The position numbers and the translations under genes were made by a program. Shown piece after piece: positions 1-64,000 of a stretch of 64,000 nucleotides of DNA (position 1 is the stretch's first letter; each line of letters begins with the position of its first letter). This DNA is from Candidatus Endomicrobiellum agilis. Lineage in GTDB: Bacteria; Elusimicrobiota; Endomicrobiia; Endomicrobiales; Endomicrobiaceae. The stretch spans positions 62,001-126,000 of the forward strand of contig JAIXMX010000001.1 in NCBI GenBank assembly GCA_020328155.1, given 5' to 3'. The notes beneath the pieces were generated by a model. The model was not told the origin of the DNA and made no database searches. It was given only the letters and a program-made list of their open reading frames with translations.

Positions 1-2747
1 GAGGTTATTTAGATGATTTAAAAATAAAGAGACCTCAAATAAAATCTTTGATTACTCCTAAAGAATTTGAAGAATTATCAAGTAATTTATTGAAAATAAG
101 AGATTTAGGTTCTCGATTGAATTCATTTAGTCCTGATTTAGTTATAAAAAGTTCAAAAATTGAAGATTTGGCTTCTTTTGCTACTTTATTAAGGAATAGA
201 TTGGACAATGATAAGAACATAATATTAGAATGGCAAGAAAAGTTGTTGAAGATTATAAGTGATAAGAGAGAGCAAAAACAACTGCAAAGTATATTCTCAA
301 AACTTTTAGAACAGAAAAGTAAGTTAGAAGAATTGAGAGGCAAATATGATTCCTTTAAGGATGTTATAATTAAAACTTCATTTGCGACTACAGAATTGAA
401 AATTTTTTTATTTAAACAATTGGAAAAAGTTAGAGATAATAAGAATATTTATAGTTTTTTTAACAAAATATTTATGTCAAAACGAGAGAAAATGACTCTG
501 AATAATATTTCAGTAGACGGCATAAAAGAGTTAGAAACAGAAAGCGACTGGCGTCAAACTATAGATTACATTGAAATGTTAGAACAATTGAATAATTTAT
601 GTGTAACATGGAATAAGATAGCTAACAAATATTCTTTGCCGATTATAAATATTATAAATACGCCAAATACTGATAGAAATAAGTTTAAAGAATTTGAAGA
701 TAGCTGTAAGGAAATATTACTGTCAATTTCATATATGGAAGCTGTATTACGAAATAAAAAGATACATGAGAAAATTAAAACTTTTTCAGGAAATATTTTA
801 GAGAGAGCAGATTATGCATTAACTACTTGTCACATTGAGAGCATATTACAAGCGGTAGATTGTAAACTTGAACTTATGAGTAGTAAATCCCGGAATACTA
901 AGGCTAAGGAAGAAGAGCTAAAAAACACAATATCTCAATATTTAAATGGTTATAAAGAGAATTTACAGATATTTAATTCCCTTTCCGCAGTTTATAATGG
1001 TCAGGAAAAAGCGATTTTAGATTATACTTCAGCGTACAATAAATTAAAAGATTTAGAGTCGTTAGAAGATAGGTATAAGGAATTTTGCGCTTTGTTGAAT
1101 AAATTGCAAGATAAAGCTCCTATATGGGCAGGGTTCTTTATACAAAACTTGTCATCCGGCGTAGTTTATCCTGAATATTGGGCTAAGACGTTTCAATATA
1201 AAGCGTGGGTGTCATACATTTCTGAAATTAATAAGTTAGCAAGAAGCTTAACGCGTCGGGAAAAAGAATTTGTTTCTCTGAATAAAAAATTGAGGAAACT
1301 AAAAGAGCAGTTGATACTGAAAACTGCATTTATGAATATTCAAAAAAGCACTACACGAGCAAATGTGATAGCACTTGAAGAATGGAAGATGGCTTTAAAA
1401 AGGTTACCAAAAGGAAAGTCTAAGTATGCATTTGAAAAGAGAAGACTGCTGCAAGCGGCCACACAAAAAGCCAAAAACGCTATACCTGTTTGGATTATGC
1501 AATTGCATAAAGTATCAGAAACAATTCCTTCTGAAGTGGGCATTTTTGACGTCGTAATTATTGATGAAGCAAGTCAAAGCGATATTAGAGCTTTTTTGGC
1601 TCTGGTAAGAGGTAAAAAAGTAATAGTTGTAGGAGATCCAGAACAAGTAAGTCCGCTTAATATTGGAATTGATGTAATGCAAATTCAAAATAAAATAAAA
1701 GAACATCTTGCTGATATTCCAGCTAGCAATTATTATGATTTAAAAACAAGTATATATGACATTGCAAAGTTGATTCTTGGTGGCAATAGCGAGTTGATGT
1801 TGAAAGAACATTTTAGGTGCTTGCCAGAGATTATTAAGTTTAGTAATGATTTATGTTATGACGGAAAGATTATCCCTTTGAGATATGAGAATCCCAATAA
1901 AAAACTAACACCGGTTTTAGAGACTGTGTATGTACAAAAAGGCATAAGGAGAGATGATGTTAATATAAATGAAATGGAGGCAGAGATTATATGTTCAAAA
2001 ATCAAAGATGTTATAAAAAATGAGCTATTTGATAATAAAACCATAGGTATAATATCGTTGACGGGTAGTGAACAAGCGGAATATATTGAAAATATTTTGA
2101 CTAATTATATATCAACAGACAACCGTGCAAAATATAGAATTAGAGTGGGGAATGCTGCAACGTTTCAGGGAGATGAGAGAGATATAATATTTTTGTCTAT
2201 GGTGGTTGGTCCTAATGACAGTAAACAATATAAACCTTTAACAGAAGATGTGTATAAACAAAGGTTTAATGTTGCTGTAAGTAGAGCAAGAGATAAGATT
2301 ATACTAGTCCATTCCTTAAAATTAGATGAGATTGCAAATCATAATTGTATGAGATATAAATTACTTGAGTTTATGACTGGCATGGATTTAACAGAAAAAA
2401 TAGAAAGAGATCATTTAACCTTTGAATCTGATTTCGAGGAGATAATTTATAATATTTTTGCGGATAAAGGATATGCTGTTAATTCACAAGTAAAAATTGG
2501 GCCATATAGAATAGATTTAGTTGTAGAAGGAGCTGACGCCAAACTCGGCATTGAGTGCGATGGCGATAAAGATTGTCTGCCGGAAGAGTGGTTTCGAAAT
2601 AGTTTAAAGCAAAAAAATTTGGAAAGAATGGGATGGAATATTTATCGTATATGGGGAAGCGATTTCTATAATGATAGGCAAACTATTATAGAAGAAATCA
2701 CTGCGAATCTAAATAGATTGGGCATTTATCCAGTTGGGAAGATATAA
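1..2747 (+). CDS. SF1 helicase with C-terminal REase-like nuclease domain (5' end outside window)
   Basis: The reading frame is open from the first base of the window, so the N-terminus, including the expected Walker A motif, lies upstream. Residues below count from the TTG at 48. About 500 residues of mostly charged helical or coiled-coil sequence precede a Walker B motif, VVIIDEASQSD (about 502-512). Next come VVGDPEQVSPL, EHFRCLPEI (about 587), TFQGDERDII (about 705) and RFNVAVSRAR (about 740), all typical of UvrD/Upf1-like superfamily I helicases. The last 100 residues contain RIDLVVEG...LGIECDGD and RIWGSDFYND, matching the Vsr/DUF559-like nuclease fold that caps many large helicases (REase_MTES_1575 type). 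Family knowledge: such helicase-nuclease fusions occur in anti-phage islands. The two genes downstream on the same strand support a defence role, which is inference. The remaining frame looks intact. Confidence 0.85.
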   Translation, partial: GYLDDLKIKRPQIKSLITPKEFEELSSNLLKIRDLGSRLNSFSPDLVIKSSKIEDLASFATLLRNRLDNDKNIILEWQEKLLKIISDKREQKQLQSIFSKLLEQKSKLEELRGKYDSFKDVIIKTSFATTELKIFLFKQLEKVRDNKNIYSFFNKIFMSKREKMTLNNISVDGIKELETESDWRQTIDYIEMLEQLNNLCVTWNKIANKYSLPIINIINTPNTDRNKFKEFEDSCKEILLSISYMEAVLRNKKIHEKIKTFSGNILERADYALTTCHIESILQAVDCKLELMSSKSRNTKAKEEELKNTISQYLNGYKENLQIFNSLSAVYNGQEKAILDYTSAYNKLKDLESLEDRYKEFCALLNKLQDKAPIWAGFFIQNLSSGVVYPEYWAKTFQYKAWVSYISEINKLARSLTRREKEFVSLNKKLRKLKEQLILKTAFMNIQKSTTRANVIALEEWKMALKRLPKGKSKYAFEKRRLLQAATQKAKNAIPVWIMQLHKVSETIPSEVGIFDVVIIDEASQSDIRAFLALVRGKKVIVVGDPEQVSPLNIGIDVMQIQNKIKEHLADIPASNYYDLKTSIYDIAKLILGGNSELMLKEHFRCLPEIIKFSNDLCYDGKIIPLRYENPNKKLTPVLETVYVQKGIRRDDVNINEMEAEIICSKIKDVIKNELFDNKTIGIISLTGSEQAEYIENILTNYISTDNRAKYRIRVGNAATFQGDERDIIFLSMVVGPNDSKQYKPLTEDVYKQRFNVAVSRARDKIILVHSLKLDEIANHNCMRYKLLEFMTGMDLTEKIERDHLTFESDFEEIIYNIFADKGYAVNSQVKIGPYRIDLVVEGADAKLGIECDGDKDCLPEEWFRNSLKQKNLERMGWNIYRIWGSDFYNDRQTIIEEITANLNRLGIYPVGKI

Positions 2748-2927
2748 TACTAATCATGTCGGTTAATAATAAATCTTTAACTAATACAATCAAAATTAAG
2801 TATATTTTTATGGTCTTTTAGATATGAGATTGGAGAGTATCTAAGCTGCCCGCCTTTCAGAGTCGGAATAGTAAGCTTATAACTTATTGTTTTAAATAGT
2901 ATGCTAAGTTTTATGGAAGGAACTTTT

Positions 2928-4439
2928 ATGAAATTAAAAAATTCTCCAACTCCAAAGCAATTCTTCGAAAAATTACAAAAGTTGATATCTGCCAATAGAA
3001 AGAATGAAGCAAAGTCAATTTTGGACAATGCTCACAGCGATATTCTCAATATGGCTTGCAAAGCAATTAAACAGGAATACAGTCCCTTTAAAATGCTATC
3101 GATATTTGAAGAAATTCAACCGAGAATTATTCTAAATTGGGATAGTTTTATAAAGTTTATTAGAATTGTACATAAGAAAACAATAAAAGATATTTGTGCA
3201 TTCAAACAGTACGAACTTTTCAAATCAATTTTAGAAAATAATGAATCTCAGTTGGAGCTTATTGAAGCAAAATTAAAAGAAAAAGTTTTTGAATTTACGC
3301 GTGGTTATATATCTACATTTTATACTTTTTTATTGGAGAAAGATTTTCTTAGCACGCATGCACGTATTGTGAATGAAATTTCAGAAACAGACAATATGCA
3401 TCTTTTACATGGCTATATAACTGCCATAGGAAAATATAATTATACCGGTGATTATGATAAAGAATTGAATGCAACTATAAGAATTCTTGAGGGTCTGCAA
3501 ACAGATAGTAGACTTCATAGCAGTATATTGTATGCTTGTGAAAATTTAATAAAATTTTCTGAAAAAATACCCAGGTTGCTTTTAAAGTTGAAAGATTCGT
3601 TAAAACCTGAGAATAGGCAGACGTTATTATTTATACTTTCAAATTTAGTCGAAGATTATTTAGAAGAAGATTGGTTTAACCAAATTTTATTTTCTTATAC
3701 TGGTATTTTATCAGATGATGTTGATCCTATAGATAATATCTTATGTAAAAAAATAGTAAAAGGTGATATAGCTACTGTCAAGAAGTTTTTACATACTTGG
3801 GCTAAAAAAATTAATTTACATCAATCAGAAAAATTTGATATAAGATTGTTTCATGATACGATTAATGCATTTCATAAAGAATCCGATATTGCAAAAGAAA
3901 TGATAATAGAGATGTTAGATAATGAAAATTGTTCGGTTTTTTATCTGGGAACTTTGTTTTTAGACACATATTTAGACACATATCAAGCTGAGTATCTGGG
4001 TTTTAATAACTTTTCATTTAATTTTTTATCTTCAAATAATAAGTTAAATAAATATGATTATATATACATATCTAAAAAATTAATAGGACATTATAGTAAT
4101 AAATTTAATACGATGTGTCCTTTGATTTTTTCAATTATGGATAATTTAGAATACAATGATAGCAGAAAAAATATAATAAGAAAATTATTTATAATTTTTA
4201 TAGGGTTTAACTTTCCCCAATCTACGATAGTATTTCTTAAAAATAAATTAGCTTTACTTGATCCTAAAGAACCTAAAACTCGATATATTTCGTCTATTAT
4301 AGATTGTATTGAAACACATATTAAACCTAAAAATGAATTACCTCCTTTAAAAGAATTAGAACCTCCTGACAACATAATACGAAAACTGTCCAGAGCTTTA
4401 AATGAACGATATCACAATGGAATGATGGAAAGCAGTTAA
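2928..4439 (+). CDS. Large helical protein of unknown function, probably frameshifted near its C-terminus
   Basis: I do not recognise this protein. It is about 500 residues, rich in Lys, Ile and Leu. It seems to consist almost wholly of amphipathic helices, resembling HEAT/ARM-type solenoids, with no signal peptide or transmembrane segment. An in-frame ATG exists at 2901, but the ATG at 2928 has a GGAAGGA ribosome-binding site at proper spacing and begins MKLKNSPTPKQF. The frame stops at 4437. Just before the stop, reading one base over gives an uninterrupted 74-codon tail that ends exactly at the start of the next gene, so the protein was probably about 570 residues long. It sits between a helicase-nuclease and a PD-(D/E)XK-like gene on the same strand. 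A role as partner or scaffold in a defence system is inference from position only. Confidence 0.7.
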   Translation: MKLKNSPTPKQFFEKLQKLISANRKNEAKSILDNAHSDILNMACKAIKQEYSPFKMLSIFEEIQPRIILNWDSFIKFIRIVHKKTIKDICAFKQYELFKSILENNESQLELIEAKLKEKVFEFTRGYISTFYTFLLEKDFLSTHARIVNEISETDNMHLLHGYITAIGKYNYTGDYDKELNATIRILEGLQTDSRLHSSILYACENLIKFSEKIPRLLLKLKDSLKPENRQTLLFILSNLVEDYLEEDWFNQILFSYTGILSDDVDPIDNILCKKIVKGDIATVKKFLHTWAKKINLHQSEKFDIRLFHDTINAFHKESDIAKEMIIEMLDNENCSVFYLGTLFLDTYLDTYQAEYLGFNNFSFNFLSSNNKLNKYDYIYISKKLIGHYSNKFNTMCPLIFSIMDNLEYNDSRKNIIRKLFIIFIGFNFPQSTIVFLKNKLALLDPKEPKTRYISSIIDCIETHIKPKNELPPLKELEPPDNIIRKLSRALNERYHNGMMESS

Positions 4440-4650
4440 AGAGTCGATTCTGCTGCGGCGTATACGGCAAATTCGTATCAAATATGGGATCGCTTCTTTT
4501 TCTTATAATAAATCCTTAAAAGACTATCCTGAACCTCAAAAAATGGGAACTATAAGTTTTTCTTCGGAAAGTTCGTTATCTGGAATATATTCCCCAATTC
4601 CTCACGCTATGTGTATGTTAAATATGCTAAATATTAAAAAAGGTTTATAA
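4426..4650 (+). CDS. Displaced C-terminal segment of the helical protein, in the next frame
   Basis: Reading from 4426 in the frame one base beyond the preceding gene gives 74 sense codons (WKAVKESILLRR... to ...MLNIKKGL) and a TAA at 4648-4650. That TAA overlaps the ATG of the next gene as TAATG, the usual layout for translational coupling. Removing one G of the GG at 4427-4428 would join ...NGMM directly to KAVKES. I therefore see a one-base insertion in a formerly continuous gene, a programmed frameshift, or a sequencing error. It could instead be a small independent gene, but it has no good start codon or ribosome-binding site of its own. Confidence 0.5.
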   Translation, partial: WKAVKESILLRRIRQIRIKYGIASFSYNKSLKDYPEPQKMGTISFSSESSLSGIYSPIPHAMCMLNMLNIKKGL

Positions 4651-6290
4651 TGAAATTAATAATAAAAGAATATCTAACTATGTTGAAAGAATCAAAAGAA
4701 TTGGATATTTTACTGCCTGACTTATTATTACAAATGGGATTCGATGTAAGAGTAAGCCCCTCCATAGGTGTTAGACAATATGGGGTTGATGTAGAAGCAG
4801 TAAAAGGCGAAAACGGGGAAATATATCTTTTCACGATAAAAAGAGGAGATATTGATAGAAAAAATTGGGATGGAACTCCTCAGTCTGTAAGGCAATCACT
4901 GAATGAGATAGAAGATGTATATATACCAAACATGCTGGCAAAAGAATATAAAAATAAGAAGAAAAATATAATTGTTGTTACCGGTGGAGAAATGAACCAA
5001 AAAATCACTCCAAACTGGGAGGGATATAAAAAGTGTAATAAAGATGAGAATATTTCATTCGATTTTTGGGGCGGGAATCAATTATCTCTTAAGATAGAAC
5101 GATATCTTTTGAATGAACACTTATTATCGCCTAAATTGAGTTCAAGTTTCAGAAAAATATTAGCACTTTTAGAATATAATAGTTATGAATTCACTGAACT
5201 CAATAAAATTTTAGAGGAGATGTTCATTGATGATATGCAAGTGGGAGAAAGAAGTCGTGATGATAGAATTGAAAAAAAATTTCGAACAGTGAATCTTATG
5301 TTGAATATAATATACTATTGGGCTAAAAGCAACAATAATATAAAGCCTGCAATTCTTTGTGCAGAAAAGATTACAATAGCGTCATGGGGGATGTTAAAAA
5401 AATACTCTCTATTTAAAAATAATGTCTTAATAAAAGAGTTCAAAAAAATATACGATACTTTAGAAGAAATATATGGTGATTATTTTGAAAAAATAAAACC
5501 TTATACAGAAATTGAAAATGGATTGTGTATTAATGTTGCCGATTTTTCTATCAATTCAATTAATTTATTTGAAATTTTGGGTTTTCTAGGTATTTATGGC
5601 TTTATTAAAGAAAAGTTATTAGAAGTGCAAAAAACTATAATTGAACTTATAAGAAAACATAAATGTTTATTGAATCCATGTTTTGATAATCAGATAATAG
5701 ATATTACCTTAGCCGTTTTAGTCATATCTAAAGATATAACAACTAACAGAAAATTTTTATCATCGTGGATCACTTCTATGATAGAATGTGTATGTTTTGC
5801 TTATAAAGAAGGGATGTATTTTCCTATATCATCAGATGATTATGATGATTTATTTGAGTGTAATATAAATAAAAAGTTGACTAAAGAAGAATTGTTTGAT
5901 GTATCAACACTTATTCCGATACTTTTACAATTGTGTTATTTTAATAATTTGGATGATATATACGATGAAGTCCAAACAATGTTAAAAAATATGGATTTCG
6001 GAAAATGTGATTTTCAAATTTGGTATCCAAACAAAGATACGAAAGAAAAAATGTATAAAAATAGCAATGCTGTGCTAGAGACTGGTTGTACAGATAGTGA
6101 AGTTGATATTCAAATTTCAGCTAAAGAGATGAAGAATAGAATACAATTAATTCAAAAAAATTCTGTCTTGTCTGATGAAATTTCTGCTATCAAATATGGT
6201 TTTAGTGTATTGCCTTTGATAATAAGTCGTCATTATAGGATGCCTGTATTCCCAATGTATTGGCAAGATCTATTGTTGAATAAAAAATAA
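4650..6290 (+). CDS. Mrr/PD-(D/E)XK-like nuclease-domain protein, probable defence effector
   Basis: The protein has 546 residues. Residues 10-80 look like a restriction-endonuclease fold: LDILLPDLLLQMGFDV, then QYGVDVEA, a turn, and IYLFTIKRGDI. The Asp of GVDVE and the Lys of TIKRG sit where the catalytic D...xK of PD-(D/E)XK enzymes belongs; the usual E/Q before the Lys is replaced by Thr. A second beta-alpha unit with IIVVTGGEM follows near residue 110. The remaining 400 residues are helical with no recognised motif. The ATG at 4650 overlaps the preceding TAA. I chose it over the ATG at 4680 because of this coupling. The gene is the last of the three-gene cassette, 85 bp from tRNA-Gln. 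Nuclease activity is inferred from the fold only. Confidence 0.65.
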   Translation: MKLIIKEYLTMLKESKELDILLPDLLLQMGFDVRVSPSIGVRQYGVDVEAVKGENGEIYLFTIKRGDIDRKNWDGTPQSVRQSLNEIEDVYIPNMLAKEYKNKKKNIIVVTGGEMNQKITPNWEGYKKCNKDENISFDFWGGNQLSLKIERYLLNEHLLSPKLSSSFRKILALLEYNSYEFTELNKILEEMFIDDMQVGERSRDDRIEKKFRTVNLMLNIIYYWAKSNNNIKPAILCAEKITIASWGMLKKYSLFKNNVLIKEFKKIYDTLEEIYGDYFEKIKPYTEIENGLCINVADFSINSINLFEILGFLGIYGFIKEKLLEVQKTIIELIRKHKCLLNPCFDNQIIDITLAVLVISKDITTNRKFLSSWITSMIECVCFAYKEGMYFPISSDDYDDLFECNINKKLTKEELFDVSTLIPILLQLCYFNNLDDIYDEVQTMLKNMDFGKCDFQIWYPNKDTKEKMYKNSNAVLETGCTDSEVDIQISAKEMKNRIQLIQKNSVLSDEISAIKYGFSVLPLIISRHYRMPVFPMYWQDLLLNKK

Positions 6291-6375
6291 TACACTATAA
6301 TCTTATTCTAACTCTAACTCAGCTTGGAGATATTATTTAAGATATGATATTTAGGATAAGTAGCCAGTTAAATAT

Positions 6376-6451
6376 TGGCTGCCCGACCTGGACTCGAACC
6401 AGGAGACTTCTGCTCCAGAGGCAGACGTGTTACCAATTACACCATCGGGCA
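6376..6451 (-). tRNA. tRNA-Gln (anticodon CUG), CCA encoded
   Basis: The minus strand gives a cloverleaf with acceptor TGCCCGA/TCGGGCA, discriminator G and an encoded CCA. The anticodon loop CTCTGGA gives anticodon CTG. The T arm is CCTGG-TTCGAGT-CCAGG. The 3' end faces the defence-like cassette at 1-6290. Confidence 0.95.
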
Positions 6452-6473
6452 ATTTTTATGATTAATATTATAA

Positions 6474-6503
6474 ATTATATTAAAAAGTTCTAATTTTTGG
6501 CAA
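6474..6503 (-). promoter_or_regulatory. Sigma70-type promoter of tRNA-Gln
   Basis: The minus strand has TTGCCA (6503-6498), an 18-bp spacer, and a perfect TATAAT (6479-6474), ending 22 bases before the mature tRNA 5' end. Confidence 0.65.
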
Positions 6504-7296
6504 ATTTTTCTCTTGCAGGACTAATCAAGCCGTGTTGTGAAGGATAACGGACGGGGAAGATATCTTTAAATTTTTGTCAGTATAAAACAACTATTGAAAC
6601 AAGTGCATTATTTGTCTTCTTTACATTTTGCAAGTTCATATCGGCAAATTTTTTATTCAAAAAAATTAACAATTGATGTTGCTACGTAACAGTTCAGCGA
6701 TATAATATAAAATCTTTAATTTTTTTATCTATGTTTTTGTTATTGAATTAGTTTTTTTATGACACTTGTGGTTTTCACTATGTCTCGCATAAAGAAAGAA
6801 TAAAGAGTATTTCTCATTTAAAGGGGGGAGAGACTCCTTCTACAGGATAGATATCTCAGAAAGAGAAGTGTATTATTGCGAGGTAGGAGGAAGACTAGTC
6901 AAAGCATAACGCATAACGATTTATTTTTATAATTCAATTACTTTTCATCAAAATTAAAATACGCAGGCTTAAATAAAAACTTTCAAAATCTTTCTGATTG
7001 AAATAATAGGTGTATTTTAATTCTAAAAACGGGAAATATAGTTTAAGTTTAACAGCTTAATTGCACTGAATGTCGTTAGGGAGAGAGTGCCTTTATTATA
7101 ATTATGTACGGTTTAGTCCGTTAAGACTCAAATATCAATGGAATAATGAAAAGAATTTTTCATCAGCGAGACAGATAAAACCGTAAATTTAATCTATTGA
7201 GAAAAATTACTTTTTCTCATAATGTGTAGATTACCTTTTGGTTTATTGTGACTGGATTGCCAGAATTAAAATTAAGTGATGCGTTGTTAATGTTTA
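6504..7296. other. Non-coding or decayed interval between tRNA-Gln and tmRNA
   Basis: No intact gene is visible. On the minus strand a short open stretch ending near 6496 reads FPVRYPSQHGLISPAREK and then stops. It looks like the tail of a decayed protein gene that I cannot identify. Stops are dense in every other frame. Confidence 0.4.
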
Positions 7297-7713
7297 TGGA
7301 GGTGGCGGGAATTGAACCCGCGTCCGAAAATGTTTCAGTATGACCGCTACAGGCTTAGTCCGAAAGATTTATCTCGTTTATAACGCCGTCTCCGGACGTG
7401 ATTACGTTATAAACCAGCGCTGTTTTAATTTCGTTTTAAGCTGACAGCACAAGCCGCTTAAAACTAACCTGCTTTTTGTCGTTTTACCTTATAGCAAGTG
7501 TCTAAAGTAAAGCGAGACTGCGTTAAGCAGCCATTAATGGCATTTGTGCTTTCATCATTGAACTAAACATTGTTGGTTGTTTAGTTATTTCTGAACTAAA
7601 ATGCCTATTTTTCGTTTTGTTGTTTATTTTTCGGTCGATTTTTACGGAGCCATCGACCAACTCCGACCTGCTGTCATTACGTCCATCACTTCCGTCGAAC
7701 CCTGTTCACCCCC
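7297..7713 (-). ncRNA. ssrA: Transfer-messenger RNA (tmRNA)
   Basis: On the minus strand the 5' end GGGGGTGAACAGGGTTCGAC and 3' end GGTTCAATTCCCGCCACCTCCA form the tRNA-like domain, with acceptor GGGGGTG/CACCTCC. CCA is not encoded. A pseudoknot (CGGAG/CTCCG with GGTCGAT/ATCGACC) follows the 5' arm. The likely tag frame ends ATGCCATTAATGGCTGCTTAA, that is PLMAA-stop, and a 9-bp hairpin AACTAAACA/TGTTTAGTT precedes it. The resume codon cannot be fixed by eye: the AAAAATAG position is followed by GCA TTT TAG in one frame, whereas the MAA-stop frame begins differently. RNA ends are estimated from acceptor pairing. Confidence 0.92.
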
Positions 7714-7828
7714 GCTTTTCTTCATAAAACTTTGCTCAGATATAACTGTTTCTCTTTGCTATTCTTTCTTATATGTTTAAATTTTGTTTTACATTAAAAC
7801 GAAGAAAGAACTTTACAGGATATACTTT

Positions 7829-8332
7829 TTATATAATTTTGATTGATTTATGCTTTTGTTGTCTTACCTTTTTAAAAAAAAATTTTATGATATCTGCACA
7901 TTCTCTGCTTAAGTATTCATCTCTCCCGCCGTCAATTTCTATTCGGCAGTTGGGTTTTTTAGTATCTGCTGTTTTAAGTGCGTTTCCACAATAGTCCACC
8001 TTTTTATCAAAAGCACCAAAAATAATTTTTTTTATTCTAGCATTTACTAAAGCTCCGGCGCACATTGCGCACGGTTCAATTGTAGCATATAAACAACAAT
8101 CATTCAGTCGATAATTTTTGAGTTTTTTTGCAGCTTTTCTCAATGCAATAATTTCGGCGTGAGCTGTAGGATCTGACAATGCAATGCATTTGTTAAATCC
8201 TCTTGCAATTATTTTGCCGTCTTTAACTATTACAGCTCCTACGGGTACTTCCTGCGATTCTTGGGCTTTAGAGGCTTCTTTTAAAGCTTGGAGCATAAAA
8301 TAAGCATCATCTCTAACTTGTTTATTTTTCAA
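7829..8332 (-). CDS. tadA: tRNA-specific adenosine-34 deaminase
   Basis: The 167-residue protein has the cytidine-deaminase fold with zinc motif HAEIIAL (about 53-59) and PCAMCAGALVNARI (about 87-100). These supply the His, catalytic Glu and two Cys ligands for converting A34 to inosine in tRNA-Arg(ACG). The length is normal for TadA. The start overlaps the 3' end of the upstream thioesterase gene by 11 bases, so the two are co-transcribed. TadA-type spacing (PCAMC) and the surrounding residues distinguish it from cytosine or guanine deaminases. The C-terminus is Lys-rich and looks intact. Confidence 0.92.
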   Translation of the reverse strand: MKNKQVRDDAYFMLQALKEASKAQESQEVPVGAVIVKDGKIIARGFNKCIALSDPTAHAEIIALRKAAKKLKNYRLNDCCLYATIEPCAMCAGALVNARIKKIIFGAFDKKVDYCGNALKTADTKKPNCRIEIDGGRDEYLSRECADIIKFFFKKVRQQKHKSIKII

Positions 8333-8720
8333 GATGTTTTTCTATTAATTCTCTTATATCGTTAGGGAAACGCACAGGTTTAAACATTTTGTTTACAAAA
8401 GGATGTTTTGTTTTTCCCGTAACTAAGAGTTTTCCATCACATTTTACTTTGTAAGAGCATGTAGTGCTTGCCGCTGTAACTTCAGTAAGACTTGTTTCTA
8501 TTGCTATTAGGTCATCATATTTTGCTGGCGCCAGATATTTGCATTCGGCATAAATTACTGGAAAATAAAATCCGCGCTTTTCAATTATTTTATATTCAAA
8601 GCCGATTTCTCTAAGTAATTCAGCTCTTCCTCTTTCAAAAAAAGTCAGATAATTGCCGTAATATACCATTCCCATCTGATCGGTGTCGGCGTAAGCTATT
8701 CTCAAGTGCAACACATTCAT
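8322..8720 (-). CDS. ybgC: YbgC/4HBT-family acyl-CoA thioesterase
   Basis: The protein is 132 residues with a single hot-dog fold. The signature YADTDQMGMVYYGNYLTFFERGR (about residues 10-32) contains the catalytic Asp of the 4-hydroxybenzoyl-CoA thioesterase family. The middle TSLTEVTAASTTCSYKV and end FVNKMFKPVRFP agree with YbgC. In other Gram-negatives YbgC hydrolyses short or acyl-ACP-derived thioesters and is often linked to the Tol-Pal envelope system; no tol genes are near here. It is translated first in a two-gene unit with tadA. Confidence 0.88.
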   Translation of the reverse strand: MNVLHLRIAYADTDQMGMVYYGNYLTFFERGRAELLREIGFEYKIIEKRGFYFPVIYAECKYLAPAKYDDLIAIETSLTEVTAASTTCSYKVKCDGKLLVTGKTKHPFVNKMFKPVRFPNDIRELIEKHLEK

Positions 8721-9912
8721 AATCTACTCCCAGTTTAAGTTTGCTTTAAATTATAATAAATTTGTTTTTAATAAATCAATACGCCATATCTAAAGAGACA
8801 CCGGAAAACAAAAATATTGCCACTGTCTGAACTTAAAATTATAAAGGAACTACAACAGAAGTTTTTGAAACAAAAATAAGATAAGCACTGCTAATTATGA
8901 GGAAAAAATCCGCATTCTTGACTGCCTTTGTAAAATTTGTAAATTCCCAATATCTTAAAAAAAACTGTTGTTAGACGCTTAAGTCAAATTTCATCTATCA
9001 AATCGAACTGTTCCGCACTGCTTTTACTTGCAAATCTCAAAAAAAGCTCTGTCTTCTCTTTAAAATAACGCTTTACTTCTTCTTCTTAAAATATCCTGAA
9101 TAGTTTTGTTAGCTCTCGAATTTCAATATTTCTGCTTTCGTAATAATGTACTCTTTTCAATAAATATGGACGATTAAGAGAAATGACAATATTTACTTCG
9201 AATAAAGAACTATACTTTTATTCTAAAATTTCCGCTTGCCCTCATTATATATTCCTTTAACATTGCCGTTTTTGTTAACAAACTTTGCAAATATGTTTTG
9301 TCGAGTTTTTTCTGGGGGGATTTTTGCAATTTAAGAGTATCAATCTCTCTACTCTCCTATAACAAATCCTCTAAAGACGTTATTGTATTAGAAAATCCAT
9401 CTTATTCCAAGTTTATTTTTTTGCGATTAAAGTAAAAATAAGCAATATCCGAAGGGTAAAGCGGAATGTGAAATTTTATTGCTCTGTCTAGCATAATGCT
9501 TTTTGCAGAATTATAAGAAGTTTTGACAAGATGCATATGTGCAAGGGAGCTTTTTTGATTTCTTACTGTATTTTAGCGACATAATGTTTTTATGCCATTT
9601 ACTTGGCTTATCTTCTTGTAAAATGGAGAGGAAATTGATTTTATTATTTATTGAGCGCATAGATGGAAATTTGCTTATTGTTAAAAAGAAGGCTTCGGGA
9701 TTGTAAATCTGGACGATTTTAGATATATGCGCTTTTTAAGAGAGAACTTCCTTATAAATTTATACGCACAGCCGTGGGTTACAAATAGAGAGTAATTATA
9801 TATACGTTGTGCTTATGAAAAAGTACGTAAGAAAATTTTTAAACTGTTTTTTATCAACTCTATAAGCGTAATTTCGTAGTTTTAATATTTATTGAGTTGG
9901 TTTTTTTGTAAA
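8721..9912 (-). pseudogene. Decayed gene(s) on the minus strand, not identified
   Basis: No intact reading frame exists in these 1.2 kb. Two long minus-strand stretches read as protein only if stop codons are ignored. One, from about 9230 to 8891, contains VNIVISLNRPYLLKRVHYY, IEIRELTKLFRIF, a stop, and EEEVKRYFKEKTELFLRFAS. The other, from about 9500 to 9225, contains IKFHIPLYPSDIAYFYFNRK, a stop, and further helical sequence. The codon-like pattern with isolated in-frame stops argues for a recently inactivated gene of at least 200 codons. I do not recognise the family. The last 250 bases before 9913 show nothing convincing. Confidence 0.45.
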
Positions 9913-10545
9913 ATGTTAATTATGCTGAAAATTTTAACTGTAGAAGTACCTTACAATAAGCTGCTTGCAAGATTGGGATATCTTCAGACTAAAACAAAAC
10001 TTGATGAGAAAACTGCCGGTTTAATAAGGGAAAATTTAAATTTGTCGCAAAAACTTGTTAAACCTCAAACGGCGGTTGCTTTTGAAAATATAACGATAAG
10101 CGGTGGCAAAGTATCGGATGAAATTTTATTTGAGAGCGGATATAAAATTAGAAGTAGTAATTTAATGGTGCTTTTAAGAGATTGTTTTAAAGTTTATGGG
10201 ATTAGCGTAACTATAGGCGGGTTGTTGGAGCGCAGGAGAGATGTGTTTTTGAAAAAAAAAGAAACTTTTAACGCTCTTATATCTGATGCGGTAGGGTCCG
10301 TTGCCGCAGAAGAAACAATAGATCTTGTGAATGCGCAGATTAAGTCGTATGAAGAAAAAAATGGTAATATATTAACAAGGAGATATTCTCCAGGGTACGG
10401 CGACTGGTCGCTTGAGGACAATAAGCATTTTTTGGATTGGATAGGCGCAAAACATATAGGCATTAAATTAAATGAGTTTTGTCAGATGAATCCAGAGAAA
10501 TCTATTTCAGCTTTAATAGGTGTTGCCAAAAGAAAGACAGAGTAA
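9913..10545 (+). CDS. Stand-alone methionine synthase reactivation-domain protein
   Basis: The protein is about 210 residues. The C-terminal third carries RRYSPGYGDWSLEDNK, then IGIKLNEFCQMNPEKSISA and LIGVAKRK. This is the AdoMet-binding signature of the MetH activation domain (consensus RYSPGYGDW...L...MxPxKSVSAIIG). In most bacteria this domain is the C-terminal module of MetH and reductively remethylates inactive cob(II)alamin. Here it is its own gene 373 bp upstream of a MetH that lacks the module. An upstream in-frame TTG at 9892 would add seven residues. I prefer the ATGs at 9913 or 9922 (MLKILTVEVP), but neither has a strong ribosome-binding site. It presumably acts in trans on MetH. 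Confidence 0.85.
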   Translation: MLIMLKILTVEVPYNKLLARLGYLQTKTKLDEKTAGLIRENLNLSQKLVKPQTAVAFENITISGGKVSDEILFESGYKIRSSNLMVLLRDCFKVYGISVTIGGLLERRRDVFLKKKETFNALISDAVGSVAAEETIDLVNAQIKSYEEKNGNILTRRYSPGYGDWSLEDNKHFLDWIGAKHIGIKLNEFCQMNPEKSISALIGVAKRKTE

Positions 10546-10918
10546 AAGCTGAAGAATTGAAAAAAAATGTTATAGAAATCAAGAGCAAAAAAATTGCAAT
10601 TAATTTGTAAAAAAATCTCTATTATTGGGAAATGGTCTGTTTTATTAAAATATTTTTAAGTTCAAATGCGATTAGAGAGGGAGATATCGTAGGGACTGAA
10701 ATATTCTGTTAGTAAAAAAAGAATTTCTTATAAAAATATATGATATAAAAACAAAATATTGGTGGGTGTTACCTTGCGGAAAGTAATTTTAAATAAAATT
10801 AGACTTTAATCGTGTAATATCTGAGATTGTGAAAGACTGAGAAAAGTGTTTATCGGCAACAACAAAAAACTGCAAAAACCAGTATGGATAATTAAGCAAG
10901 AAAAGAAGGATTTTTGGT
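10546..10918. other. Intergenic region before metH
   Basis: No reading frame or recognisable cobalamin or SAM riboswitch core is visible. The stretch is A-rich with scattered stops in all frames. The only clear signal is an AAGGA ribosome-binding site just before the metH ATG. Confidence 0.4.
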
Positions 10919-13330
10919 ATGAACAGACAAGAATTTTTGGATATCCTAAGAAGTCGTGTGTTAATAATGGATGGAGCGACAGGAACTGAACTGCAGAAGA
11001 AAAAATATCTCGACGGCGTTGAGATTCCGGAGGAAATAAATATTAAATTCCCGGAGAGAATTGCGGAAATTTATTCCTCTTACATAAATGCGGGTTCTAA
11101 TATAGTTCTTGCAAACACGTTTGGCGCGAATTCCATAAGGTTGAAACAGCACGGACTTTTAGACCGAGCTGATGACATAATAAAGTCAGGGATTGGTTTG
11201 ATAAGAAAAATTTCTTCTGATACTATTGTCGCTGGCGATATTTCGTCGATAGGGGAATATATTGAACCGCTTGGTTCTTTATCTTTTGATGAGGCTTATA
11301 ACGCTTTTGCGTTTCAGTCGTTTTTGCTGCAAAAACACGGTGCAGATATTATAGTTATTGAAACAATGACTGAAATAAAAGAAGTTAAAGCGGCAATTCT
11401 TGCAGCGAAAGAAAATTTTAACGGAGCAGTTATTGTTCAAATGACTTTTTCAAAAGACGGTATTACGGTTACGGGAACTGATTTAAAAAGTTTTATTGCA
11501 ATGGCGGAAAGTTTAGGCGCCGATGCTCTGGGATTAAACTGCTCTATAGGCTCTCAGGATTTGGCGGAGCTTGCAAAAGTTCTGTGCGATAACACAAATC
11601 TTCCTATATCTTTTAAACCTAATGCTGGAATTCCTGTGTTGATTAACCGCGAAACTTGCTTTCCTGAGACGAAAGAAGAATTTATTGAAGCAAGTTTAAA
11701 AGCATATTCTTACGGCGTCAATATGTTTGGCGGCTGCTGTGGAACGAATCCTGAATTTATAAAAATTTTGTCTGGCGAGCTTAAGAACAAAGCTCCGAAA
11801 ATACGTGGTATGAAAAGTAAATATTTCCTTTCAACGAGAACAAAAGCTATAGATGTAAATGAGACTAAAAGTCCTGTTGTAATTGGCGAGAGGATAAATC
11901 CTACGAACAGGAAAAAGTTTCAGGAAGAGCTGCTTAAGGGCAATTTATCTCACGTAAAAGATGAAGCTCGCTCGCAGGTTCAATCTGGTGCAAATCTTTT
12001 AGATGTGAATATGGGTGTTCCGGGAACAGATGAAATAGAACTTCTTACAAATGCCGTAAACCAGATACAGGAGACGGTCTCTGTTCCTTTATGCATAGAT
12101 TCGAGTAATCCCGGCGCTTTAGAGCAGGCAGTTAAAAACTGTGCCGGCAAGCCTATTATAAATTCTGTAAACGGCGAACAGGCAAAACTTGACATAATAT
12201 TGCCTATTGCAAAACGCTATGGCGCGGCGCTCATAGCATTGACGACAGATGATAACGGGATACCTGAAACGGCAGAGGGTCGGTTAAAAATAGCTGAAGA
12301 GATTTTAAACTTTGCCGATCGATGCGGATTTGAAAGGAAAAATATTATTTTTGATTATCTCGTTCTTTCCGTAAGTTCTTCGCCGGGGCAGATACAAGAA
12401 ACGTTAAAGGCAATGAAAGAATCAAAGAGAATATATCCTGAATGTAAGCTCATTTTAGGTGTTTCAAATGTTTCTTTCGGACTTCCTTCAAGACAAACAA
12501 TTAATTCAACTTTTTTAAAAATGGCTGTGGATGCGGGGCTTGATTTTGCAATTGTTAATCCCCATGAGGATTGGGATATAGATGATCCTTTTGCTAAGAA
12601 TTTACTCCTGAATAAAGATAAGGGAGCAATTAAGTATATGGAGACATTTGCCGCTTTTAAAAAACAGATGCCAAAAACTGAGGCACAAAAACTTCCTCCG
12701 GATAAACAGCTTTATTTTGCGGTTTTAAATGGGAATCAAGAATCTGTAACTGACATTTTAAATCAAATTATTACTTCTGATGCCAATCCTTTTCAGACAG
12801 TAAACGATAATGTTTTGAAAGCGTTAAACCTTGTCGGCGAAAAATTTGCCGCAAAGGAATATTTTTTACCGCAGATAATTATGTCTGCACAGGCTGCTCA
12901 AAGAGCTTTTTCCATAGTAAAAACTACTTTAAAAAAGGACGAAAAATCTTCTGCCAGTAAGGTTATATTGGCTACAGTTAAAGGCGATATGCACGATATA
13001 GGTAAAAATATAGTTGGCGCTGTGCTTGAAAGCTATGGTTTTGACGTCATAGATATGGGCATAAACGTCGATTCTCAGGCAATAATGAATAAAACCCGCG
13101 AAGTTAATCCGATTGCAATAGGACTTTCCGCTCTTATGACAACCACAATGCCTGAAATGGAAATGGTTGTAAAATTAAGAAATGAAGCTCGTATTCCTAC
13201 AAAAATTATTGTGGGTGGAGCGGCGGTGACAGAAAAGTTTGCTAAAGAGATAGGCGCAGATGCTTATGCCAGAGACGCTATGGAAGCCGCAGGATATATG
13301 AAAGCTTTACAAGCAAGTAGGTGCAGATAA
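10919..13330 (+). CDS. metH: Cobalamin-dependent methionine synthase, lacking the reactivation domain
   Basis: The protein has 803 residues. The homocysteine domain (about 1-300) starts LRSRVLIMDGATGTELQ and has zinc ligands in GLNCSIG and GGCCGTNP. The pterin/methyl-THF domain (about 325-590) has VIGERINPTNRKKF, LLDVNMGVPG and PLCIDSSNP. The cobalamin cap helices follow (about 600-690), then the Rossmann B12 domain with GDMHDIGKNIVG, whose His ligates cobalt, and GLSALMTTTMPEM. The chain ends soon after the B12 domain (MKALQASRCR), so the roughly 300-residue AdoMet domain is missing and is supplied by the preceding small gene. It catalyses methyl transfer from 5-methyl-THF to homocysteine. 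The ATG has an AAGGA site eight bases upstream. Confidence 0.96.
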   Translation: MNRQEFLDILRSRVLIMDGATGTELQKKKYLDGVEIPEEINIKFPERIAEIYSSYINAGSNIVLANTFGANSIRLKQHGLLDRADDIIKSGIGLIRKISSDTIVAGDISSIGEYIEPLGSLSFDEAYNAFAFQSFLLQKHGADIIVIETMTEIKEVKAAILAAKENFNGAVIVQMTFSKDGITVTGTDLKSFIAMAESLGADALGLNCSIGSQDLAELAKVLCDNTNLPISFKPNAGIPVLINRETCFPETKEEFIEASLKAYSYGVNMFGGCCGTNPEFIKILSGELKNKAPKIRGMKSKYFLSTRTKAIDVNETKSPVVIGERINPTNRKKFQEELLKGNLSHVKDEARSQVQSGANLLDVNMGVPGTDEIELLTNAVNQIQETVSVPLCIDSSNPGALEQAVKNCAGKPIINSVNGEQAKLDIILPIAKRYGAALIALTTDDNGIPETAEGRLKIAEEILNFADRCGFERKNIIFDYLVLSVSSSPGQIQETLKAMKESKRIYPECKLILGVSNVSFGLPSRQTINSTFLKMAVDAGLDFAIVNPHEDWDIDDPFAKNLLLNKDKGAIKYMETFAAFKKQMPKTEAQKLPPDKQLYFAVLNGNQESVTDILNQIITSDANPFQTVNDNVLKALNLVGEKFAAKEYFLPQIIMSAQAAQRAFSIVKTTLKKDEKSSASKVILATVKGDMHDIGKNIVGAVLESYGFDVIDMGINVDSQAIMNKTREVNPIAIGLSALMTTTMPEMEMVVKLRNEARIPTKIIVGGAAVTEKFAKEIGADAYARDAMEAAGYMKALQASRCR

Positions 13331-13505
13331 TAAAGATCAATTTACGCTTTTGAGTATATGTAATAATAAGATTTTGGAAAAATAAAGACTGCACGAAAGG
13401 AGAAACGAAGTAATTGAGGCATCTCGTTAAATTCTCAGTTTAGTCACCATAAACTCAATTAATCGGAGCAGTGGAGGATAAGTTCAGAATAATACAAACA
13501 AAGGG
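13331..13505. other. Short intergenic region before nrdG
   Basis: No gene is visible. The stretch CACGAAAGGAGAAACGAAG contains ribosome-binding-site-like purines but is followed by no open frame. Confidence 0.35.
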
Positions 13506-14087
13506 ATGGCAAAATTGCGGATAGGCGGACTTCAAAAACTATCGCTTATAGATTATCATGGAACTCCTGCAGCCGTCATTTTTACACAGGGTTGCAATAT
13601 GTTCTGCCCTTATTGCCACAATCCTCAACTAGTTTATCCCGACTCATTTGAGAAAATTCTAAATAGAAATGAAATTTTAGATTTCTTAAAAAAGAGACAA
13701 GATCTTTTAAAAGGAGTAGTCATAACAGGCGGCGAACCCACGCTACAAAATGATTTATGCGATTTTATAAAAAAAATCAAAAATTTGAAGTTTCCCGTTA
13801 AGCTTGACACAAACGGCACAAACCCTGAAATATTGCAAGAACTTATATGCGGAAACCTCATAGATTTTATAGCTATGGATATAAAATCGCCTGCCAAAAA
13901 ATACAAATTATTTTTCAAGGGAAATTTAAACTTAATTATGCGGTCACTACATATAATTAAGTCTTCAAACATACCTCATATTTTTAGAACTACATACGAT
14001 ACGGACATTTTAAATGAAAAAGATATAGATGAAATAAGAGCAAGCATAGGAAATTCAGAATACATAGTTCAAGAATGCAGGAAATAA
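13506..14087 (+). CDS. nrdG: Anaerobic ribonucleotide reductase activating protein (radical SAM)
   Basis: The protein has 193 residues. It opens MAKLRIGGLQKLSLIDYHG, followed by FTQGCNMFCPYCHNPQL, whose CxxxCxxC triad (about residues 31-38) binds the radical-SAM [4Fe-4S] cluster. GVVITGGEPTLQ supplies the GGEP loop and AMDIKSP is also conserved. The sequence is of the NrdG2/PflA-like type found with zinc-containing NrdD. It cleaves AdoMet to generate the glycyl radical of the class III reductase. Its substrate glycine is encoded separately at 14304-14483, and nrdD lies convergently on the minus strand. The ATG at 13506 is preceded by AAAGGG. Confidence 0.93.
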   Translation: MAKLRIGGLQKLSLIDYHGTPAAVIFTQGCNMFCPYCHNPQLVYPDSFEKILNRNEILDFLKKRQDLLKGVVITGGEPTLQNDLCDFIKKIKNLKFPVKLDTNGTNPEILQELICGNLIDFIAMDIKSPAKKYKLFFKGNLNLIMRSLHIIKSSNIPHIFRTTYDTDILNEKDIDEIRASIGNSEYIVQECRK

Positions 14088-14303
14088 TTTAACAATCAAT
14101 AACGGACAACAGTTCAATAAAAAGCACAATCAACTGTTATTTTTTTATAGCTGTGCTCTCACATAGTGTAACGCAAGGATGGAAAAAGAAAGTGTAATTA
14201 CGGATTTACATCGGAGTCTGTTATTTTTGTTTACTTTTTAACGGGAACTCTCAATTAGATTCAGTATGGCGATACTGTAATAGTCCAAAAAGAAGAGAAA
14301 ATA

Positions 14304-14483
14304 TTATTTGTAAAAACAATAATTTTTACGGGTTTTAAATTCTTCTCTCTTACCTTCGTTCCACGAAGCAACGGGTCTCAAATATCCCACCACTCTTGAA
14401 TAGACTTCACATTTTGTACCCTTAACTAAATCTTTTTGTAGTTTTAATTCTTTGATTTTCTCATGAATTTCGTTTAATGTCAT
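14304..14483 (-). CDS. Stand-alone glycyl-radical domain of class III ribonucleotide reductase (split NrdD C-terminus)
   Basis: This 59-codon gene starts at an ATG (14483) with AAGGAAA ten bases upstream and ends with TAA at 14304. Residues 1-23 form a charged helix (LNEIHEKIKELKLQ). Residues 26-48 read EVYSRVVGYLRPVASW then NEGKREEF, which is the glycyl-radical motif of NrdD; Gly33 of RVVGY would carry the radical. This motif is absent from the nrdD gene located 104 bp upstream on the same strand. The frames differ and a start and ribosome-binding site are present, so this is a separate cistron rather than a simple read-through. By analogy with the spare-part protein GrcA (YfiD) for pyruvate formate-lyase, it should dock into NrdD and be activated by NrdG. 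That it restores activity is inference. Confidence 0.88.
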   Translation of the reverse strand: MTLNEIHEKIKELKLQKDLVKGTKCEVYSRVVGYLRPVASWNEGKREEFKTRKNYCFYK

Positions 14484-14587
14484 TTTAGTAATTTCCTTAT
14501 AAATTTATTTCACAGCAAGAGTAAACTTTGATTTGCCATGCATGGCTGTTCTAAAACATCTTATATGAGGAAAAATGAGAAAGGATA

Positions 14588-16636
14588 TCAATTCTCATAT
14601 AACATGTCTTCGAGTGCTTTTATTTGTTTGTCTATATTGTCAAGTTTTTCCTGCTTACATTTCGGACATTCGGGGTGTTCGCCTTCAATGTAGCCGCACC
14701 GCGGGCACACACTGAAAGTAGGCGTTATTGTAAAATATGGCAGACTGTAATTTTCACATACGGTTTTTATAAAAATTTTTAGACTTTTCGTATCTTTAAT
14801 ACGCTCCCCTATGAAAATATGCAAAACCGTCCCTCCAGTGTACTTTGTCTGCATTGAATCTTGTAAATCTAGATTTTCAAAAATGTCGTCGGTATAATCT
14901 ACCGGCAATTGACTTGAATTTGTATAAAATGGCGTATTTTCTGTTTTACTTGCCGAAATTATATCGCGGTATTTCTGCATATCAAGTCTTGCAAGCCTGT
15001 AAGATGCTCCTTCCGCGGGCGTAGCTTCAAGATTGTAGTTGTTTCCTGTTTCTTTCTGATATTTAATAAGAGTTTCTCTCATAAAATCCAATACTCTTTC
15101 GCCGAAAGATTTCCCTTTTTTGCTCCCGATTCCTTCTCCAAACAAATTCATACATGCTTCGTTTAACCCTACAATTCCTATTGTTGAAAAGTGGTTTTTC
15201 CAATATTCATTAAAGCGTTCTTTAATCGTTCTCAGATAAAAACTTATATAAGGATATAAATTACCAGACGTAAATTTTTCTAAAATGTTTCTTTTTATTT
15301 CTAAACTTTGCTTTGCAATATCCATATTCACTTTAAGTCTGTCTATAAAATCAGATTCGTTTTTTGCAAGGTAACCTATTTTTGGCATATTTATTGTGAC
15401 GACCCCTATTGAACCCGTAAGCGGAGACGCTCCAAAAAGTCCGCCACCGCGCTTTTTAAGTTCGCGGTTATCTATTCTCAAACGACAACACATGCTTCTT
15501 GCATCTTCGGGTTTCATATCAGAATTAATAAAGTTTGCAAAATAAGGTACTCCGTATTTTGCTGTTATATCCCATAAAGCGCTTATGTTTTTATTATTCC
15601 AATCAAAGTCTTTCGTTATGTTATATGTAGGTATTGGGAATGTAAAGACTCTGCCTTTAGCGTCTCCTGCAAGCATGAGTTCTAAAAATGCCTGATTTAA
15701 CATATCCATTTCTTTTTGAAATTCGCCATATTTTTTATCTTGATGTTTGCCGCCGATTATGACAGGTTCGTTTTTGTAATGTGGAGCTATGGTCAAATCC
15801 ATAGTTAAATTTGTAAAGGGAGTCTGGAAACCGACTCTTGTGGGGACATTTATATTAAATAAAAATTCCTGTAAAGCCTGTTTTACTTCTTCATAGTTTA
15901 GTTTGTCATAATAAATGAAAGGAGCCAGCAGTGTGTCAAAGTTTGAAAAAGCTTGCGCTCCGGCACTTTCGCCTTGAAGAGTATAAAAAAAATTTACAAT
16001 CTGTCCAAGCACTGTCCTGAAATGTTTTGCCGGTTTTGCTTCAGATTTTCCGGATGCGCCTTTAAATCCGTTCAGCAGCAAATCCTGCAAATCCCAGCCT
16101 ACGCAGTAAGCGCCAAGCAATCCTAAATCATGCAGATGCAGATCCCCTTCGCTGTGTGCCTTTCTTACATTTTCCGGATAAATCTTATTCAGCCAATAAA
16201 TCTTGCTGATTTCTGAAGAAATATAATTGTTGAGACCCTGCAAAGAATAAGACATGTTGCTGTTTTCATTTACCTGCCAATCTGTTTTTTTGAGGTACTG
16301 GTCAACTAGATCAACGTTGAAAGCAGACATTATTTCTCTTATTTTACTGTGCTGATCGCGGTAGAGTATATACGCTTTTGCAGTTTTTTTATACACAGAA
16401 GAGAGTAAAACTTCTTCAACTATGTCTTGAACTTCTTCAACAGTGGGTTTTTTGTTTTCAATCGTATCTAGTAGAAGAGATAAAGCTTTTATGGTTAGTT
16501 TATTTGCTATGTCTTGGCCAAATTCGCCTGTAGCTTCGCCTGCTTTTGCTATAGCCGCAGCAATTTTTTTGGGATTAAATGCTTCCCTGATACCATTTCT
16601 TTTTATGATTGAACTAAAAAATTCTTTGTTTTCCAT
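14588..16636 (-). CDS. nrdD: Anaerobic ribonucleoside-triphosphate reductase large chain without its glycyl-radical domain
   Basis: The protein has 682 residues. An ATP-cone (about 8-100; IIKRNGIREAFNPKKIAAAI) is followed by the ten-stranded barrel, with SYSLQGLNNYI, GAYCVGWDL, TNLTMDLTI and the Cys-bearing EDARSMCCRLRID. Near the end, CPRCGYIEGEHPECPKC gives four zinc Cys. In the family the YSR(V/I)VGY glycyl-radical segment follows this zinc site directly. Here the chain instead ends in a helix, DNIDKQIKALEDMLYEN, and stops. The missing segment is encoded by the next small gene on the same strand. The helical tail and the helical N-terminus of that small protein may mediate association, which is inference. 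The enzyme reduces NTPs to dNTPs anaerobically, with nrdG nearby. Confidence 0.95.
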   Translation of the reverse strand: MENKEFFSSIIKRNGIREAFNPKKIAAAIAKAGEATGEFGQDIANKLTIKALSLLLDTIENKKPTVEEVQDIVEEVLLSSVYKKTAKAYILYRDQHSKIREIMSAFNVDLVDQYLKKTDWQVNENSNMSYSLQGLNNYISSEISKIYWLNKIYPENVRKAHSEGDLHLHDLGLLGAYCVGWDLQDLLLNGFKGASGKSEAKPAKHFRTVLGQIVNFFYTLQGESAGAQAFSNFDTLLAPFIYYDKLNYEEVKQALQEFLFNINVPTRVGFQTPFTNLTMDLTIAPHYKNEPVIIGGKHQDKKYGEFQKEMDMLNQAFLELMLAGDAKGRVFTFPIPTYNITKDFDWNNKNISALWDITAKYGVPYFANFINSDMKPEDARSMCCRLRIDNRELKKRGGGLFGASPLTGSIGVVTINMPKIGYLAKNESDFIDRLKVNMDIAKQSLEIKRNILEKFTSGNLYPYISFYLRTIKERFNEYWKNHFSTIGIVGLNEACMNLFGEGIGSKKGKSFGERVLDFMRETLIKYQKETGNNYNLEATPAEGASYRLARLDMQKYRDIISASKTENTPFYTNSSQLPVDYTDDIFENLDLQDSMQTKYTGGTVLHIFIGERIKDTKSLKIFIKTVCENYSLPYFTITPTFSVCPRCGYIEGEHPECPKCKQEKLDNIDKQIKALEDMLYEN

Positions 16637-16680
16637 ATTGCGCTTATGTTAATATTTACTGCCTCAGGAATAAATTTCAG

Positions 16681-16805
16681 AAGGAGGATTAACTTTACAC
16701 GAGGCGAAATGTAAAGTCTTGAGAACCAAAGAACTGAAATTGAGAGCGCAAGAAATAAAAGAGATAGATAACAGGAAAGAATTTGAGCAAGCGATATTTA
16801 ATTAA
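16681..16805 (+). repeat. Copy 1 of a dispersed coding-like repeat (decayed gene fragment)
   Basis: Bases 16681-16793 closely match the reverse complement of 58202-58314. In frame from 16686 it reads GLTLHEAKCKVLRTKELKLR and continues to a TAA at 16803, following an AGGAGG. The other copy reads GLTLHESKCKILRTKELKLQ, so differences are mainly conservative, suggesting a once-functional protein segment. It faintly recalls small terminase or helix-turn-helix subunits, but I cannot assign it. Confidence 0.6.
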
Positions 16806-16943
16806 GCCAATACATCTTTCTTTTTATACCCTCTTTATTTATTATTGAACTTTGAACATCTTTGAGATAGCTTTTGCAGATGAACATTTGTGCAAAAATA
16901 TACACGGGTTTATGTTAACATACCAATGTTCCCATTGTTTCTT

Positions 16944-17177
16944 TCAGAGCGTCCAAATACTCCCAAGATTAGTTTCTTCCAACAGAGGGCGTTCATAATC
17001 TGGTATTTTTATTCTGTTTTCGTTATGGTCAGCCTCTTCTGGTGGCTTGTTATCAAAAAAAAGAAAAGGCTTCTCAGTCTTTAGACGAGTCAAAATTTTA
17101 GTTCCTTCGTCATTAGGAGCTTTTCTACAACTGCATATCATTGATGGTATTAAAAGTCCTGCTATAAATTTACTCAC
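16944..17177 (-). CDS. Putative small lipoprotein
   Basis: The 77-residue frame begins at a GTG with AGAAGGA seven bases upstream. The first 17 residues, MSKFIAGLLIPSMICSC, form a short basic-hydrophobic signal ending in a plausible lipobox Cys. An acidic, Pro-rich linker follows (NDEGTKI, FDNKPPEEADHNEN), then the frame stops at IWTL. Size and layout resemble the lipoprotein genes at 36854-37342 and 57074-57292. It may be a truncated member of that group. No function is known. The other small frames here on both strands look like shadows. Confidence 0.4.
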   Translation of the reverse strand: MSKFIAGLLIPSMICSCRKAPNDEGTKILTRLKTEKPFLFFDNKPPEEADHNENRIKIPDYERPLLEETNLGSIWTL

Positions 17178-17385
17178 GTCGTGTCCTTCTCTATCAAATA
17201 CTTCAAATACCGTTTTTTTCGTCGTTTTCTGAACTGTCTGTTTCTATTGCCCAATTTGAGACACTAGTATGCGTTTTTTCAAAAACCCAAAAATTTTACA
17301 AAACGTTAATATAGCATAAACGCCGCTTATTTAGTGTGATTTAATATTTATTAAAAACAAAAATATCAACAAAAAAGTTGTTTTC

Positions 17386-18306
17386 TTAACCTTGCGCGTT
17401 TATTTCTAGCATCTTTAGAATTGGAATGTAAGCTTTTTGTCTTATGTCGTCAGGAACAGAAACTATATTTTTCATATTTGTAAGCGTATCTAGAACTTTT
17501 GCAAGTGTGATTTTTTTCATATTAGGACACACTGCAAAAGACGATACGGGGTAAAAGTTTTTATCCGGGTTATCTTTTTTAAGCTTATATAGAATTCCCG
17601 TCTCTGTTCCTATGATGAATTCTTTCGCGGTGCTTTTTTCAACATATCTACACATAACACCGGTTGACATAATGTGGTCTGCGGAAGATATGACTTCTGG
17701 ACGGCATTCGGGATGAACTAAAACTTCCGCCTGCGGATGCTCTTCTTTTGCGTTTAAGGCATATTCTGGCAGAATTAAATTATTGTGCGTAGGACAAAAT
17801 CCATTCCAGATATTCATTTTTACGCCTGACGTTTTTTGAACATAGTTTCCTAAATTTCTGTCGGGAATGAAAATTATATCGCTTTTATTGTCGGCAACGC
17901 TTTTCACAACGTTTACAGCATTTGAAGACGTGCAGCATATATCGCTTTCAGCTTTTACCGCAGCGGAAGTATTTACATAAGCTACCACTACCGGATTTTT
18001 ATATTGCGATTTGAATTCTTTTAATTTTTCGGCAGTTATCATATCTGCCATAGGGCAACCTGCATCTATTGCGGGAATTAAGACTTTTTTATTTGGATTT
18101 AGTATCGATGCGGTTTCTGCCATAAAATGTACCCCGCAAAAAACAATTACATCTGCATTTGTTTGCACAGCTTTTTTGCTTAAATCCAGAGAATCGCCGA
18201 CAAAATCTGCTATATCGTGAATCTCAGGCAGCTGATATATGTGGGCTAAAATTATGGCATTTTTTTCTTTTTTTAACTCATTTAGTTTTTTTATTATTTC
18301 TTTCAT
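17386..18306 (-). CDS. nadA: Quinolinate synthase A
   Basis: The 306-residue protein condenses iminoaspartate with dihydroxyacetone phosphate to quinolinate in NAD synthesis. It starts near KNAIILAHIYQLPEIHDIADF and contains VFCGVHFMAETA, GCPMADM, CCTSSNAV, HPECRPEV and FAVCPNM. These include the three conserved cluster Cys of the [4Fe-4S] site and the DxxGDSL-like loop. Length is normal. The ATG overlaps the tail of a ruined thiM by four bases. nadB and nadC are not in this window, so iminoaspartate supply must be encoded elsewhere or by another route. Confidence 0.94.
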   Translation of the reverse strand: MKEIIKKLNELKKEKNAIILAHIYQLPEIHDIADFVGDSLDLSKKAVQTNADVIVFCGVHFMAETASILNPNKKVLIPAIDAGCPMADMITAEKLKEFKSQYKNPVVVAYVNTSAAVKAESDICCTSSNAVNVVKSVADNKSDIIFIPDRNLGNYVQKTSGVKMNIWNGFCPTHNNLILPEYALNAKEEHPQAEVLVHPECRPEVISSADHIMSTGVMCRYVEKSTAKEFIIGTETGILYKLKKDNPDKNFYPVSSFAVCPNMKKITLAKVLDTLTNMKNIVSVPDDIRQKAYIPILKMLEINAQG

Positions 18307-19106
18307 TGTTTTATTTCTTCAAATTTTCTCATTTTAATTGATATACCGCTTAATGCAGTTATTTTGTCAAACAAATTTGTTTTAAATGTTTTATGACCTT
18401 CGGATGTTTCGTCGGCACTTTCTGCTGCAATTTCAAAACATATAAGACTCGCGATCGCGGCAAAAAGATAATCTTTTTCAACTGCGCAGAATGTCCCTGT
18501 AACAGAAGGCGACATACGGTCTGTCCTCACAATCTGGGACATCATGGGATATCCATCTTAACTATAAAAACTTTTGCTCCATCGGTACAAGTATCTTCTT
18601 TTCCAGCTGCTGCAACAGCACTCTTTTTCGTAAGCAAGAGTCTTTGCAATTTTATTATATTGCTCCCGGAATATTTCCGCTGTCAACGCCTTTTGTGACG
18701 ACGTTTATTCCTGCAATTTTTGCGATTTCAGAAGCACTGCCTTTTATAATGGTAACTTTATACTGTAAAAGTTCTGCTATTTTTTCATTTCTGTATTTTG
18801 TCGCACCTACCTCTGCGGCATCTACAACTACATGGATTTCCTTTTGTTTGCGGTAGCCATAAACTTGTTTCATAACGTCGACTGCATTGTTATTTAGAGT
18901 TCCTATGCTTATCATAACGGAGTTTGCACATAGACGCCATATCTACAGCTTCTTCAGGAATGTGTGTCATTTACTAGCGAGCCGCCGAAAATTTTGATGG
19001 TATTGCACAATCTGAAATTATAACCCAGTTTGTAATGTAATGCATTAAAAGGGAAATTTTTCTCGTTTTTTTTCCAAAACTTCGTAGATATTATCTATAT
19101 TCTACC
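18303..19106 (-). pseudogene. thiM: Hydroxyethylthiazole kinase remnant (several frameshifts and stops)
   Basis: Minus-strand pieces in different frames align in order with ThiM. The N-terminus is NIYEVLEKKREKFP (about 19100). Next is HYITNWVIISDCA and EEAVDMASM (about 19045-18930). Then comes SIGTLNNNAVDVMKQ to VVVDAAEVGATKYR and IIKGSASEIAKIAG, ending TKGVDSG (18915-18680). Last is SVTGTFCAVEKDYLFAAIAS to the C-terminus (18545-18303). At least three frame changes and two stops are needed to join them, so the thiazole salvage kinase is inactive. It once shared a unit with nadA. Confidence 0.88.
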
Positions 19107-19166
19107 TCTTTACTAATTTCTATTTAGAATGACCAATAAATATTGTAACTGTTATTAATTATACTT

Positions 19167-19790
19167 TTATTTGAATTTTTTTTCTACAAGAGTGCGTATG
19201 AATTCTGCCGTTTTATCTATGCCGAGAACAGAAGAGTTGATACACAAATGATATGAAATTGCCTCTTCCCAAACTTTTCCCGTATAGTAATTATAATATT
19301 TTGAGCGTTCTCTGTCCGAGCGTTCTATTTCTTCAAGAGCTTTGTTCTCCGTAATATTTTTATACAAACTTATGCGTTCTATTCTATCTTCTATATCAGC
19401 GCATATAAACACATTAATACATTTTGGATGATTTCGCAAGACATAATTGGCGCATCGTCCAATAAAAACTGACGATTCTTTTCTCGCAAGCTGTTTTATT
19501 ATGTCGCTTTGAATTTTAAATAGAGAATCGTTTAAAATAAGATTATTGTCGCTCTGTTCCAAACCGAAAAAGTTTACAAATAATCCATGTAATCCTCCGA
19601 AAAGCCAAAAATGTTTTTTTTCGTCTGAAGCTTCAAAAAGTTCCTTTTCTAAACCACTTTTTTCTGAAGCTATCTTTATAAGCTCTTTATCGTAAAATGC
19701 TGTATTTAAATCTTTGGATAATTTTTTGCCTATTAAAAATCCGCCACTGCCGTATTGTCGCGCTATTGTTATTGCAAATTTTTTGTTCAC
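19167..19790 (-). CDS. Cytidylate-kinase-like family protein
   Basis: The 207-residue protein opens with KFAITIARQYGSGGFLIGKK, the variant P-loop (RQYGSGG..IG) of the cytidylate kinase-like family. Downstream are SVFIGRCANYVL, FICADIEDRIERI and DRERSKYYNYYTGKVW, which is the Y-rich segment characteristic of that family, not of canonical Cmk. It is probably a P-loop NMP-kinase-type enzyme of uncertain substrate. A GTG start at 19790 is preceded by AGAGGTAAAG. The C-terminus VEKKFK is complete. It lies 65 bp downstream of the MATE transporter gene and could be co-transcribed. Confidence 0.82.
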   Translation of the reverse strand: MNKKFAITIARQYGSGGFLIGKKLSKDLNTAFYDKELIKIASEKSGLEKELFEASDEKKHFWLFGGLHGLFVNFFGLEQSDNNLILNDSLFKIQSDIIKQLARKESSVFIGRCANYVLRNHPKCINVFICADIEDRIERISLYKNITENKALEEIERSDRERSKYYNYYTGKVWEEAISYHLCINSSVLGIDKTAEFIRTLVEKKFK

Positions 19791-19855
19791 AACTTTACCT
19801 CTTTGCCTTGTTGTCTAGTATGAAGTAGAAAGCAAAATGAAATGAGTGACAGCAG

Positions 19856-21211
19856 CTAATAGCTTTTTTTACTCTGTAATTTGCGATACTGTGCCATAAA
19901 TATATAAACCGCTAAAATAGAAGACGCTATATCGGAAATCGAAATACTAATCCATACTCCGAAAATATTCATATATTTTGGCAGAACAATAAGAAGCGGT
20001 ATAAGAAAAAGCACCTGACGTGTAAGTGATAATAAAATAGTCTTTTGCGCTTTGCCGATAGCCTGAAAGAAAGCCACCGCCACAGTCTGAAATCCTATAA
20101 AAGGGAAAAACATAAATGTGTAACGGAGTCCGGTTGCCGTTATATCGATGAGATTTTTTTCATTGGTGAAAATAGATGCCGCAGAGTGCGGAAACAACTC
20201 TACAAGTGCGAATCCAAAAGTCATTATGGCAACCGCAATAATAATTGTTTTTTTTAAAACTTCTGTTACGCGTTCATAAGCGCCTGCCCCGTAATTGTAC
20301 CCGGCTATAGATTGCATGCCTTGATTGAGACCAAAAACTATCATGATAAAAAGATATGTCATACGGTTTACTATTCCGTAAGCGCCTACTGCAAGATTTC
20401 CGCCGTAAAAAGAGAGGTTTTTATTGATGAGAATGACTATCACACACGCTGTGGCGTTGAGAAGAAATGACGCCGTACCTATAGAGAATATTCCCTTTAC
20501 AATTTCTTTTCTTAAGCGAAAAGAATCTTTTTTTAAACGTATAAAACTTTTGTTGCTGCTGAAAAACCATATTTGCCATGCTAAAGCTAAAGTCTGTGAT
20601 ATAATCGTAGCCGCGGCGCTTCCTCGTATTCCCCAACCGAATTTAAAAATAAACAGGGGATTAAGTGTCAAATTCATTAGGACGGTTATAATTGTGGCAT
20701 ACATCGCTTTTTGAGGATGGCCAGCGGAACGCATTAGAGCGTTGAGTCCTATATATGTATGAGTAATTACATTGCCAGCTAAAATGATAATCATGAAATC
20801 GCGTGCATAAGGAAGCGTCTGGCTGCTTGCGCCAAAAAAGATGAGAATAGGATTTAAAAAGACGAGGACTATTACAGAAAATAATATTCCCATTGCGATG
20901 TTGAGTACGTATACATTTCCGATTATATAATTTGCGGCAATGTAATCTTTTTGTCCGAGTCTCAGCGATAAAAGAGTTGCTGCTCCAATGCCTACTAAAG
21001 ATCCGAATGCTGCGGCTAAATTCATGATAGGAAAAGTAATCGCAAGACCGGATAAAGCCAAAACTCCGACACCGCGACCTATAAAAATGCTGTCGGTTAT
21101 ATTGTAAAGCGATACGGTGATCATAGCAATAATCGCAGGAATTGCATATTCAACTAGTAGTTTGTCTATATCCGAAGTGCCTAAAATAAGCGGAGACTTT
21201 CCTTTTTTCAT
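19856..21211 (-). CDS. MATE-family multidrug/Na+ antiporter
   Basis: The 451-residue integral membrane protein has about twelve transmembrane helices in two repeats. It begins with SPLILGTSDIDKLLVEYAIPAIIAMI and contains ITDSIFIGRGVGVLALSG, the family's N-terminal signature, and GLNQGMQSIAGYNYGAGAYERV, the matching motif at the second repeat. It exports cationic drugs or metabolites using an ion gradient; the substrate cannot be predicted. The DinF/NorM-type length is complete. Confidence 0.92.
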   Translation of the reverse strand: MKKGKSPLILGTSDIDKLLVEYAIPAIIAMITVSLYNITDSIFIGRGVGVLALSGLAITFPIMNLAAAFGSLVGIGAATLLSLRLGQKDYIAANYIIGNVYVLNIAMGILFSVIVLVFLNPILIFFGASSQTLPYARDFMIIILAGNVITHTYIGLNALMRSAGHPQKAMYATIITVLMNLTLNPLFIFKFGWGIRGSAAATIISQTLALAWQIWFFSSNKSFIRLKKDSFRLRKEIVKGIFSIGTASFLLNATACVIVILINKNLSFYGGNLAVGAYGIVNRMTYLFIMIVFGLNQGMQSIAGYNYGAGAYERVTEVLKKTIIIAVAIMTFGFALVELFPHSAASIFTNEKNLIDITATGLRYTFMFFPFIGFQTVAVAFFQAIGKAQKTILLSLTRQVLFLIPLLIVLPKYMNIFGVWISISISDIASSILAVYIFMAQYRKLQSKKSY

Positions 21212-21727
21212 GTTTTTAGGATTCCTGAAATATGAAGTATATGTGTTATGTGTATGGATTAATATTAAGTATTTTAATAAAAACTGAATGTTTTGTATAT
21301 TTACTGTCTATTTATGTGCAGATTGTTGAAAGATAATAAAAGCATTATGTTCTTTTTGTTTTAGGAACAAGAGGTTATAAGAACTGTTTTTTCATAGAGT
21401 ATAAGAGACAACGCAACTATTGACGGATGCAGGATATGTGTTCCCCGAAGCTTGTTTGAGATATTATTATGGTTTTGAACTTGATTTAGATTGATATTTA
21501 AAAAGCAACTGACAGTTGCGGGTTGCAGATTGTTCTTGTGATGACAGAACAGATATTTTGCAGTTGTCGTTTGTTTCGTATTCTGTCTTTTAAATTCAAG
21601 ACTGTTTTCTTAGCGTTACTGCAAAAATATTGAAAGAAATATCTCAGAATTTTGCTTTTTGGCAAGCCGTACTCAAATTGAGGATAATACCAAAATAGCA
21701 TAGGTTGAAATTTGATATAATACTTAA
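21212..21727. other. Intergenic region between divergent MATE and HD-domain genes
   Basis: The interval must hold promoters for both directions. I see no gene: reading frames on either strand lack ribosome-binding sites and recognisable sequence. Short AT-rich -10-like boxes are too common to choose among. Confidence 0.35.
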
Positions 21728-22393
21728 ATGGATGATATGTTAACTTTTGAAGAAATAAAAAATAATCCTGAAATACAGACATACCTTAAATTTATGGACA
21801 AGACATTTGCTCTTATGGGATATAAGGAGCATGGTAGAGGACATGCTTTGTATGCTGCTGAAATTGCTGAGCGGATTTTGAAATATTTGGGCTATAGCAA
21901 AAGAGAGCAGGAACTTGCTAAAATTGCCGCTTATATCCATGATATGGGTAACTTGGTTTCAAAGTATGGACACGATCAAAGCAGCGCAATAATGTTTTTA
22001 AATATTATTGGAGATGACAGATACAATGAAGATGTTTTTGCTATAGCAAGCGCTGTGGGTTGTCATGAAGATAAAACTGTAGATCCGGTGTCGGCGATTG
22101 CTGCTGCTCTTGTTCTCGGTGATAAAACAGATGTGCGCCGTGAAAGAATAAGAGCAGAGGACGTGTATTATATCTATAAACATTCTCGTATAACTGCTGC
22201 TTGTCAAAAAGTTGATGTTGTTATAGATAAAGAAAGGATGACTATCGGACTGCAAATAAAAATTGACACTACAATATGCTCAGTTATGGACTATTTTGAA
22301 ATATTTATGTCAAGGACAAATTTCTGTAGAAGGGCAAGTAGTGTTTTGAATTGCAATTTTGAATTATATATTAATGAGGATAAGTTTCTGTAA
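21728..22393 (+). CDS. HD-domain protein (phosphohydrolase fold), paralogue 1
   Basis: The 221-residue protein has an HD metal site: HGRGHALYAAEIAERIL (His near 37), AAYIHDMGNL (HD near 76-77) and later CHEDKT and GDKTDVRR. A C-terminal domain starts near residue 165 and ends FCRRASSVLNCNFELYIN. It closely parallels the gene at 24505-25188 (CRRAASFLNCTFELIIN), so the two arose by duplication. HD proteins hydrolyse phosphoester bonds of nucleotides or RNA; the exact substrate is unknown. The last base of its stop is the first of the tgt ATG (TAATG), implying coupling with tRNA modification. Confidence 0.85.
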   Translation: MDDMLTFEEIKNNPEIQTYLKFMDKTFALMGYKEHGRGHALYAAEIAERILKYLGYSKREQELAKIAAYIHDMGNLVSKYGHDQSSAIMFLNIIGDDRYNEDVFAIASAVGCHEDKTVDPVSAIAAALVLGDKTDVRRERIRAEDVYYIYKHSRITAACQKVDVVIDKERMTIGLQIKIDTTICSVMDYFEIFMSRTNFCRRASSVLNCNFELYINEDKFL

Positions 22394-23538
22394 TGGAATG
22401 CGGTTCTTACCAACTTATAAAAAAATCGTCTGAATGTGGGGCAAGACTCGGAAAGGTTTATACTACGAGAGGTATTATTGACACTCCGGTTTTTATGCCT
22501 GTGGGGACGCAAGGCACGGTTAAAGGTGTTGCCATAGAGTTTTTGCGCGGTTCCGGCGCGCAAATAATACTTGCAAACTCGTACCATTTATATCTTCGTC
22601 CCGGAACTGAAGTAATAAAAAAAGCGGGAGGGATACAGAAATTTAATTCGTGGAACAGTCCGATGCTTACAGATTCGGGTGGTTTTCAGGTGTTTAGTTT
22701 GAGAAATATCAGAAAAATTAACGAAGACGGAGTTGAATTTCAGTCTCATATAGACGGATCAAAACATTTTTTTTCGCCGGAAAAATCCGTACAGGTTCAA
22801 AAGGACATAGGTGCTGACATTACAATGTGTTTTGACGAATGCACGCCTTACCCCGCAGATTACGGATATGCAAAAAGTTCTATGGAATTAAGTCTTAAAT
22901 GGGCGGAGAGGTGTAAGAAAGAATTTTATAAGGATGATTCTTACAAAACTCAATCTTTATTTGGCATCATACAGGGATCGGTATATAATGATTTAAGAGT
23001 AAGAAGTACGATGGAAATGTTAAATATTGGTTTTACTGGCTATGCAATGGGTGGACTTTCTATAGGCGAGCCTAAAAAAGATATGCATTCTGTTTTAGAA
23101 AGTATTTTGCCTGTGATTCCTGAAAATAAAGCCAGATATCTTATGGGCGTGGGAATGCCTGAAGATTTATGGGAAGGTGTTGAACGTGGAATTGATATGT
23201 TTGACTGTGTTATTCCTACGCGCAATGGACGAAATGGACAGGTTTTTACAAGTCTTGGGAAAATTAATATAAGAAATGCGGAATTTAAGGAAGATTTCAG
23301 TCCATTGGACCCGGATTGTGGCTGTCCTGTATGTACTGGATATTCAAAAGCGTATTTAAATCATTTGGTGAGGGCTCGCGAGACTTTATATTTAAGTCTT
23401 TTGTCTTTACATAACATTTATTTTATGATAAACTTAACGTTAAAAATGAGAAAATCATTAGAAAATAGTACTTTTATCAAATCAAAAAAAGAATTTTTTG
23501 AAAAATACTATTCGAGAGACAGACTTTCAGAGGACTAG
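22393..23538 (+). CDS. tgt: Queuine tRNA-ribosyltransferase (tRNA-guanine transglycosylase)
   Basis: The 381-residue TIM-barrel enzyme exchanges G34 for preQ1 in GUN-anticodon tRNAs. Visible motifs are TPVFMPVGTQGTVKG, LTDSGGFQVFSL with the general-base Asp, MCFDECTPYP, GGLSIGEPKK, and GIDMFDCVIPTRNGRNGQ with the catalytic Asp. Zinc ligands are in CGCPVCTGYSKAYLNHL. Length is that of bacterial Tgt. It heads a classic tgt-yajC-secD-secF arrangement, here interrupted by two HD-domain genes. Confidence 0.97.
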   Translation: MECGSYQLIKKSSECGARLGKVYTTRGIIDTPVFMPVGTQGTVKGVAIEFLRGSGAQIILANSYHLYLRPGTEVIKKAGGIQKFNSWNSPMLTDSGGFQVFSLRNIRKINEDGVEFQSHIDGSKHFFSPEKSVQVQKDIGADITMCFDECTPYPADYGYAKSSMELSLKWAERCKKEFYKDDSYKTQSLFGIIQGSVYNDLRVRSTMEMLNIGFTGYAMGGLSIGEPKKDMHSVLESILPVIPENKARYLMGVGMPEDLWEGVERGIDMFDCVIPTRNGRNGQVFTSLGKINIRNAEFKEDFSPLDPDCGCPVCTGYSKAYLNHLVRARETLYLSLLSLHNIYFMINLTLKMRKSLENSTFIKSKKEFFEKYYSRDRLSED

Positions 23539-23567
23539 TATTTTAGAGAATTAAGAATGAGGGTAAA

Positions 23568-23957
23568 ATGAAGAAGTTTATTAATTTATTTATATTTTTA
23601 ATGGCGATTATTGTAATGCCATCCTTGGCGTTTGCGCAGTCCTCTTCGATGGGATTGTCTTCTTTTGGCGGATTAATGCCGTTAATTCTTATATTTGTTT
23701 TTTTCTATCTGTTCTTGTTGAGACCGCAACAGAAAAAGGCTAAAGAACATCGGAATTTATTGAATTCTTTAAAAAAAGACGATAGGATTATTACCGCGGG
23801 CGGTTTATATGCCACAGTGAGCGCTGTAAAAAGGAACATCGTTGAGGCAAAAGTTTCAGAGGGAGTTTGTGTTCAGGTTGCAAAACAATCGATTTCTGCT
23901 GTTATAACAAAAGAATATGAAGAAGCGGCAAAAATACCTGAAGTAGTTAAGAAATAA
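23568..23957 (+). CDS. yajC: Sec translocon accessory subunit YajC
   Basis: The 129-residue protein has a predicted N-terminal hydrophobic stretch (IFLMAIIVMPSLAFA) that resembles a cleavable signal, then the conserved single anchor LMPLILIFVFFYLFLLRPQQKKAKEH. A small cytoplasmic beta domain follows, with DRIITAGGLYATVSAV. YajC associates with SecDF in the inner membrane. The Lys/Glu-rich end is intact. A GAGGG site precedes the ATG. The extra N-terminal signal-like segment makes it longer than the usual 110 residues. Confidence 0.93.
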   Translation: MKKFINLFIFLMAIIVMPSLAFAQSSSMGLSSFGGLMPLILIFVFFYLFLLRPQQKKAKEHRNLLNSLKKDDRIITAGGLYATVSAVKRNIVEAKVSEGVCVQVAKQSISAVITKEYEEAAKIPEVVKK

Positions 23958-24504
23958 ATATAAGAAATAAATAATGGAGTATTTTAGTCTGACTTGAAAT
24001 GATGAATACTGTTATCCGATGGTCAGGATAAACAAAATCTACGAATACTGCTTTGCAAGAAAGGAGCAGTTTCTCATAAACAATTATTGGCAGATGGTAT
24101 TCTCAGAATAACAGTCCAAATAAGGAATGCTGTGAGGGCAAAGTATCGCAAACAGGCACAAAATCGTAAAAGCACGAAGACACAGCGTTGAAAGAATTCC
24201 AAAAGGCGGAGACCGACAAGTCGCAATATCCTGAAAAAGGAAAGAGATGAGATTAAAAAGGTGGAATCTATATTCGATATATTCCAAATAAGACAAATAA
24301 GTAACATTTGGCAGGGCATCGTAAGACCACTAACCAAGTCCTCAACGGCAATAAGAACGACTCAAATTTAACGACGAAACCATTAAGAGATAAAGGAAAG
24401 GAAGACTATATGTATATGCTTCCTGACTGGCTGCAACTTGCTGCCAAGAGCAAGAGAAGAAAATGGACTAATGCCGCAAGCTGCATAAGAACCGATAATA
24501 TATT
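23958..24504. other. Gap splitting the sec operon, with a coiled-coil gene remnant
   Basis: No intact gene is present. Around 24178-24255 (+) a frame reads EDTALKEFQKAETDKSQYPE before a stop, and a neighbouring frame continues KVESIFDIFQIRQ. The charged helical character recalls the coiled-coil segment at 59280-59400 (AKEQFKKAKKYYERR), so this may be another relic of that family. The region lies between yajC and the second HD gene and may have been an insertion. Confidence 0.4.
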
Positions 24505-25188
24505 ATGGATGATAAAAATAAGTATTCAAGTGTAACTCTTAAAGACGTAAAGAAAAACCCGATAGTTAACGCGTTTATTAAATCTGCTAACGATTATTTG
24601 GGGACGATTGGTTATACCGAACACGGCGTCAGACATGTAAAACTGGTTGCTTCTATAGCTGAAAATGTTTTGTTGTATCTTGATTATCCGAAGAGACTTC
24701 AGGAACTTGCGGGAATTGCAGGTTATATGCACGATATAGGAAATGTCGTAAATAGACAGGATCACGGACAATCTGCTGCTCTTGTGTCGATGAGGTTACT
24801 GAAAGATATGGGTATGATGCCTGAAGAAACGGCATTGATAATTTCGGCAGTAGGAAACCACGAAGAAGAAAGAGGAGATCCCGTAAATCCTGTGGCGGCT
24901 GCTTTAATTTTAGCTGACAAATCTGACGTGCACAAAACAAGAGTTAGAAATCCCGATATTTCAAGATACGATATACACGATAGAGTAAATTCTGCCGTGG
25001 AAAGATCTTTTTTAAAAGTTCTTAAAGATAAAGAAATTATATCGCTTCAGCTTACCGTTGATACGCAAATATCAAAAGTTATGGAGTATTTTGAGATTTT
25101 TATGTCGAGAATGCTTATGTGCAGAAGAGCTGCGAGTTTTTTGAATTGTACGTTTGAGTTAATAATAAATGAGAGGAAATTACTTTAA
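24505..25188 (+). CDS. HD-domain protein (phosphohydrolase fold), paralogue 2
   Basis: The 227-residue paralogue of the gene at 21728 shares the HD motifs HGVRHVKLVASIAENVL and AGYMHDIGNVV, plus NHEEERGD and LADKSDVHK. The second domain is also shared, ending CRRAASFLNCTFELIIN. All metal-binding positions of the HD fold seem present in both copies. It directly abuts the secD start, and secD lacks a separate leader, so the two are probably translationally coupled. This placement in front of the protein-export genes is conserved enough here to suggest a functional link, but the substrate is unknown. Confidence 0.85.
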   Translation: MDDKNKYSSVTLKDVKKNPIVNAFIKSANDYLGTIGYTEHGVRHVKLVASIAENVLLYLDYPKRLQELAGIAGYMHDIGNVVNRQDHGQSAALVSMRLLKDMGMMPEETALIISAVGNHEEERGDPVNPVAAALILADKSDVHKTRVRNPDISRYDIHDRVNSAVERSFLKVLKDKEIISLQLTVDTQISKVMEYFEIFMSRMLMCRRAASFLNCTFELIINERKLL

Positions 25189-26619
25189 GTGAAGATTAAC
25201 TGGAAGTTGTGGATTAGTATTGTATTATTAGCTTTTTCGGTTTGGGTGTTATGGCCGTCTTTTAACTGGGCGATTATGTCTGTCGAGAAAAGAGAACAAG
25301 CAGAAAAAGAGAAAGATCCTATTTTAGGCAAACTTCTAAAGTTAGGTTTGGATTTAAAAGGCGGTACACATCTTCTTTTAGAAATTGACGCATCACGGTT
25401 AGATGGGAGCGTAAAAATTAAGGATGCAGTTGACAGAGCGATAGAAATTATCAGAAATAGGATTGATCAATTCGGCGTAACGGATCCCATGATTGCAAAG
25501 CAAGGAGATAAGTGGATAGTAGTGCAGCTTCCGGGCATTAGAGATCCAAAAGCCGCGAAAGATTTAATCGGTAAGACTGCATTGCTTGAGTTTAGGATAG
25601 AAAATACAAGCGAAGAAGCAAAACGAGCTCTTGATTTGATTTATGAGAAAAAAATTACGCCTGCACAATATAGAGAAAATCCATCGCTGTATCCAGATAT
25701 AAAAGCCGTTATGCCTGAAGGCGCATCGGTTTTTGAGACCAAAAGAGATGTAATTTATTGCGTTTTAGATAAAGCTCTTTTAACAGGAGCCGTTCTTGCA
25801 AACGCAAAAGTTGAATTTGGTGGAGAGTACCAACATGGAATGGTAGTTTCAGTGGAATTTAATAAAGATGGTGGAAGAATATTTGAGCATATAACTGAGA
25901 GAAACATAGGGAAAAATCTAGCTATAGTTCTTGACGATGTTGTACAGTCTGCTCCTGTGATACGTGCAAAGATTTCTAGAGGAGAAAAAGCGGTTATTGA
26001 GGGTAATTTTAACTCTGACGAGGCAAAACTTCTTGCAGCCGTATTGAGAGCAGGCGCTCTTCCCGCGCCGGTTAAATTGATAGAAGAAAGGACGGTCGGA
26101 CCGTCGCTCGGTGACGATTCTATAAAGAAAGGTTTTATGTCGTCTTTTATAGGTGTTATATTAGTTTTTCTTTTTATGTTTATCTATTACCGTTCCTCAG
26201 GATTAATTGCAGATTTAGCGCTTGCTTTAAACTTAATAATACTCATGGCGATAATGACATATTTTCAGTTTACTCTTACGCTTCCGGGAGTAGCTGGTAT
26301 AGCGCTTATGCTTGCTATGTCCGTTGACGCAAATGTGCTTATATTGGAAAGGATAAGGGAAGAACTTGCTGCTGGAAAAACAGCAAGAGTGGCAGTGGAT
26401 ATGGGATATCAGAAAGTTTTTTGGACTATTTTTGATGCGAATTTTACGACTCTTGTAGCTGCGGCTTTTTTATTCCAGTTTGGAACAGGTCCTATAAAAG
26501 GTTTTGCCGTTACTCTTTCGATAGGTCTTATTGTAAGCATGTTCACTGCCGTGACTGTAACAAAACTTATATATGAACTTTTGTTCAAAGAAAATCTTTT
26601 ATTAAAAATAAAAATATAG
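25189..26619 (+). CDS. secD: Protein translocase subunit SecD
   Basis: The 476-residue inner-membrane protein has an N-terminal TM helix, then LGLDLKGGTHLLLEID, the first periplasmic domain signature. The P1 domain has RNRIDQFGVTDPMI, and LLAAVLRAGALPAPVKLIEERTVGPSLG precedes five C-terminal helices including LMLAMSVDANVLILERIREE. It pairs with SecF to pull preproteins out of the Sec channel using the proton gradient. The GTG start immediately follows the HD gene stop. Length is compact compared with E. coli SecD (615), as common outside Enterobacteria. Confidence 0.97.
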   Translation: MKINWKLWISIVLLAFSVWVLWPSFNWAIMSVEKREQAEKEKDPILGKLLKLGLDLKGGTHLLLEIDASRLDGSVKIKDAVDRAIEIIRNRIDQFGVTDPMIAKQGDKWIVVQLPGIRDPKAAKDLIGKTALLEFRIENTSEEAKRALDLIYEKKITPAQYRENPSLYPDIKAVMPEGASVFETKRDVIYCVLDKALLTGAVLANAKVEFGGEYQHGMVVSVEFNKDGGRIFEHITERNIGKNLAIVLDDVVQSAPVIRAKISRGEKAVIEGNFNSDEAKLLAAVLRAGALPAPVKLIEERTVGPSLGDDSIKKGFMSSFIGVILVFLFMFIYYRSSGLIADLALALNLIILMAIMTYFQFTLTLPGVAGIALMLAMSVDANVLILERIREELAAGKTARVAVDMGYQKVFWTIFDANFTTLVAAAFLFQFGTGPIKGFAVTLSIGLIVSMFTAVTVTKLIYELLFKENLLLKIKI

Positions 26620-26631
26620 CCGGGGGTTAGT

Positions 26632-27564
26632 GTGCGATTTTTTAAATCTGTAAATATAGATTTTATCAGGAACCGCTATAAATTTTTTGTAGTTTCTGGA
26701 CTATTGTTTTTAGTGACGATAGGAGCTTTTATTTACAGAAGCGGACCGAATTATGGTATTGACTTTACCGGCGGTATTCTTATGCAGATTTCTTTTCAAG
26801 ATAAAGTTGTATTGCAGGATGTCCGCAAAGCTGTAGAAGAAAGTGGAATAGGTTCTTTTGAACTTCAAAGTTCTGGCAATCTTATTATAATAAGAGCAAA
26901 GAAAAATCTTAAATCTCAGGAAGAGTTTGAGGATTCAGTTAAAAGCTCAATACGGTCAAAATTTCCGGATAATCCGTTTAATATTGAAAGAGTTGAATAC
27001 GTAGGTCCTACTGTCGGCGAATATATTTCAAGACAGGCTATCTATGTATTTTTATTTGCATTTTTAGGTATGATTATTTATATTGCGTTCAGATTTAAAT
27101 CCAGTTTGTGGGGACTTGCGTCTATTATAGGAATTATTCATGATGTTGTTATATCTTTAGGTTTTGTAATTCTTGTAAACAAGGAAATTAACATAACGGT
27201 TATTGCCGCTCTTCTCACGGTTGCCGGTTATTCAATTAACGATACTATAGTTTTGTTTGATAGGATAAAAGAAAATTTAAGACTTCTTGGAAAAGAAGAT
27301 TTTGCAACACTAATTAATAAAAGCATAAATGAGGTTCTTGTCAGAACTGTTGTTACTTCTTTAACTGTGTTTATTGTGGCGTGTTCGCTCTTTTTCTTAG
27401 GTGGAGAAGTTATACATACTTTTGCATACATAATGGTCATAGGGACGGTGCTTGGAGTGTTTTCTACGATATTTATTTGTGTGTCGCTTATTTATGAGTG
27501 GGAAACAAGGAAAAGTAAACGTTTGAAAAACGCCATAAAGCAGGGTGTTGTTCGTTCAAAGTGA
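26632..27564 (+). CDS. secF: Protein translocase subunit SecF
   Basis: The 310-residue partner of SecD begins at GTG, 12 bases after secD, with a GGGGG ribosome-binding site. It has an N-terminal TM, the NYGIDFTGGILMQISF signature, a short periplasmic domain ending VGPTVGEYISRQA, and five helices with AGYSINDTIVLFDRIKEN and VRTVVTSLTVFIVA. Length is typical. It overlaps the next gene by one base. Confidence 0.97.
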   Translation: MRFFKSVNIDFIRNRYKFFVVSGLLFLVTIGAFIYRSGPNYGIDFTGGILMQISFQDKVVLQDVRKAVEESGIGSFELQSSGNLIIIRAKKNLKSQEEFEDSVKSSIRSKFPDNPFNIERVEYVGPTVGEYISRQAIYVFLFAFLGMIIYIAFRFKSSLWGLASIIGIIHDVVISLGFVILVNKEINITVIAALLTVAGYSINDTIVLFDRIKENLRLLGKEDFATLINKSINEVLVRTVVTSLTVFIVACSLFFLGGEVIHTFAYIMVIGTVLGVFSTIFICVSLIYEWETRKSKRLKNAIKQGVVRSK

Positions 27565-28136
27565 TGCGGAAGATAAAGAATTTTAGAGTAAATTTGCGCC
27601 TGAAAGAAATTTTGCGCGTAATTAAAAAGCTTATGAATACCGCTGAACTATCCTTAGAACTTGAGAAGTCAGTTCAGAGGAGTTGTCGTTTTTATTCCAA
27701 GTTTTTGGTTCCGTCTGTGGTTTATGAGACTTTTTCAAAAGAAACACTTCCTTTTATTTATGAAAAAGATGTACCGCCAAAATGGATTGCTGAAAGTGTT
27801 TTTTTTGTAACTATAGGCAGCAGTCTTTATGAAGAATATAAGAGAAATGAAGAGATTTTTGGTGAATATACTGGAAAAATTGTTTCTGTAATAAGTAGCG
27901 ATGCTTTAGAACAGTCAAAAAAATTTATACAAAGACTTGTTTTGAATGAGGCACAGGAAGAAAACTGTGAGATTTCGAGGGTTGTTGACATTCCGCCGTG
28001 TTTATACGAAGCGGCGGCAAAATTTATTCCTGTTAGTAAAATAGGCATAAATGCAGAATCTGGGGAACTGAGTCCTCTATATTCAACATGCGGATTATTT
28101 TATTGGACGTCTTCTAAGAAGAGGACAAAGAAATAA
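27564..28136 (+). CDS. Conserved-looking protein of unknown function after secF
   Basis: The protein has about 190 residues starting MRKIKNFRVNLRLKEILRV; the ATG shares its A with the secF stop (TGATG). No signal peptide or TM segment is visible. An N-terminal basic helix is followed by a mixed alpha/beta region containing VPPKWIAESVFFVTIG and VVDIPPCLYEAAAKFIPV, and a Lys-rich tail. Codon use looks like that of its neighbours and the frame is intact. I do not recognise the family. Tight coupling to secF suggests a role tied to the envelope or to translation of this operon. Confidence 0.75.
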   Translation: MRKIKNFRVNLRLKEILRVIKKLMNTAELSLELEKSVQRSCRFYSKFLVPSVVYETFSKETLPFIYEKDVPPKWIAESVFFVTIGSSLYEEYKRNEEIFGEYTGKIVSVISSDALEQSKKFIQRLVLNEAQEENCEISRVVDIPPCLYEAAAKFIPVSKIGINAESGELSPLYSTCGLFYWTSSKKRTKK

Positions 28137-28244
28137 GAATTTAAAGTAAAGGTATGATTGTGTGTTAGAAGTTAAGAAATTTACAGTGTAAATAATACGG
28201 TTCTGGTTGCGAAAAATATCTTTATTTTAGTACGCGGTGAGAGA

Positions 28245-29500
28245 ATGACAATTTTTTTTTGGTAATATACAATATTTTCTTTGTTTTATTTTTGCCTTTG
28301 ATTGCGGTTTTTGTTCTTTTTAGTAGTACTACCGAATACAGGAAAGAATTTTTTTACAAACTATCTGAACGTCTTGCTGTTTATAAACTCTCACATAGGA
28401 ATTTAAAAACAACTCTTTGGATACATTGTGCTTCACTCGGAGAAATACGCGCTGTGGAGCCTATTTTGGATGGGTTTGGAGATAAGTATTATATCGTTTT
28501 AACATCAACTACAAAAAGCGGCAGAGACTATGCCCAAAAATTACAAAAAGCAGATTTTGTCGCTTTACTTCCTTTAGATATTTTTCCTTTTATGTGTAAA
28601 GCGTTTAATGTTATTAAACCGGATATGCTGATACTTGTTGAAACTGAACTTTGGGTGACTATGCTTTATACTGCGGCACGCAAAAATATAAAAATTATTA
28701 CAATCAACGGGAGAATGTCCACTAAATCATTTAAAGCTTATAAAAGGTTGAAATTTTTCTGGAGTAGATTTACGAAGTTAATCAATGTTGTTATGGCAAG
28801 AAATAAAGATGATGCTGATAGATTTGCATTTTTAACGGGTGGAAAGAGTGAAATTGTTATTTCTGGGAATATAAAATATGACAGGAATTTTACATTAAAT
28901 TCAAGAAAAGAAGATTTCTCTCTAAGAAAAGAAGATTTTGTTTTTACAGCCGGCAGTACAAAAGAAGGGGAAGAAGAAATTATTGCAGACGTGTATAATA
29001 AAATAACTCCCCGTTTTAGCAAGATTAAATTTTTCCTTGCTCCGAGACATCTCTCAAGAGTAAAAACCGTAATGGAAATTCTTAAAGGTAAGTGTATTAA
29101 ATATTCGTTATTTTCTGAGGGTGATTTTAACAGTAAATTCATTTTGATCGATGTTTTTGGAAAATTACAGAGCGTATATTCGGTTTCAGACGTTTGTTAT
29201 GTTGGAGGTTCCTTAGTAAATGGAGGTGGACAGAATCCCATAGAGCCTGCGGCGTACGCGAAACCCGTTTTGTTTGGCAGAAATATGAATAACTTTAAAA
29301 CCGAATCTGAAATTCTTTTAAGATATGGCGGAGCTTTAATTGTTGAAAATACCAGCGATTTGGCTGATAGCATAAAAAAGTTTATATCTGATAAAAAGTT
29401 TCTTGAAGATACTGGTCGCAATGCTTTAAAAGCTATTGAATCGCAGAATGGCGCTGTTTCTTTTACAATAAAAAAAATAAAAGAAAGTTTAGATGCCTAG
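28245..29500 (+). CDS. waaA: 3-deoxy-D-manno-octulosonic acid (Kdo) transferase
   Basis: The 413-residue frame has an N-terminal hydrophobic anchor, then LWIHCASLGEIRAVEPIL, the Kdo-transferase signature. It continues VETELWVTMLYTA, INGRMSTKSFK, VISGNIKYDR and GGSLVNGGGQNPIEPAAY, which is the GT-B nucleotide-sugar site. It adds Kdo from CMP-Kdo to lipid A precursor. The start is odd. The ATG with a good GGTGAGAG site (28245) is out of frame by one base because a run of nine T lies between it and the body. Without slippage the frame begins at TTG 28259. Neighbouring genes are further LPS glycosyltransferases. Confidence 0.93.
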
Positions 29501-31166
29501 TAAAAATTTAATGAGAATTATTATTTTTATATGTCGTATTATAGATAAAACTCTGAGAAAAAAATCGTTAAATGATACTTTTCATTATCCAAAGCCTTCA
29601 ATTTATTCTTTCTGGCATGGAAATACATTCCCGATGATGTTTTCTAACCAAAAAAGTAATATAGTTATTATGGCAAGCCTGTCGAAAGACGGAGAAATTT
29701 TGTCTCAAGTTTTAAAAAAGTACGGTTATTTAACTGTCAGAGGATCATCGAGTAAAAGCGGTGGAAGAGCGCTGATAGAAATTATAAGATATGCTCGCAA
29801 AGGATATTCTATTGCTTTTGGGGCAGATGGTCCTAAAGGGCTTTATCATAAATTTAAATACGGAGCCGTATATGCAGCGCAAAAAACGGGTATGCTGCTG
29901 TTTCCCATAAGTTGTTCGCCGAAAAATAAAATCGTAATTAACAAGTCGTGGGATAAAATGATAATTCCGCTGCCTTTTTCGAAAATGGTGCAGATTTATG
30001 GAGAACCGTTTTATATCGATGATGGAGATGATATTGAAGAGAAAGCGGTTCTTGTGGAAGAGAAATTAAATAAGTTATTTGAATTTACGGGTAAATATTA
30101 CTGGGAAAAAGATATTTTAAAATATTTGGAGTATCATCCTGCTCCTAAGATTTTAATTGTTCAGCCCAGCAGAATAGGCGATATAGTTTTTTCTATACCA
30201 GTTCTTTCGGCAATTAAAAAAAGATATCCCTATGCAAGATTAAGTTGGATTGTGGATGAGAGATGCGTTGAAATTTTAGATGGTAATCCTTTTCTCGAAA
30301 ATATTTTTATCTGGGACAGGAGACAGATCTCTTTTAAATATTATAAAAATTTAAGACGGTGCTTAAGAGAACAAAAATTTGATTTAAGCATAGATTTACA
30401 CGGACTTGCAAAGTCGGCGATGCTTGTTAAACTTGCCGGCGCAAAGTTTAAAATAGCGTCTTCTTCTACAAATGGAATGAGAGAGTTTTCGTGGCTGTTT
30501 TCAAAAGAAATAAAATCTCGTCAAAAATGCCATTGTGTCGAGCGACATTTTGAAGTTGCAAAATATTTGGACTGTGTCGACGAAAAAAGTTATCCCATTG
30601 TAATACCTGAGGAGAACTTTAAAAGCGTCAGGCAAAAGCTGTTAAAAGAGAATGTAAATTTGGAAAAAATAATCGGAATTCATCCCGGTGGAGGTTGGGT
30701 TTCAAGAAGGTGGGGCAGCCATAAGTTTGCCGGTCTTGCGGGAAAGTTAAAAAGCGAGTTGGATGCGGATATTGTTTTTGTCGGAGGAAAAGAAGGCGGA
30801 GCAAGCGAAAAAGGTTTAAACGAAGAAATAGTTTCAGGCGTTGGCGTTAAAACTACTGATATGACCGGAAAATTCACTTTAAAAGAACTGTGTGCTTTTT
30901 TAAAAATGTGTAGAGTTTTTGTAGGCAGTGAGTCGGGTCCTATGCATATTGCAACGGCTTTTGACACTCAAGCTGTGGCAATTTTAGGTCCGACAGACGC
31001 AAAACTTACGGGACCGTATAAAGGCAATACGAAAATTATACAGCATCAGGTGGACTGTCAGCCGTGTAGAAATAGAAATTGTAAAAGTACTATATGTATG
31101 CGTAGTATAACTGTTTCCGAAGTTTTTGAAGAAGTGAAGAAAAAATATGAAAATTTTAATTATTAA
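29493..31166 (+). CDS. Fusion of DUF374-type lysophospholipid acyltransferase-like domain and GT9 heptosyltransferase
   Basis: The protein has 557 residues. Residues 1-205 match DUF374/LPLAT proteins: YSFWHGNTFPMMF, MASLSKDGEILSQVL, RGSSSKSGGRALIEI and FGADGPKGLYHKFKYGA. Residues 225-557 are a family 9 glycosyltransferase: ILIVQPSRIGDIVFSIPVL, DLSIDLHGLAKSAML, GIHPGGGWVSRRW, GSESGPMHIATAF and ILGPTDAKLTGP, with a Cys-rich end (CQPCRNRNCKSTICM). Both halves work on the lipid A-core region. The fusion suggests an acyl-transfer step linked to heptose or related sugar addition, which is inference. The start overlaps waaA by eight bases and the end overlaps the next GT9 gene. Confidence 0.88.
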   Translation: MPSKNLMRIIIFICRIIDKTLRKKSLNDTFHYPKPSIYSFWHGNTFPMMFSNQKSNIVIMASLSKDGEILSQVLKKYGYLTVRGSSSKSGGRALIEIIRYARKGYSIAFGADGPKGLYHKFKYGAVYAAQKTGMLLFPISCSPKNKIVINKSWDKMIIPLPFSKMVQIYGEPFYIDDGDDIEEKAVLVEEKLNKLFEFTGKYYWEKDILKYLEYHPAPKILIVQPSRIGDIVFSIPVLSAIKKRYPYARLSWIVDERCVEILDGNPFLENIFIWDRRQISFKYYKNLRRCLREQKFDLSIDLHGLAKSAMLVKLAGAKFKIASSSTNGMREFSWLFSKEIKSRQKCHCVERHFEVAKYLDCVDEKSYPIVIPEENFKSVRQKLLKENVNLEKIIGIHPGGGWVSRRWGSHKFAGLAGKLKSELDADIVFVGGKEGGASEKGLNEEIVSGVGVKTTDMTGKFTLKELCAFLKMCRVFVGSESGPMHIATAFDTQAVAILGPTDAKLTGPYKGNTKIIQHQVDCQPCRNRNCKSTICMRSITVSEVFEEVKKKYENFNY

Positions 31167-32079
31167 ACCAAGCTCATTTGGTGATATTGTAAAAGCTTTA
31201 CCTTGCGCGAACGCTTTAAAACAGGCATATCATCATATGTGCGAAATAAGCTGGGTTGTTTTTAACAGATGGGCTTCTATTCTTAAAATTTGTTCTGATG
31301 TCGATAAAATTATAAAGTGGGACAGAGAAAAAGGATTAAAAGGTTTTTTTGAAGTATTAAAGAAAATTAATGAAACAGAATATGATTTAATTATGGATTT
31401 GCAGGGGCTTTTAAGAAGCGCTTTTCTCGCAAAATTTGCCAGAGCAAAAATAAAACTTGGCGTGCCTGGAATGAAGGAATTCAGCAATCTTTTAATAAAG
31501 GAAGTGTATCCGGAAAATGCTGGGCTGAATAGCACGCTTCGCAGTCTTGAACCTGTTCGTTTTTTGACCGGTAAAATTTTTCATCCTGAAGTGAACATGA
31601 AAATAGATTCAAATGCAGATGAGATTTTGCAAGATAACGGGATTTCGGGGGATTTTATTTCCCTGATTCCTTTTGCAAGAGGAAAAGGAAAAGACTGGAG
31701 CATATTGAATTATAATAAGCTTATTGATTTGATAAAAAAAGAATATTTTAATGTGCAGATTGTGATTTTGGGTTCTGTTAAAGATTTCGGAAAATTAAAG
31801 TCCGATAAAGTTATAGATTTATGCGGCAAAACGGAAATAGAGGATGTCGCAGGCATTTTGTTAAAAAGTAAAGTTGCCGTTGGAGCAGATACCGGACCTA
31901 TGCATCTGTCGTCGATTTTGCAGACACCATCTGTTTTTATACTCGGGACTTTGAATATAGATGATGCCTCTCCCTATATGGGAAAATTTTCGCTGCTTTT
32001 AAATGAAAATGATGCTAAGAATATAAACGCTGTTAAACCTGAGAATGTTTTTTCAGAGATAAGAAAGTGGATGAGATAG
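31147..32079 (+). CDS. GT9 family heptosyltransferase
   Basis: The 310-residue lipopolysaccharide core glycosyltransferase overlaps the preceding fusion gene by 20 bases. Motifs are MKILIIKPSSFGDIVKALPC (nucleotide-binding N-terminus), YDLIMDLQGLLRSAFLAK, SLIPFARGKGKDW and VGADTGPMHLSSIL, then SVFILGT. It transfers ADP-activated heptose to the inner core in the WaaC/WaaF family; acceptor order cannot be told. Length is slightly short for the family (about 320-350) but all motifs are present. Confidence 0.9.
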   Translation: MKILIIKPSSFGDIVKALPCANALKQAYHHMCEISWVVFNRWASILKICSDVDKIIKWDREKGLKGFFEVLKKINETEYDLIMDLQGLLRSAFLAKFARAKIKLGVPGMKEFSNLLIKEVYPENAGLNSTLRSLEPVRFLTGKIFHPEVNMKIDSNADEILQDNGISGDFISLIPFARGKGKDWSILNYNKLIDLIKKEYFNVQIVILGSVKDFGKLKSDKVIDLCGKTEIEDVAGILLKSKVAVGADTGPMHLSSILQTPSVFILGTLNIDDASPYMGKFSLLLNENDAKNINAVKPENVFSEIRKWMR

Positions 32080-32089
32080 TTTTTTTCAT

Positions 32090-32739
32090 ATGAATCGGCT
32101 TGGGAATTTACCTTTCTCGCTCCCGGTTCTTAAGTCTGCAAAACAGGAATTAAATGCAAGGGTATATTCTGTCGTTAAGTCTGCTTTATTGCAGTTTTTA
32201 ACGTCTTCGGATTTGGTTGACGGAATAATACCTAAAGAGAAAACTTTATAAAAAATATAAGAAAAGAAAAATTTGATGAAGCCTTTCTTTTTTCGGAATC
32301 GTCGCGTTCGTTAATTTCAGCTTATTTTTCGGGAGTGAGAGAAAGGATGGGTTTTAAGACGGCGTCTTTAAGTTTTTTACTTACCGATGAGGCGCATATA
32401 TCAGGTGTTTCCTCGTTATTTAATAATAAGGGAATCTTTAAATGAAATTGCTGGAAAATGTAAAATGGCGCCAAAGATGTTTATCGCAGAAAACAGTATT
32501 TTAGACAGAGTTGCTTTTTTAAAAAAATGCAGTTTATTTGTAATGTATGGATTCGGATGCTATGCATTAACCGCTGTCGTAGGGGCAAGATGTATATAGG
32601 TGTGTTTGGTTGTGCGGATCCGCTTCAAACGAGACCTATGTCTTTTGAAAAACATCTAATAATACAAAAAGATGATATTTCACAAATTATGCCGGAAGAT
32701 ATTGTTTCAAAAGTTACAGTGTGGGCTGGAAATTGCTAG
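32090..32739 (+). pseudogene. Decayed third GT9 heptosyltransferase
   Basis: The ATG at 32090 begins MNRLGNLPFSLPVLKSAKQE, the GT9 N-terminal motif (RLGD...SLPxL), and runs to a stop near 32251. Later fragments in other frames include FLKKCSLFV (about 32520) and IGVFGCADPLQTRP (about 32597-32640), which matches the GT9 donor loop (FGPTDPxxT). The last frame ends at 32739. Several indels and stops separate the pieces, so the enzyme is lost, implying a shortened LPS core. Confidence 0.85.
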
Positions 32740-32802
32740 TATATACAATATATTTTCGCGTTGTGCGTAAACAGATTCTAAAAAAATCGGAGGACATAAA
32801 GG

Positions 32803-34470
32803 ATGGCAAATGTTTCGGAGCTTCAAATTGAAAGAAGGAAATTTAAGCCGGTTCTGCCGGACGTATTAAAAAATGGATCGGCTTCTATAAAGCTCGTTAA
32901 GGGAAAAGCTACGCAATCTGTGGCGGATCAGGATGAAATAAAAAAGATTTTTAAGAATATTTACGGTTTACCTGAAGTTAGATTTAAAAAAGGCACAAAT
33001 GCCGTTGCCGCAAAAAAAGCTATAAAAGTTGCTGTAGTTCTTTCGGGAGGACAGGCTCCGGGAGGACATAATGTCATAGCAGGGCTTTTTGACGGATTGA
33101 AAGAAGCAAACAGCGAGAACACTTTAATAGGTTATCTAGGAGGTCCATCGGGAATTTTGGAAAATAAATATAAAGAGATTTCCAAAGAATTATTATGCGA
33201 GTACAGAAATACGGGTGGCTTTGATTTCATACAATCGGGAAGAACGAAAATTGAAACGCCCGAACAGTTTAGTTTGACGAAAGCTAATCTTTTAACGTCT
33301 AAAGTAGATGCGCTGGTTGTTGTCGGTGGGGACGACTCGAATACAAACGCTGCTATGATAGCGGAATACTTAAAGAAAGAAAATTTAGGCAAATGTGTTG
33401 TAGGTGTTCCTAAAACTATTGACGGAGATTTGAAAAATAAGTACATTGAAACTTCATTTGGTTTTGACACAGCGACAAAGATTTATTCGGAGCTGGTCGG
33501 AAATATCTGCAGAGATGTAAATTCGGCGCAAAAGTACTGGCATTTTGTTCGTCTCATGGGGAGAAGTGCTTCTCATATTACGTTGGAAGTTGGTTTTAAA
33601 ACCCAGCCTAACATTGTTTTAGTCGGCGAAGAGATTTTGGCGAAGAATATGAAGCTTGCTAAAGTCGTTGAAAATATTGTTGACGTTATAATAAGACGTT
33701 CACAGGCGGGTAAAAACTTCGGAGTTGTTTTGGTGCCGGAAGGACTTATAGAGTTTATACCTGAAATGAAAGAGCTTATTTCAGTCCTTAACGATACTTT
33801 AGCTGAAAATGCAGATGCTGTTGCGAAGCTTAGTTCGATTAGGGATAAGAAAGAATTTGTCTGCAGTAAACTTCCTAAAGAACTTTCCGATTTAATGAAG
33901 TCGCTTCCTGCGGACATTGCTTCGCAGCTTATGTTGGACAGAGATCCTCACGGTAATGTTCAGGTGTCATTGATTGAAACAGAAAAACTTTTAATAGAGA
34001 TGGTGCATAAAAAGCTTTCTGAACTGAAAAAAGAAAATAAATATAAAGGTAAGTTCTCGGCGATTACACATTTTTTTGGATATGAAGGACGCTGCGGAAT
34101 TCCGTCAAATTTTGATGCAAATTACACTTACGCTTTAGGCTATAATGCGGCTATGCTTGTGATAAACGGACTTACGGGTTATTTATCGTCTGTGAGAAAC
34201 CTTGTGAAATCCCCGGAACAATGGGAGTGTGGCGGAATCCCTCTTACAATGATGATGAATATTGAAAGAAGACATGGGAGGGAAAAACCCGTTATACAGA
34301 AAGCTTTGGTTGATTTAGACGGGAAACCGTTTAAAGAATTTGTAAAAAATAGAGATGAGTGGGCTGTCAGCGAAAGTTATATTTTCCCGGGACCTATACA
34401 ATATTTTGGACCTGCAGATGTCACAGATATGATGACGAGAACGCTTAGATACGAACAGTCTGAAAAGTGA
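32803..34470 (+). CDS. pfp: Pyrophosphate-dependent 6-phosphofructokinase
   Basis: The 555-residue enzyme is of the long PPi-PFK clade. It has VVLSGGQAPGGHNVIAGL, GGPSGI, VVVGGDDSNTNAAMIAEYL, VPKTIDGDLKN and MGRSASHITLEVG. The Asp in GGDDS, where ATP enzymes have Gly, and the Lys of PKTIDGD mark PPi as phosphoryl donor. It interconverts fructose-6-phosphate and the 1,6-bisphosphate reversibly, saving ATP in fermentative glycolysis. It has its own AATCGGAGG ribosome-binding site and ends before a strong terminator. Confidence 0.96.
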   Translation: MANVSELQIERRKFKPVLPDVLKNGSASIKLVKGKATQSVADQDEIKKIFKNIYGLPEVRFKKGTNAVAAKKAIKVAVVLSGGQAPGGHNVIAGLFDGLKEANSENTLIGYLGGPSGILENKYKEISKELLCEYRNTGGFDFIQSGRTKIETPEQFSLTKANLLTSKVDALVVVGGDDSNTNAAMIAEYLKKENLGKCVVGVPKTIDGDLKNKYIETSFGFDTATKIYSELVGNICRDVNSAQKYWHFVRLMGRSASHITLEVGFKTQPNIVLVGEEILAKNMKLAKVVENIVDVIIRRSQAGKNFGVVLVPEGLIEFIPEMKELISVLNDTLAENADAVAKLSSIRDKKEFVCSKLPKELSDLMKSLPADIASQLMLDRDPHGNVQVSLIETEKLLIEMVHKKLSELKKENKYKGKFSAITHFFGYEGRCGIPSNFDANYTYALGYNAAMLVINGLTGYLSSVRNLVKSPEQWECGGIPLTMMMNIERRHGREKPVIQKALVDLDGKPFKEFVKNRDEWAVSESYIFPGPIQYFGPADVTDMMTRTLRYEQSEK

Positions 34471-34497
34471 TAGTAGTTTAAATAGGATAGTTAGCTT

Positions 34498-34536
34498 GGG
34501 CTGTCCCCAGAAATAAAAAGGGACAGCCCTTTTTTG
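34498..34536 (+). terminator. Rho-independent terminator after pfp
   Basis: A perfect 10-bp stem GGGCTGTCCC/GGGACAGCCC (34498-34507 and 34520-34529) with a 12-base loop is followed by seven T. Confidence 0.95.
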
Positions 34537-34791
34537 TTTTTAGAACTGGCACTTAATAAAAAGAGATTTAGGATAAAGTCGGTTTTTTTAGTCCCTTAGA
34601 TAATTATGGGTTGTGTTCATATCTCTCTCATATTTCTTAAAAATCAGAATTATCAAGCCTTGCTTGTTACCGTTGCAGTAGAACTCGCTATTGATATTTG
34701 TTTTATTGATGGGACGGTACATCTGCGCAAGATAGGCTTTTTACTGTAAACACAATATAAAAAATATTTAAAAAATGTGACATTTTCTGCT
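34537..34791. other. Intergenic region between pfp terminator and bioB 3' end
   Basis: No gene, repeat or hairpin that I can support is visible. It is AT-rich with stops in every frame. Confidence 0.4.
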
Positions 34792-35742
34792 TTATTCTAG
34801 GTCTAGGTCTAGGTCTAGGTCTTTTATCATTTGTTTATCAGAAGTTATGTCTCTGCCGCTTATGGTGAGATAGCCGCCGGTCATAAGACCGTTTGCGCCT
34901 GCTTGGAATATCCACGACTGTAAATCTCTTAAATTTACTTCTCTGCCGCCGCATATCATAATATCGGGAGTTTGTAAGATTATTCTGAAAACTGCTATTG
35001 TTTTTAAGATTTCAACTGGAGTCATTGTGGGTAAGTGTTCGAGAGCTGTGCCTTTAATAGGCATTAAAAAATTCATAGGAACGCTGTCAGAGCCAAGCTC
35101 TTTTAAAGTAAATGCTAAATCTACTCTGTCTTTAAAACTTTCTCCCATACCGAAAAGTCCGCCGGAACATATTTCAAAACCGAATTTTTTAGCTCTTTTT
35201 ATAGTGTCAACTCTTTCCTGATAACTGTGTGTGGAACAAATATTGGGATAAAAATTTTCAGACGTTTCAAGATTATGGTGCATTTTTTTTATGCCAGCTT
35301 TTTTAAGTTTAAGAAAATTTTCGTCTGATATTCTGCCTATGGAAACGCCTAAATGCGATACTTTCTTATGTTTTTTAAACATTTCGCAGAGTTTTTCTAT
35401 TTCTACATCGTTCAAAGAATTGCCGCTTGAAACAATGCCGAAACATCCTACGTTTTCTAAAGCTTTAATAGAAACTTCATTTATTTTTTCAGTATCTACA
35501 AGAGAATATACCTTCACGTCAGTTTTGTTGAAAGCCGATTGAGCGCAAAACTTGCAGTCTTCGCTGCACTGTCCTGATTTTGCATTTATAATAGAACAAA
35601 CTTTTACTTTGTCACCTTTATATTTTCTGCGTATTTTAGCGGATGCAAGAAAGATGTCTTCAAGTTCAAAATCAAAAAATTTCAAAGCTTCTTCTTTTGT
35701 AATCTGTTTACCATTTGCGATTTCAATAGTTAAGTCTTCCAT
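34792..35742 (-). CDS. bioB: Biotin synthase (radical SAM)
   Basis: The 316-residue enzyme inserts sulfur into dethiobiotin. The radical-SAM triad is in NAKSGQCSEDCKFCAQSA (about residues 54-71). YSLVDTEKINEVSIKA, HHNLETSENFYPNICSTH, CSGGLFGMGES and NFLMPIKGTALE follow, and GGREVNLRD supplies the conserved Arg near the [2Fe-2S] site. The last residues KDLDLDLDLE come from a hexanucleotide repeat and are not a conserved feature. No other biotin gene is in the window, so the cell may finish an intermediate made elsewhere in the genome or taken up. Confidence 0.95.
   Translation of the reverse strand: MEDLTIEIANGKQITKEEALKFFDFELEDIFLASAKIRRKYKGDKVKVCSIINAKSGQCSEDCKFCAQSAFNKTDVKVYSLVDTEKINEVSIKALENVGCFGIVSSGNSLNDVEIEKLCEMFKKHKKVSHLGVSIGRISDENFLKLKKAGIKKMHHNLETSENFYPNICSTHSYQERVDTIKRAKKFGFEICSGGLFGMGESFKDRVDLAFTLKELGSDSVPMNFLMPIKGTALEHLPTMTPVEILKTIAVFRIILQTPDIMICGGREVNLRDLQSWIFQAGANGLMTGGYLTISGRDITSDKQMIKDLDLDLDLE
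34797..34822. repeat. Hexanucleotide repeat (CTAGGT)x4 within the bioB 3' end
   Basis: Four exact CTAGGT units (34797-34820) plus two bases encode the Asp-Leu repeats at the BioB C-terminus on the minus strand. A six-base unit keeps the frame, so copy-number change would lengthen or shorten the tail without inactivating it. Confidence 0.9.
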
Positions 35743-36853
35743 TTATGCTTTTTCCTATTCTGCATTAAATTCAAAATTTGCAAACATTTATTCAATTTAT
35801 CATTTTTTAGCGGCTGAATACGTCAAATTCGATCTTTGCAGATTATTTTTATTGTCCAAATAAGTCCGTACAATACCTTCGCTTTCTCCTCTTTAGCGGG
35901 AGCAGCTGCAATCATTCGCCTATTTAATTCATCCTCTAGTTCAGGCAATGTTTCCCTAAATTGAGGAATAATATATCTTTTAAGAATTTTTTTAATCCGC
36001 TCCTTTTTTACTCTTTATGCTGCTCTTCAATCAATATTTTTTTGATCCTTTTATTTTTTATGGCATAACAATAAAGCAAGCTTAAATGCTTCACTACAGC
36101 GTTAAGTCCTTAATTTTCTGTGTTTTTTTTATAGAGTAGCTTTAAACGCAAGCTGCTCTGTTTTCGTTTTTAAAGAAATCTGCATTTACCTGCAAACTCT
36201 TTATATAAGACAGTCTATCGACGGAAGTTAATTGAGAACCGTCAATAAACAGCTTAGGCAATATATATCCGCTTCGCTGATTTACATCGGTAGATTTACA
36301 TCGGTACAATATCTACTGTATTTACTGTTTTTAAAAGCGGTTGAAGTGGTTCCACTCGACGTTTTATACTTTAAGAGGAAAAAAATACAAAAGCGGAGAA
36401 AAATGCTGGCAGCTCCCAACACGAAAGGTATAAGCAGTAAAAACGCTGCGAGTATCATGTGAGAGATATTTCCAATCCGCATTAAACTCCTTGCTGGAGT
36501 TGACAAAAGCTTTTATAATTATGATTACTCACTGAGAAGACAAAGCTCTGCATTAATAGAATTACCTTGCGTCATGTCATTAAATTCTTCTAATATCGGC
36601 GGCGAATAGGAAGGAGTATCAGAATCAAAACGACTAAATGCCGACTGTGGTATCTGACTTATTTCTGCTGGCTTTTTTCCTTCATTCTTTAAACGATTAT
36701 AGACGAGATAAAAGAAAAAACAACTTGTTCTTTTTTTTATTATGGAATAATTCTAAAAGCATTAACATGACAACAACGTTAAACCGATGTAATTACTTGT
36801 TTATCTTTCCCTCACTAAACGCGGAGCAGTTTTGACAATAGGTCGCTCCGTTT
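35743..36853. other. Non-coding interval with decayed gene fragments
   Basis: No intact gene is visible. On the minus strand around 36005-35865 one frame stays open and reads RIKKILKRYIIPQFRETLP then ELEDELNRRMIAAAP and KEEKAKVLYG before a stop; upstream the frame is broken. It looks like the C-terminal part of a charged helical protein. Between 36230 and 36850 small frames on both strands are AT-biased and unrecognisable. Confidence 0.4.
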
Positions 36854-37342
36854 TCATTCCTCTTCAGGATTAATCAAATTTGCGTCACCATTTTCCGCAT
36901 CGGTCCAAGTTGCCTCCATAGCAGTAATATTATTTAAAAGTTCTTCAAGTTCCAAAATAAAAGGATTCGCGTCATTATTTTCCGCATTTTCCACAACTGT
37001 GCCAGGAGAAGAATTATCGTCTGAATTTACCAAATTTAAACCTGAAGAATTTGCCGAATTTACAGAAAAATTCACGTCATTATTTTCCGCATTTTCCGCA
37101 ACTGTACCAAGAGAAGAATTATCGTCTGAATTTGCTAAATTTAAACCTGAAGAATTTGCTGAATTTACAGAAAAATTCGCGTCATTATTTTCCGCATTTT
37201 CCGCAACTGTGCCAAGAGAAGAATTATCGTCTGAATTTGCTAAATTTAAACCTGAAGAATTTGCTGAATTTATAACTCTTGCAAACTTTCCACAACTTGC
37301 AATTAAAGTTACTATCAAAAGAAGCGCTACTGTTCTTTTCAT
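36854..37342 (-). CDS. Repeat-containing lipoprotein
   Basis: The 162-residue secreted protein has a signal MKRTVALLLIVTLIASCGKF with lipobox LIAS-C, so it should be lipid-anchored. The mature part contains three near-identical 35-residue units (NSANSSGLNLANSDDNSS, then GTVAENAENNDANFSV), very rich in Asn, Ser and Asp. An acidic tail follows with ELEELLNNITAMEATWTD and ends NPEEE. It has no other domain. Low complexity and extracellular location suggest a surface or host-interaction protein, which is inference. A GGGAT site precedes the ATG. Reading frames on the opposite strand here are shadows of the repeats. Confidence 0.75.
   Translation of the reverse strand: MKRTVALLLIVTLIASCGKFARVINSANSSGLNLANSDDNSSLGTVAENAENNDANFSVNSANSSGLNLANSDDNSSLGTVAENAENNDVNFSVNSANSSGLNLVNSDDNSSPGTVVENAENNDANPFILELEELLNNITAMEATWTDAENGDANLINPEEE
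36965..37279. repeat. Three tandem 105-bp repeats inside the lipoprotein gene
   Basis: Matching points such as GAATTATCGT recur at 37011, 37116 and 37221, exactly 105 bases apart. Copies differ at a few positions; the leftmost is the most diverged. The unit length is a multiple of three, so recombination would change the number of 35-residue units in frame. Confidence 0.93.
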
Positions 37343-37698
37343 TTTTATCCCGATTTTACCCAGACAGAAGAAGTATAAGGTTTTTTATTTATAGCTTTTA
37401 TCTTCACTAAGTTTTGGAAGATTTAAATACACATCGCAAGCGTCGGCAGTCGTAATATTTATCCATAATAAAAAGCTTATTAATCGTACAATCGTTACAC
37501 TTGTGATAAAGCTTCTTACAATAAGCAAAATGCAACTGAATGCCTACAAGCTCTTCAAAAGCCTTAATCAAAATCACTTGAATAAATATCTCTCGAAGAA
37601 GATGAAGAAACTGAAAATGGATTTAATAACTCATCCAGATTATTAACTGATAAATGCGTCAGATATAAACAAGGTTACTTCTGTAAACGAGTCTATGC
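37343..37698. other. Intergenic, nothing recognisable
   Basis: No supported gene, hairpin or repeat is seen. It holds the upstream region of the repeat lipoprotein (minus strand) and short AT-rich frames only. Confidence 0.35.
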
Positions 37699-38135
37699 TC
37701 ATTGTGGTGTTCTTTCTCTTTGTATAGAGCTTATCAGTTTTATTTCTTTGAACTCACATTTCTTTTCAAAAGGAGCGTCCTTATAAAGTTCTCTAAACAG
37801 AGGAGAAGTAATGAAAAAAGTTACAGAGGCAGTCTCTCCTAAAGAAAAGGGTGGATTTAATAGTTTTGTTTCAATTCCTATTGCATGACTCAACCTCGTC
37901 ATCGTTCTTCTTTTTTTTCACGAGTGGAAGACTTATCAGGCAGACGATAGCCGTTTTCAACGTCTCTATTATAGGTTAGATTCTTCTGCCGGAACTTTAT
38001 TGTCAATGATAGAAAGATTAATCTCAAATTCGAGTTCTTTCTTTGGTTTTTTACCAGAGAGTTGCTTTCCTTTTCAATCTCCTCTAACAATTTCTTAGCG
38101 TAATCCAAGTCGGCATTCTCAGGTTGCTTCACCAT
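37699..38135 (-). pseudogene. Frameshifted gene of unknown function
   Basis: Minus-strand pieces in different frames seem to form one broken gene. It starts MVKQPENADLDYAKKLLEEI (38135). One frame over it continues SGKKPKKELEFEINLSIIDN (about 38050-38000). It then has GIETKLLNPPFSLGETASV and VTFFITSPLFREL, ending at 37699. The pieces have sensible protein composition. I cannot name the family. It lies in an accessory-gene graveyard beside the repeat lipoprotein. Confidence 0.4.
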
Positions 38136-38263
38136 GTATTGTCAGAAGTCACAAAAACGCATAACATCATCTCCTGTGCCTTTTCTGTATCTTTCCAATA
38201 AGTAATCTTTCCTCTTAATGCAGGACGGCAAGTATGCGCATTTGCAGATAGTCCTGTAATCAA

Positions 38264-38488
38264 TTACAATATTGTCCTTATATCATATTTGTCCTTAATT
38301 ATGTTCATACAAACACTGTTTAAATTTGAGTTTTTCCTTTCAGCTAGATTCTGCAGCCTTGTCCAAGTGCCGTAATCAATCGCCGCAGTAATACTCTTTT
38401 TTTCACAATCGTTGCTGTCAATTCGGGTAAAGAATTCTGTAAAAAAGCTGTAAAATTTGGCTTCTATTCGCTTTTTCATTCTTGGCAA
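38264..38488 (-). CDS. Small protein resembling a ribbon-helix-helix domain, possibly a remnant
   Basis: A 74-residue frame contains KSITAAIDYGTWTRLQNLAE and continues RKNSNLNSVCMNIIKDKYD. The pattern of a beta strand, a helix with LxxLAE, and a second helix recalls CopG/Arc-type DNA-binding proteins found in plasmid and antitoxin genes. The N-terminal part (MPRMKKRIEAKFYSFF) is not like the family. It has no convincing ribosome-binding site and sits in decayed DNA, so it may be inactive. The rest of 38136-38676 shows nothing else. Confidence 0.3.
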   Translation of the reverse strand: MPRMKKRIEAKFYSFFTEFFTRIDSNDCEKKSITAAIDYGTWTRLQNLAERKNSNLNSVCMNIIKDKYDIRTIL

Positions 38489-38676
38489 TATCGTTGACGT
38501 AATTTAACAATTTTGCATCGCCATAAAGGTTCAACGCTCTTTTGCTCCTTTTATTTTATCATTATCATCCTTGAATTCGAGATGCTCAAATAATATTGCC
38601 TCCGCATTTATACTGGCACACTTGTAGCTCTAAATTGTAAGCGTATATCATTGTCGTGTTTAAAACTGCATGCCTT

Positions 38677-39969
38677 TCAAACTTCTATTTTAATTTTAAC
38701 CGTTTTGTGTTTCACTATAGATTTTGTGGCGTTGATCTGCTTTAAAGCTTTTTCAAGGTCCTCGAGATGTGTTTCGTGCGTAATTATGATAATTCTGCCG
38801 TAATCGGTGCCGTTTATATTGAGTTGTGCAAGACTCCTTGCGATTGAAACTTTAAATTCGGCCAGAATTCCTGAAATTTTTGATAAAACGCCGGCTTTAT
38901 CTATGACGGCAAACCTTAAGTAATAAGGCGACTTGCTTTTGCCTATAGGAAGAATTTTAATTTTTTTCTTACTGTCATAGACTACATCTGGGATAATTCC
39001 TACAGTGTTTGTAATGATGGATTTTGAAAGGTTTATAATGTCGGACACAACTGCGCTTGCCGCAGGCTGTTGTCCCGCTCCTTTGCCGTAGAATAAGACG
39101 TCGCCTGAATCTTTTCCCGTAATCATGATGGCGTTATATTCATTTTCAACTGTTGTGAAGGCGTGATCGTAATTTATAAGGCACGGCTGTACGGACATAT
39201 CTATTCCGTCTTTTGTTTTCTGTGCCGAACCTATAAGTTTCACGTCGTATCCGAAATCCTGTGTTATTAAAATGTCCTCGATATCTAAATCCGCGATACC
39301 TTTGACAAGCGGTATATTTTTGACTTTTATCCAGCTGCCCCACGCAAGAGAAGCAAGTATAGCGAGTTTGTTTGCCGTGTCAATGCCGTCTACGTCAAAA
39401 GATGGATTGGCTTCGGCATAACCGGCTTTTTGAGCGCTTTTTAAGGCTTCTTCATAAGGTACGCAGTGCTTTTTCATTTCGCTTAAAATGAAATTTGTGG
39501 TACCGTTTAAAATACCTTTGATTTCAAATACTTCTTCAGAAGCAAGTCCTTCGCTTAAACCTTGAACCACCGGGATTACGCCGCCGACAGAAGCTTCGTA
39601 ATATATTGATTTCTGATATATTTGTGCTGTTGTGAAAATCTGATCCCAGTATTTTGCAAGTACGGCTTTATTTGCACTGACGACATTTTTGCCAGCTTTT
39701 AAAGATTCTATTATCACTGTCCTTGCAGGCTCGTATCCGCCGATAAGCTCAACAATCAAATCTATTTCGGGATCTTTTATTATGTCTCTGAAGTTTTTAA
39801 CGTAAAGTTCAGGTTTGTCTATAGGTTTTAAATCGCAAATTGATTTTATACATATAGGTTTACCGACTTTTCTTAAAACTATTTTTTTGTTTTCTCCCAA
39901 TATTTTTACTACGCCTTTTCCTACAGTTCCATATCCTATGAGACCTACATTAATATACTTTTTTTTCAT
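38677..39969 (-). CDS. hom: Homoserine dehydrogenase
   Basis: The 430-residue enzyme reduces aspartate semialdehyde to homoserine, the branch point to threonine and methionine. It has the Rossmann motif INVGLIGYGTVGKGVV, then GGYEPAR, VVSANKAVLAKYW, YYEASVGGVIPVVQGL, GILNGTTNFILSEM and AGYAEANPSFDVDGID. A C-terminal ACT domain follows (about 345-430; LRFAVIDKAGVLSKISGILAE). The frame extends to 40035, but the ATG at 39969 begins the conserved N-terminus and has an AAGGA site, so I use it. The homoserine made here could feed metH via homocysteine. Confidence 0.95.
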   Translation of the reverse strand: MKKKYINVGLIGYGTVGKGVVKILGENKKIVLRKVGKPICIKSICDLKPIDKPELYVKNFRDIIKDPEIDLIVELIGGYEPARTVIIESLKAGKNVVSANKAVLAKYWDQIFTTAQIYQKSIYYEASVGGVIPVVQGLSEGLASEEVFEIKGILNGTTNFILSEMKKHCVPYEEALKSAQKAGYAEANPSFDVDGIDTANKLAILASLAWGSWIKVKNIPLVKGIADLDIEDILITQDFGYDVKLIGSAQKTKDGIDMSVQPCLINYDHAFTTVENEYNAIMITGKDSGDVLFYGKGAGQQPAASAVVSDIINLSKSIITNTVGIIPDVVYDSKKKIKILPIGKSKSPYYLRFAVIDKAGVLSKISGILAEFKVSIARSLAQLNINGTDYGRIIIITHETHLEDLEKALKQINATKSIVKHKTVKIKIEV

Positions 39970-40172
39970 AGCTAATCCTTGATATTTTCCAATTTTTATA
40001 TGCTCGCAAAACGACATACTGCATGTACGGTGCATTTTGTAAAATTGTTTATGTGAGACAGAATGTTGTTAAGTATTTTACTATATTTTGCGTAAGACGC
40101 TTTTACATATCTTTCGCCTTATTGTTGAAACTTTTATCGAAATGAGACAATAAGTCCGATTTCTTTTGCAAG

Positions 40173-40457
40173 TTATATCCGAACAGTCAGTCCGGGACGC
40201 CCTATCGTTTGCTCGGTTATGATTTCTCTAAATTCAGGTATCTTTTTTGACTGCGAGTACTTGTTTGTATTGTTGTGTTTTAACGTGTTGCAAAATCTGT
40301 CGATGACGCAATAGGTCGCGGGAGAAACAGGACTCCATATGTCTAAATTTGTGACATAAGACTTTTTGTCATAAACTTCTTTCTTGAACCAGTTGATTTT
40401 GGCAAACATATGAGGTGGCAGTTTTTCTAAATTTTTAGACGATTTTATACTTATCAT
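40173..40457 (-). pseudogene. N-terminal remnant of an LL-diaminopimelate/aspartate-type aminotransferase
   Basis: The 94-residue frame reads KNLEKLPPHMFAKINWFKKE, then VTNLDIWSPVSPATYCVIDR and KYSQSKKIPEFREII. It follows the N-terminus of class I aminotransferases of the DapL type (LPPYLFARI...VIDLGIGDPD...HRYPSSKGMPEFREAV). The catalytic Lys domain and the rest of the roughly 390-residue enzyme are missing, and conserved Gly-Asp residues have been replaced. It is a truncated relic. Confidence 0.65.
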
Positions 40458-40477
40458 ATTTTATTTAAACTCAATTA

Positions 40478-40750
40478 CTATATTATTTTTCTAAGAGTTG
40501 TAGTAGGCTTAAACGAAACCTTTTTCCCCGGCGGAATGAGAATTACTTCTTTGGTTCTAGGGTTTCTCCCCTGTTTGGCTTTGCGGGGCTTAGTTCTAAA
40601 AGATCCGAGACCCGAAAGAGAAATCACTCCGCCGTTTTTTAGAGTAATTTGGATTACTTTAACTAGAGCTTTTATTGCTTTATTTGAATCATTTTGCGTT
40701 AACCCTGAAACATCAGCAACCTGTTTGACGACGTCAGGTTTTTTCATCAA
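40478..40750 (-). CDS. hup: DNA-binding protein HU
   Basis: The 90-residue histone-like protein has the helical dimer part KQVADVSGLTQNDSNKAIKA and the beta-arm core GLGSFRTKPRKAKQGRNPRT, then VSFKPTTTLRKII. It bends and compacts DNA as a dimer. An AGGTATTAATTTG leader precedes the ATG. IHF is the only near alternative; sequence length and arm favour HU. Confidence 0.93.
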   Translation of the reverse strand: MMKKPDVVKQVADVSGLTQNDSNKAIKALVKVIQITLKNGGVISLSGLGSFRTKPRKAKQGRNPRTKEVILIPPGKKVSFKPTTTLRKII

Positions 40751-40865
40751 ATTAATACCTCCACTCGAAGTAAATTGTGTTTTTTTAAAAACACATTCAT
40801 TTTATAATAAATTTCAATAAAAATGTCAATGACGTCGATAGCTCAAGCGCAGTAAATAAACATAT

Positions 40866-40895
40866 TTGACAAATACGTACATCTTTCGTTATAAT
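40866..40895 (+). promoter_or_regulatory. Sigma70-type promoter of tRNA-Ala
   Basis: TTGACA (40866-40871), an 18-bp spacer and TATAAT (40890-40895), both perfect consensus, end 18 bases before the tRNA. Confidence 0.85.
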
Positions 40896-40913
40896 CTGTC
40901 AAGCTATGGTTAT

Positions 40914-40986
<73 letters not shown>

Positions 40987-41039
40987 CATAAAAATTGAGA
41001 TGTAAAAGAACTTTAGCAGAGAAGAAGTATAGAATAAAG

Positions 41040-41470
41040 AGCGATTAAAATAGGTGTACAAAAGAATCCTAAAAAAAATGGTTCTACTATAGTCCGTTTA
41101 ACCTTATTGGCGAACTGCGGTTCAGAAAAAATATCACCAAAAGACTCATTGACTCCGAACACATCTACAAGGTCTACGTCCTCGCAAAAAGCAACCAAAA
41201 CATAGAAAGAGTCAAGTCGCTTTGATGAATGGCTTGCAGAATGCGAATTACAACAAGAACGGAATAAAAACGATAGGTTCTTCAGGGCAGCAGATTGCGC
41301 CAAAGATTAAGGTAGTCTGAGGTATAGCCTTAACTATTCTTGCTGTTGTAGGCTTATACAAAGGAGCAAGATTGTATTCCACAGAGCGTTCAGACGAGTA
41401 TTCGGCTACCTCAAGACCGCTCTCAACAGCAATCAGCAAAAAAATGCGACAGGATATTAGGAATATGCTC
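41040..41470 (+). pseudogene. Decayed lipoprotein/transmembrane protein of the accessory family
   Basis: Plus-strand frames read in order as a broken secreted protein. A lipoprotein-like signal, TIVRLTLLANCGSEK, is at about 41079-41125. A Ser/Thr linker (SLTPNTSTRSTSSQKATKT) and a stop follow. Next is a charged helix, RFDEWLAECELQQERN. Finally a membrane segment, KIKVV-stop-GIALTILAVVGLYKG, lies near 41310-41365 with a basic tail up to a TAG near 41477. The membrane segment matches the one at 57860-57910 on the minus strand (KTKVVGGITATILALADLYK). Several stops and frame changes make it non-functional. It begins just after tRNA-Ala. Confidence 0.6.
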
Positions 41471-41477
41471 ATTGGTT

Positions 41478-42024
41478 AGCTGGCTGGGCTTGGATAATAT
41501 GTTTTGAGCTGTATCAAGACCGAAAGAAATCTATAACCCGTGAATTTCGGTTGGGCGATATTTAATATTCAGTATATAAATTCGCATTGATACAAATATC
41601 TATGAAAACGCTACATGCTAGGAGTTCCTCTATCAACACGGAATACGTAATTTTCTAGAATTACCGGGATACAACCCTCCCCTAGAAAAGGACGATACTT
41701 CTATTGATAATCACGATGAAGAAAGAGTCATATTTTGATTGTGAATTTGATTTCCAAATATAAGGAAGATAGATGGACAGAAACAATCTATAAGGTTCTT
41801 GCGCACCATATAAGAGACATGGAGAAAATGCTCATAGAAAGGTCAAGTGAACGTACTCCGATGAGGAACGAATATGTAAGGGAGTTGCTATACGGCAATA
41901 AAAGATTAGCGATTTAGCGGCGAAAGCGGAATAATAAACGACCGGGAACGAAGGTTCAATCTCTCCTCCTTTAGTTCCATTTTTTGAAATATAAAAAGTG
42001 AAATAAAACAAAGGAGTTAAAAAA
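41478..42024. other. Decayed coding-like DNA before yjbQ
   Basis: Plus-strand fragments include NFLELPGYNPPLEKDDTS (about 41650-41705) and, from 41735, a 60-codon frame with NLISKYKEDRWTETIYKVL and ERTPMRNEYVRELLYG. They may derive from one gene, but no start, ribosome-binding site or family is apparent. The last 80 bases hold the yjbQ leader with AAAGGAG. Confidence 0.35.
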
Positions 42025-42441
42025 ATGATTTACTCAGAGTATATTAATTGTGAAACTAAAGGTTATACTGATATTCTTGATATAACAAATGATATTAAAA
42101 GAGTTGTTGCTCGTTCTGGTATTACAAACGGCATAGCGACTTTGGGCGTGACAAGTTCTACTTCTGCCATCACGACTCTTGAATTTGAACCGGGACTTGT
42201 CGAGGATTTCCGCAAATCTCTTGAAGTAATTGCTCCCGTCAAAGGTGTTTACGCTCATGACGAAAAATGGCATGACGGCAACGGTTTTTCGCATATACGT
42301 TCTTCATTAATAGGTACGTCTAAAACCATACCGATTGTGTCAAAATCCTTAATGACAGGAACTTGGCAGCAAATAATTTTGGTAGATTTTGATAACAGAC
42401 CTCGAAGCAGAAAAGTGTTCGTTCAGGTTTTTGGAGAATGA
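42025..42441 (+). CDS. yjbQ: YjbQ/UPF0047 family protein
   Basis: The 138-residue protein is of the secondary thiamine-phosphate synthase / YjbQ family. It has DITNDIKRVVARSGITNGIA, LEPGL-like FEPGLVEDF, and the active-site cluster HDEKWHDGNGFSHIRSSLIG with conserved His, then GTWQQIILVDFDNRPRSRK. The start has a clean AAAGGAG site. Family members have weak thiamine-phosphate synthase activity; the physiological role is unsettled. It is notable beside the loss of thiM in this genome. The gene is four bases from rsmD. Confidence 0.9.
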   Translation: MIYSEYINCETKGYTDILDITNDIKRVVARSGITNGIATLGVTSSTSAITTLEFEPGLVEDFRKSLEVIAPVKGVYAHDEKWHDGNGFSHIRSSLIGTSKTIPIVSKSLMTGTWQQIILVDFDNRPRSRKVFVQVFGE

Positions 42442-42445
42442 GTAA

Positions 42446-43048
42446 ATGACTTTGAAGGTTATCGCGGGCGCGTCTCGCGGAAGAAGGATAAAAACTCTGC
42501 CGCGTAATGACTTATCCATACGCCCTATGCTTGGCAGAATAAAGAAATCGATTTTTGATATAATACAGTTTAAAGTTTTATCTTCTGTTTTTATTGATTT
42601 ATTTGCAGGAGTGGGTTCAGTCGGAATTGAAGCTCTTTCTCGCGGTGCGAAAAAAGTGGTATTTGCAGAGTTAAGCGAAGTTTCTCTGTCGCTTATTAAA
42701 TACAACGTAAACATGCTCGGATTCAATGACAGGGCAAAAATCGTCAAATGCGACGTAATAAAAGATTTTGCCGTTTTGCGGGATAAGTATGACATAGTTT
42801 TTATGGGTCCTCCTTACAAAGACGGAAATAAAAAAACTCTTGCGCTTACATATCCTGCTTTGAAAAATGTAATGAAATACGATATTTTAAAAGACGACTC
42901 CGTTCTCATAGCACAGAAACATATAAAAGAACCTGTCGGAAATATTACGGGACTTGAATGTTTTAGGGTAGAGAAGTACGGCGACACTGTTATTTCTTTT
43001 TACAGAAGGGCAAGGTTAGGAAACATAGGAAATGAGAGAGGATTTTAA
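42446..43048 (+). CDS. rsmD: 16S rRNA (guanine-966 N2)-methyltransferase
   Basis: The 200-residue Rossmann methyltransferase shows VIAGASRGRRIKTLP, IRPMLGRIKKSIFDII, FIDLFAGVGSVGIEALSRGA (SAM-binding loop) and VVFAELSEVSLSLI. The catalytic motif, usually DPPY, reads GPPY in DIVFMGPPYKDG, losing the Asp. Everything else matches RsmD, so activity may be altered, or the substitution may be tolerated. It overlaps the next gene by 17 bases. Confidence 0.9.
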   Translation: MTLKVIAGASRGRRIKTLPRNDLSIRPMLGRIKKSIFDIIQFKVLSSVFIDLFAGVGSVGIEALSRGAKKVVFAELSEVSLSLIKYNVNMLGFNDRAKIVKCDVIKDFAVLRDKYDIVFMGPPYKDGNKKTLALTYPALKNVMKYDILKDDSVLIAQKHIKEPVGNITGLECFRVEKYGDTVISFYRRARLGNIGNERGF

Positions 43049-43778
43049 AATAAGTTATTCGAGGGTAAATGCGTATTTGTTTTGCCCGCATAAATACAAA
43101 CTTATATATTTAGATAATTTTCATATTCCGGTTAATGCGAATGTTACTTTTGGGCATATTATTCATAAAGCACTTGAACAATTTCACAGCGGCAAAGAAC
43201 AATCTTATAATATGTTGTTTGAGTGTTATGATGACGCTTGGAAAAATGATGGATTTACTGATCCACAGCAGATATTTGAATATTATGAATGCGGCAAACG
43301 AATGCTCGTAAATTATTATAAATCTTTCAGCGAATCGGACGCGGAAGTTTTATATGTTGAAAGAGCGTTTGATGCCAATATAGGAAGATACAAGTTTATA
43401 GGTATTATTGACAGAATTGATAGATATCCTGACGGCAAGTATGAAATTATGGATTATAAAACCCATGTAAAGGTATGGGAGCAGGAAAGAGTGGACAGAG
43501 ATTTACAGTTAAGTTTTTACGCGTATGCTTGTAAAAATATTTTTGGTTTTAATCCTGACGAGATATCGATTTACTTCTTGTCGGAAAATAGAAAAATTTA
43601 TACGAAAAGATCTAAAAGCGAAATAGCTGACGCGATAAATCTCGCGATATTAACCGCAGAAAATATAACGGCGGAAAAGTTTAATCCTGATGTTTCGAAA
43701 TGTCAATTATGCGATTTTAAATTGAAATGCAAATTTTCAGTTTATAAAGAAGCATGCGCCGAATTGTGTCCAGCATGA
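43032..43778 (+). CDS. RecB/Cas4-family PD-(D/E)XK exonuclease-like protein
   Basis: The 248-residue protein opens ISYSRVNAYLFCPHKYKLIY, typical of RecB-type nucleases, followed by GHIIHKALEQF (motif with His), FIGIIDRIDRYPDGKYEIMDYKTH (catalytic D...DxK) and QLSFYAYACKNIFGF. It ends CQLCDFKLKC, which with the early Cys could hold an Fe-S cluster as in AddB and Cas4. No CRISPR array or cas genes are present, so it is a stand-alone repair-type nuclease. Start choice: ATG at 43032 within the rsmD end. Confidence 0.88.
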   Translation: MREDFKISYSRVNAYLFCPHKYKLIYLDNFHIPVNANVTFGHIIHKALEQFHSGKEQSYNMLFECYDDAWKNDGFTDPQQIFEYYECGKRMLVNYYKSFSESDAEVLYVERAFDANIGRYKFIGIIDRIDRYPDGKYEIMDYKTHVKVWEQERVDRDLQLSFYAYACKNIFGFNPDEISIYFLSENRKIYTKRSKSEIADAINLAILTAENITAEKFNPDVSKCQLCDFKLKCKFSVYKEACAELCPA

Positions 43779-43832
43779 TTTATGTGCGTAGCAGGACTGC
43801 AGGAAACTCAAAATATTGAGCAGGTAAAATAC

Positions 43833-44591
43833 ATGAAGACGTTAATGGTAGTGAAGTTCGGCGGAAGTTTAACCAAAAGTCCGTTGGCACAGAGTAAATT
43901 TCTTGAAGAACTAGCTTTAATTTCACGAAAACAAAATATTATTTTAGTTCATGGCGGCGGACCCGAAGTAAATGCGCTTCTTGAGAAATTTGCGATGGAA
44001 AGTAAATTTGTGGACGGTTTAAGATTTACCGACGCGGATACGTTAGGCATTGTTGAAATGGCTTTGAGTGGTAAAGTAAACAGAGTTTTAACCACAGGGC
44101 TTATAAAAAACGGCGCAAATGCTGTCGGAATATCCGGGAAAGATGGAAAAAGCGTAGTATGCAGGCAAGTTGAACGACTTGGTTTTGTCGGTGAGCCGGT
44201 TAAAATAAACAGAAAACTTATAGACATTTTAATAAAAGCTGGATTTCTGCCGGTTATAGCTTCTATTGCCGCCGATGCTGAAGGCAACGTCGTAAATGTC
44301 AACGCTGATACTTTAGCCGCTTCAATAGCAGCAGCTTTTAAAGCGCAGAAACTTATATTTTTGACGGATGTTGCCGGGGTGCTTGATAAAAATAAAAATA
44401 CAATTAAAGAAATTAAAATTGAAGAAATAAACTCTTTAATAAAAGACGAAACAATAACAGGCGGAATGATACCGAAGATTAGAGGCTGCGCCGAATCCGT
44501 TAAAAAAGGCGTAAAAGAAGTTTGGATAGCGGAAGGGATAAGCGGGATACAAAAAATAAATGGAACAGTAATAAAAAAGAGAGATAGGTAG
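43833..44591 (+). CDS. argB: Acetylglutamate kinase
   Basis: The enzyme has about 252 residues. It phosphorylates N-acetylglutamate in arginine synthesis. Motifs are LMVVKFGGSLTKS, IILVHGGGPEVNALL, FVDGLRFTDADTLGIVEMAL, SGKDGKSV, NVNADTLAASIAAAF and TGGMIPKI. The frame extends upstream to 43782, but the ATG at 43833 starts the conserved MKTLMVVKFGG and has an AGCAGG site. It is slightly shorter than the usual 280-300. It starts the arginine cluster, separated from argD by a kilobase of decayed DNA. Confidence 0.93.
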   Translation: MKTLMVVKFGGSLTKSPLAQSKFLEELALISRKQNIILVHGGGPEVNALLEKFAMESKFVDGLRFTDADTLGIVEMALSGKVNRVLTTGLIKNGANAVGISGKDGKSVVCRQVERLGFVGEPVKINRKLIDILIKAGFLPVIASIAADAEGNVVNVNADTLAASIAAAFKAQKLIFLTDVAGVLDKNKNTIKEIKIEEINSLIKDETITGGMIPKIRGCAESVKKGVKEVWIAEGISGIQKINGTVIKKRDR

Positions 44592-45609
44592 AGAAAGTTT
44601 GAGGTAAATATATGTCAAGTCGATTGTATTGAACTGTTAAAAAACATTTCAAACGAAAGTTGACGTTGTTTCAGGTAAATGAGGTGATTTGGTTTTAGAT
44701 TCATTTGTGAGAAGTGGTATAAGAGCAACTGTTGCAAAAGACTTGAAAGAATTTTATAGATTCTGAAAAAGAGAAGATTTATATAGATATTGCAAATTAC
44801 GTGTTAAAAAAATGTACTGGTAAAAAAGGTTTAATAGAAAAATGGTATATTAAAATAGGTTAAAAATCATACCGAATTCGTTTTGGGTAGCACAAAAGAG
44901 CTGGATGACATCCTGTCGGAATATGTGAGCAAGTCCTGAGAGTGCGAGGAAGAAAAAGTGAATTTTAATGAGTTAAAAAATGCTTAATGAGGAAGTATTT
45001 GAAAAATCTAAAATTAGCTTTCTGCGAAAAATGTCAAATAAATCGAAAAGATTATCTAAGATTGTTTAGACCTGCTAAACTTAAGGCGAAAGTCTTACAA
45101 AACTTGTTACAATTACAAAAAAAATCGAACCAAGGAATGCTTTTTGGAAGTTGATTATACTCTTGTAGGAAATGATTTTATTATTCTCATCAAAAAAATG
45201 GCGGAAAAAAACTAGTGTATTGATGATGGAATGGTCGCGATTCTATTATAAAAAAAAGAGGACGGATTGATAAAAAGAAGTTGACTGCAGCACAAAAACC
45301 TATAGGAACAATGAAATCAATAGAATTGTATATTTTGTGGATACTAGCTTAATAAAAATAAAAGTCTATTATAAAATGGTATAAAATAGCTAAGCACTTA
45401 AAAGACTGTGAAGTTAATATCTCCGATTTGTTTAAAACGAATTTTGATTTAATATCAAAAATTATTGTATTTAGGAGACTTTTATCAAATAGCAAAATGA
45501 AATGCCATTGATTTTCTTTCATAAAGATAGGACTTTGAAATTGCTTCTGAAATATTTAAAAAAATCTCTGATTATTTAAGTTATCAGAATTATTAAAAAA
45601 GAGGTTAAT
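44592..45609 (+). pseudogene. Decayed gene(s) between argB and argD
   Basis: No intact frame is present. Plus-strand fragments with protein-like composition occur. DLVLDSFVRSGIRATVAKDL is near 44690-44745, and EKIYIDIANYVLKKCTGKKG near 44770-44830. FLEVDYTLVGNDFIILIKKM is near 45140-45195, and EVNISDLFKTNFDLISKII near 45412-45468. Stops and frame changes separate them. I do not recognise the family; they could be parts of one gene or two. Confidence 0.4.
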
Positions 45610-46809
45610 ATGGATATAAAACAAATTGAAGATAATTATTTTATGCATACATATAAGCGTATTAACTTAGTTGTGAAAAAAGCTAAAAACCGGTTTATAT
45701 GGGATAGAAACGGTAAAAAATATCTTGACTTTTTTGCTGGTATAAGCGTATGTAACGTCGGACATTGCAATGAAGCCGTCATAAAGGCAGTAAAAAAACA
45801 GTTGGACAGTTTTGCGCATGTCTCAAATTTATATTATGCGCTGCCACAGATTAAATTAGGCGAGGAGCTTGTTAAGAGAATATTTCCCGTGGGCGGAAGA
45901 GTTTTTCTTTCAAATTCCGGAGCGGAAGCGAACGAATGCGCGATAAAGGTTGCAAAGAAATGGGGTTTTTTGAATCCTTCAAAAAAGGGAAACAGATATG
46001 AAATAATTTGCTTCACAAATTCATTTCACGGAAGGACGCTCACTACACTTTCTGCAACAGGTCAGGAGAAATTTCATGAGTTTTTTAAACCGTTATGTGA
46101 TGGATTTGTTTTTGCTGAAATCAATAATATAGATTCGGTAAAAAAACTTTTAAATGATAGAACCGTTGCCGTAATGATAGAACCTATACAGGGCGAAGGA
46201 GGGATAATTCCCTCAGATAAGGTATTTTTAAAAGACTTGAGGGCATTTTGTGATGAGAATAATCTTCTTTTGATTTTTGACGAGATACAATGTGGCGTGG
46301 GTCGTACAGGAAAATTTTATGCTTTTGAAAATTACGATGTTAAACCGGATATTGTCACTTTGGCAAAATCTTTGGCTAACGGACTGCCTTTAGGAGCTAC
46401 CATCGCTGGAGAAAAGTGCGCTGAAGCATTTTCATACGGAGAACATGGTTCTACTTTCGGAGGAAATCCTGTATCATGTGCTGCGGCTCTTGCGGTGTTA
46501 AAAATTATCAATTCAAAGTTCTTGAGAACTTCTTCAAAAACTGCGGAATATCTCCGTGTAAAACTTGAAGATTTAAAAGAGAAGTATTCGGTTATAGAAT
46601 GTATCAGGGGACTTGGTTTAATGATTGGCATATGTCTTAAAGTAAGCGGCAAAGATATTGTAAATTATTGTATGGACAGAGGTTTGATTATAAATTGTAC
46701 TCAAGAGACAGTATTAAGATTATTACCGCCGCTTACAATTACGAAAAAAGATGTAGATTTTGCTGTGAAAATTTTGGAGGAGGCATTAAAATGGAAGTTA
46801 ACAAAGTAA
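45610..46809 (+). CDS. argD: Acetylornithine aminotransferase
   Basis: The 399-residue class III PLP transaminase shows the order [109 protein letters not shown] (Lys for PLP) and [17 protein letters not shown]. It converts N-acetylglutamate semialdehyde to N-acetylornithine. The ATG follows AAAAGAGG. Its 3' end overlaps argG by 19 bases. Length and all motifs are complete. Confidence 0.94.
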
Positions 46810-48032
46810 GCAGTAAACCCATAGGTAAAGATACGGTTAAAAAAGTAGTTGTAGCTTATTCTGGCGGACTTGATACGTCTATCATTTTATCATGGATAAA
46901 AGAGAATTACGGATGCGAAGTTGTGGCGTGTTGTGTCGACGTGGGGCAGGGGAAAGAACTTGAAGGATTAGACGAAAAAGCAAAAAAAACCGGTGCTTCA
47001 AAATCATATATAATTGATGCGAAAGAGGAGTTTGTCACGGATTATATTTATCCCGCGATAAAAGCGAACGCTTTATACGAAGATAGATATTATTTAGGGA
47101 CGGCGCTTGCAAGACCGATAATTGCCGACAAAATTGCAGGTATTGTAAAAAAAGAAAAAGCCGATGCTGTTTGCCATGGTGCAACGGGCAAAGGAAACGA
47201 TCAGGTGCGGTTTGAACTTGCTTTTAAATCTTTAATCCCAAATATAAAAATTATAGCTCCTTGGAGGGAATGGGATATAAAGTCGAGAGAAGATGCTATT
47301 GATTATGCTAAAAAAAGGAACATTCCTATCCCTGTAACAAAAGCAAAACCGTATTCTTCAGATGCAAATTTATGGCATATTTCTTATGAGGGCGGTGTTT
47401 TAGAAGACCTTGATAATGAATATGATGAGTCAATGTTTAAAATGACTGTTTCTCCTGAGAAAGCTCCGAATAAACCCACATATCTTACTATAGTATTTGA
47501 GCAGGGTATTCCTGTTTCTATAGATGGCAATAAGTTTTCGCCAGTGGAATTGATTACAAAACTAAATAAAATTGCAGGTGCAAACAGCATAGGAAGAACT
47601 GATATAGTTGAAAATAGACTTGTCGGTATGAAATCAAGAGGTGTTTATGAATCTCCCGCGGCAGCTGTTTTATATGCAGCGCATAAAGAACTTGAATCGA
47701 TTTCCGTTGATCGCGATACACTGCATTTTAAGCAATTACTTGGTCCTAAATATGCTGAAATTGCATATTACGGTTTATGGTTTTCGCCGCTCAGAGAAGC
47801 TCTTGATGCTTTTGTCGACAAGACGCAGAAATATGTTACCGGCAGTGTAAAATTGAAACTTTATAAAGGAAATATTATAACTGCTGCAAGAGAAGCAAAG
47901 CATTCTTTGTATTCAGAAAAGCTTGCAACTTTTGAGAAAGATGAGATTTATAATCATAAAGATGCCGAAGGATTTATTAATCTTTGGGGGTTACCGACAA
48001 AAGTACAGGCTATGCTGAGAAAAAGTAAATAA
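46791..48032 (+). CDS. argG: Argininosuccinate synthase
   Basis: The 413-residue ATP pyrophosphatase joins citrulline and aspartate. It has [20 protein letters not shown] (PP loop), [47 protein letters not shown] and [19 protein letters not shown], as in bacterial ArgG. A longer frame from 46668 exists, but the ATG at 46791 has a GGAGGAGG site inside the argD end and gives the conserved N-terminus. argF and argH are not in the window. Confidence 0.95.
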
Positions 48033-48328
48033 AACTAATAACGACTTTTTTGTTTTCTACAAAGCATTTACAATGTCATTGTCTTATGAAATGCGGTTAG
48101 GTATGTATTAAAAAAACAACCGGTAAAATAAATTCCGGATTGACACCTATAGCGATTCTTATTTTCTTTATTTTGCTTTTCCTCTTTCCTTTTTCAATGT
48201 GGATAGAGAGTGGGAAAGCAAATATATGTGGTGTCATGATTTGGAATCTACTTGTATATTTTTCACTATGATTGTAAGATTGATGCAGAATATTGCTTCG
48301 GAGTTGACTCGATAATTGTTATTTTCTA

Positions 48329-48808
48329 TTAATTATTTATGCAGTCTTTAGATTCGAGAATGCTAGCTATTCCCAATACTTTTTTGACAGTCGCAGAAAT
48401 GCGTTTTCCGTCGGCTTTTCCATTTACGCTGATTATCGCCGCTTTAATAACGCCACCAAAACTTTTATCTATAGAAGCGTCTGCAATAGCTTTAACTTTA
48501 TTAAAGAGTTCTTCATCAGACATTTCAACGGGAAGATATTGTTTAATTACCGTAATTTCTCTGCTTTCTTTGTCTATTAAATCTTGTCTTGCGACTTTTT
48601 TGAAACTTTCAATGGATTCTTTACGCTTTTTTACTTCGCTTCTCAATACTTTTACAACTTCTTCGTTATTGATTTTAATATTTTTCATATCGCGTATATT
48701 TATCTCGTTGAGTATGCCTCTTATGACGTTTAACTTTTCCATGTCTTTAGCTTTCATATAAGTTGTCAAGTCCGATTTAAGCCTTTTAACCATTTCATTG
48801 TCTGTCAT
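48329..48808 (-). CDS. yqeY: GatB/YqeY domain protein
   Basis: The 159-residue protein matches stand-alone YqeY: LKSDLTTYMKAKDMEKLNVI, RGILNEINIRDM, YLPVEMSDEEL, and a C-terminal helical YqeY domain with GGVIKAAIISVNGKADGKRI (the DG.xxS region). The domain resembles the tRNA-binding tail of GatB in the Glu-tRNA amidotransferase. It occurs widely near rpsU or dnaG, but here neither is present. An AGAAAAAAATG leader precedes the start. Function remains undefined. Confidence 0.88.
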   Translation of the reverse strand: MTDNEMVKRLKSDLTTYMKAKDMEKLNVIRGILNEINIRDMKNIKINNEEVVKVLRSEVKKRKESIESFKKVARQDLIDKESREITVIKQYLPVEMSDEELFNKVKAIADASIDKSFGGVIKAAIISVNGKADGKRISATVKKVLGIASILESKDCINN

Positions 48809-48943
48809 TTTTTTCTCCGTCGTTTATATTTTGAGGAATATCATAATTTTATACGCCGATAAAAGCAAGTAATATTGTAATTTTTGAAAGAAAATTGTTA
48901 ATATTTTTATTATACTAAATTCTCGTATTAGCAAAAATATTGA

Positions 48944-48973
48944 TTGACAGAACGGGCAAAAAATGAGTATAAT
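48944..48973 (+). promoter_or_regulatory. Sigma70-type promoter of the riboflavin operon
   Basis: A perfect TTGACA (48944-48949), an 18-bp spacer and a perfect TATAAT (48968-48973) end 69 bases before the ribD ATG. The leader is too short for an FMN riboswitch. Confidence 0.8.
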
Positions 48974-49042
48974 TGACAAAAGTTTTTGCAAAGATGGTTC
49001 GTTTGCGCTTCCTCCGCAGAGAAAATTTTTTTAGGGTTTCAT

Positions 49043-50110
49043 ATGAACGACAATAATTATATGCAAATTGCGTTGAACCTTGCAAAAAAAGGAAAAGGCA
49101 AAGTTTATCCCAATCCTTTAGTAGGCTGTGTGATTGTAAAAGATAATAAAGTTGTGGGAAAAGGATGGCATCAACATTTCGGTGGTAATCATGCTGAGAT
49201 AAATGCTCTTAGAGATGCAGGAGGAAATGCTGAAGGTGCAGACTTGTACGTTACGCTTGAACCTTGCAACAGTTATGGCAAAAAACCTCCGTGTACTCTC
49301 GCGATTGTAAAAGCCGGTATAAAGAGGGTTTATTATGCAATACCTGACAGCAATGTCTCGGGCAGCAGAGAAGTGTTGCAGAAAAATAATATTGAAGTTT
49401 ATGAAGGCTTGTTAAAAAAGCAGGCTGAAGTTCTGATTAAAGATTATCTAAAGTATTTAAAAAGTAAACCTAAAGTTTCAGTTAAAGCGGCGATGACTCT
49501 AGACGGCAAGATTGCAACTTATGAATATGATTCCAAGTGGATAACATCAGAAGAATCGAGAAATTTTGTACACAAAATGAGATCACGTTATGATGCAGTT
49601 CTTGTAGGCACGAATACGGCACTTAAAGATAATCCTTTTCTTACGACACATTCAAAAAACTTAAAAAATCCGATAAGAGTTGTTATAGATTCGAAATTAA
49701 AGCTTCCGGAGTCTCATCATTTGTTTGATGTATGTATTCCTACAATTGTTATTTATGATTCGAATGTCAAAAGTATACCGGAACATTTGAAAAAAGAAGG
49801 AATAATTCTATCTCCTATTGATATTGATGCTGCAAGAAAAGATTTTAATGTGGTAGTAAAAAAGCTAAATTATCTTTCGCTAAAAAGAATTTTAATAGAA
49901 GGCGGTAGTGAAATAATTGCTTCGGCTTTGTTTTCAAACGCAGTAAATGACATATATTTTTTTATTGCTCCAAAGATAGCTGGTGGCAAAACTGCGATTT
50001 CTGTTGTAGGTGGCGCGGGAGTGAAAAAAATATCGGAATCGTTGCCTGTAAAAAATATGAAAGTAAAAAAAGTAGGTTTTGATTTGCTTGTAACAGGACG
50101 AATTAAATGA
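49043..50110 (+). CDS. ribD: Bifunctional riboflavin deaminase/reductase
   Basis: The protein has about 355 residues. The N-terminal deaminase domain has PNPLVGCVIVKDNKVVGKGW, HAEINALRDAG and EPCNSYGKKPPCTLAIVKAG (zinc His and Cys). From about residue 150 the reductase domain has VSVKAAMTLDGKIAT, WITSEESRNFVHKMRS, YDAVLVGTNTALKDNPFLT and ILIEGGSEIIASALF. It performs the second and third steps of riboflavin synthesis. The ATG at 49043 is used, not 48986, because the conserved region starts there (MNDNNYMQIAL). Confidence 0.94.
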   Translation: MNDNNYMQIALNLAKKGKGKVYPNPLVGCVIVKDNKVVGKGWHQHFGGNHAEINALRDAGGNAEGADLYVTLEPCNSYGKKPPCTLAIVKAGIKRVYYAIPDSNVSGSREVLQKNNIEVYEGLLKKQAEVLIKDYLKYLKSKPKVSVKAAMTLDGKIATYEYDSKWITSEESRNFVHKMRSRYDAVLVGTNTALKDNPFLTTHSKNLKNPIRVVIDSKLKLPESHHLFDVCIPTIVIYDSNVKSIPEHLKKEGIILSPIDIDAARKDFNVVVKKLNYLSLKRILIEGGSEIIASALFSNAVNDIYFFIAPKIAGGKTAISVVGGAGVKKISESLPVKNMKVKKVGFDLLVTGRIK

Positions 50111-50232
50111 TGTTTTACGTGTAGTTCTGGAAAACCTGAACGGTAATGTTAAAGAGCTTTTAAGAGATTTTGGGAAAAATAAACTTTTGATTGCTTAATT
50201 TCCTCAAAATAGCAAATCTGAAGGAATAGCAG

Positions 50233-50850
50233 ATGTTTACAGGTTTAATTGAAGATATAGGTACAGTCAAAAGTGTTTTAGATTCTAAGATTGAAATTAG
50301 AACAAAGCTCGACGATATTACAAAAGGTGACAGTATCTCAGTCAATGGAGTATGTTTGACTGCAGTCTTTGTAAATAAAGACGGTTTTGTTGCTGATTAC
50401 AGTCCCAATACTGATAGGATTACGTCGCTTTCAAAATTAAAACAGAATTCAAAAGTCAATTTAGAACGCGCTATAAAATTGTCTTCGCGGTTTGGTGGAC
50501 ATATAGTAAGCGGGCATGTTGACGGTACCGCTGAAATAGAAAAAATAGAGAAGCTTGGACATTTTTTTAGAGTTATATTTTCTTGCGGAGAAAATATATC
50601 CGCATACTGTGTTGACAAGGGTTCTGTTGCGGTTGATGGCATAAGTTTAACACTTTCATCTGTGTCAACTTTAGGATTTGAAATTTTTATTATACCTGAG
50701 ACTTTTAATAATACAATTATGCGGTTTAAAAAAGAAGGGAGTAAAGTAAATATTGAGACTGATATTCTTGCTAAATATGTAAAAAAGTTTGTGGGTAAAA
50801 GGGCAGATAATATTTCGCTTGAAATGTTAAAAGAAAACGGTTTTTTTTAA
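50233..50850 (+). CDS. ribE: Riboflavin synthase alpha chain
   Basis: The 205-residue enzyme has two lumazine-binding repeats: MFTGLIEDIGTVKSV to ISVNGVCLTAVFV and SPNTDRITSL, then LSSRFGGHIVSGHVDGTAEI to VAVDGISLTLSSVS. It dismutates two 6,7-dimethyl-8-ribityllumazine molecules into riboflavin. The ATG is preceded by GAAGGAATAG. Trimeric cytosolic enzyme of normal length; the second repeat keeps the substrate residues. Confidence 0.94.
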   Translation: MFTGLIEDIGTVKSVLDSKIEIRTKLDDITKGDSISVNGVCLTAVFVNKDGFVADYSPNTDRITSLSKLKQNSKVNLERAIKLSSRFGGHIVSGHVDGTAEIEKIEKLGHFFRVIFSCGENISAYCVDKGSVAVDGISLTLSSVSTLGFEIFIIPETFNNTIMRFKKEGSKVNIETDILAKYVKKFVGKRADNISLEMLKENGFF

Positions 50851-50883
50851 CGCGGATGCATTGTATGTGCAAATGGAGTTTAT

Positions 50884-52095
50884 ATGAAGAGCAAAATTTT
50901 TACGTCGGTAGAAGATGCGGTTAGAGACATTAAAGCGGGGAAAATGGTTATTGTTGTTGATGATCCCGGCAGAGAAAATGAAGGAGATTTGGTTTGTGCT
51001 GCTGAAAAAACTTCTCCTGAAATTATAAATTTTATGGCAAAGTATGCAAGAGGTCTTATTTGTGTTCCGATGGAACATGAAAGGCTTGAAGAGCTTGAAA
51101 TAAAAAATATGGTTGAAAAGCCGACAGAAAAAAAAGGTTGTTCTTTCACGGTGTCTGTTGACTATAAAATAGGTACTACAACGGGCATATCGGCTTATGA
51201 TAGATCTATTACTGTCAGGAAGCTTATTGATAAAACTACAAAGCCTGAAGATTTTACGAGACCTGGTCACACATTTCCTTTGAGATATAGGGAAGGTGGT
51301 GTTTTAGTCAGGACGGGGCATACGGAAGCGGCTGTTGATTTAGTCAAACTTGCGGGATTTTATCCTGCTGGAGTTATATGTGAAATAATGAATGACGATG
51401 GAACAATGGCGAGAATGCCTGATTTGATAGAGTTTGCAAAGAAGCACGATTTGAAGATTATAACAATAGAAGAGCTTGTAAATTATAGGCGTCGGACTGA
51501 AAAACTTATCAACGAACTTGTAAGCGTTGATTTGCCTACAAGATACGGATACTTTAAACTTATTTTATTTGAAGATACGATAACGAAAGATTTTCACCTT
51601 GCGATTGTAAAGGGCAGTGTAAAAGGCGAGCAGGACGTTTTAGTAAGACTTCATTCGTCATGTGAAACGGGAGATATATTTCACTCTTTAAGGTGCGACT
51701 GCGGTGAGCAGCTTAAAACAGCTTTAAAAGCCATTGAAAAAGCGGGGCAAGGCGTGGTTTTGTATATGCATCAGGAAGGCAGAGGAATAGGACTTGTAAA
51801 TAAACTTAAAGCTTATAGTTTACAGGAAAAAGGCATGGACACTGTAGAAGCTAATGAAGCGCTTGGGTTTAAGCCGGATTTAAGAGATTATGGAATAGCT
51901 GCTCAGATGTTATCCGAACTCGATATAAAGAGTATTAATCTTATGACTAATAATCCCAGAAAAGTAGAAGAACTTGAAGGATACGGTTTAAAAGTTGCAA
52001 AAAGGGTCCCGGTGGAGATTAATCCTACGGAGTTTAATAAAGGATATTTAAAAACTAAAAAAGAGAAGATGGGGCATATATTAGAGACAGTTTAA
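50884..52095 (+). CDS. ribBA: Bifunctional DHBP synthase / GTP cyclohydrolase II
   Basis: The protein has 403 residues. The N-terminal RibB domain has [50 protein letters not shown] and [19 protein letters not shown]. The C-terminal RibA domain (from about 205) has [19 protein letters not shown] with its zinc Cys, [20 protein letters not shown] and [11 protein letters not shown], then [16 protein letters not shown]. It produces both entry precursors of riboflavin. The ATG follows GGAGTTT. Both active sites look complete. Confidence 0.96.
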
Positions 52096-52282
52096 ATATT
52101 TTATTATGGGACGTACTTGCTGTCTTTAGGAGTTGTGAGTGGGGAGATAATTGTGAAATCAACGATAATTTCGCATTTGTCATTATAAAATTGCGGTATT
52201 CTGTATTTTTAAGGAAGTCAATCGTTATACTTGCTTTGTTGTTTATAATGGCGAATATAAATGAAAAGATAGAGAGGATAGA

Positions 52283-52744
52283 ATGAATATTGTTGGCGGG
52301 CAGTTAAATGCACATGGGAAAAAATTTGCAATAGTGGTATCGAGGTTTAATGAATTTATAACAAATAAACTTATAAGCGGTGCGGAGGATATTCTTAAAA
52401 GACATTCAGTTGCAGATGAAGATATTTCTGTTTATTGGGTTCCAGGAGCTTTTGAAATTCCTGCAGTCGCAAAAAAAATTGCAGAAAACAAAAAAGTTGA
52501 TGGAATAATCTGCCTCGGTTGCGTTATAAGAGGAGCTACTCCGCATTTTGATTATGTCTCATCCGAAGTTTCAAAAGGCGTTGCTTCTGTATCGCTTCAG
52601 AGTGAGGTTCCGGTGATTTTTGGTGTGTTGACAACGGATTCCATAGAACAGGCCATTGAAAGAGCCGGCACTAAAGCGGGAAACAAAGGGTCCGATGCAG
52701 CGATGAGCGCAATAGAAATGGTAAATTTATATTCTGTAATTTGA
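52283..52744 (+). CDS. ribH: 6,7-Dimethyl-8-ribityllumazine synthase
   Basis: The 153-residue capsid-forming enzyme has [56 protein letters not shown] and [21 protein letters not shown]. It condenses 5-amino-6-ribitylamino-uracil with DHBP, so all four riboflavin enzymes are adjacent. The start has an AGAGAGGATAG site. The 187 bases between ribBA and ribH hold no gene that I can support. Confidence 0.96.
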
Positions 52745-52769
52745 CAAAAAAGCATTTTTATGTTATCTT
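52741..52769 (+). promoter_or_regulatory. Promoter-like element at the ribH stop
   Basis: TTGACA (52741-52746, overlapping the ribH stop), a 17-bp spacer and TATCTT (52764-52769) face the two tRNAs and purA, about 100 bases upstream of tRNA-Lys. Confidence 0.5.
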
Positions 52770-52870
52770 TCAAAGATTATTAATTATTAAAATTATCCAT
52801 TATTCATAGTAATTTAGTTCAATTCTGCAATCTGTTATTAGTTTTAATAATTCCTTTTATGTCATATGAT

Positions 52871-52943
52871 GGGCCCGTAGCTCAGCTGGTAGAGCACCTC
52901 ACTTTTAATGAGGTTGTCGTGCGTTCGAATCGCACCGGGCTCA
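52871..52943 (+). tRNA. tRNA-Lys (anticodon TTT)
   Basis: Acceptor GGGCCCG/CGGGCTC, anticodon stem CCTCA/TGAGG with loop CTTTTAA, and T arm TGCG-TTCGAAT-CGCA are visible. CCA is not encoded. Confidence 0.95.
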
Positions 52944-52949
52944 TTTTTT

Positions 52950-53022
52950 GCTCCCATCGTCTAGGGGTCTAGGACACAGGATTTTCAATCCTGCGACACG
53001 AGTTCAAATCTCGTTGGGAGCG
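52950..53022 (+). tRNA. tRNA-Glu (anticodon TTC)
   Basis: Acceptor GCTCCCA/TGGGAGC, anticodon stem CAGGA/TCCTG with loop TTTTCAA, and T arm CGAG-TTCAAAT-CTCG are visible. It lies six bases after tRNA-Lys, so both are one transcript. CCA is not encoded. Confidence 0.95.
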
Positions 53023-53033
53023 CTTGTTTTTAA

Positions 53034-54407
<1,374 letters not shown>

Positions 54408-54502
54408 TTGCTGCATTGTTTTTCCGCCACTTGGCTTTGTTGTAGATAAATCAGTTTATTCATATGTTTTTGTCAATGGATGTAATATTTTACTATAAAG
54501 AT

Positions 54503-55171
54503 ATGAAAGTAAAACTTTTAAATTTTACTCGTAATCCGGAAAAAATATGCGCTGTAGCCGCAAGATTATGTTATAGTTCTAAAAGTATTGATGAAAACTT
54601 CAAGAATTTTAAGAAAGAGAAAAGCAAAGAACTTCTTGATAAGATTATTTTTTCAGGTCATCATTCTGTTTTGGAACATTCTTCCTTCACTTTTGGAATT
54701 GAAGGTGTTTCGCGTGCTTTGCTCGCGCAGTTTACAAGACACAGAATAGCCTCTTTTTCCGTGCAGAGCCAGAGGTATGTAAAATTTGAGAACGACATTA
54801 AATTCGTGTCTCCTAAGACAATAAAAGAAAACGCCCTCCTGCGAAAAAAATATAATGATTTTAAGAATAATGTTAAAAAATTGTATAAAGAATTTTTAGA
54901 TGCAGGTGTTCCTGCGGAAGATGCTAGATGTATTTTACCTAATGCTTCAACTACAAAAATTATAGTTACGATGAATGCAAGAGAATTGAGACACTTTTTC
55001 TCATTGAGATGCTGTAACAGAGCGCAAGATGAAATGACTGCTATGGCGCGTCGTATGTTAAAACTTGTCAAAAAAAAAGCGGAGCTGTTATTTTCTAATG
55101 CAGGACCTAGTTGCTTAAGAGAAGGTTGTCATGAGGCTTTTCCATGCGGTAAGCCGTGGAAAAAACATTAA
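54503..55171 (+). CDS. thyX: Flavin-dependent thymidylate synthase
   Basis: The 222-residue FAD enzyme methylates dUMP using methylene-THF, without making dihydrofolate. The ThyX signature RHRIASFSVQSQRY (RHRxxS plus SxQSxRY) is at about 80-93, preceded by HHSVLEHSSFTFGIEGVSRA. Later parts include LPNASTTKIIVTMNARELRH and the C-terminal CREGCHEAFPCGK. An earlier ATG at 54464 is possible, but MKVKLLNFTRNPEKI is the usual start. ThyX with class III RNR fits an anaerobe. Confidence 0.95.
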   Translation: MKVKLLNFTRNPEKICAVAARLCYSSKSIDENFKNFKKEKSKELLDKIIFSGHHSVLEHSSFTFGIEGVSRALLAQFTRHRIASFSVQSQRYVKFENDIKFVSPKTIKENALLRKKYNDFKNNVKKLYKEFLDAGVPAEDARCILPNASTTKIIVTMNARELRHFFSLRCCNRAQDEMTAMARRMLKLVKKKAELLFSNAGPSCLREGCHEAFPCGKPWKKH

Positions 55172-55311
55172 ATTTTATTGTTCACTTTTAACTTGATTCA
55201 ATTTCTTCTTGGACAAACAGATAACGGCAAGCGCTAAGTTAAATTCCAAATCAAGTTTTTCGGCATTGCGAATATGAATCTGAATAGTAATGTATTTCCT
55301 GGAGTGATATA

Positions 55312-56490
55312 GTGTATGAGGTGTTTGATTTCCTAATATCTTTAGCAAGTATTCTTTTCTTTGCAAAAGTTTTTGGAGAAATTGCTTTGAGACTTGGACA
55401 AAGCGCTATAATTGGCGAGCTTTTAGCAGGGATTTTTATAGGACCTGGCGTTTTAGGAATTGTGCATGAAACATCTGTTTTGTCAAACATGTCTGAACTT
55501 GGCGTAATAATTCTCCTTTTTGAAGTCGGACTTTCAACCAATATAAAAGAATTGTTAAAAGCAAGCGGATGGGCGATGGCTGTAGCGTTTATTGGTGTAA
55601 TAGTTCCTTACTTTTTAGGATATTTTGTATTTTTACGCTTCGGACTTACAAATATACAGGCAATCTTTGCCGGCGCCGTTCTTACGGCGACTTCTGTAGG
55701 TATTACAATAAGAGTGTTCATGGATTTAAAACATCTCGAAGCTGAAGAGGCAAAGATAGTTCTTGGCGCTGCAGTTATTGACGATGTTATAGGACTTACA
55801 ATGCTTGCCGTTGTTTTGAGACTTGTTACGGGAGGAGCCGTCAGTTTTGGGACTGTTGTACGTATAAGCGGAACCGCAATACTGTTTTTGTCGTTATCTA
55901 CTGCTGTGGGTTTGCTTATAGTACCTACGGTTTTTAATTTTATTTCAAAAATGAAGCAGACTCATATAGTATTTGTTATGGGTGTTGTTTTGTGTTTTGT
56001 TTTATCGGCATTCTCAATTAAAATTGAGCTTGCTCCTATGGTAGGCTCGTTTGTTGCTGGACTTATTCTTTCAACTATAAAACAAAGCGAAGAAATAAAG
56101 AGAGGCATAAAACCGATTTATGCAATTTTTGTGCCTGTATTTTTTGTTGTAATGGGCACTAAAGTAGATATAAGCACATTTAATCCTTTTGTTGCTGCAA
56201 ACAGAGAAATTTTAATTTTAACGGGAGTACTTTTTGTTGTTGCTTTTGTAGGTAAGGCAGTTGCTGGTTTTGCCGTATTAAAAAAAGGAATAAATAAATT
56301 TTTAATAGGCGTTTCAATGGTGCCTCGCGGTGAGGTAGGATTAATATTTTCAGAAATTGGTTTGAAAAATAATGTTTTTGGAACGCGAGATTACAGTGCT
56401 TTAGTTGCAGTTATGATGCTTACGACTTTTATTACTCCGATAATATTAAAGCATCTTATATCAAAACAGAAAAAAAGTAGCTCGATATAA
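55312..56490 (+). CDS. CPA2-family cation:proton antiporter (KefB/NapA-like)
   Basis: The 392-residue protein has about twelve TM helices. Visible motifs are LGQSAIIGELLAGIFIGPGV, LGVIILLFEVGLSTNIKELL, VLTATSVGITIRVFMDL, and VLGAAVIDDVIGLTMLAVVL, where the paired Asp (IDD) are the proton/cation site. SMVPRGEVGLIFSEIG follows. No TrkA-N or regulatory domain follows. The start is GTG with GGAG nearby. It exchanges Na+ or K+ for H+; the ion cannot be told. The end at KQKKSSSI is intact. Confidence 0.93.
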   Translation: MYEVFDFLISLASILFFAKVFGEIALRLGQSAIIGELLAGIFIGPGVLGIVHETSVLSNMSELGVIILLFEVGLSTNIKELLKASGWAMAVAFIGVIVPYFLGYFVFLRFGLTNIQAIFAGAVLTATSVGITIRVFMDLKHLEAEEAKIVLGAAVIDDVIGLTMLAVVLRLVTGGAVSFGTVVRISGTAILFLSLSTAVGLLIVPTVFNFISKMKQTHIVFVMGVVLCFVLSAFSIKIELAPMVGSFVAGLILSTIKQSEEIKRGIKPIYAIFVPVFFVVMGTKVDISTFNPFVAANREILILTGVLFVVAFVGKAVAGFAVLKKGINKFLIGVSMVPRGEVGLIFSEIGLKNNVFGTRDYSALVAVMMLTTFITPIILKHLISKQKKSSSI

Positions 56491-56715
56491 TAGAAATAAT
56501 AGAAATTGTTAAAAAGTAATATCGATACTTCTAAATAATTTCGGCTATTTCAGGCAATACTTGCTATTTCCATCACTGTTTACAGGCAAAAAATTTTGTG
56601 CGACACATCCATCAACACACTCACCGCCAAAAACAACATTACACAGAGTTAGATATACACATATCTGGTAATTTAATGGCTTTAGTCACATTGTGACGTT
56701 ATAGAGTAATTAATA

Positions 56716-56856
56716 TTATTTTGAAAAGCTGGGTGGTTTGTTCCATTCCTTGTAATAGTTCCGCCTGTACAAGCATTCGTCTTGAAGATTGTTTAACGCT
56801 TTTTGAAATGGTTCGATAATTTTCCTGTCTGGACTTCGGACGTTTGATTTTATCAC
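56716..56856 (-). CDS. Short ORF after the lipoprotein/TM gene
   Basis: The 46-codon frame starts at a GTG (56856) that overlaps the end of the upstream frame and reads VIKSNVRSPDRKIIEPFQKA to CLYRRNYYKEWNKPPSFSK. Composition is protein-like, and an AGGAGGTG lies at the very start, overlapping the start codon. It may be the displaced C-terminus of the preceding gene or a small separate gene. I do not recognise it. The 225 bases from 56491 to 56715 show nothing. Confidence 0.35.
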   Translation of the reverse strand: MIKSNVRSPDRKIIEPFQKALNNLQDECLYRRNYYKEWNKPPSFSK

Positions 56857-57292
56857 CTCCTTATAAAAGAAGTGGTTTTCTCAAAATTAAAACAACAAGA
56901 TTTATAACCTTGCCCGCTGATTTGTTCAGAAGTAAGTTTAACAATATTTAAGTTAATAGGCGCAGAATAAATAATTTCATCTTTAAGTTTTACGCACCCA
57001 TGCAATATATAACCAATGGCAGCAAGAGCAACAGAAGCAACAAAATTCAAAGCACAATTTGCAACCCTATTACCTACGTAACCATAGGGAAACACAAATA
57101 CCAAGAAATCCAATAGGAAGGCTCAACGCTGTCGGGCAGAGCTGGAACAGGTTCTGATGTCAGCGGAGGCGTTAGAGCGTCTTCTTTTCCTTCATTCTCA
57201 ACGGCAGTATTCACAGTGTTCCCGCTATTTAGGGACCTGCCGCAACCAGCGATTAAACTTACTGCTGAGAACAAAGATAATACTTTTTTCAT
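56853..57292 (-). pseudogene. Lipoprotein plus transmembrane protein, split by a frameshift
   Basis: Frame one starts at an ATG (57292): MKKVLSLFSAVSLIAGCGRS is a strong lipoprotein signal (lipobox LIAG-C), followed by an acidic Pro-rich linker ending WISWYLCFPMVT (57074). Frame two (57113-56853) overlaps it and contains a membrane segment, ANCALNFVASVALAAIGYIL, then KLKDEIIYSAPINLNIVKL and a basic end. Together they give signal, linker, TM segment and soluble tail, the same layout as at 41040-41470 and 59055-59414. It is either one frameshifted gene or two overlapping genes. Confidence 0.5.
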
Positions 57293-57775
57293 GCTTGTTC
57301 TTAAGTAAATTTTTGTATAATTTTAATGCAATGCTTTTAAAGAGTTGGGCATTGTAGATAACAATCAAAAAGCTGCAAAAGGCGGAGCGGTTTTGTGATA
57401 AGCTGCTCCACTTCCAATTCAACATGCAACTCTAACTCAATTAATTGCATGCAATCTTTCATTGTTCAACGGCTAGGCGGTCTACTGCGCGTCTAAACCT
57501 ACGCCGAAAAGAACCTTCTGAATCAATGTCCGAGATTATCCTTAACCATCGCCAGAAAGTTTGGTTCAAAACATCTGGATTTATTTTATGTGTCTGTATC
57601 TCCAAGCTCTTGTCATTGCCTGCGTCGGCAAATGACCAACTATCCAGTTGAACATAATGTATTTATCTGCCCTGTTCATATTAAGCAAGAAAGTATGCAA
57701 AACGCTGGCATATTTCAACATCTGCATGCAATTCGCATATTGGATTTACCACAAATTACTCTCTTTTGCTAATAT
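57293..57775. other. Decayed interval upstream of the lipoprotein gene
   Basis: Minus-strand reading gives only fragments, for example LHTFLLNMNRADKYIMF near 57700-57640. No gene can be supported. The 60 bases before 57292 should contain its promoter. Confidence 0.35.
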
Positions 57776-58020
57776 CCGATGTTCGCATGCATTCTGTTTG
57801 TAATTGTGTTTTATTTTTCGTATGAATGCGGAATATAATCTCCGTGTCTTTATACAAGTCCGCAAGAGCAAGAATAGTTGCGGTTATACCTCCGACTACT
57901 TTAGTTTTTGTCCCAATCTACCGCTCTGAAAAAGAGGATGTTTTTGACTCTTTCTTGTTATCGTTCGCATGCTCCGAAGAGTTTGTCCCTCCAGATGTTT
58001 TTGCATGTCCATAACTATCT
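57776..58020 (-). pseudogene. Remnant of the accessory transmembrane family
   Basis: One minus-strand frame reads KTSGGTNSSEHANDNKKESK, then one in-frame stop, then IGTKTKVVGGITATILALAD followed by LYKDTEIIFRIHT and a helical tail ending at a TAA (57776). The hydrophobic part and its KVVxGIxxTILA..LYK pattern match the decayed gene at 41310-41365, so both descend from one family. No start is visible. Confidence 0.55.
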
Positions 58021-58400
58021 CTTGCGGTTACTACTTATTCATTTGGCTTCCCATACTGATACATTCGTTCTTTTTGTATTCAAGAATTTGTTCTTCAATC
58101 ACATTCTTGCGTATCGCGTTTAAGGAATGTTTTTGTTTTCCTTTTTCTCTGGTATATTCCCAAACCATTTTTTATTGATTCATCTTTCACTTTTTGGGCT
58201 GCTTGCTCAAATTTTTTCCTGTTGTCTTTCTCTTTAAATTTCTTCCGTTTGCAGTTTTAGTTCTTTGGTTCTCAAGATTTTACACTTCGATTCATGCAGA
58301 GTTAATCCAGATTCTCGAGACACTTGTTTGTATATCTTCCAACTTCTCATCTTTTTCTGTTTTTTTATCTTCCTACTTCGTGCGGATTTGCAAGCTCTAG
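58021..58400 (-). pseudogene. Decayed gene containing copy 2 of the dispersed repeat
   Basis: The minus-strand frame from about 58353 reads MRSWKIYKQVSRESGLTLHE, then SKCKILRTKELKLQTEEI and a stop. A neighbouring frame continues FEQAAQKVKDESIKNGLGIY and KTKTFLKRDTQECD, and a further piece ends KKNECISMGSQMNK. Bases 58202-58314 are the reverse complement of the 16681-16793 copy. The layout (helix, conserved LTLHE segment, charged helices) is that of a small DNA-binding or packaging subunit, but the assignment is only a guess. Confidence 0.5.
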
Positions 58401-59054
58401 CAGTATTCCAAAAATGAAACCACGCACTGCGGAAGCACCCGTATTTTTAAACGCATAATCCAAAGCTAAACTTCCTATCTTAATCACATCCAGTCAGACT
58501 TAATAAAAGAAATATTAAAATGACTACAGAAACACGTTCTTTTTGTTATTCTGCTTCCTGCGCTTTCCACACTCTATAAAATATTTTCTTCTTTCATTTT
58601 ATTCCCTTTACATTGACATCAATCGTTGAAGCTCGTTTTTTATATGCTTCTTTAAAATATATGCATCCTATGTTTTTTTATATTTTATAATACTTATTTT
58701 AAAAGTACAACATCAATATATCAGATTTGCACTCTGATATTTGGTATATATTTGTTTGTTTAGTGTTTTTATTAATATAGCAATACCAATTCAAAAAATC
58801 TTTTATCAAGTCCATAAGTATAAAATCGCTAATATTTTTTTATATAGTAGGAATAAGGAAGATAAGAAAGCGAAAAATCTTTTTAAATCCCGAATAAATT
58901 TAATACAGCGCATAGTTGCTGTGTCAAGGTAAAAACTGACTGTGAGAAATTGTATAAAATTTGCTAAACTTTTATTAAACGAATAAGTATATTAGTACGT
59001 CATATCGAACATGTAAATGTCAGTAATTTTAGTAAACGGCAGCATGGGGATAAT
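58401..59054. other. Non-coding interval
   Basis: No supported gene is visible. A 63-codon plus-strand frame at 58741-58932 (MVYICLFSVFINIAI...) has no ribosome-binding site or family resemblance, and AT bias can explain it. The tail contains GGGGATAATATG leading into the next unit. Confidence 0.35.
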
Positions 59055-59414
59055 ATGAAAAGACTGTTTAAGCTATTATGCATGTGTCTCTTTTCTTATC
59101 GGCGGCATGTCGCCTGCCATATGAGGTTAATAACAGTCTGGCGGAGGTCAATGACAGTCTATTGCAAGTAAAAACGGTAGAAAGAAAGAGTTATGATTTC
59201 AACAATAACTATGGACATCCTACCCTCGTCTCTTTGTTTGTATGTATTCTCTCTGTGCGTTTTTTTATGCGGTTTTATATTCTTCGCCAAAGAATCAATA
59301 GACGCCAAAGAGCAATTCAAAAAAGCCAAAAAATATTACGAAAGAAGAAAAGAGGAGTATGAGGGAAGGATGAATATGAAAGAATCAAAGAAAGATATGA
59401 AGAATGCGTTGTAA
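59055..59414 (+). pseudogene. Frameshifted lipoprotein/TM/coiled-coil gene of the accessory family
   Basis: The ATG at 59055 begins MKRLFKLLCMC. One frame over, from 59078, is MHVSLFLSAACRLPYEVNNS, with a perfect lipobox (LSAA-C), then a coiled-coil-like NSLAEVNDSLLQVKTVERKS. From 59193 a third segment, in the first frame again, has the membrane span SSLCLYVFSLCVFLCGFIFF and the helix AKEQFKKAKKYYERRKEEYE, ending at 59414. Joined, these give signal, linker, TM and coiled coil. Two compensating indels would restore one gene; alternatively these are overlapping genes. Confidence 0.5.
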
Positions 59415-59611
59415 ATATTGAGTATGGTGGGAAAGGCAATGACAATATTCGCGATATTCTTCTTTGTTGTTCCTCCTATTTTTGCTATGAGCCGTCCCTG
59501 TTTTCTATGATTCCGTTGTATATCTCAAAATGTTTAACAGCAGTAGAAATGTTCCTTGCTTCTTATACGTTAGCTAATGATATTTAGACGACATTTAAAA
59601 GGGATAATCAA
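59415..59611. other. Short intergenic region
   Basis: No gene is visible. An AAAAGGGATAATCAA leader before 59612 provides the ribosome-binding site of the next gene. Confidence 0.35.
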
Positions 59612-60088
59612 ATGAAGAAACTGTTTATATCTTTACTATGTTTTATACTGTTTTCGCAGTCGGCATATGGCAGTTTTCTCGGTATTTGCCGTAAGTATGA
59701 AGGACAACACGATGCTTGTATAAATGCCAAGAATCAGTACAGAAACTTGGAGAGTCAGTGCGAAAACGCAAGAAGTCGGTGCGAAAGCTCAAAGAGCCGG
59801 TGCGAGGAACAGCTTAGCGGATATATCGGCAACGACAGTCTTTGGTGTAAAGTTTTTAAATATATGTCGTTTGTTGCAATTATACTTAGTATAGCTATTA
59901 CTCCTTTTGCTATTTATGAAAAGCTGCAAAATAATGCTCTAAGAAAAGACTTAAACAGTGTAAAAAGCGACTTAGGCAGGACAAAAAGCGATTTAAATAG
60001 AGTGACAAGCGACTTAAATAGGGTAAATAGCGAAAATATATCTATGAAAAGCGACTTAGCAAATATGTTTCAAAACGTATTTGATTGA
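59612..60088 (+). CDS. Exported/membrane protein with Cys-heptad and 7-residue coiled-coil repeats
   Basis: The 158-residue protein has a cleavable signal, MKKLFISLLCFILFSQSAYG. Next comes a predicted coiled coil in which Cys recurs every seven residues (SQCENARSRCESSKSRCEEQ). A transmembrane span follows at about 88-108 (YMSFVAIILSIAITPFAIYE). The C-terminal tail is built on a degenerate seven-residue unit (KSDLGRT, KSDLNRV, TSDLNRV, NSENISM, KSDLANM). The frame is intact, unlike its relatives nearby. Topology suggests a periplasmic Cys-rich rod and a cytoplasmic or opposite-side coil. No known family is recognised. A strong terminator follows. Confidence 0.75.
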   Translation: MKKLFISLLCFILFSQSAYGSFLGICRKYEGQHDACINAKNQYRNLESQCENARSRCESSKSRCEEQLSGYIGNDSLWCKVFKYMSFVAIILSIAITPFAIYEKLQNNALRKDLNSVKSDLGRTKSDLNRVTSDLNRVNSENISMKSDLANMFQNVFD

Positions 60089-60128
60089 ACTAATTTGATG
60101 TGAGAAATAATTATTATGTGATTAATGA

Positions 60129-60158
60129 AGAGCTTGTAGAAAACTACAGGCTCTTTTT
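60129..60158 (+). terminator. Rho-independent terminator after the coiled-coil gene
   Basis: An 11-bp stem AGAGCTTGTAG/CTACAGGCTCT with one G-U pair closes a short A-rich loop and runs into T-rich sequence. Confidence 0.9.
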
Positions 60159-60756
60159 CTTTGGTTATGTTGATAAATTTAAGTCGTAAGTGTTTCTATA
60201 TTTGTTTTTTATGTCGGGTTTCTATGGCTAAAATCTATGTTTTTTAACATTTTAAAGAATCAGAATTAATTAAGAGTTAAGCCTTGTTTAGCGCTTAGCT
60301 ATAAATATCCACAGCGGAAACATAAAACCAGAATAGAAACAAATACTTCGATTTTATATAAAGAACGGTGTGATTATTATATATGCTTCTGAAGTTTTAA
60401 TTATTTGCAAGTCTTAAATGTTTGCTGAAAAATAAAATGACGTGAGTGTGTTTCGCTATAAAGATAACAAAAGCAAGTATAAATCCTTTTATTCCGTATA
60501 TAAAAAGTATATAATATCCATACCTATTGGATAAATATTTAATCTACTTTTTTGTCTTTTGACTAAAGAAAAAAATTTATTTACTGGTGTAATATCAATT
60601 CGAACTTTGTCTATCGCTATAAACGAAATAATTGTGATAGGATAAAATGATGGGTTAAATCTATTATGACGGCAAAATGCATCAAAGTACGTTAAGTTAA
60701 ATGATGCAGGAATGCAGTGCTTGTTATTTGTTATAAAATCTCATAGGAGTAAGCAA
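60159..60756. other. Intergenic region upstream of the hydrogenase operon
   Basis: No gene is visible on either strand. It should contain the promoter for hydCBA. Several AT-rich -10-like boxes exist, but none has a clear -35 partner. An ATAGGAG site precedes the hydC ATG. Confidence 0.4.
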
Positions 60757-61245
60757 ATGGAATCAGATTACGGTAAGTTTGAGGCAGTGTGCCGGATTCT
60801 TGAAGAAAATAGTTTTGATAAGTCGAAGCTGATAGCTATTCTTCAGTCGGTTCAGGAAGAATACAGGTATTTGCCGGAAGACATTTTAGATTTTATAGCG
60901 TCATCACTGAAAATTTCTCCCGCAAGAGTTTACGGGGTCGCAACGTTTTTTGCGCATTTTACTTTAAAACCTAAAGGTAAACATATCATAAAAGTTTGCG
61001 ATGGAATAGCCTGCCACGTAAAAAAATCCGATCGTCTTATAGATGCGGTAAAAAATAGGCTTGGGTTAAAAGAACTCGAATACTCTACAAAAGATATGCT
61101 TTTTACAATTGAAACGGTTTCGTGCCTTGGGGCATGTGGTCTTGCCCCTGTTTTTCTTATGGACGAAGAGGTTCACGGACAGATGACTTCCGATAGAGTT
61201 GTTAAACTGATTGATAAAGTAATGAGTCAAGAGGAGGTAAAATAG
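60757..61245 (+). CDS. hydC: NADH-linked hydrogenase/NuoE-type 24-kDa [2Fe-2S] subunit
   Basis: The 162-residue thioredoxin-like ferredoxin subunit begins MESDYGKFEAVCRILEEN (ATG 60757, site ATAGGAG). It contains LQSVQEEYRYLPEDILDFIA, PARVYGVATFFAHFTLKPKG, VCDGIACHVKKSD and TVSCLGACGLAPVFLMDEE. The four Cys hold a [2Fe-2S] cluster. Its neighbours are NuoF-like and hydrogenase genes, so it is HydC/HndA of the soluble trimeric enzyme rather than complex I. The longer frame from 60712 lacks a ribosome-binding site. Confidence 0.93.
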   Translation: MESDYGKFEAVCRILEENSFDKSKLIAILQSVQEEYRYLPEDILDFIASSLKISPARVYGVATFFAHFTLKPKGKHIIKVCDGIACHVKKSDRLIDAVKNRLGLKELEYSTKDMLFTIETVSCLGACGLAPVFLMDEEVHGQMTSDRVVKLIDKVMSQEEVK

Positions 61246-63116
61246 TGGTAGATTTAGATGAAATAGCCCGGTCAGTTCAAAAAGCCGGAAAAAATATAAC
61301 TAAAAGGATTATTATCTGCGCAGGCACAGGTTGCGTTGCAAATGGCTCCATTAAAGTTTTTGAAAGTTTTTTAAATGCTGCGAAAGAACTGGGAATGGAT
61401 GTACACATCGAATTGAGAGAAGAAAATAGTGGAACATTTTTGTCTAAAAGTGGTTGTCAGGGATTTTGCCAGAAAGGTCCACTTGTAAATATTTTGCCTG
61501 CCGGGATACTTTATATAAGAGTTAAAGTTAGCGATGTAAAAGAAATTTTAGAGAAAAGCATAAAAAATGAAGAGCTTATAGATAGGCTTTGTTATACTGA
61601 TAATGGGAAAGTATGCAAAGGGCAAGATGAAATTCCTTTCTATAAAAAACAGCACAGAATGGTTATTAAACAATGCGGCATTATGGATCCCGAGAATATT
61701 AAAGAATATATTTCTATTGGAGGGTACAGAGCTGCAAAAAAAGCTTGTGCGGAGATGACCGATAAGGAAATATGCGATGTGGTTTTAGAATCAGGTTTTA
61801 GGGGACGTGGTGGCGGAGGATTTCCTGTCGGTAAAAAATGGAGTTTAGCCAGAAGTCAATCTGCTTCAAAAAAGTATATTATTTGTAACGGCGACGAAGG
61901 TGATCCGGGTGCATTTATGGACAGGAGTGTTATGGAAGGAAATCCGCACGGCGTTATAGAAGGTTTGATAATCGCAGCAAAAGCAACTGGTGCCGATGAG
62001 GGATACGTGTATGTGAGAACAGAATACGCTCTTGCTGTTAAGAGAATGAAAAAAGCGGTAAAAGATGCTACAGATATTAAAGTTTTGGGAAAAAATATTT
62101 TTGGATCAAACCATAATTTTACACTTCACGTTATGGAAGGAGCCGGTGCTTTTGTATGCGGTGAGGAAATTGCGCTAATAGCTTCGGTCGAAGGAAAAAG
62201 AGGAATGCCTTTGCCGAAACCTCCTTTTCCCGCACAGAGTGGATTATGGGGAAAACCTACTACGATAAATAATGTTGAAACTCTTGCGGCTATTCCCATG
62301 ATAATAAATTATGGCGCAGACGTTTTCAGAAAGATAGGAACTGTGTCTTCTCCTGGGACAAAAACGTTTGCGTTAACCGGACACGTCTTGAATACGGGAC
62401 TTATTGAAGTTCCTTTGGGGTCAACTTTAAGGCAGATAATATTTGACATTTCAGGCGGGGTTACAGATGAAAAAGGACATGTCAAAGACAGTAACTTTAA
62501 AGCCGTACAGATAGGCGGACCTTCAGGCGGTTGTTTGACTGAAAGGCACCTTGATCTTTCGTTGGATTTTGACTCTTTAAAAAGAGTCGGTGCTATGGTA
62601 GGTTCAGGCGGACTTGTGGTAATGAATAAAAGTACTTGTATGGTAAATATTGCAAGGTTTTTTATGCAGTTTACGCAAAATGAATCTTGTGGAAAATGTG
62701 TTTTATGCCGCGAGGGAACGAAACAAATGCTTTTAATGCTCAACGATATTACCGAGGGTAAAGCGGACGAAAATACTATTCCGCTTTTGGAAAAACTTGC
62801 TAAAGCGGTTCAAATAGGTTCTCTATGCGGGCTTGGGAAAACTGCTCCTAATCCGGTTTTGTCGACGTTAAAATATTTTAAAGATGAGTACGATGCTCAT
62901 GTTAAAGAAAAAAGATGCCCCGCGGGTGAATGCGCAAATCTTATAAGCTATAGGATAACTGACAAATGCGTCGGCTGTACGGTTTGCTCAATGAAATGTC
63001 CTGTAAAGGCTATAAGTGGCGAACGCGGGCAGAAGCATAAAATTGATGTTATAAAATGCGTAAAATGTGGTATTTGTATGCAGTCATGCAAACTTAATGC
63101 AATAGAAAAAGCTTAA
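61245..63116 (+). CDS. hydB: NADH-linked hydrogenase flavin subunit (NuoF-like)
   Basis: The protein has 623 residues. Residues 1-110 form a [2Fe-2S] thioredoxin-like domain (CAGTGCVANGSIKVF, SGCQGFCQKGPLV). The FMN/NADH domain (about 140-430) has LRGRGGGGFPVGKKW-like RGRGGGGFPVGKKW, YIICNGDEGDPGAFMDRSVM and GAGAFVCGEEIALIAS. ESCGKCVLCREGTKQM binds a [4Fe-4S] cluster. The C-terminus has CVGCTVCSMKCPVKAI and CVKCGICMQSCKLNAI, two more clusters. The GTG start overlaps the hydC stop. It passes electrons between NAD(H), ferredoxin and HydA, and may be electron-bifurcating. Confidence 0.95.
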   Translation: MVDLDEIARSVQKAGKNITKRIIICAGTGCVANGSIKVFESFLNAAKELGMDVHIELREENSGTFLSKSGCQGFCQKGPLVNILPAGILYIRVKVSDVKEILEKSIKNEELIDRLCYTDNGKVCKGQDEIPFYKKQHRMVIKQCGIMDPENIKEYISIGGYRAAKKACAEMTDKEICDVVLESGFRGRGGGGFPVGKKWSLARSQSASKKYIICNGDEGDPGAFMDRSVMEGNPHGVIEGLIIAAKATGADEGYVYVRTEYALAVKRMKKAVKDATDIKVLGKNIFGSNHNFTLHVMEGAGAFVCGEEIALIASVEGKRGMPLPKPPFPAQSGLWGKPTTINNVETLAAIPMIINYGADVFRKIGTVSSPGTKTFALTGHVLNTGLIEVPLGSTLRQIIFDISGGVTDEKGHVKDSNFKAVQIGGPSGGCLTERHLDLSLDFDSLKRVGAMVGSGGLVVMNKSTCMVNIARFFMQFTQNESCGKCVLCREGTKQMLLMLNDITEGKADENTIPLLEKLAKAVQIGSLCGLGKTAPNPVLSTLKYFKDEYDAHVKEKRCPAGECANLISYRITDKCVGCTVCSMKCPVKAISGERGQKHKIDVIKCVKCGICMQSCKLNAIEKA

Positions 63117-63199
63117 ACATTAAACATATATATTATCGTGTTTGCATTGTATAACAAATGTCGGATTAATTTGTTATACAGATTAGGAGGTTTGGGTTG

Positions 63200-64000
63200 A
63201 TGGAAAAGTATTTGACGATAAATGGCAGAAAAGTTTTATTTAATGGTGAAAAAAATCTTTTGGAAGTTATAAGGAAAGAAAATATAGAGTTGCCGACGTT
63301 TTGTTATCATTCGGAACTCAGCGTTTACGGTTCATGTAGACTTTGTATGATAGAAATTGAAGGCAGAGGAATACTTCCTGCTTGTTCTACTCCACCTGAG
63401 AACGGAATGGTGATTAAGACAAACACTGAGCAGATAATAGAATTGAGAAAAATTATAATGGAGCTTTTTCTTGCAAATCACGATGGAGAATGCACTACGT
63501 GTGGAAAAAGTGAAACCTGTCAGCTTCAGACATTGGCGAGAAGACTTGGCATTGATGAAATAAGATTTAAAAATGTTATGCACAAAGAACCTAAAGATTT
63601 ATCTACATATTCTTTAGTAAGAGAGTCTGGTAAATGTATTCTTTGCGGTGACTGCGTAAGATTTTGTGATGAAATACAGAGTGTAGGGGCGATAGGTTTT
63701 GCAAATCGCGGTCAGAAGTTCGTGATTTGTCCGAGTTTTGGAAATGATTTAGAGTCGTCGGGGTGTGTTTACTGCGGACAATGTGCAAGAGTGTGTCCTA
63801 CAGGTGCAATTATGCCTAAATCTGAAATAAGCTATGTGTGGAAAGCTTTAAGCGATCCAAAGAAAAAAGTTATAGTCGCAATAGCTCCTGCGGTGCGTGC
63901 GGCAATCGGAGAAGTATTTGGACTTGCCGGCGGCAATGGAACCGAGATAGCTGGAAAAATTGTGGCGGCTTTGCGTTCTATGGGCTTTGCAAGAGTTTTT
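63200..64000 (+). CDS. hydA: [FeFe]-hydrogenase catalytic subunit, 3' end outside window
   Basis: The frame from the ATG at 63200 (AGGAGG site ten bases upstream) is open to the window end. MEKYLTINGRKVLFNGEKNL starts a [2Fe-2S] plant-type ferredoxin domain (LPTFCYHSEL, GSCRLCMIEIEG). A His-Cys cluster follows (ANHDGECTTCGKSETCQLQ). Then come two [4Fe-4S] motifs, CILCGDCVRFCDEI and CVYCGQCARVCPTGAI. The start of the H-cluster domain is at VIVAIAPAVRAAIGE. The H-cluster Cys motifs lie beyond the window. It evolves or oxidises H2 with HydB and HydC. Small minus-strand frames over this gene are shadows. Confidence 0.96.
   Translation, partial: MEKYLTINGRKVLFNGEKNLLEVIRKENIELPTFCYHSELSVYGSCRLCMIEIEGRGILPACSTPPENGMVIKTNTEQIIELRKIIMELFLANHDGECTTCGKSETCQLQTLARRLGIDEIRFKNVMHKEPKDLSTYSLVRESGKCILCGDCVRFCDEIQSVGAIGFANRGQKFVICPSFGNDLESSGCVYCGQCARVCPTGAIMPKSEISYVWKALSDPKKKVIVAIAPAVRAAIGEVFGLAGGNGTEIAGKIVAALRSMGFARVF

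Follow-up and report, generated by a model that had tools for sequence, protein, structure and literature searches.

Cor/Llp-type lipoproteins are phage superinfection-exclusion proteins, and i-spanins have an N-terminal anchor and a periplasmic coil. SieA of phage P22 is an inner-membrane exclusion protein with three types that are less than 30% identical, and the two types compared did not differ in target (PMC10883804). In the Erp proteins of the Borrelia cp32 circular elements, mature parts of diverse origin follow a conserved leader, and each cell carries several of them (PMC10016077). The gene analyzed here codes a short protein with a Cys-rich, putatively exported region, and it lies in the window, which is the whole stretch of 64,000 nucleotides that was analyzed.

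The reading frame and its chromosomal setting

A sequence-only reading of the window had proposed an intact gene at 59612-60088, and the 158 codons of this frame were confirmed to be open. The frame, hereafter the query, and its associated features are as follows.

59612-60088, forward strand: intact open reading frame of 158 amino acids, with a leader (residues 1-20), a Cys ectodomain (21-83), a span (about 84-102) and a heptad coil (about 104-153); cleavage and topology are predicted
59599-59604, forward strand: AAGGGA, ribosome-binding-site-like by its sequence, 7 bases 5' of the ATG of the 59612-60088 frame
59751-59805, forward strand: 21-bp tandem repeat of 2.6 copies that codes the Cys heptads (SxCExxx)
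59948-60033, forward strand: 21-bp tandem repeat of 4.1 copies that codes the tail heptads
60127-60156, forward strand: terminator-like hairpin of 13 pairs followed by a T-rich tail, from a hairpin scan

The membrane span and the heptad tail of the earlier reading are both borne out by inspection of the protein, which has a hydrophobic stretch at about residues 84-102 and a repeated (K/T)SDLxR(V/T) unit. The tail coil is strong, with 79% of its a/d positions hydrophobic and no equal in 5000 shuffles. The heptad stretches of the protein are 21-bp tandem repeats in the DNA, and their regular spacing was therefore probably made by copying a 21-bp unit. Across the three Cys units, the S-x-C-E core carries two silent differences (AGT/AGC and GAA/GAG) and one replacement (CAG/CGG). 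Terminator-like sites number 7 in 56400-60800 compared with 2.2 expected, and a promoter scan gave 17 sites against 18.9 expected, which is no excess. A Pfam search with the query returned nothing above the cut-off, and PADLOC gave no match for the query or for the seven element membrane proteins tried. A PDB sequence search yielded seven weak matches to the span or coil (best E = 0.43). The single-sequence AlphaFold model is nearly all helix and is weak (mean pLDDT 66.8, pTM 0.29).

A sodium/hydrogen exchanger gene (PF00999) lies upstream of the query and a NuoE-like [2Fe-2S] gene (PF01257) lies downstream, at a distance from each other of 4,266 bp (4.27 kb). The NuoE-like gene was matched in 25 of the 40 other genus members, and the stretch upstream of it was taken from 14. 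In 11 of these 14 stretches, 175-1,040 bp separate the exchanger from the NuoE-like gene that follows it, and five of the 11 have one small gene in between. This small gene has a leader-like start in the five relatives, and the three tried had no blastp match to the query or to the L017 and L018 proteins described below at E ≤ 10. The three exceptions are G024, where the neighbors are different, and G060 and G020, whose contigs end about 1.1 kb upstream. Near its contig end, G020 has its own 229-residue lipobox frame with no convincing likeness to the query family (best blastp E = 0.07).

The extra DNA around the query holds decayed pieces of a plasmid-like element, which were located as follows.

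59055-59414, forward strand: putative broken sister-type gene with leader, lipobox-like LSAAC, hydrophobic span and coil in different frames, from a reading of the sequence only, with no profile or alignment support
58200-58350, no strand assigned: element-derived segment with about 70% identity to L017:7281-7435, L018:1480-1633 and L153:1013-1146
58049-58165, reverse strand: remnant of the ribbon-helix-helix protein of the element (tblastn E = 4e-5 and 5e-5)
56885-57303, reverse strand: decayed type II lipoprotein gene or genes of the element, with 57074-57292 still open

The element genes that adjoin the query are broken and the query frame is open, which agrees with the earlier description of decayed neighbors. 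Selection, which the earlier reading drew from this survival, is only one possible cause, and the frame may just be of more recent origin than the genes around it. A second decayed element is present at 36854-38684 of the window and consists of a lipoprotein with long repeats (36854-37342), a ribbon-helix-helix gene (38264-38479) and the end of an integrase (38598-38684).

Probable relatives on plasmid-like elements

Contig C15 of the same genome (L017) has about 100 bases repeated at both ends, and this terminal overlap suggests that it is a circular molecule of about 12,984 bp. The genes of L017 include those for a primase of the Prim-Pol/zinc-ribbon kind, a helicase resembling DnaB, an integrase of phage type and a ribbon-helix-helix protein, and short exported proteins are coded in two arrays. 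Stretches related to L017 are found on contigs C10 (beside pgk), C23 (beside hisS), C11 and C2. The query matches the proteins coded by L017:5784-6164 (E = 5e-5) and L018:5693-6064 (E = 3e-4) in searches against the window, and a repeat search gave E = 9e-5 and 1e-3. The match spans only residues 1-54 or 1-71, is clearest in the leader and has an identity of 19-24% (19-20% overall in one comparison). The query leader is related, but not identical, to the MKRNIVILLCLVFFTQSAFA-type leader of the element-borne Cys-coil family, which has copies on L017, L018, L019 and L056 (E = 5e-5). The query, L017 and L018 proteins have in common a related leader, Cys residues in one register and a span after the Cys region. 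The query has a codon score of 0.096. Each of the 33 chromosomal training genes from the window scores higher (0.185 or more), and the scores of nine intact element genes span -0.04 to 0.20, a range that includes the query. The N-terminal match, the Cys register, the element pieces in the same extra DNA, the 4,266-bp gap and the codon score support, but do not prove, the view that the query was stranded in the chromosome and belongs to a family of short, exported membrane proteins with a single pass, which occur in arrays on small plasmid-like integrating elements of this bacterium.

No match to the query at E ≤ 0.01 was found in 58 other genomes, a set that left out six of the 40 other genus members, and five genomes gave partial matches at E = 0.045-0.084. 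Viral contigs contained no relative of the query, the L018 Cys-coil protein or the L018 DnaB, and plasmid records contained none for the Cys-coil protein and four distant DnaB proteins. The element-type DnaB (at least 46% identity) occurs in two of the 40 other genus members (G031 and G034), and a plasmid Rep occurs in five of the 40. A search with the element integrase matched 33 loci in many phyla, and the sole Endomicrobiellum locus among them, L124, has no lipobox frame. No description of the element-borne Cys-coil family was found in the open-licence papers, to which this search was limited.

Lipobox frames number 5 in L017, 5 in L018, 9 in L019 and 4 in L056, whereas the 64-kb window has 2, each within a remnant. 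Eight chromosomal stretches taken from relatives (57.8 kb) have none, and the mean over five mononucleotide shuffles of each source was between 0 and 0.2. Among small contigs of G064, L097 has 2 such frames, L098 has 4 and L099 has 2. L021, from the same genome as the query, and L053, from G031, have one each, and L052, L054, L101 and L124 have none; the counts for L052, L053 and L054 indicate that not all elements carry such proteins. Among open reading frames of at least 80 residues, leader-like starts were found in 36 of 111 in six element-bearing stretches of the query's genome (flanking genes counted) and in 11 of 17 in the three G064 contigs, compared with 6 of 53 in the window and 2 of 61 in eight control stretches.

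Several other features of these elements were recorded. The G064 contigs L097, L098 and L099 (5.0-5.8 kb) are replicon-like and share backbone pieces at 82-96% identity. The Rep search matched L099 alone among the three, and 10 of the 13 open reading frames of at least 80 residues in L097 and L098 have a leader-like start. On contig C1 of G064, dnaA is split inside the ATPase domain (L154:1-723 and 6926-7339; Pfam positions 2-97 and 99-161) by a plasmid-like insert of about 6.2 kb that has two Rep-like and two lipobox frames. Contig C23 of G000 has a phrog_942 replication initiation protein split between two frames (L152:8737-9752; E = 9e-23 and 3e-11), which we take to be of the Microviridae type, adjoining a plasmid Rep and lipoproteins. 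Lipoproteins of two types alternate in L153 in the order A-D-A-D-A. The type D lipoproteins (L153:2244-3785; L019:9114-9461) have a run of Cys directly after the span, for example CKCGCCCCCKKG, which resembles a patch for binding lipid or metal. Near the lipoprotein array of L153, a 145-residue protein (L153:5046-5483) matches the start of the PADLOC candidate defense family PDC-S06 (E = 8e-38, positions 1-146 of 727). Lipobox proteins of G031 with a different common leader (..LSSC..) are coded by L053:3192-3869, L161:2381-3004 and L159:5113-5781, on small contigs also matched by the DnaB or Rep searches, and a span was called in neither the L161 nor the L159 proteins.

Cysteine register and sequence divergence

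The query has Cys at residues 10 (in the leader), 26, 36, 50, 57, 64 and 79. The regular Cys spacing that had drawn attention to this protein is real, with residues 50, 57 and 64 exactly seven apart and residue 36 in the same register. The query alone is mildly unusual, with 6 of 15 Cys pairs at multiples of seven (p = 0.022), and the register is considered more than chance because it recurs in two relatives. The Cys residues of L017:5784-6164 (29, 36, 43 and 50; p = 0.007) and L018:5693-6064 (26, 40 and 47; p = 0.014) each lie in one heptad register. The trait thus extends to two of the four relatives tested and is not significant in the L056 and L098 candidates (p = 0.60 and p = 0.34). The five proteins pooled have 17 Cys pairs at multiples of seven compared with 4.7 expected, a result seen in 1 of 50,000 simulations, although this p value is too small because the members are related to each other. 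An L019 sister has stops that break the frame, and its translation has Cys at 26, 29 and 36. The coiled coil that had been predicted over the Cys region stands in part: the region is heptadic if Cys is counted as a core residue, but otherwise p = 0.11, and the prediction depends on the Cys residues themselves.

Inter-chain disulfides had also been suggested for this region and are not favored by the gene content of the organism. Searches for DsbA, DsbB and VKOR found no match in the query's own genome, which is 99.91% complete, and found matches in 8, 6 and 3 of 14 control genomes, respectively. The query Cys are thus unlikely to be joined by the standard machinery. A rod in which a ladder of disulfides links the chains through Cys of a single heptad position is compatible with the other explanations considered here. 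The register common to the query, L017 and L018 and the location of all query Cys before the span argue for such a rod, and with the result of the enzyme searches set against them we regard it as quite improbable.

Rates of change were compared between gene copies. The whole-gene pN/pS ratio of the L017/L018 Cys-coil pair is 1.95, compared with 0.78-1.33 for a random-replacement null (Fisher p = 0.056), and it is the only one of ten gene pairs above the null; the nine other element pairs are not. Whole-gene ratios of 0.38 for DnaB, 0.11 for the integrase and 0.42 for the ribbon-helix-helix protein show constraint. The L017/L018 leader has no nonsynonymous change in 20 codons (pN/pS 0.00/0.08), and codons 51-75 are almost unchanged. 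Change is located in the Cys ectodomain (pN/pS 0.42/0.09), with 27.8 nonsynonymous differences in 66.7 sites and 1.2 synonymous differences in 14.3 sites; the Fisher p of 0.011 is from one of 15 regional tests, and one pair bears the weight. Two L019 sister pairs have the same lean in the ectodomain (0.37 versus 0.16 and 0.36 versus 0.21), which is not significant (p = 0.155 and 0.233), and are also variable in codons 51-75. The L017/L056 pair has no nonsynonymous excess (0.64 versus 0.67). The L017/L018 excess hints at an antagonistic partner, on thin statistics. Among the other lipoprotein families, all ten type II pairs have dN above dS outside the leader. Three of these pairs were compared with the random-replacement null, as were one pair of type D and two of type B; none exceeded it, and no selection is claimed for these families. 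Type A lipoproteins mostly have dS above dN.

Proposed role and comparison with described systems

The preferred explanation joins the element-family identity of the stranded gene to a working form and an exclusion-like job, and as a whole it is assigned a probability of about 0.55. The leader would be cleaved, and the Cys ectodomain would be a periplasmic helical rod that has its Cys on one side. The protein would cross the inner membrane once, and the cytoplasmic heptad tail would form parallel oligomers. Like an exclusion protein, the ectodomain would recognize something that crosses or touches the envelope, and its most likely target is the machinery with which rival phages or elements inject or take up DNA. 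Rival entry is put forward as the likeliest target because the genes are on mobile elements, the exposed part varies with a fixed leader and SieA acts at the inner membrane. Taken by itself, this recognition job is a tentative proposal that we consider less likely than not, and the query copy may be losing it. The topology is favored by Lys/Arg counts after versus before the span in 27 single-span relatives, where the C-side has more in 15, an equal number in 8 and fewer in 4, an excess that favors the C-inside arrangement. The query was not counted, and 7 of 34 single-span frames were dropped because they lacked a lipobox call or the family leader; two of the seven (L097) have the opposite lean. 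Endomicrobium symbionts have CRISPR-Cas and restriction-modification systems and may be exposed to phages and plasmids, according to PMC8809381, and CRISPR-Cas and possible phage exposure are likewise reported in PMC5478533. Such exposure would fit recognition of rivals.

The same locus could also be a relic in which the element inserted, its genes are decaying and the query frame, surviving by chance or as the youngest piece, does nothing now. The recognizable neighboring element genes are broken, the codon score is below that of every chromosomal training gene, and a frame of at least 158 codons arose in 6 of 400 Markov simulations of 56491-60700 run without selection. No copy is near enough to gauge constraint on the query: synonymous sites in the query/L017 comparison are near saturation (0.75 in the leader and 0.88 in the ectodomain), so the query's own constraint is not readable from this pair. 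The start region, frame, repeats and terminator-like hairpin are nevertheless all in place, and intact element genes have codon scores as low, which leaves an inert relic a possible but doubtful account. A different role for a constant leader with a variable exposed part, spread by elements like Borrelia Erp, would be action on a surface seen by a protist host. Constant leaders with divergent mature parts do occur in arrays on the elements, one of them circular, nonsynonymous over synonymous change is elevated in the ectodomain of one pair (L017/L018), and the same design is described for Erp (PMC10016077). The span after the ectodomain, however, points to the inner membrane and not the cell surface, and the life of this organism in a host is itself presumed; we consider a role in symbiont-host interaction unlikely.

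A lysis protein of the i-spanin (Rz) type is disfavored and is given hardly any credence. The best PHROG match of the query is phrog_739, an Rz-like spanin (E = 0.0039), and the protein coded by L098:4016-4396 also matches it (E = 0.0005). These matches, however, fall on the span and coil (query residues 83-147) and on the coil (L098 protein residues 26-90), where unrelated coils match too: a minor head protein comes next among the PHROG matches of the query (E = 0.0074). With leader, ectodomain, span and coil in this order, the coil would be cytoplasmic, the reverse of an i-spanin, and no holin, endolysin or virion gene was found among the six L017 open reading frames scanned against PHROGs.

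Accessory genes are expected to disappear from the shrinking genomes of long-term symbionts. If this genome is that of such a symbiont, it departs from the expectation, with many envelope proteins coded on elements that combine constant leaders and divergent mature parts. A general account, which goes further than exclusion by the query family and which we think has a small chance of being right, is that small plasmid-like elements of a reduced-genome symbiont wage an arms race at the envelope. Arrays of tiny exported membrane proteins would keep a constant leader and span while the ectodomain diversifies under positive selection to recognize rivals, the Cys rod would work without the usual disulfide enzymes, and single members would be stranded in the chromosome after element decay and may be taken over by the host cell. 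If an antagonist shapes the ectodomains, the arrays would offer a way to test what still attacks or gets into a bacterium that is seemingly sealed in a host cell. A rod with Cys at every seventh residue is also puzzling in an organism that has no known disulfide catalysts, and this is open to direct test.

Among the described systems, Rz-like spanins resemble the query in small size, in the span and coil and in the weak phrog_739 match, and differ in the reversed topology predicted for the query and in the lack of a lysis gene among the six L017 frames scanned. The likeness to phage superinfection-exclusion proteins such as P22 SieA is that both are small envelope proteins on mobile elements. 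PHROG and PADLOC profile searches matched the query to no known exclusion family, and two other element lipoproteins match phrog_1119 (Cor) weakly (E = 0.049 and 0.024). The two SieA types compared show no difference in target, and an arms race over specificity would be expected to produce one. The query leader, which ends in ..SQSAYG-S, lacks a Cys at its cleavage site and has no lipobox, so the query is not an Erp. Erp proteins are outer-surface lipoproteins and the query has a span of the inner-membrane type; the cp32 elements are prophages and no virion gene is among the six L017 frames scanned. Membership is claimed neither in Erp nor in SieA. Nearest in design are the Borrelia cp32 Erp (OspE/F-related) proteins, which the element proteins as a group resemble in their constant leader, divergent mature part and circular element, a likeness of design and not of homology.
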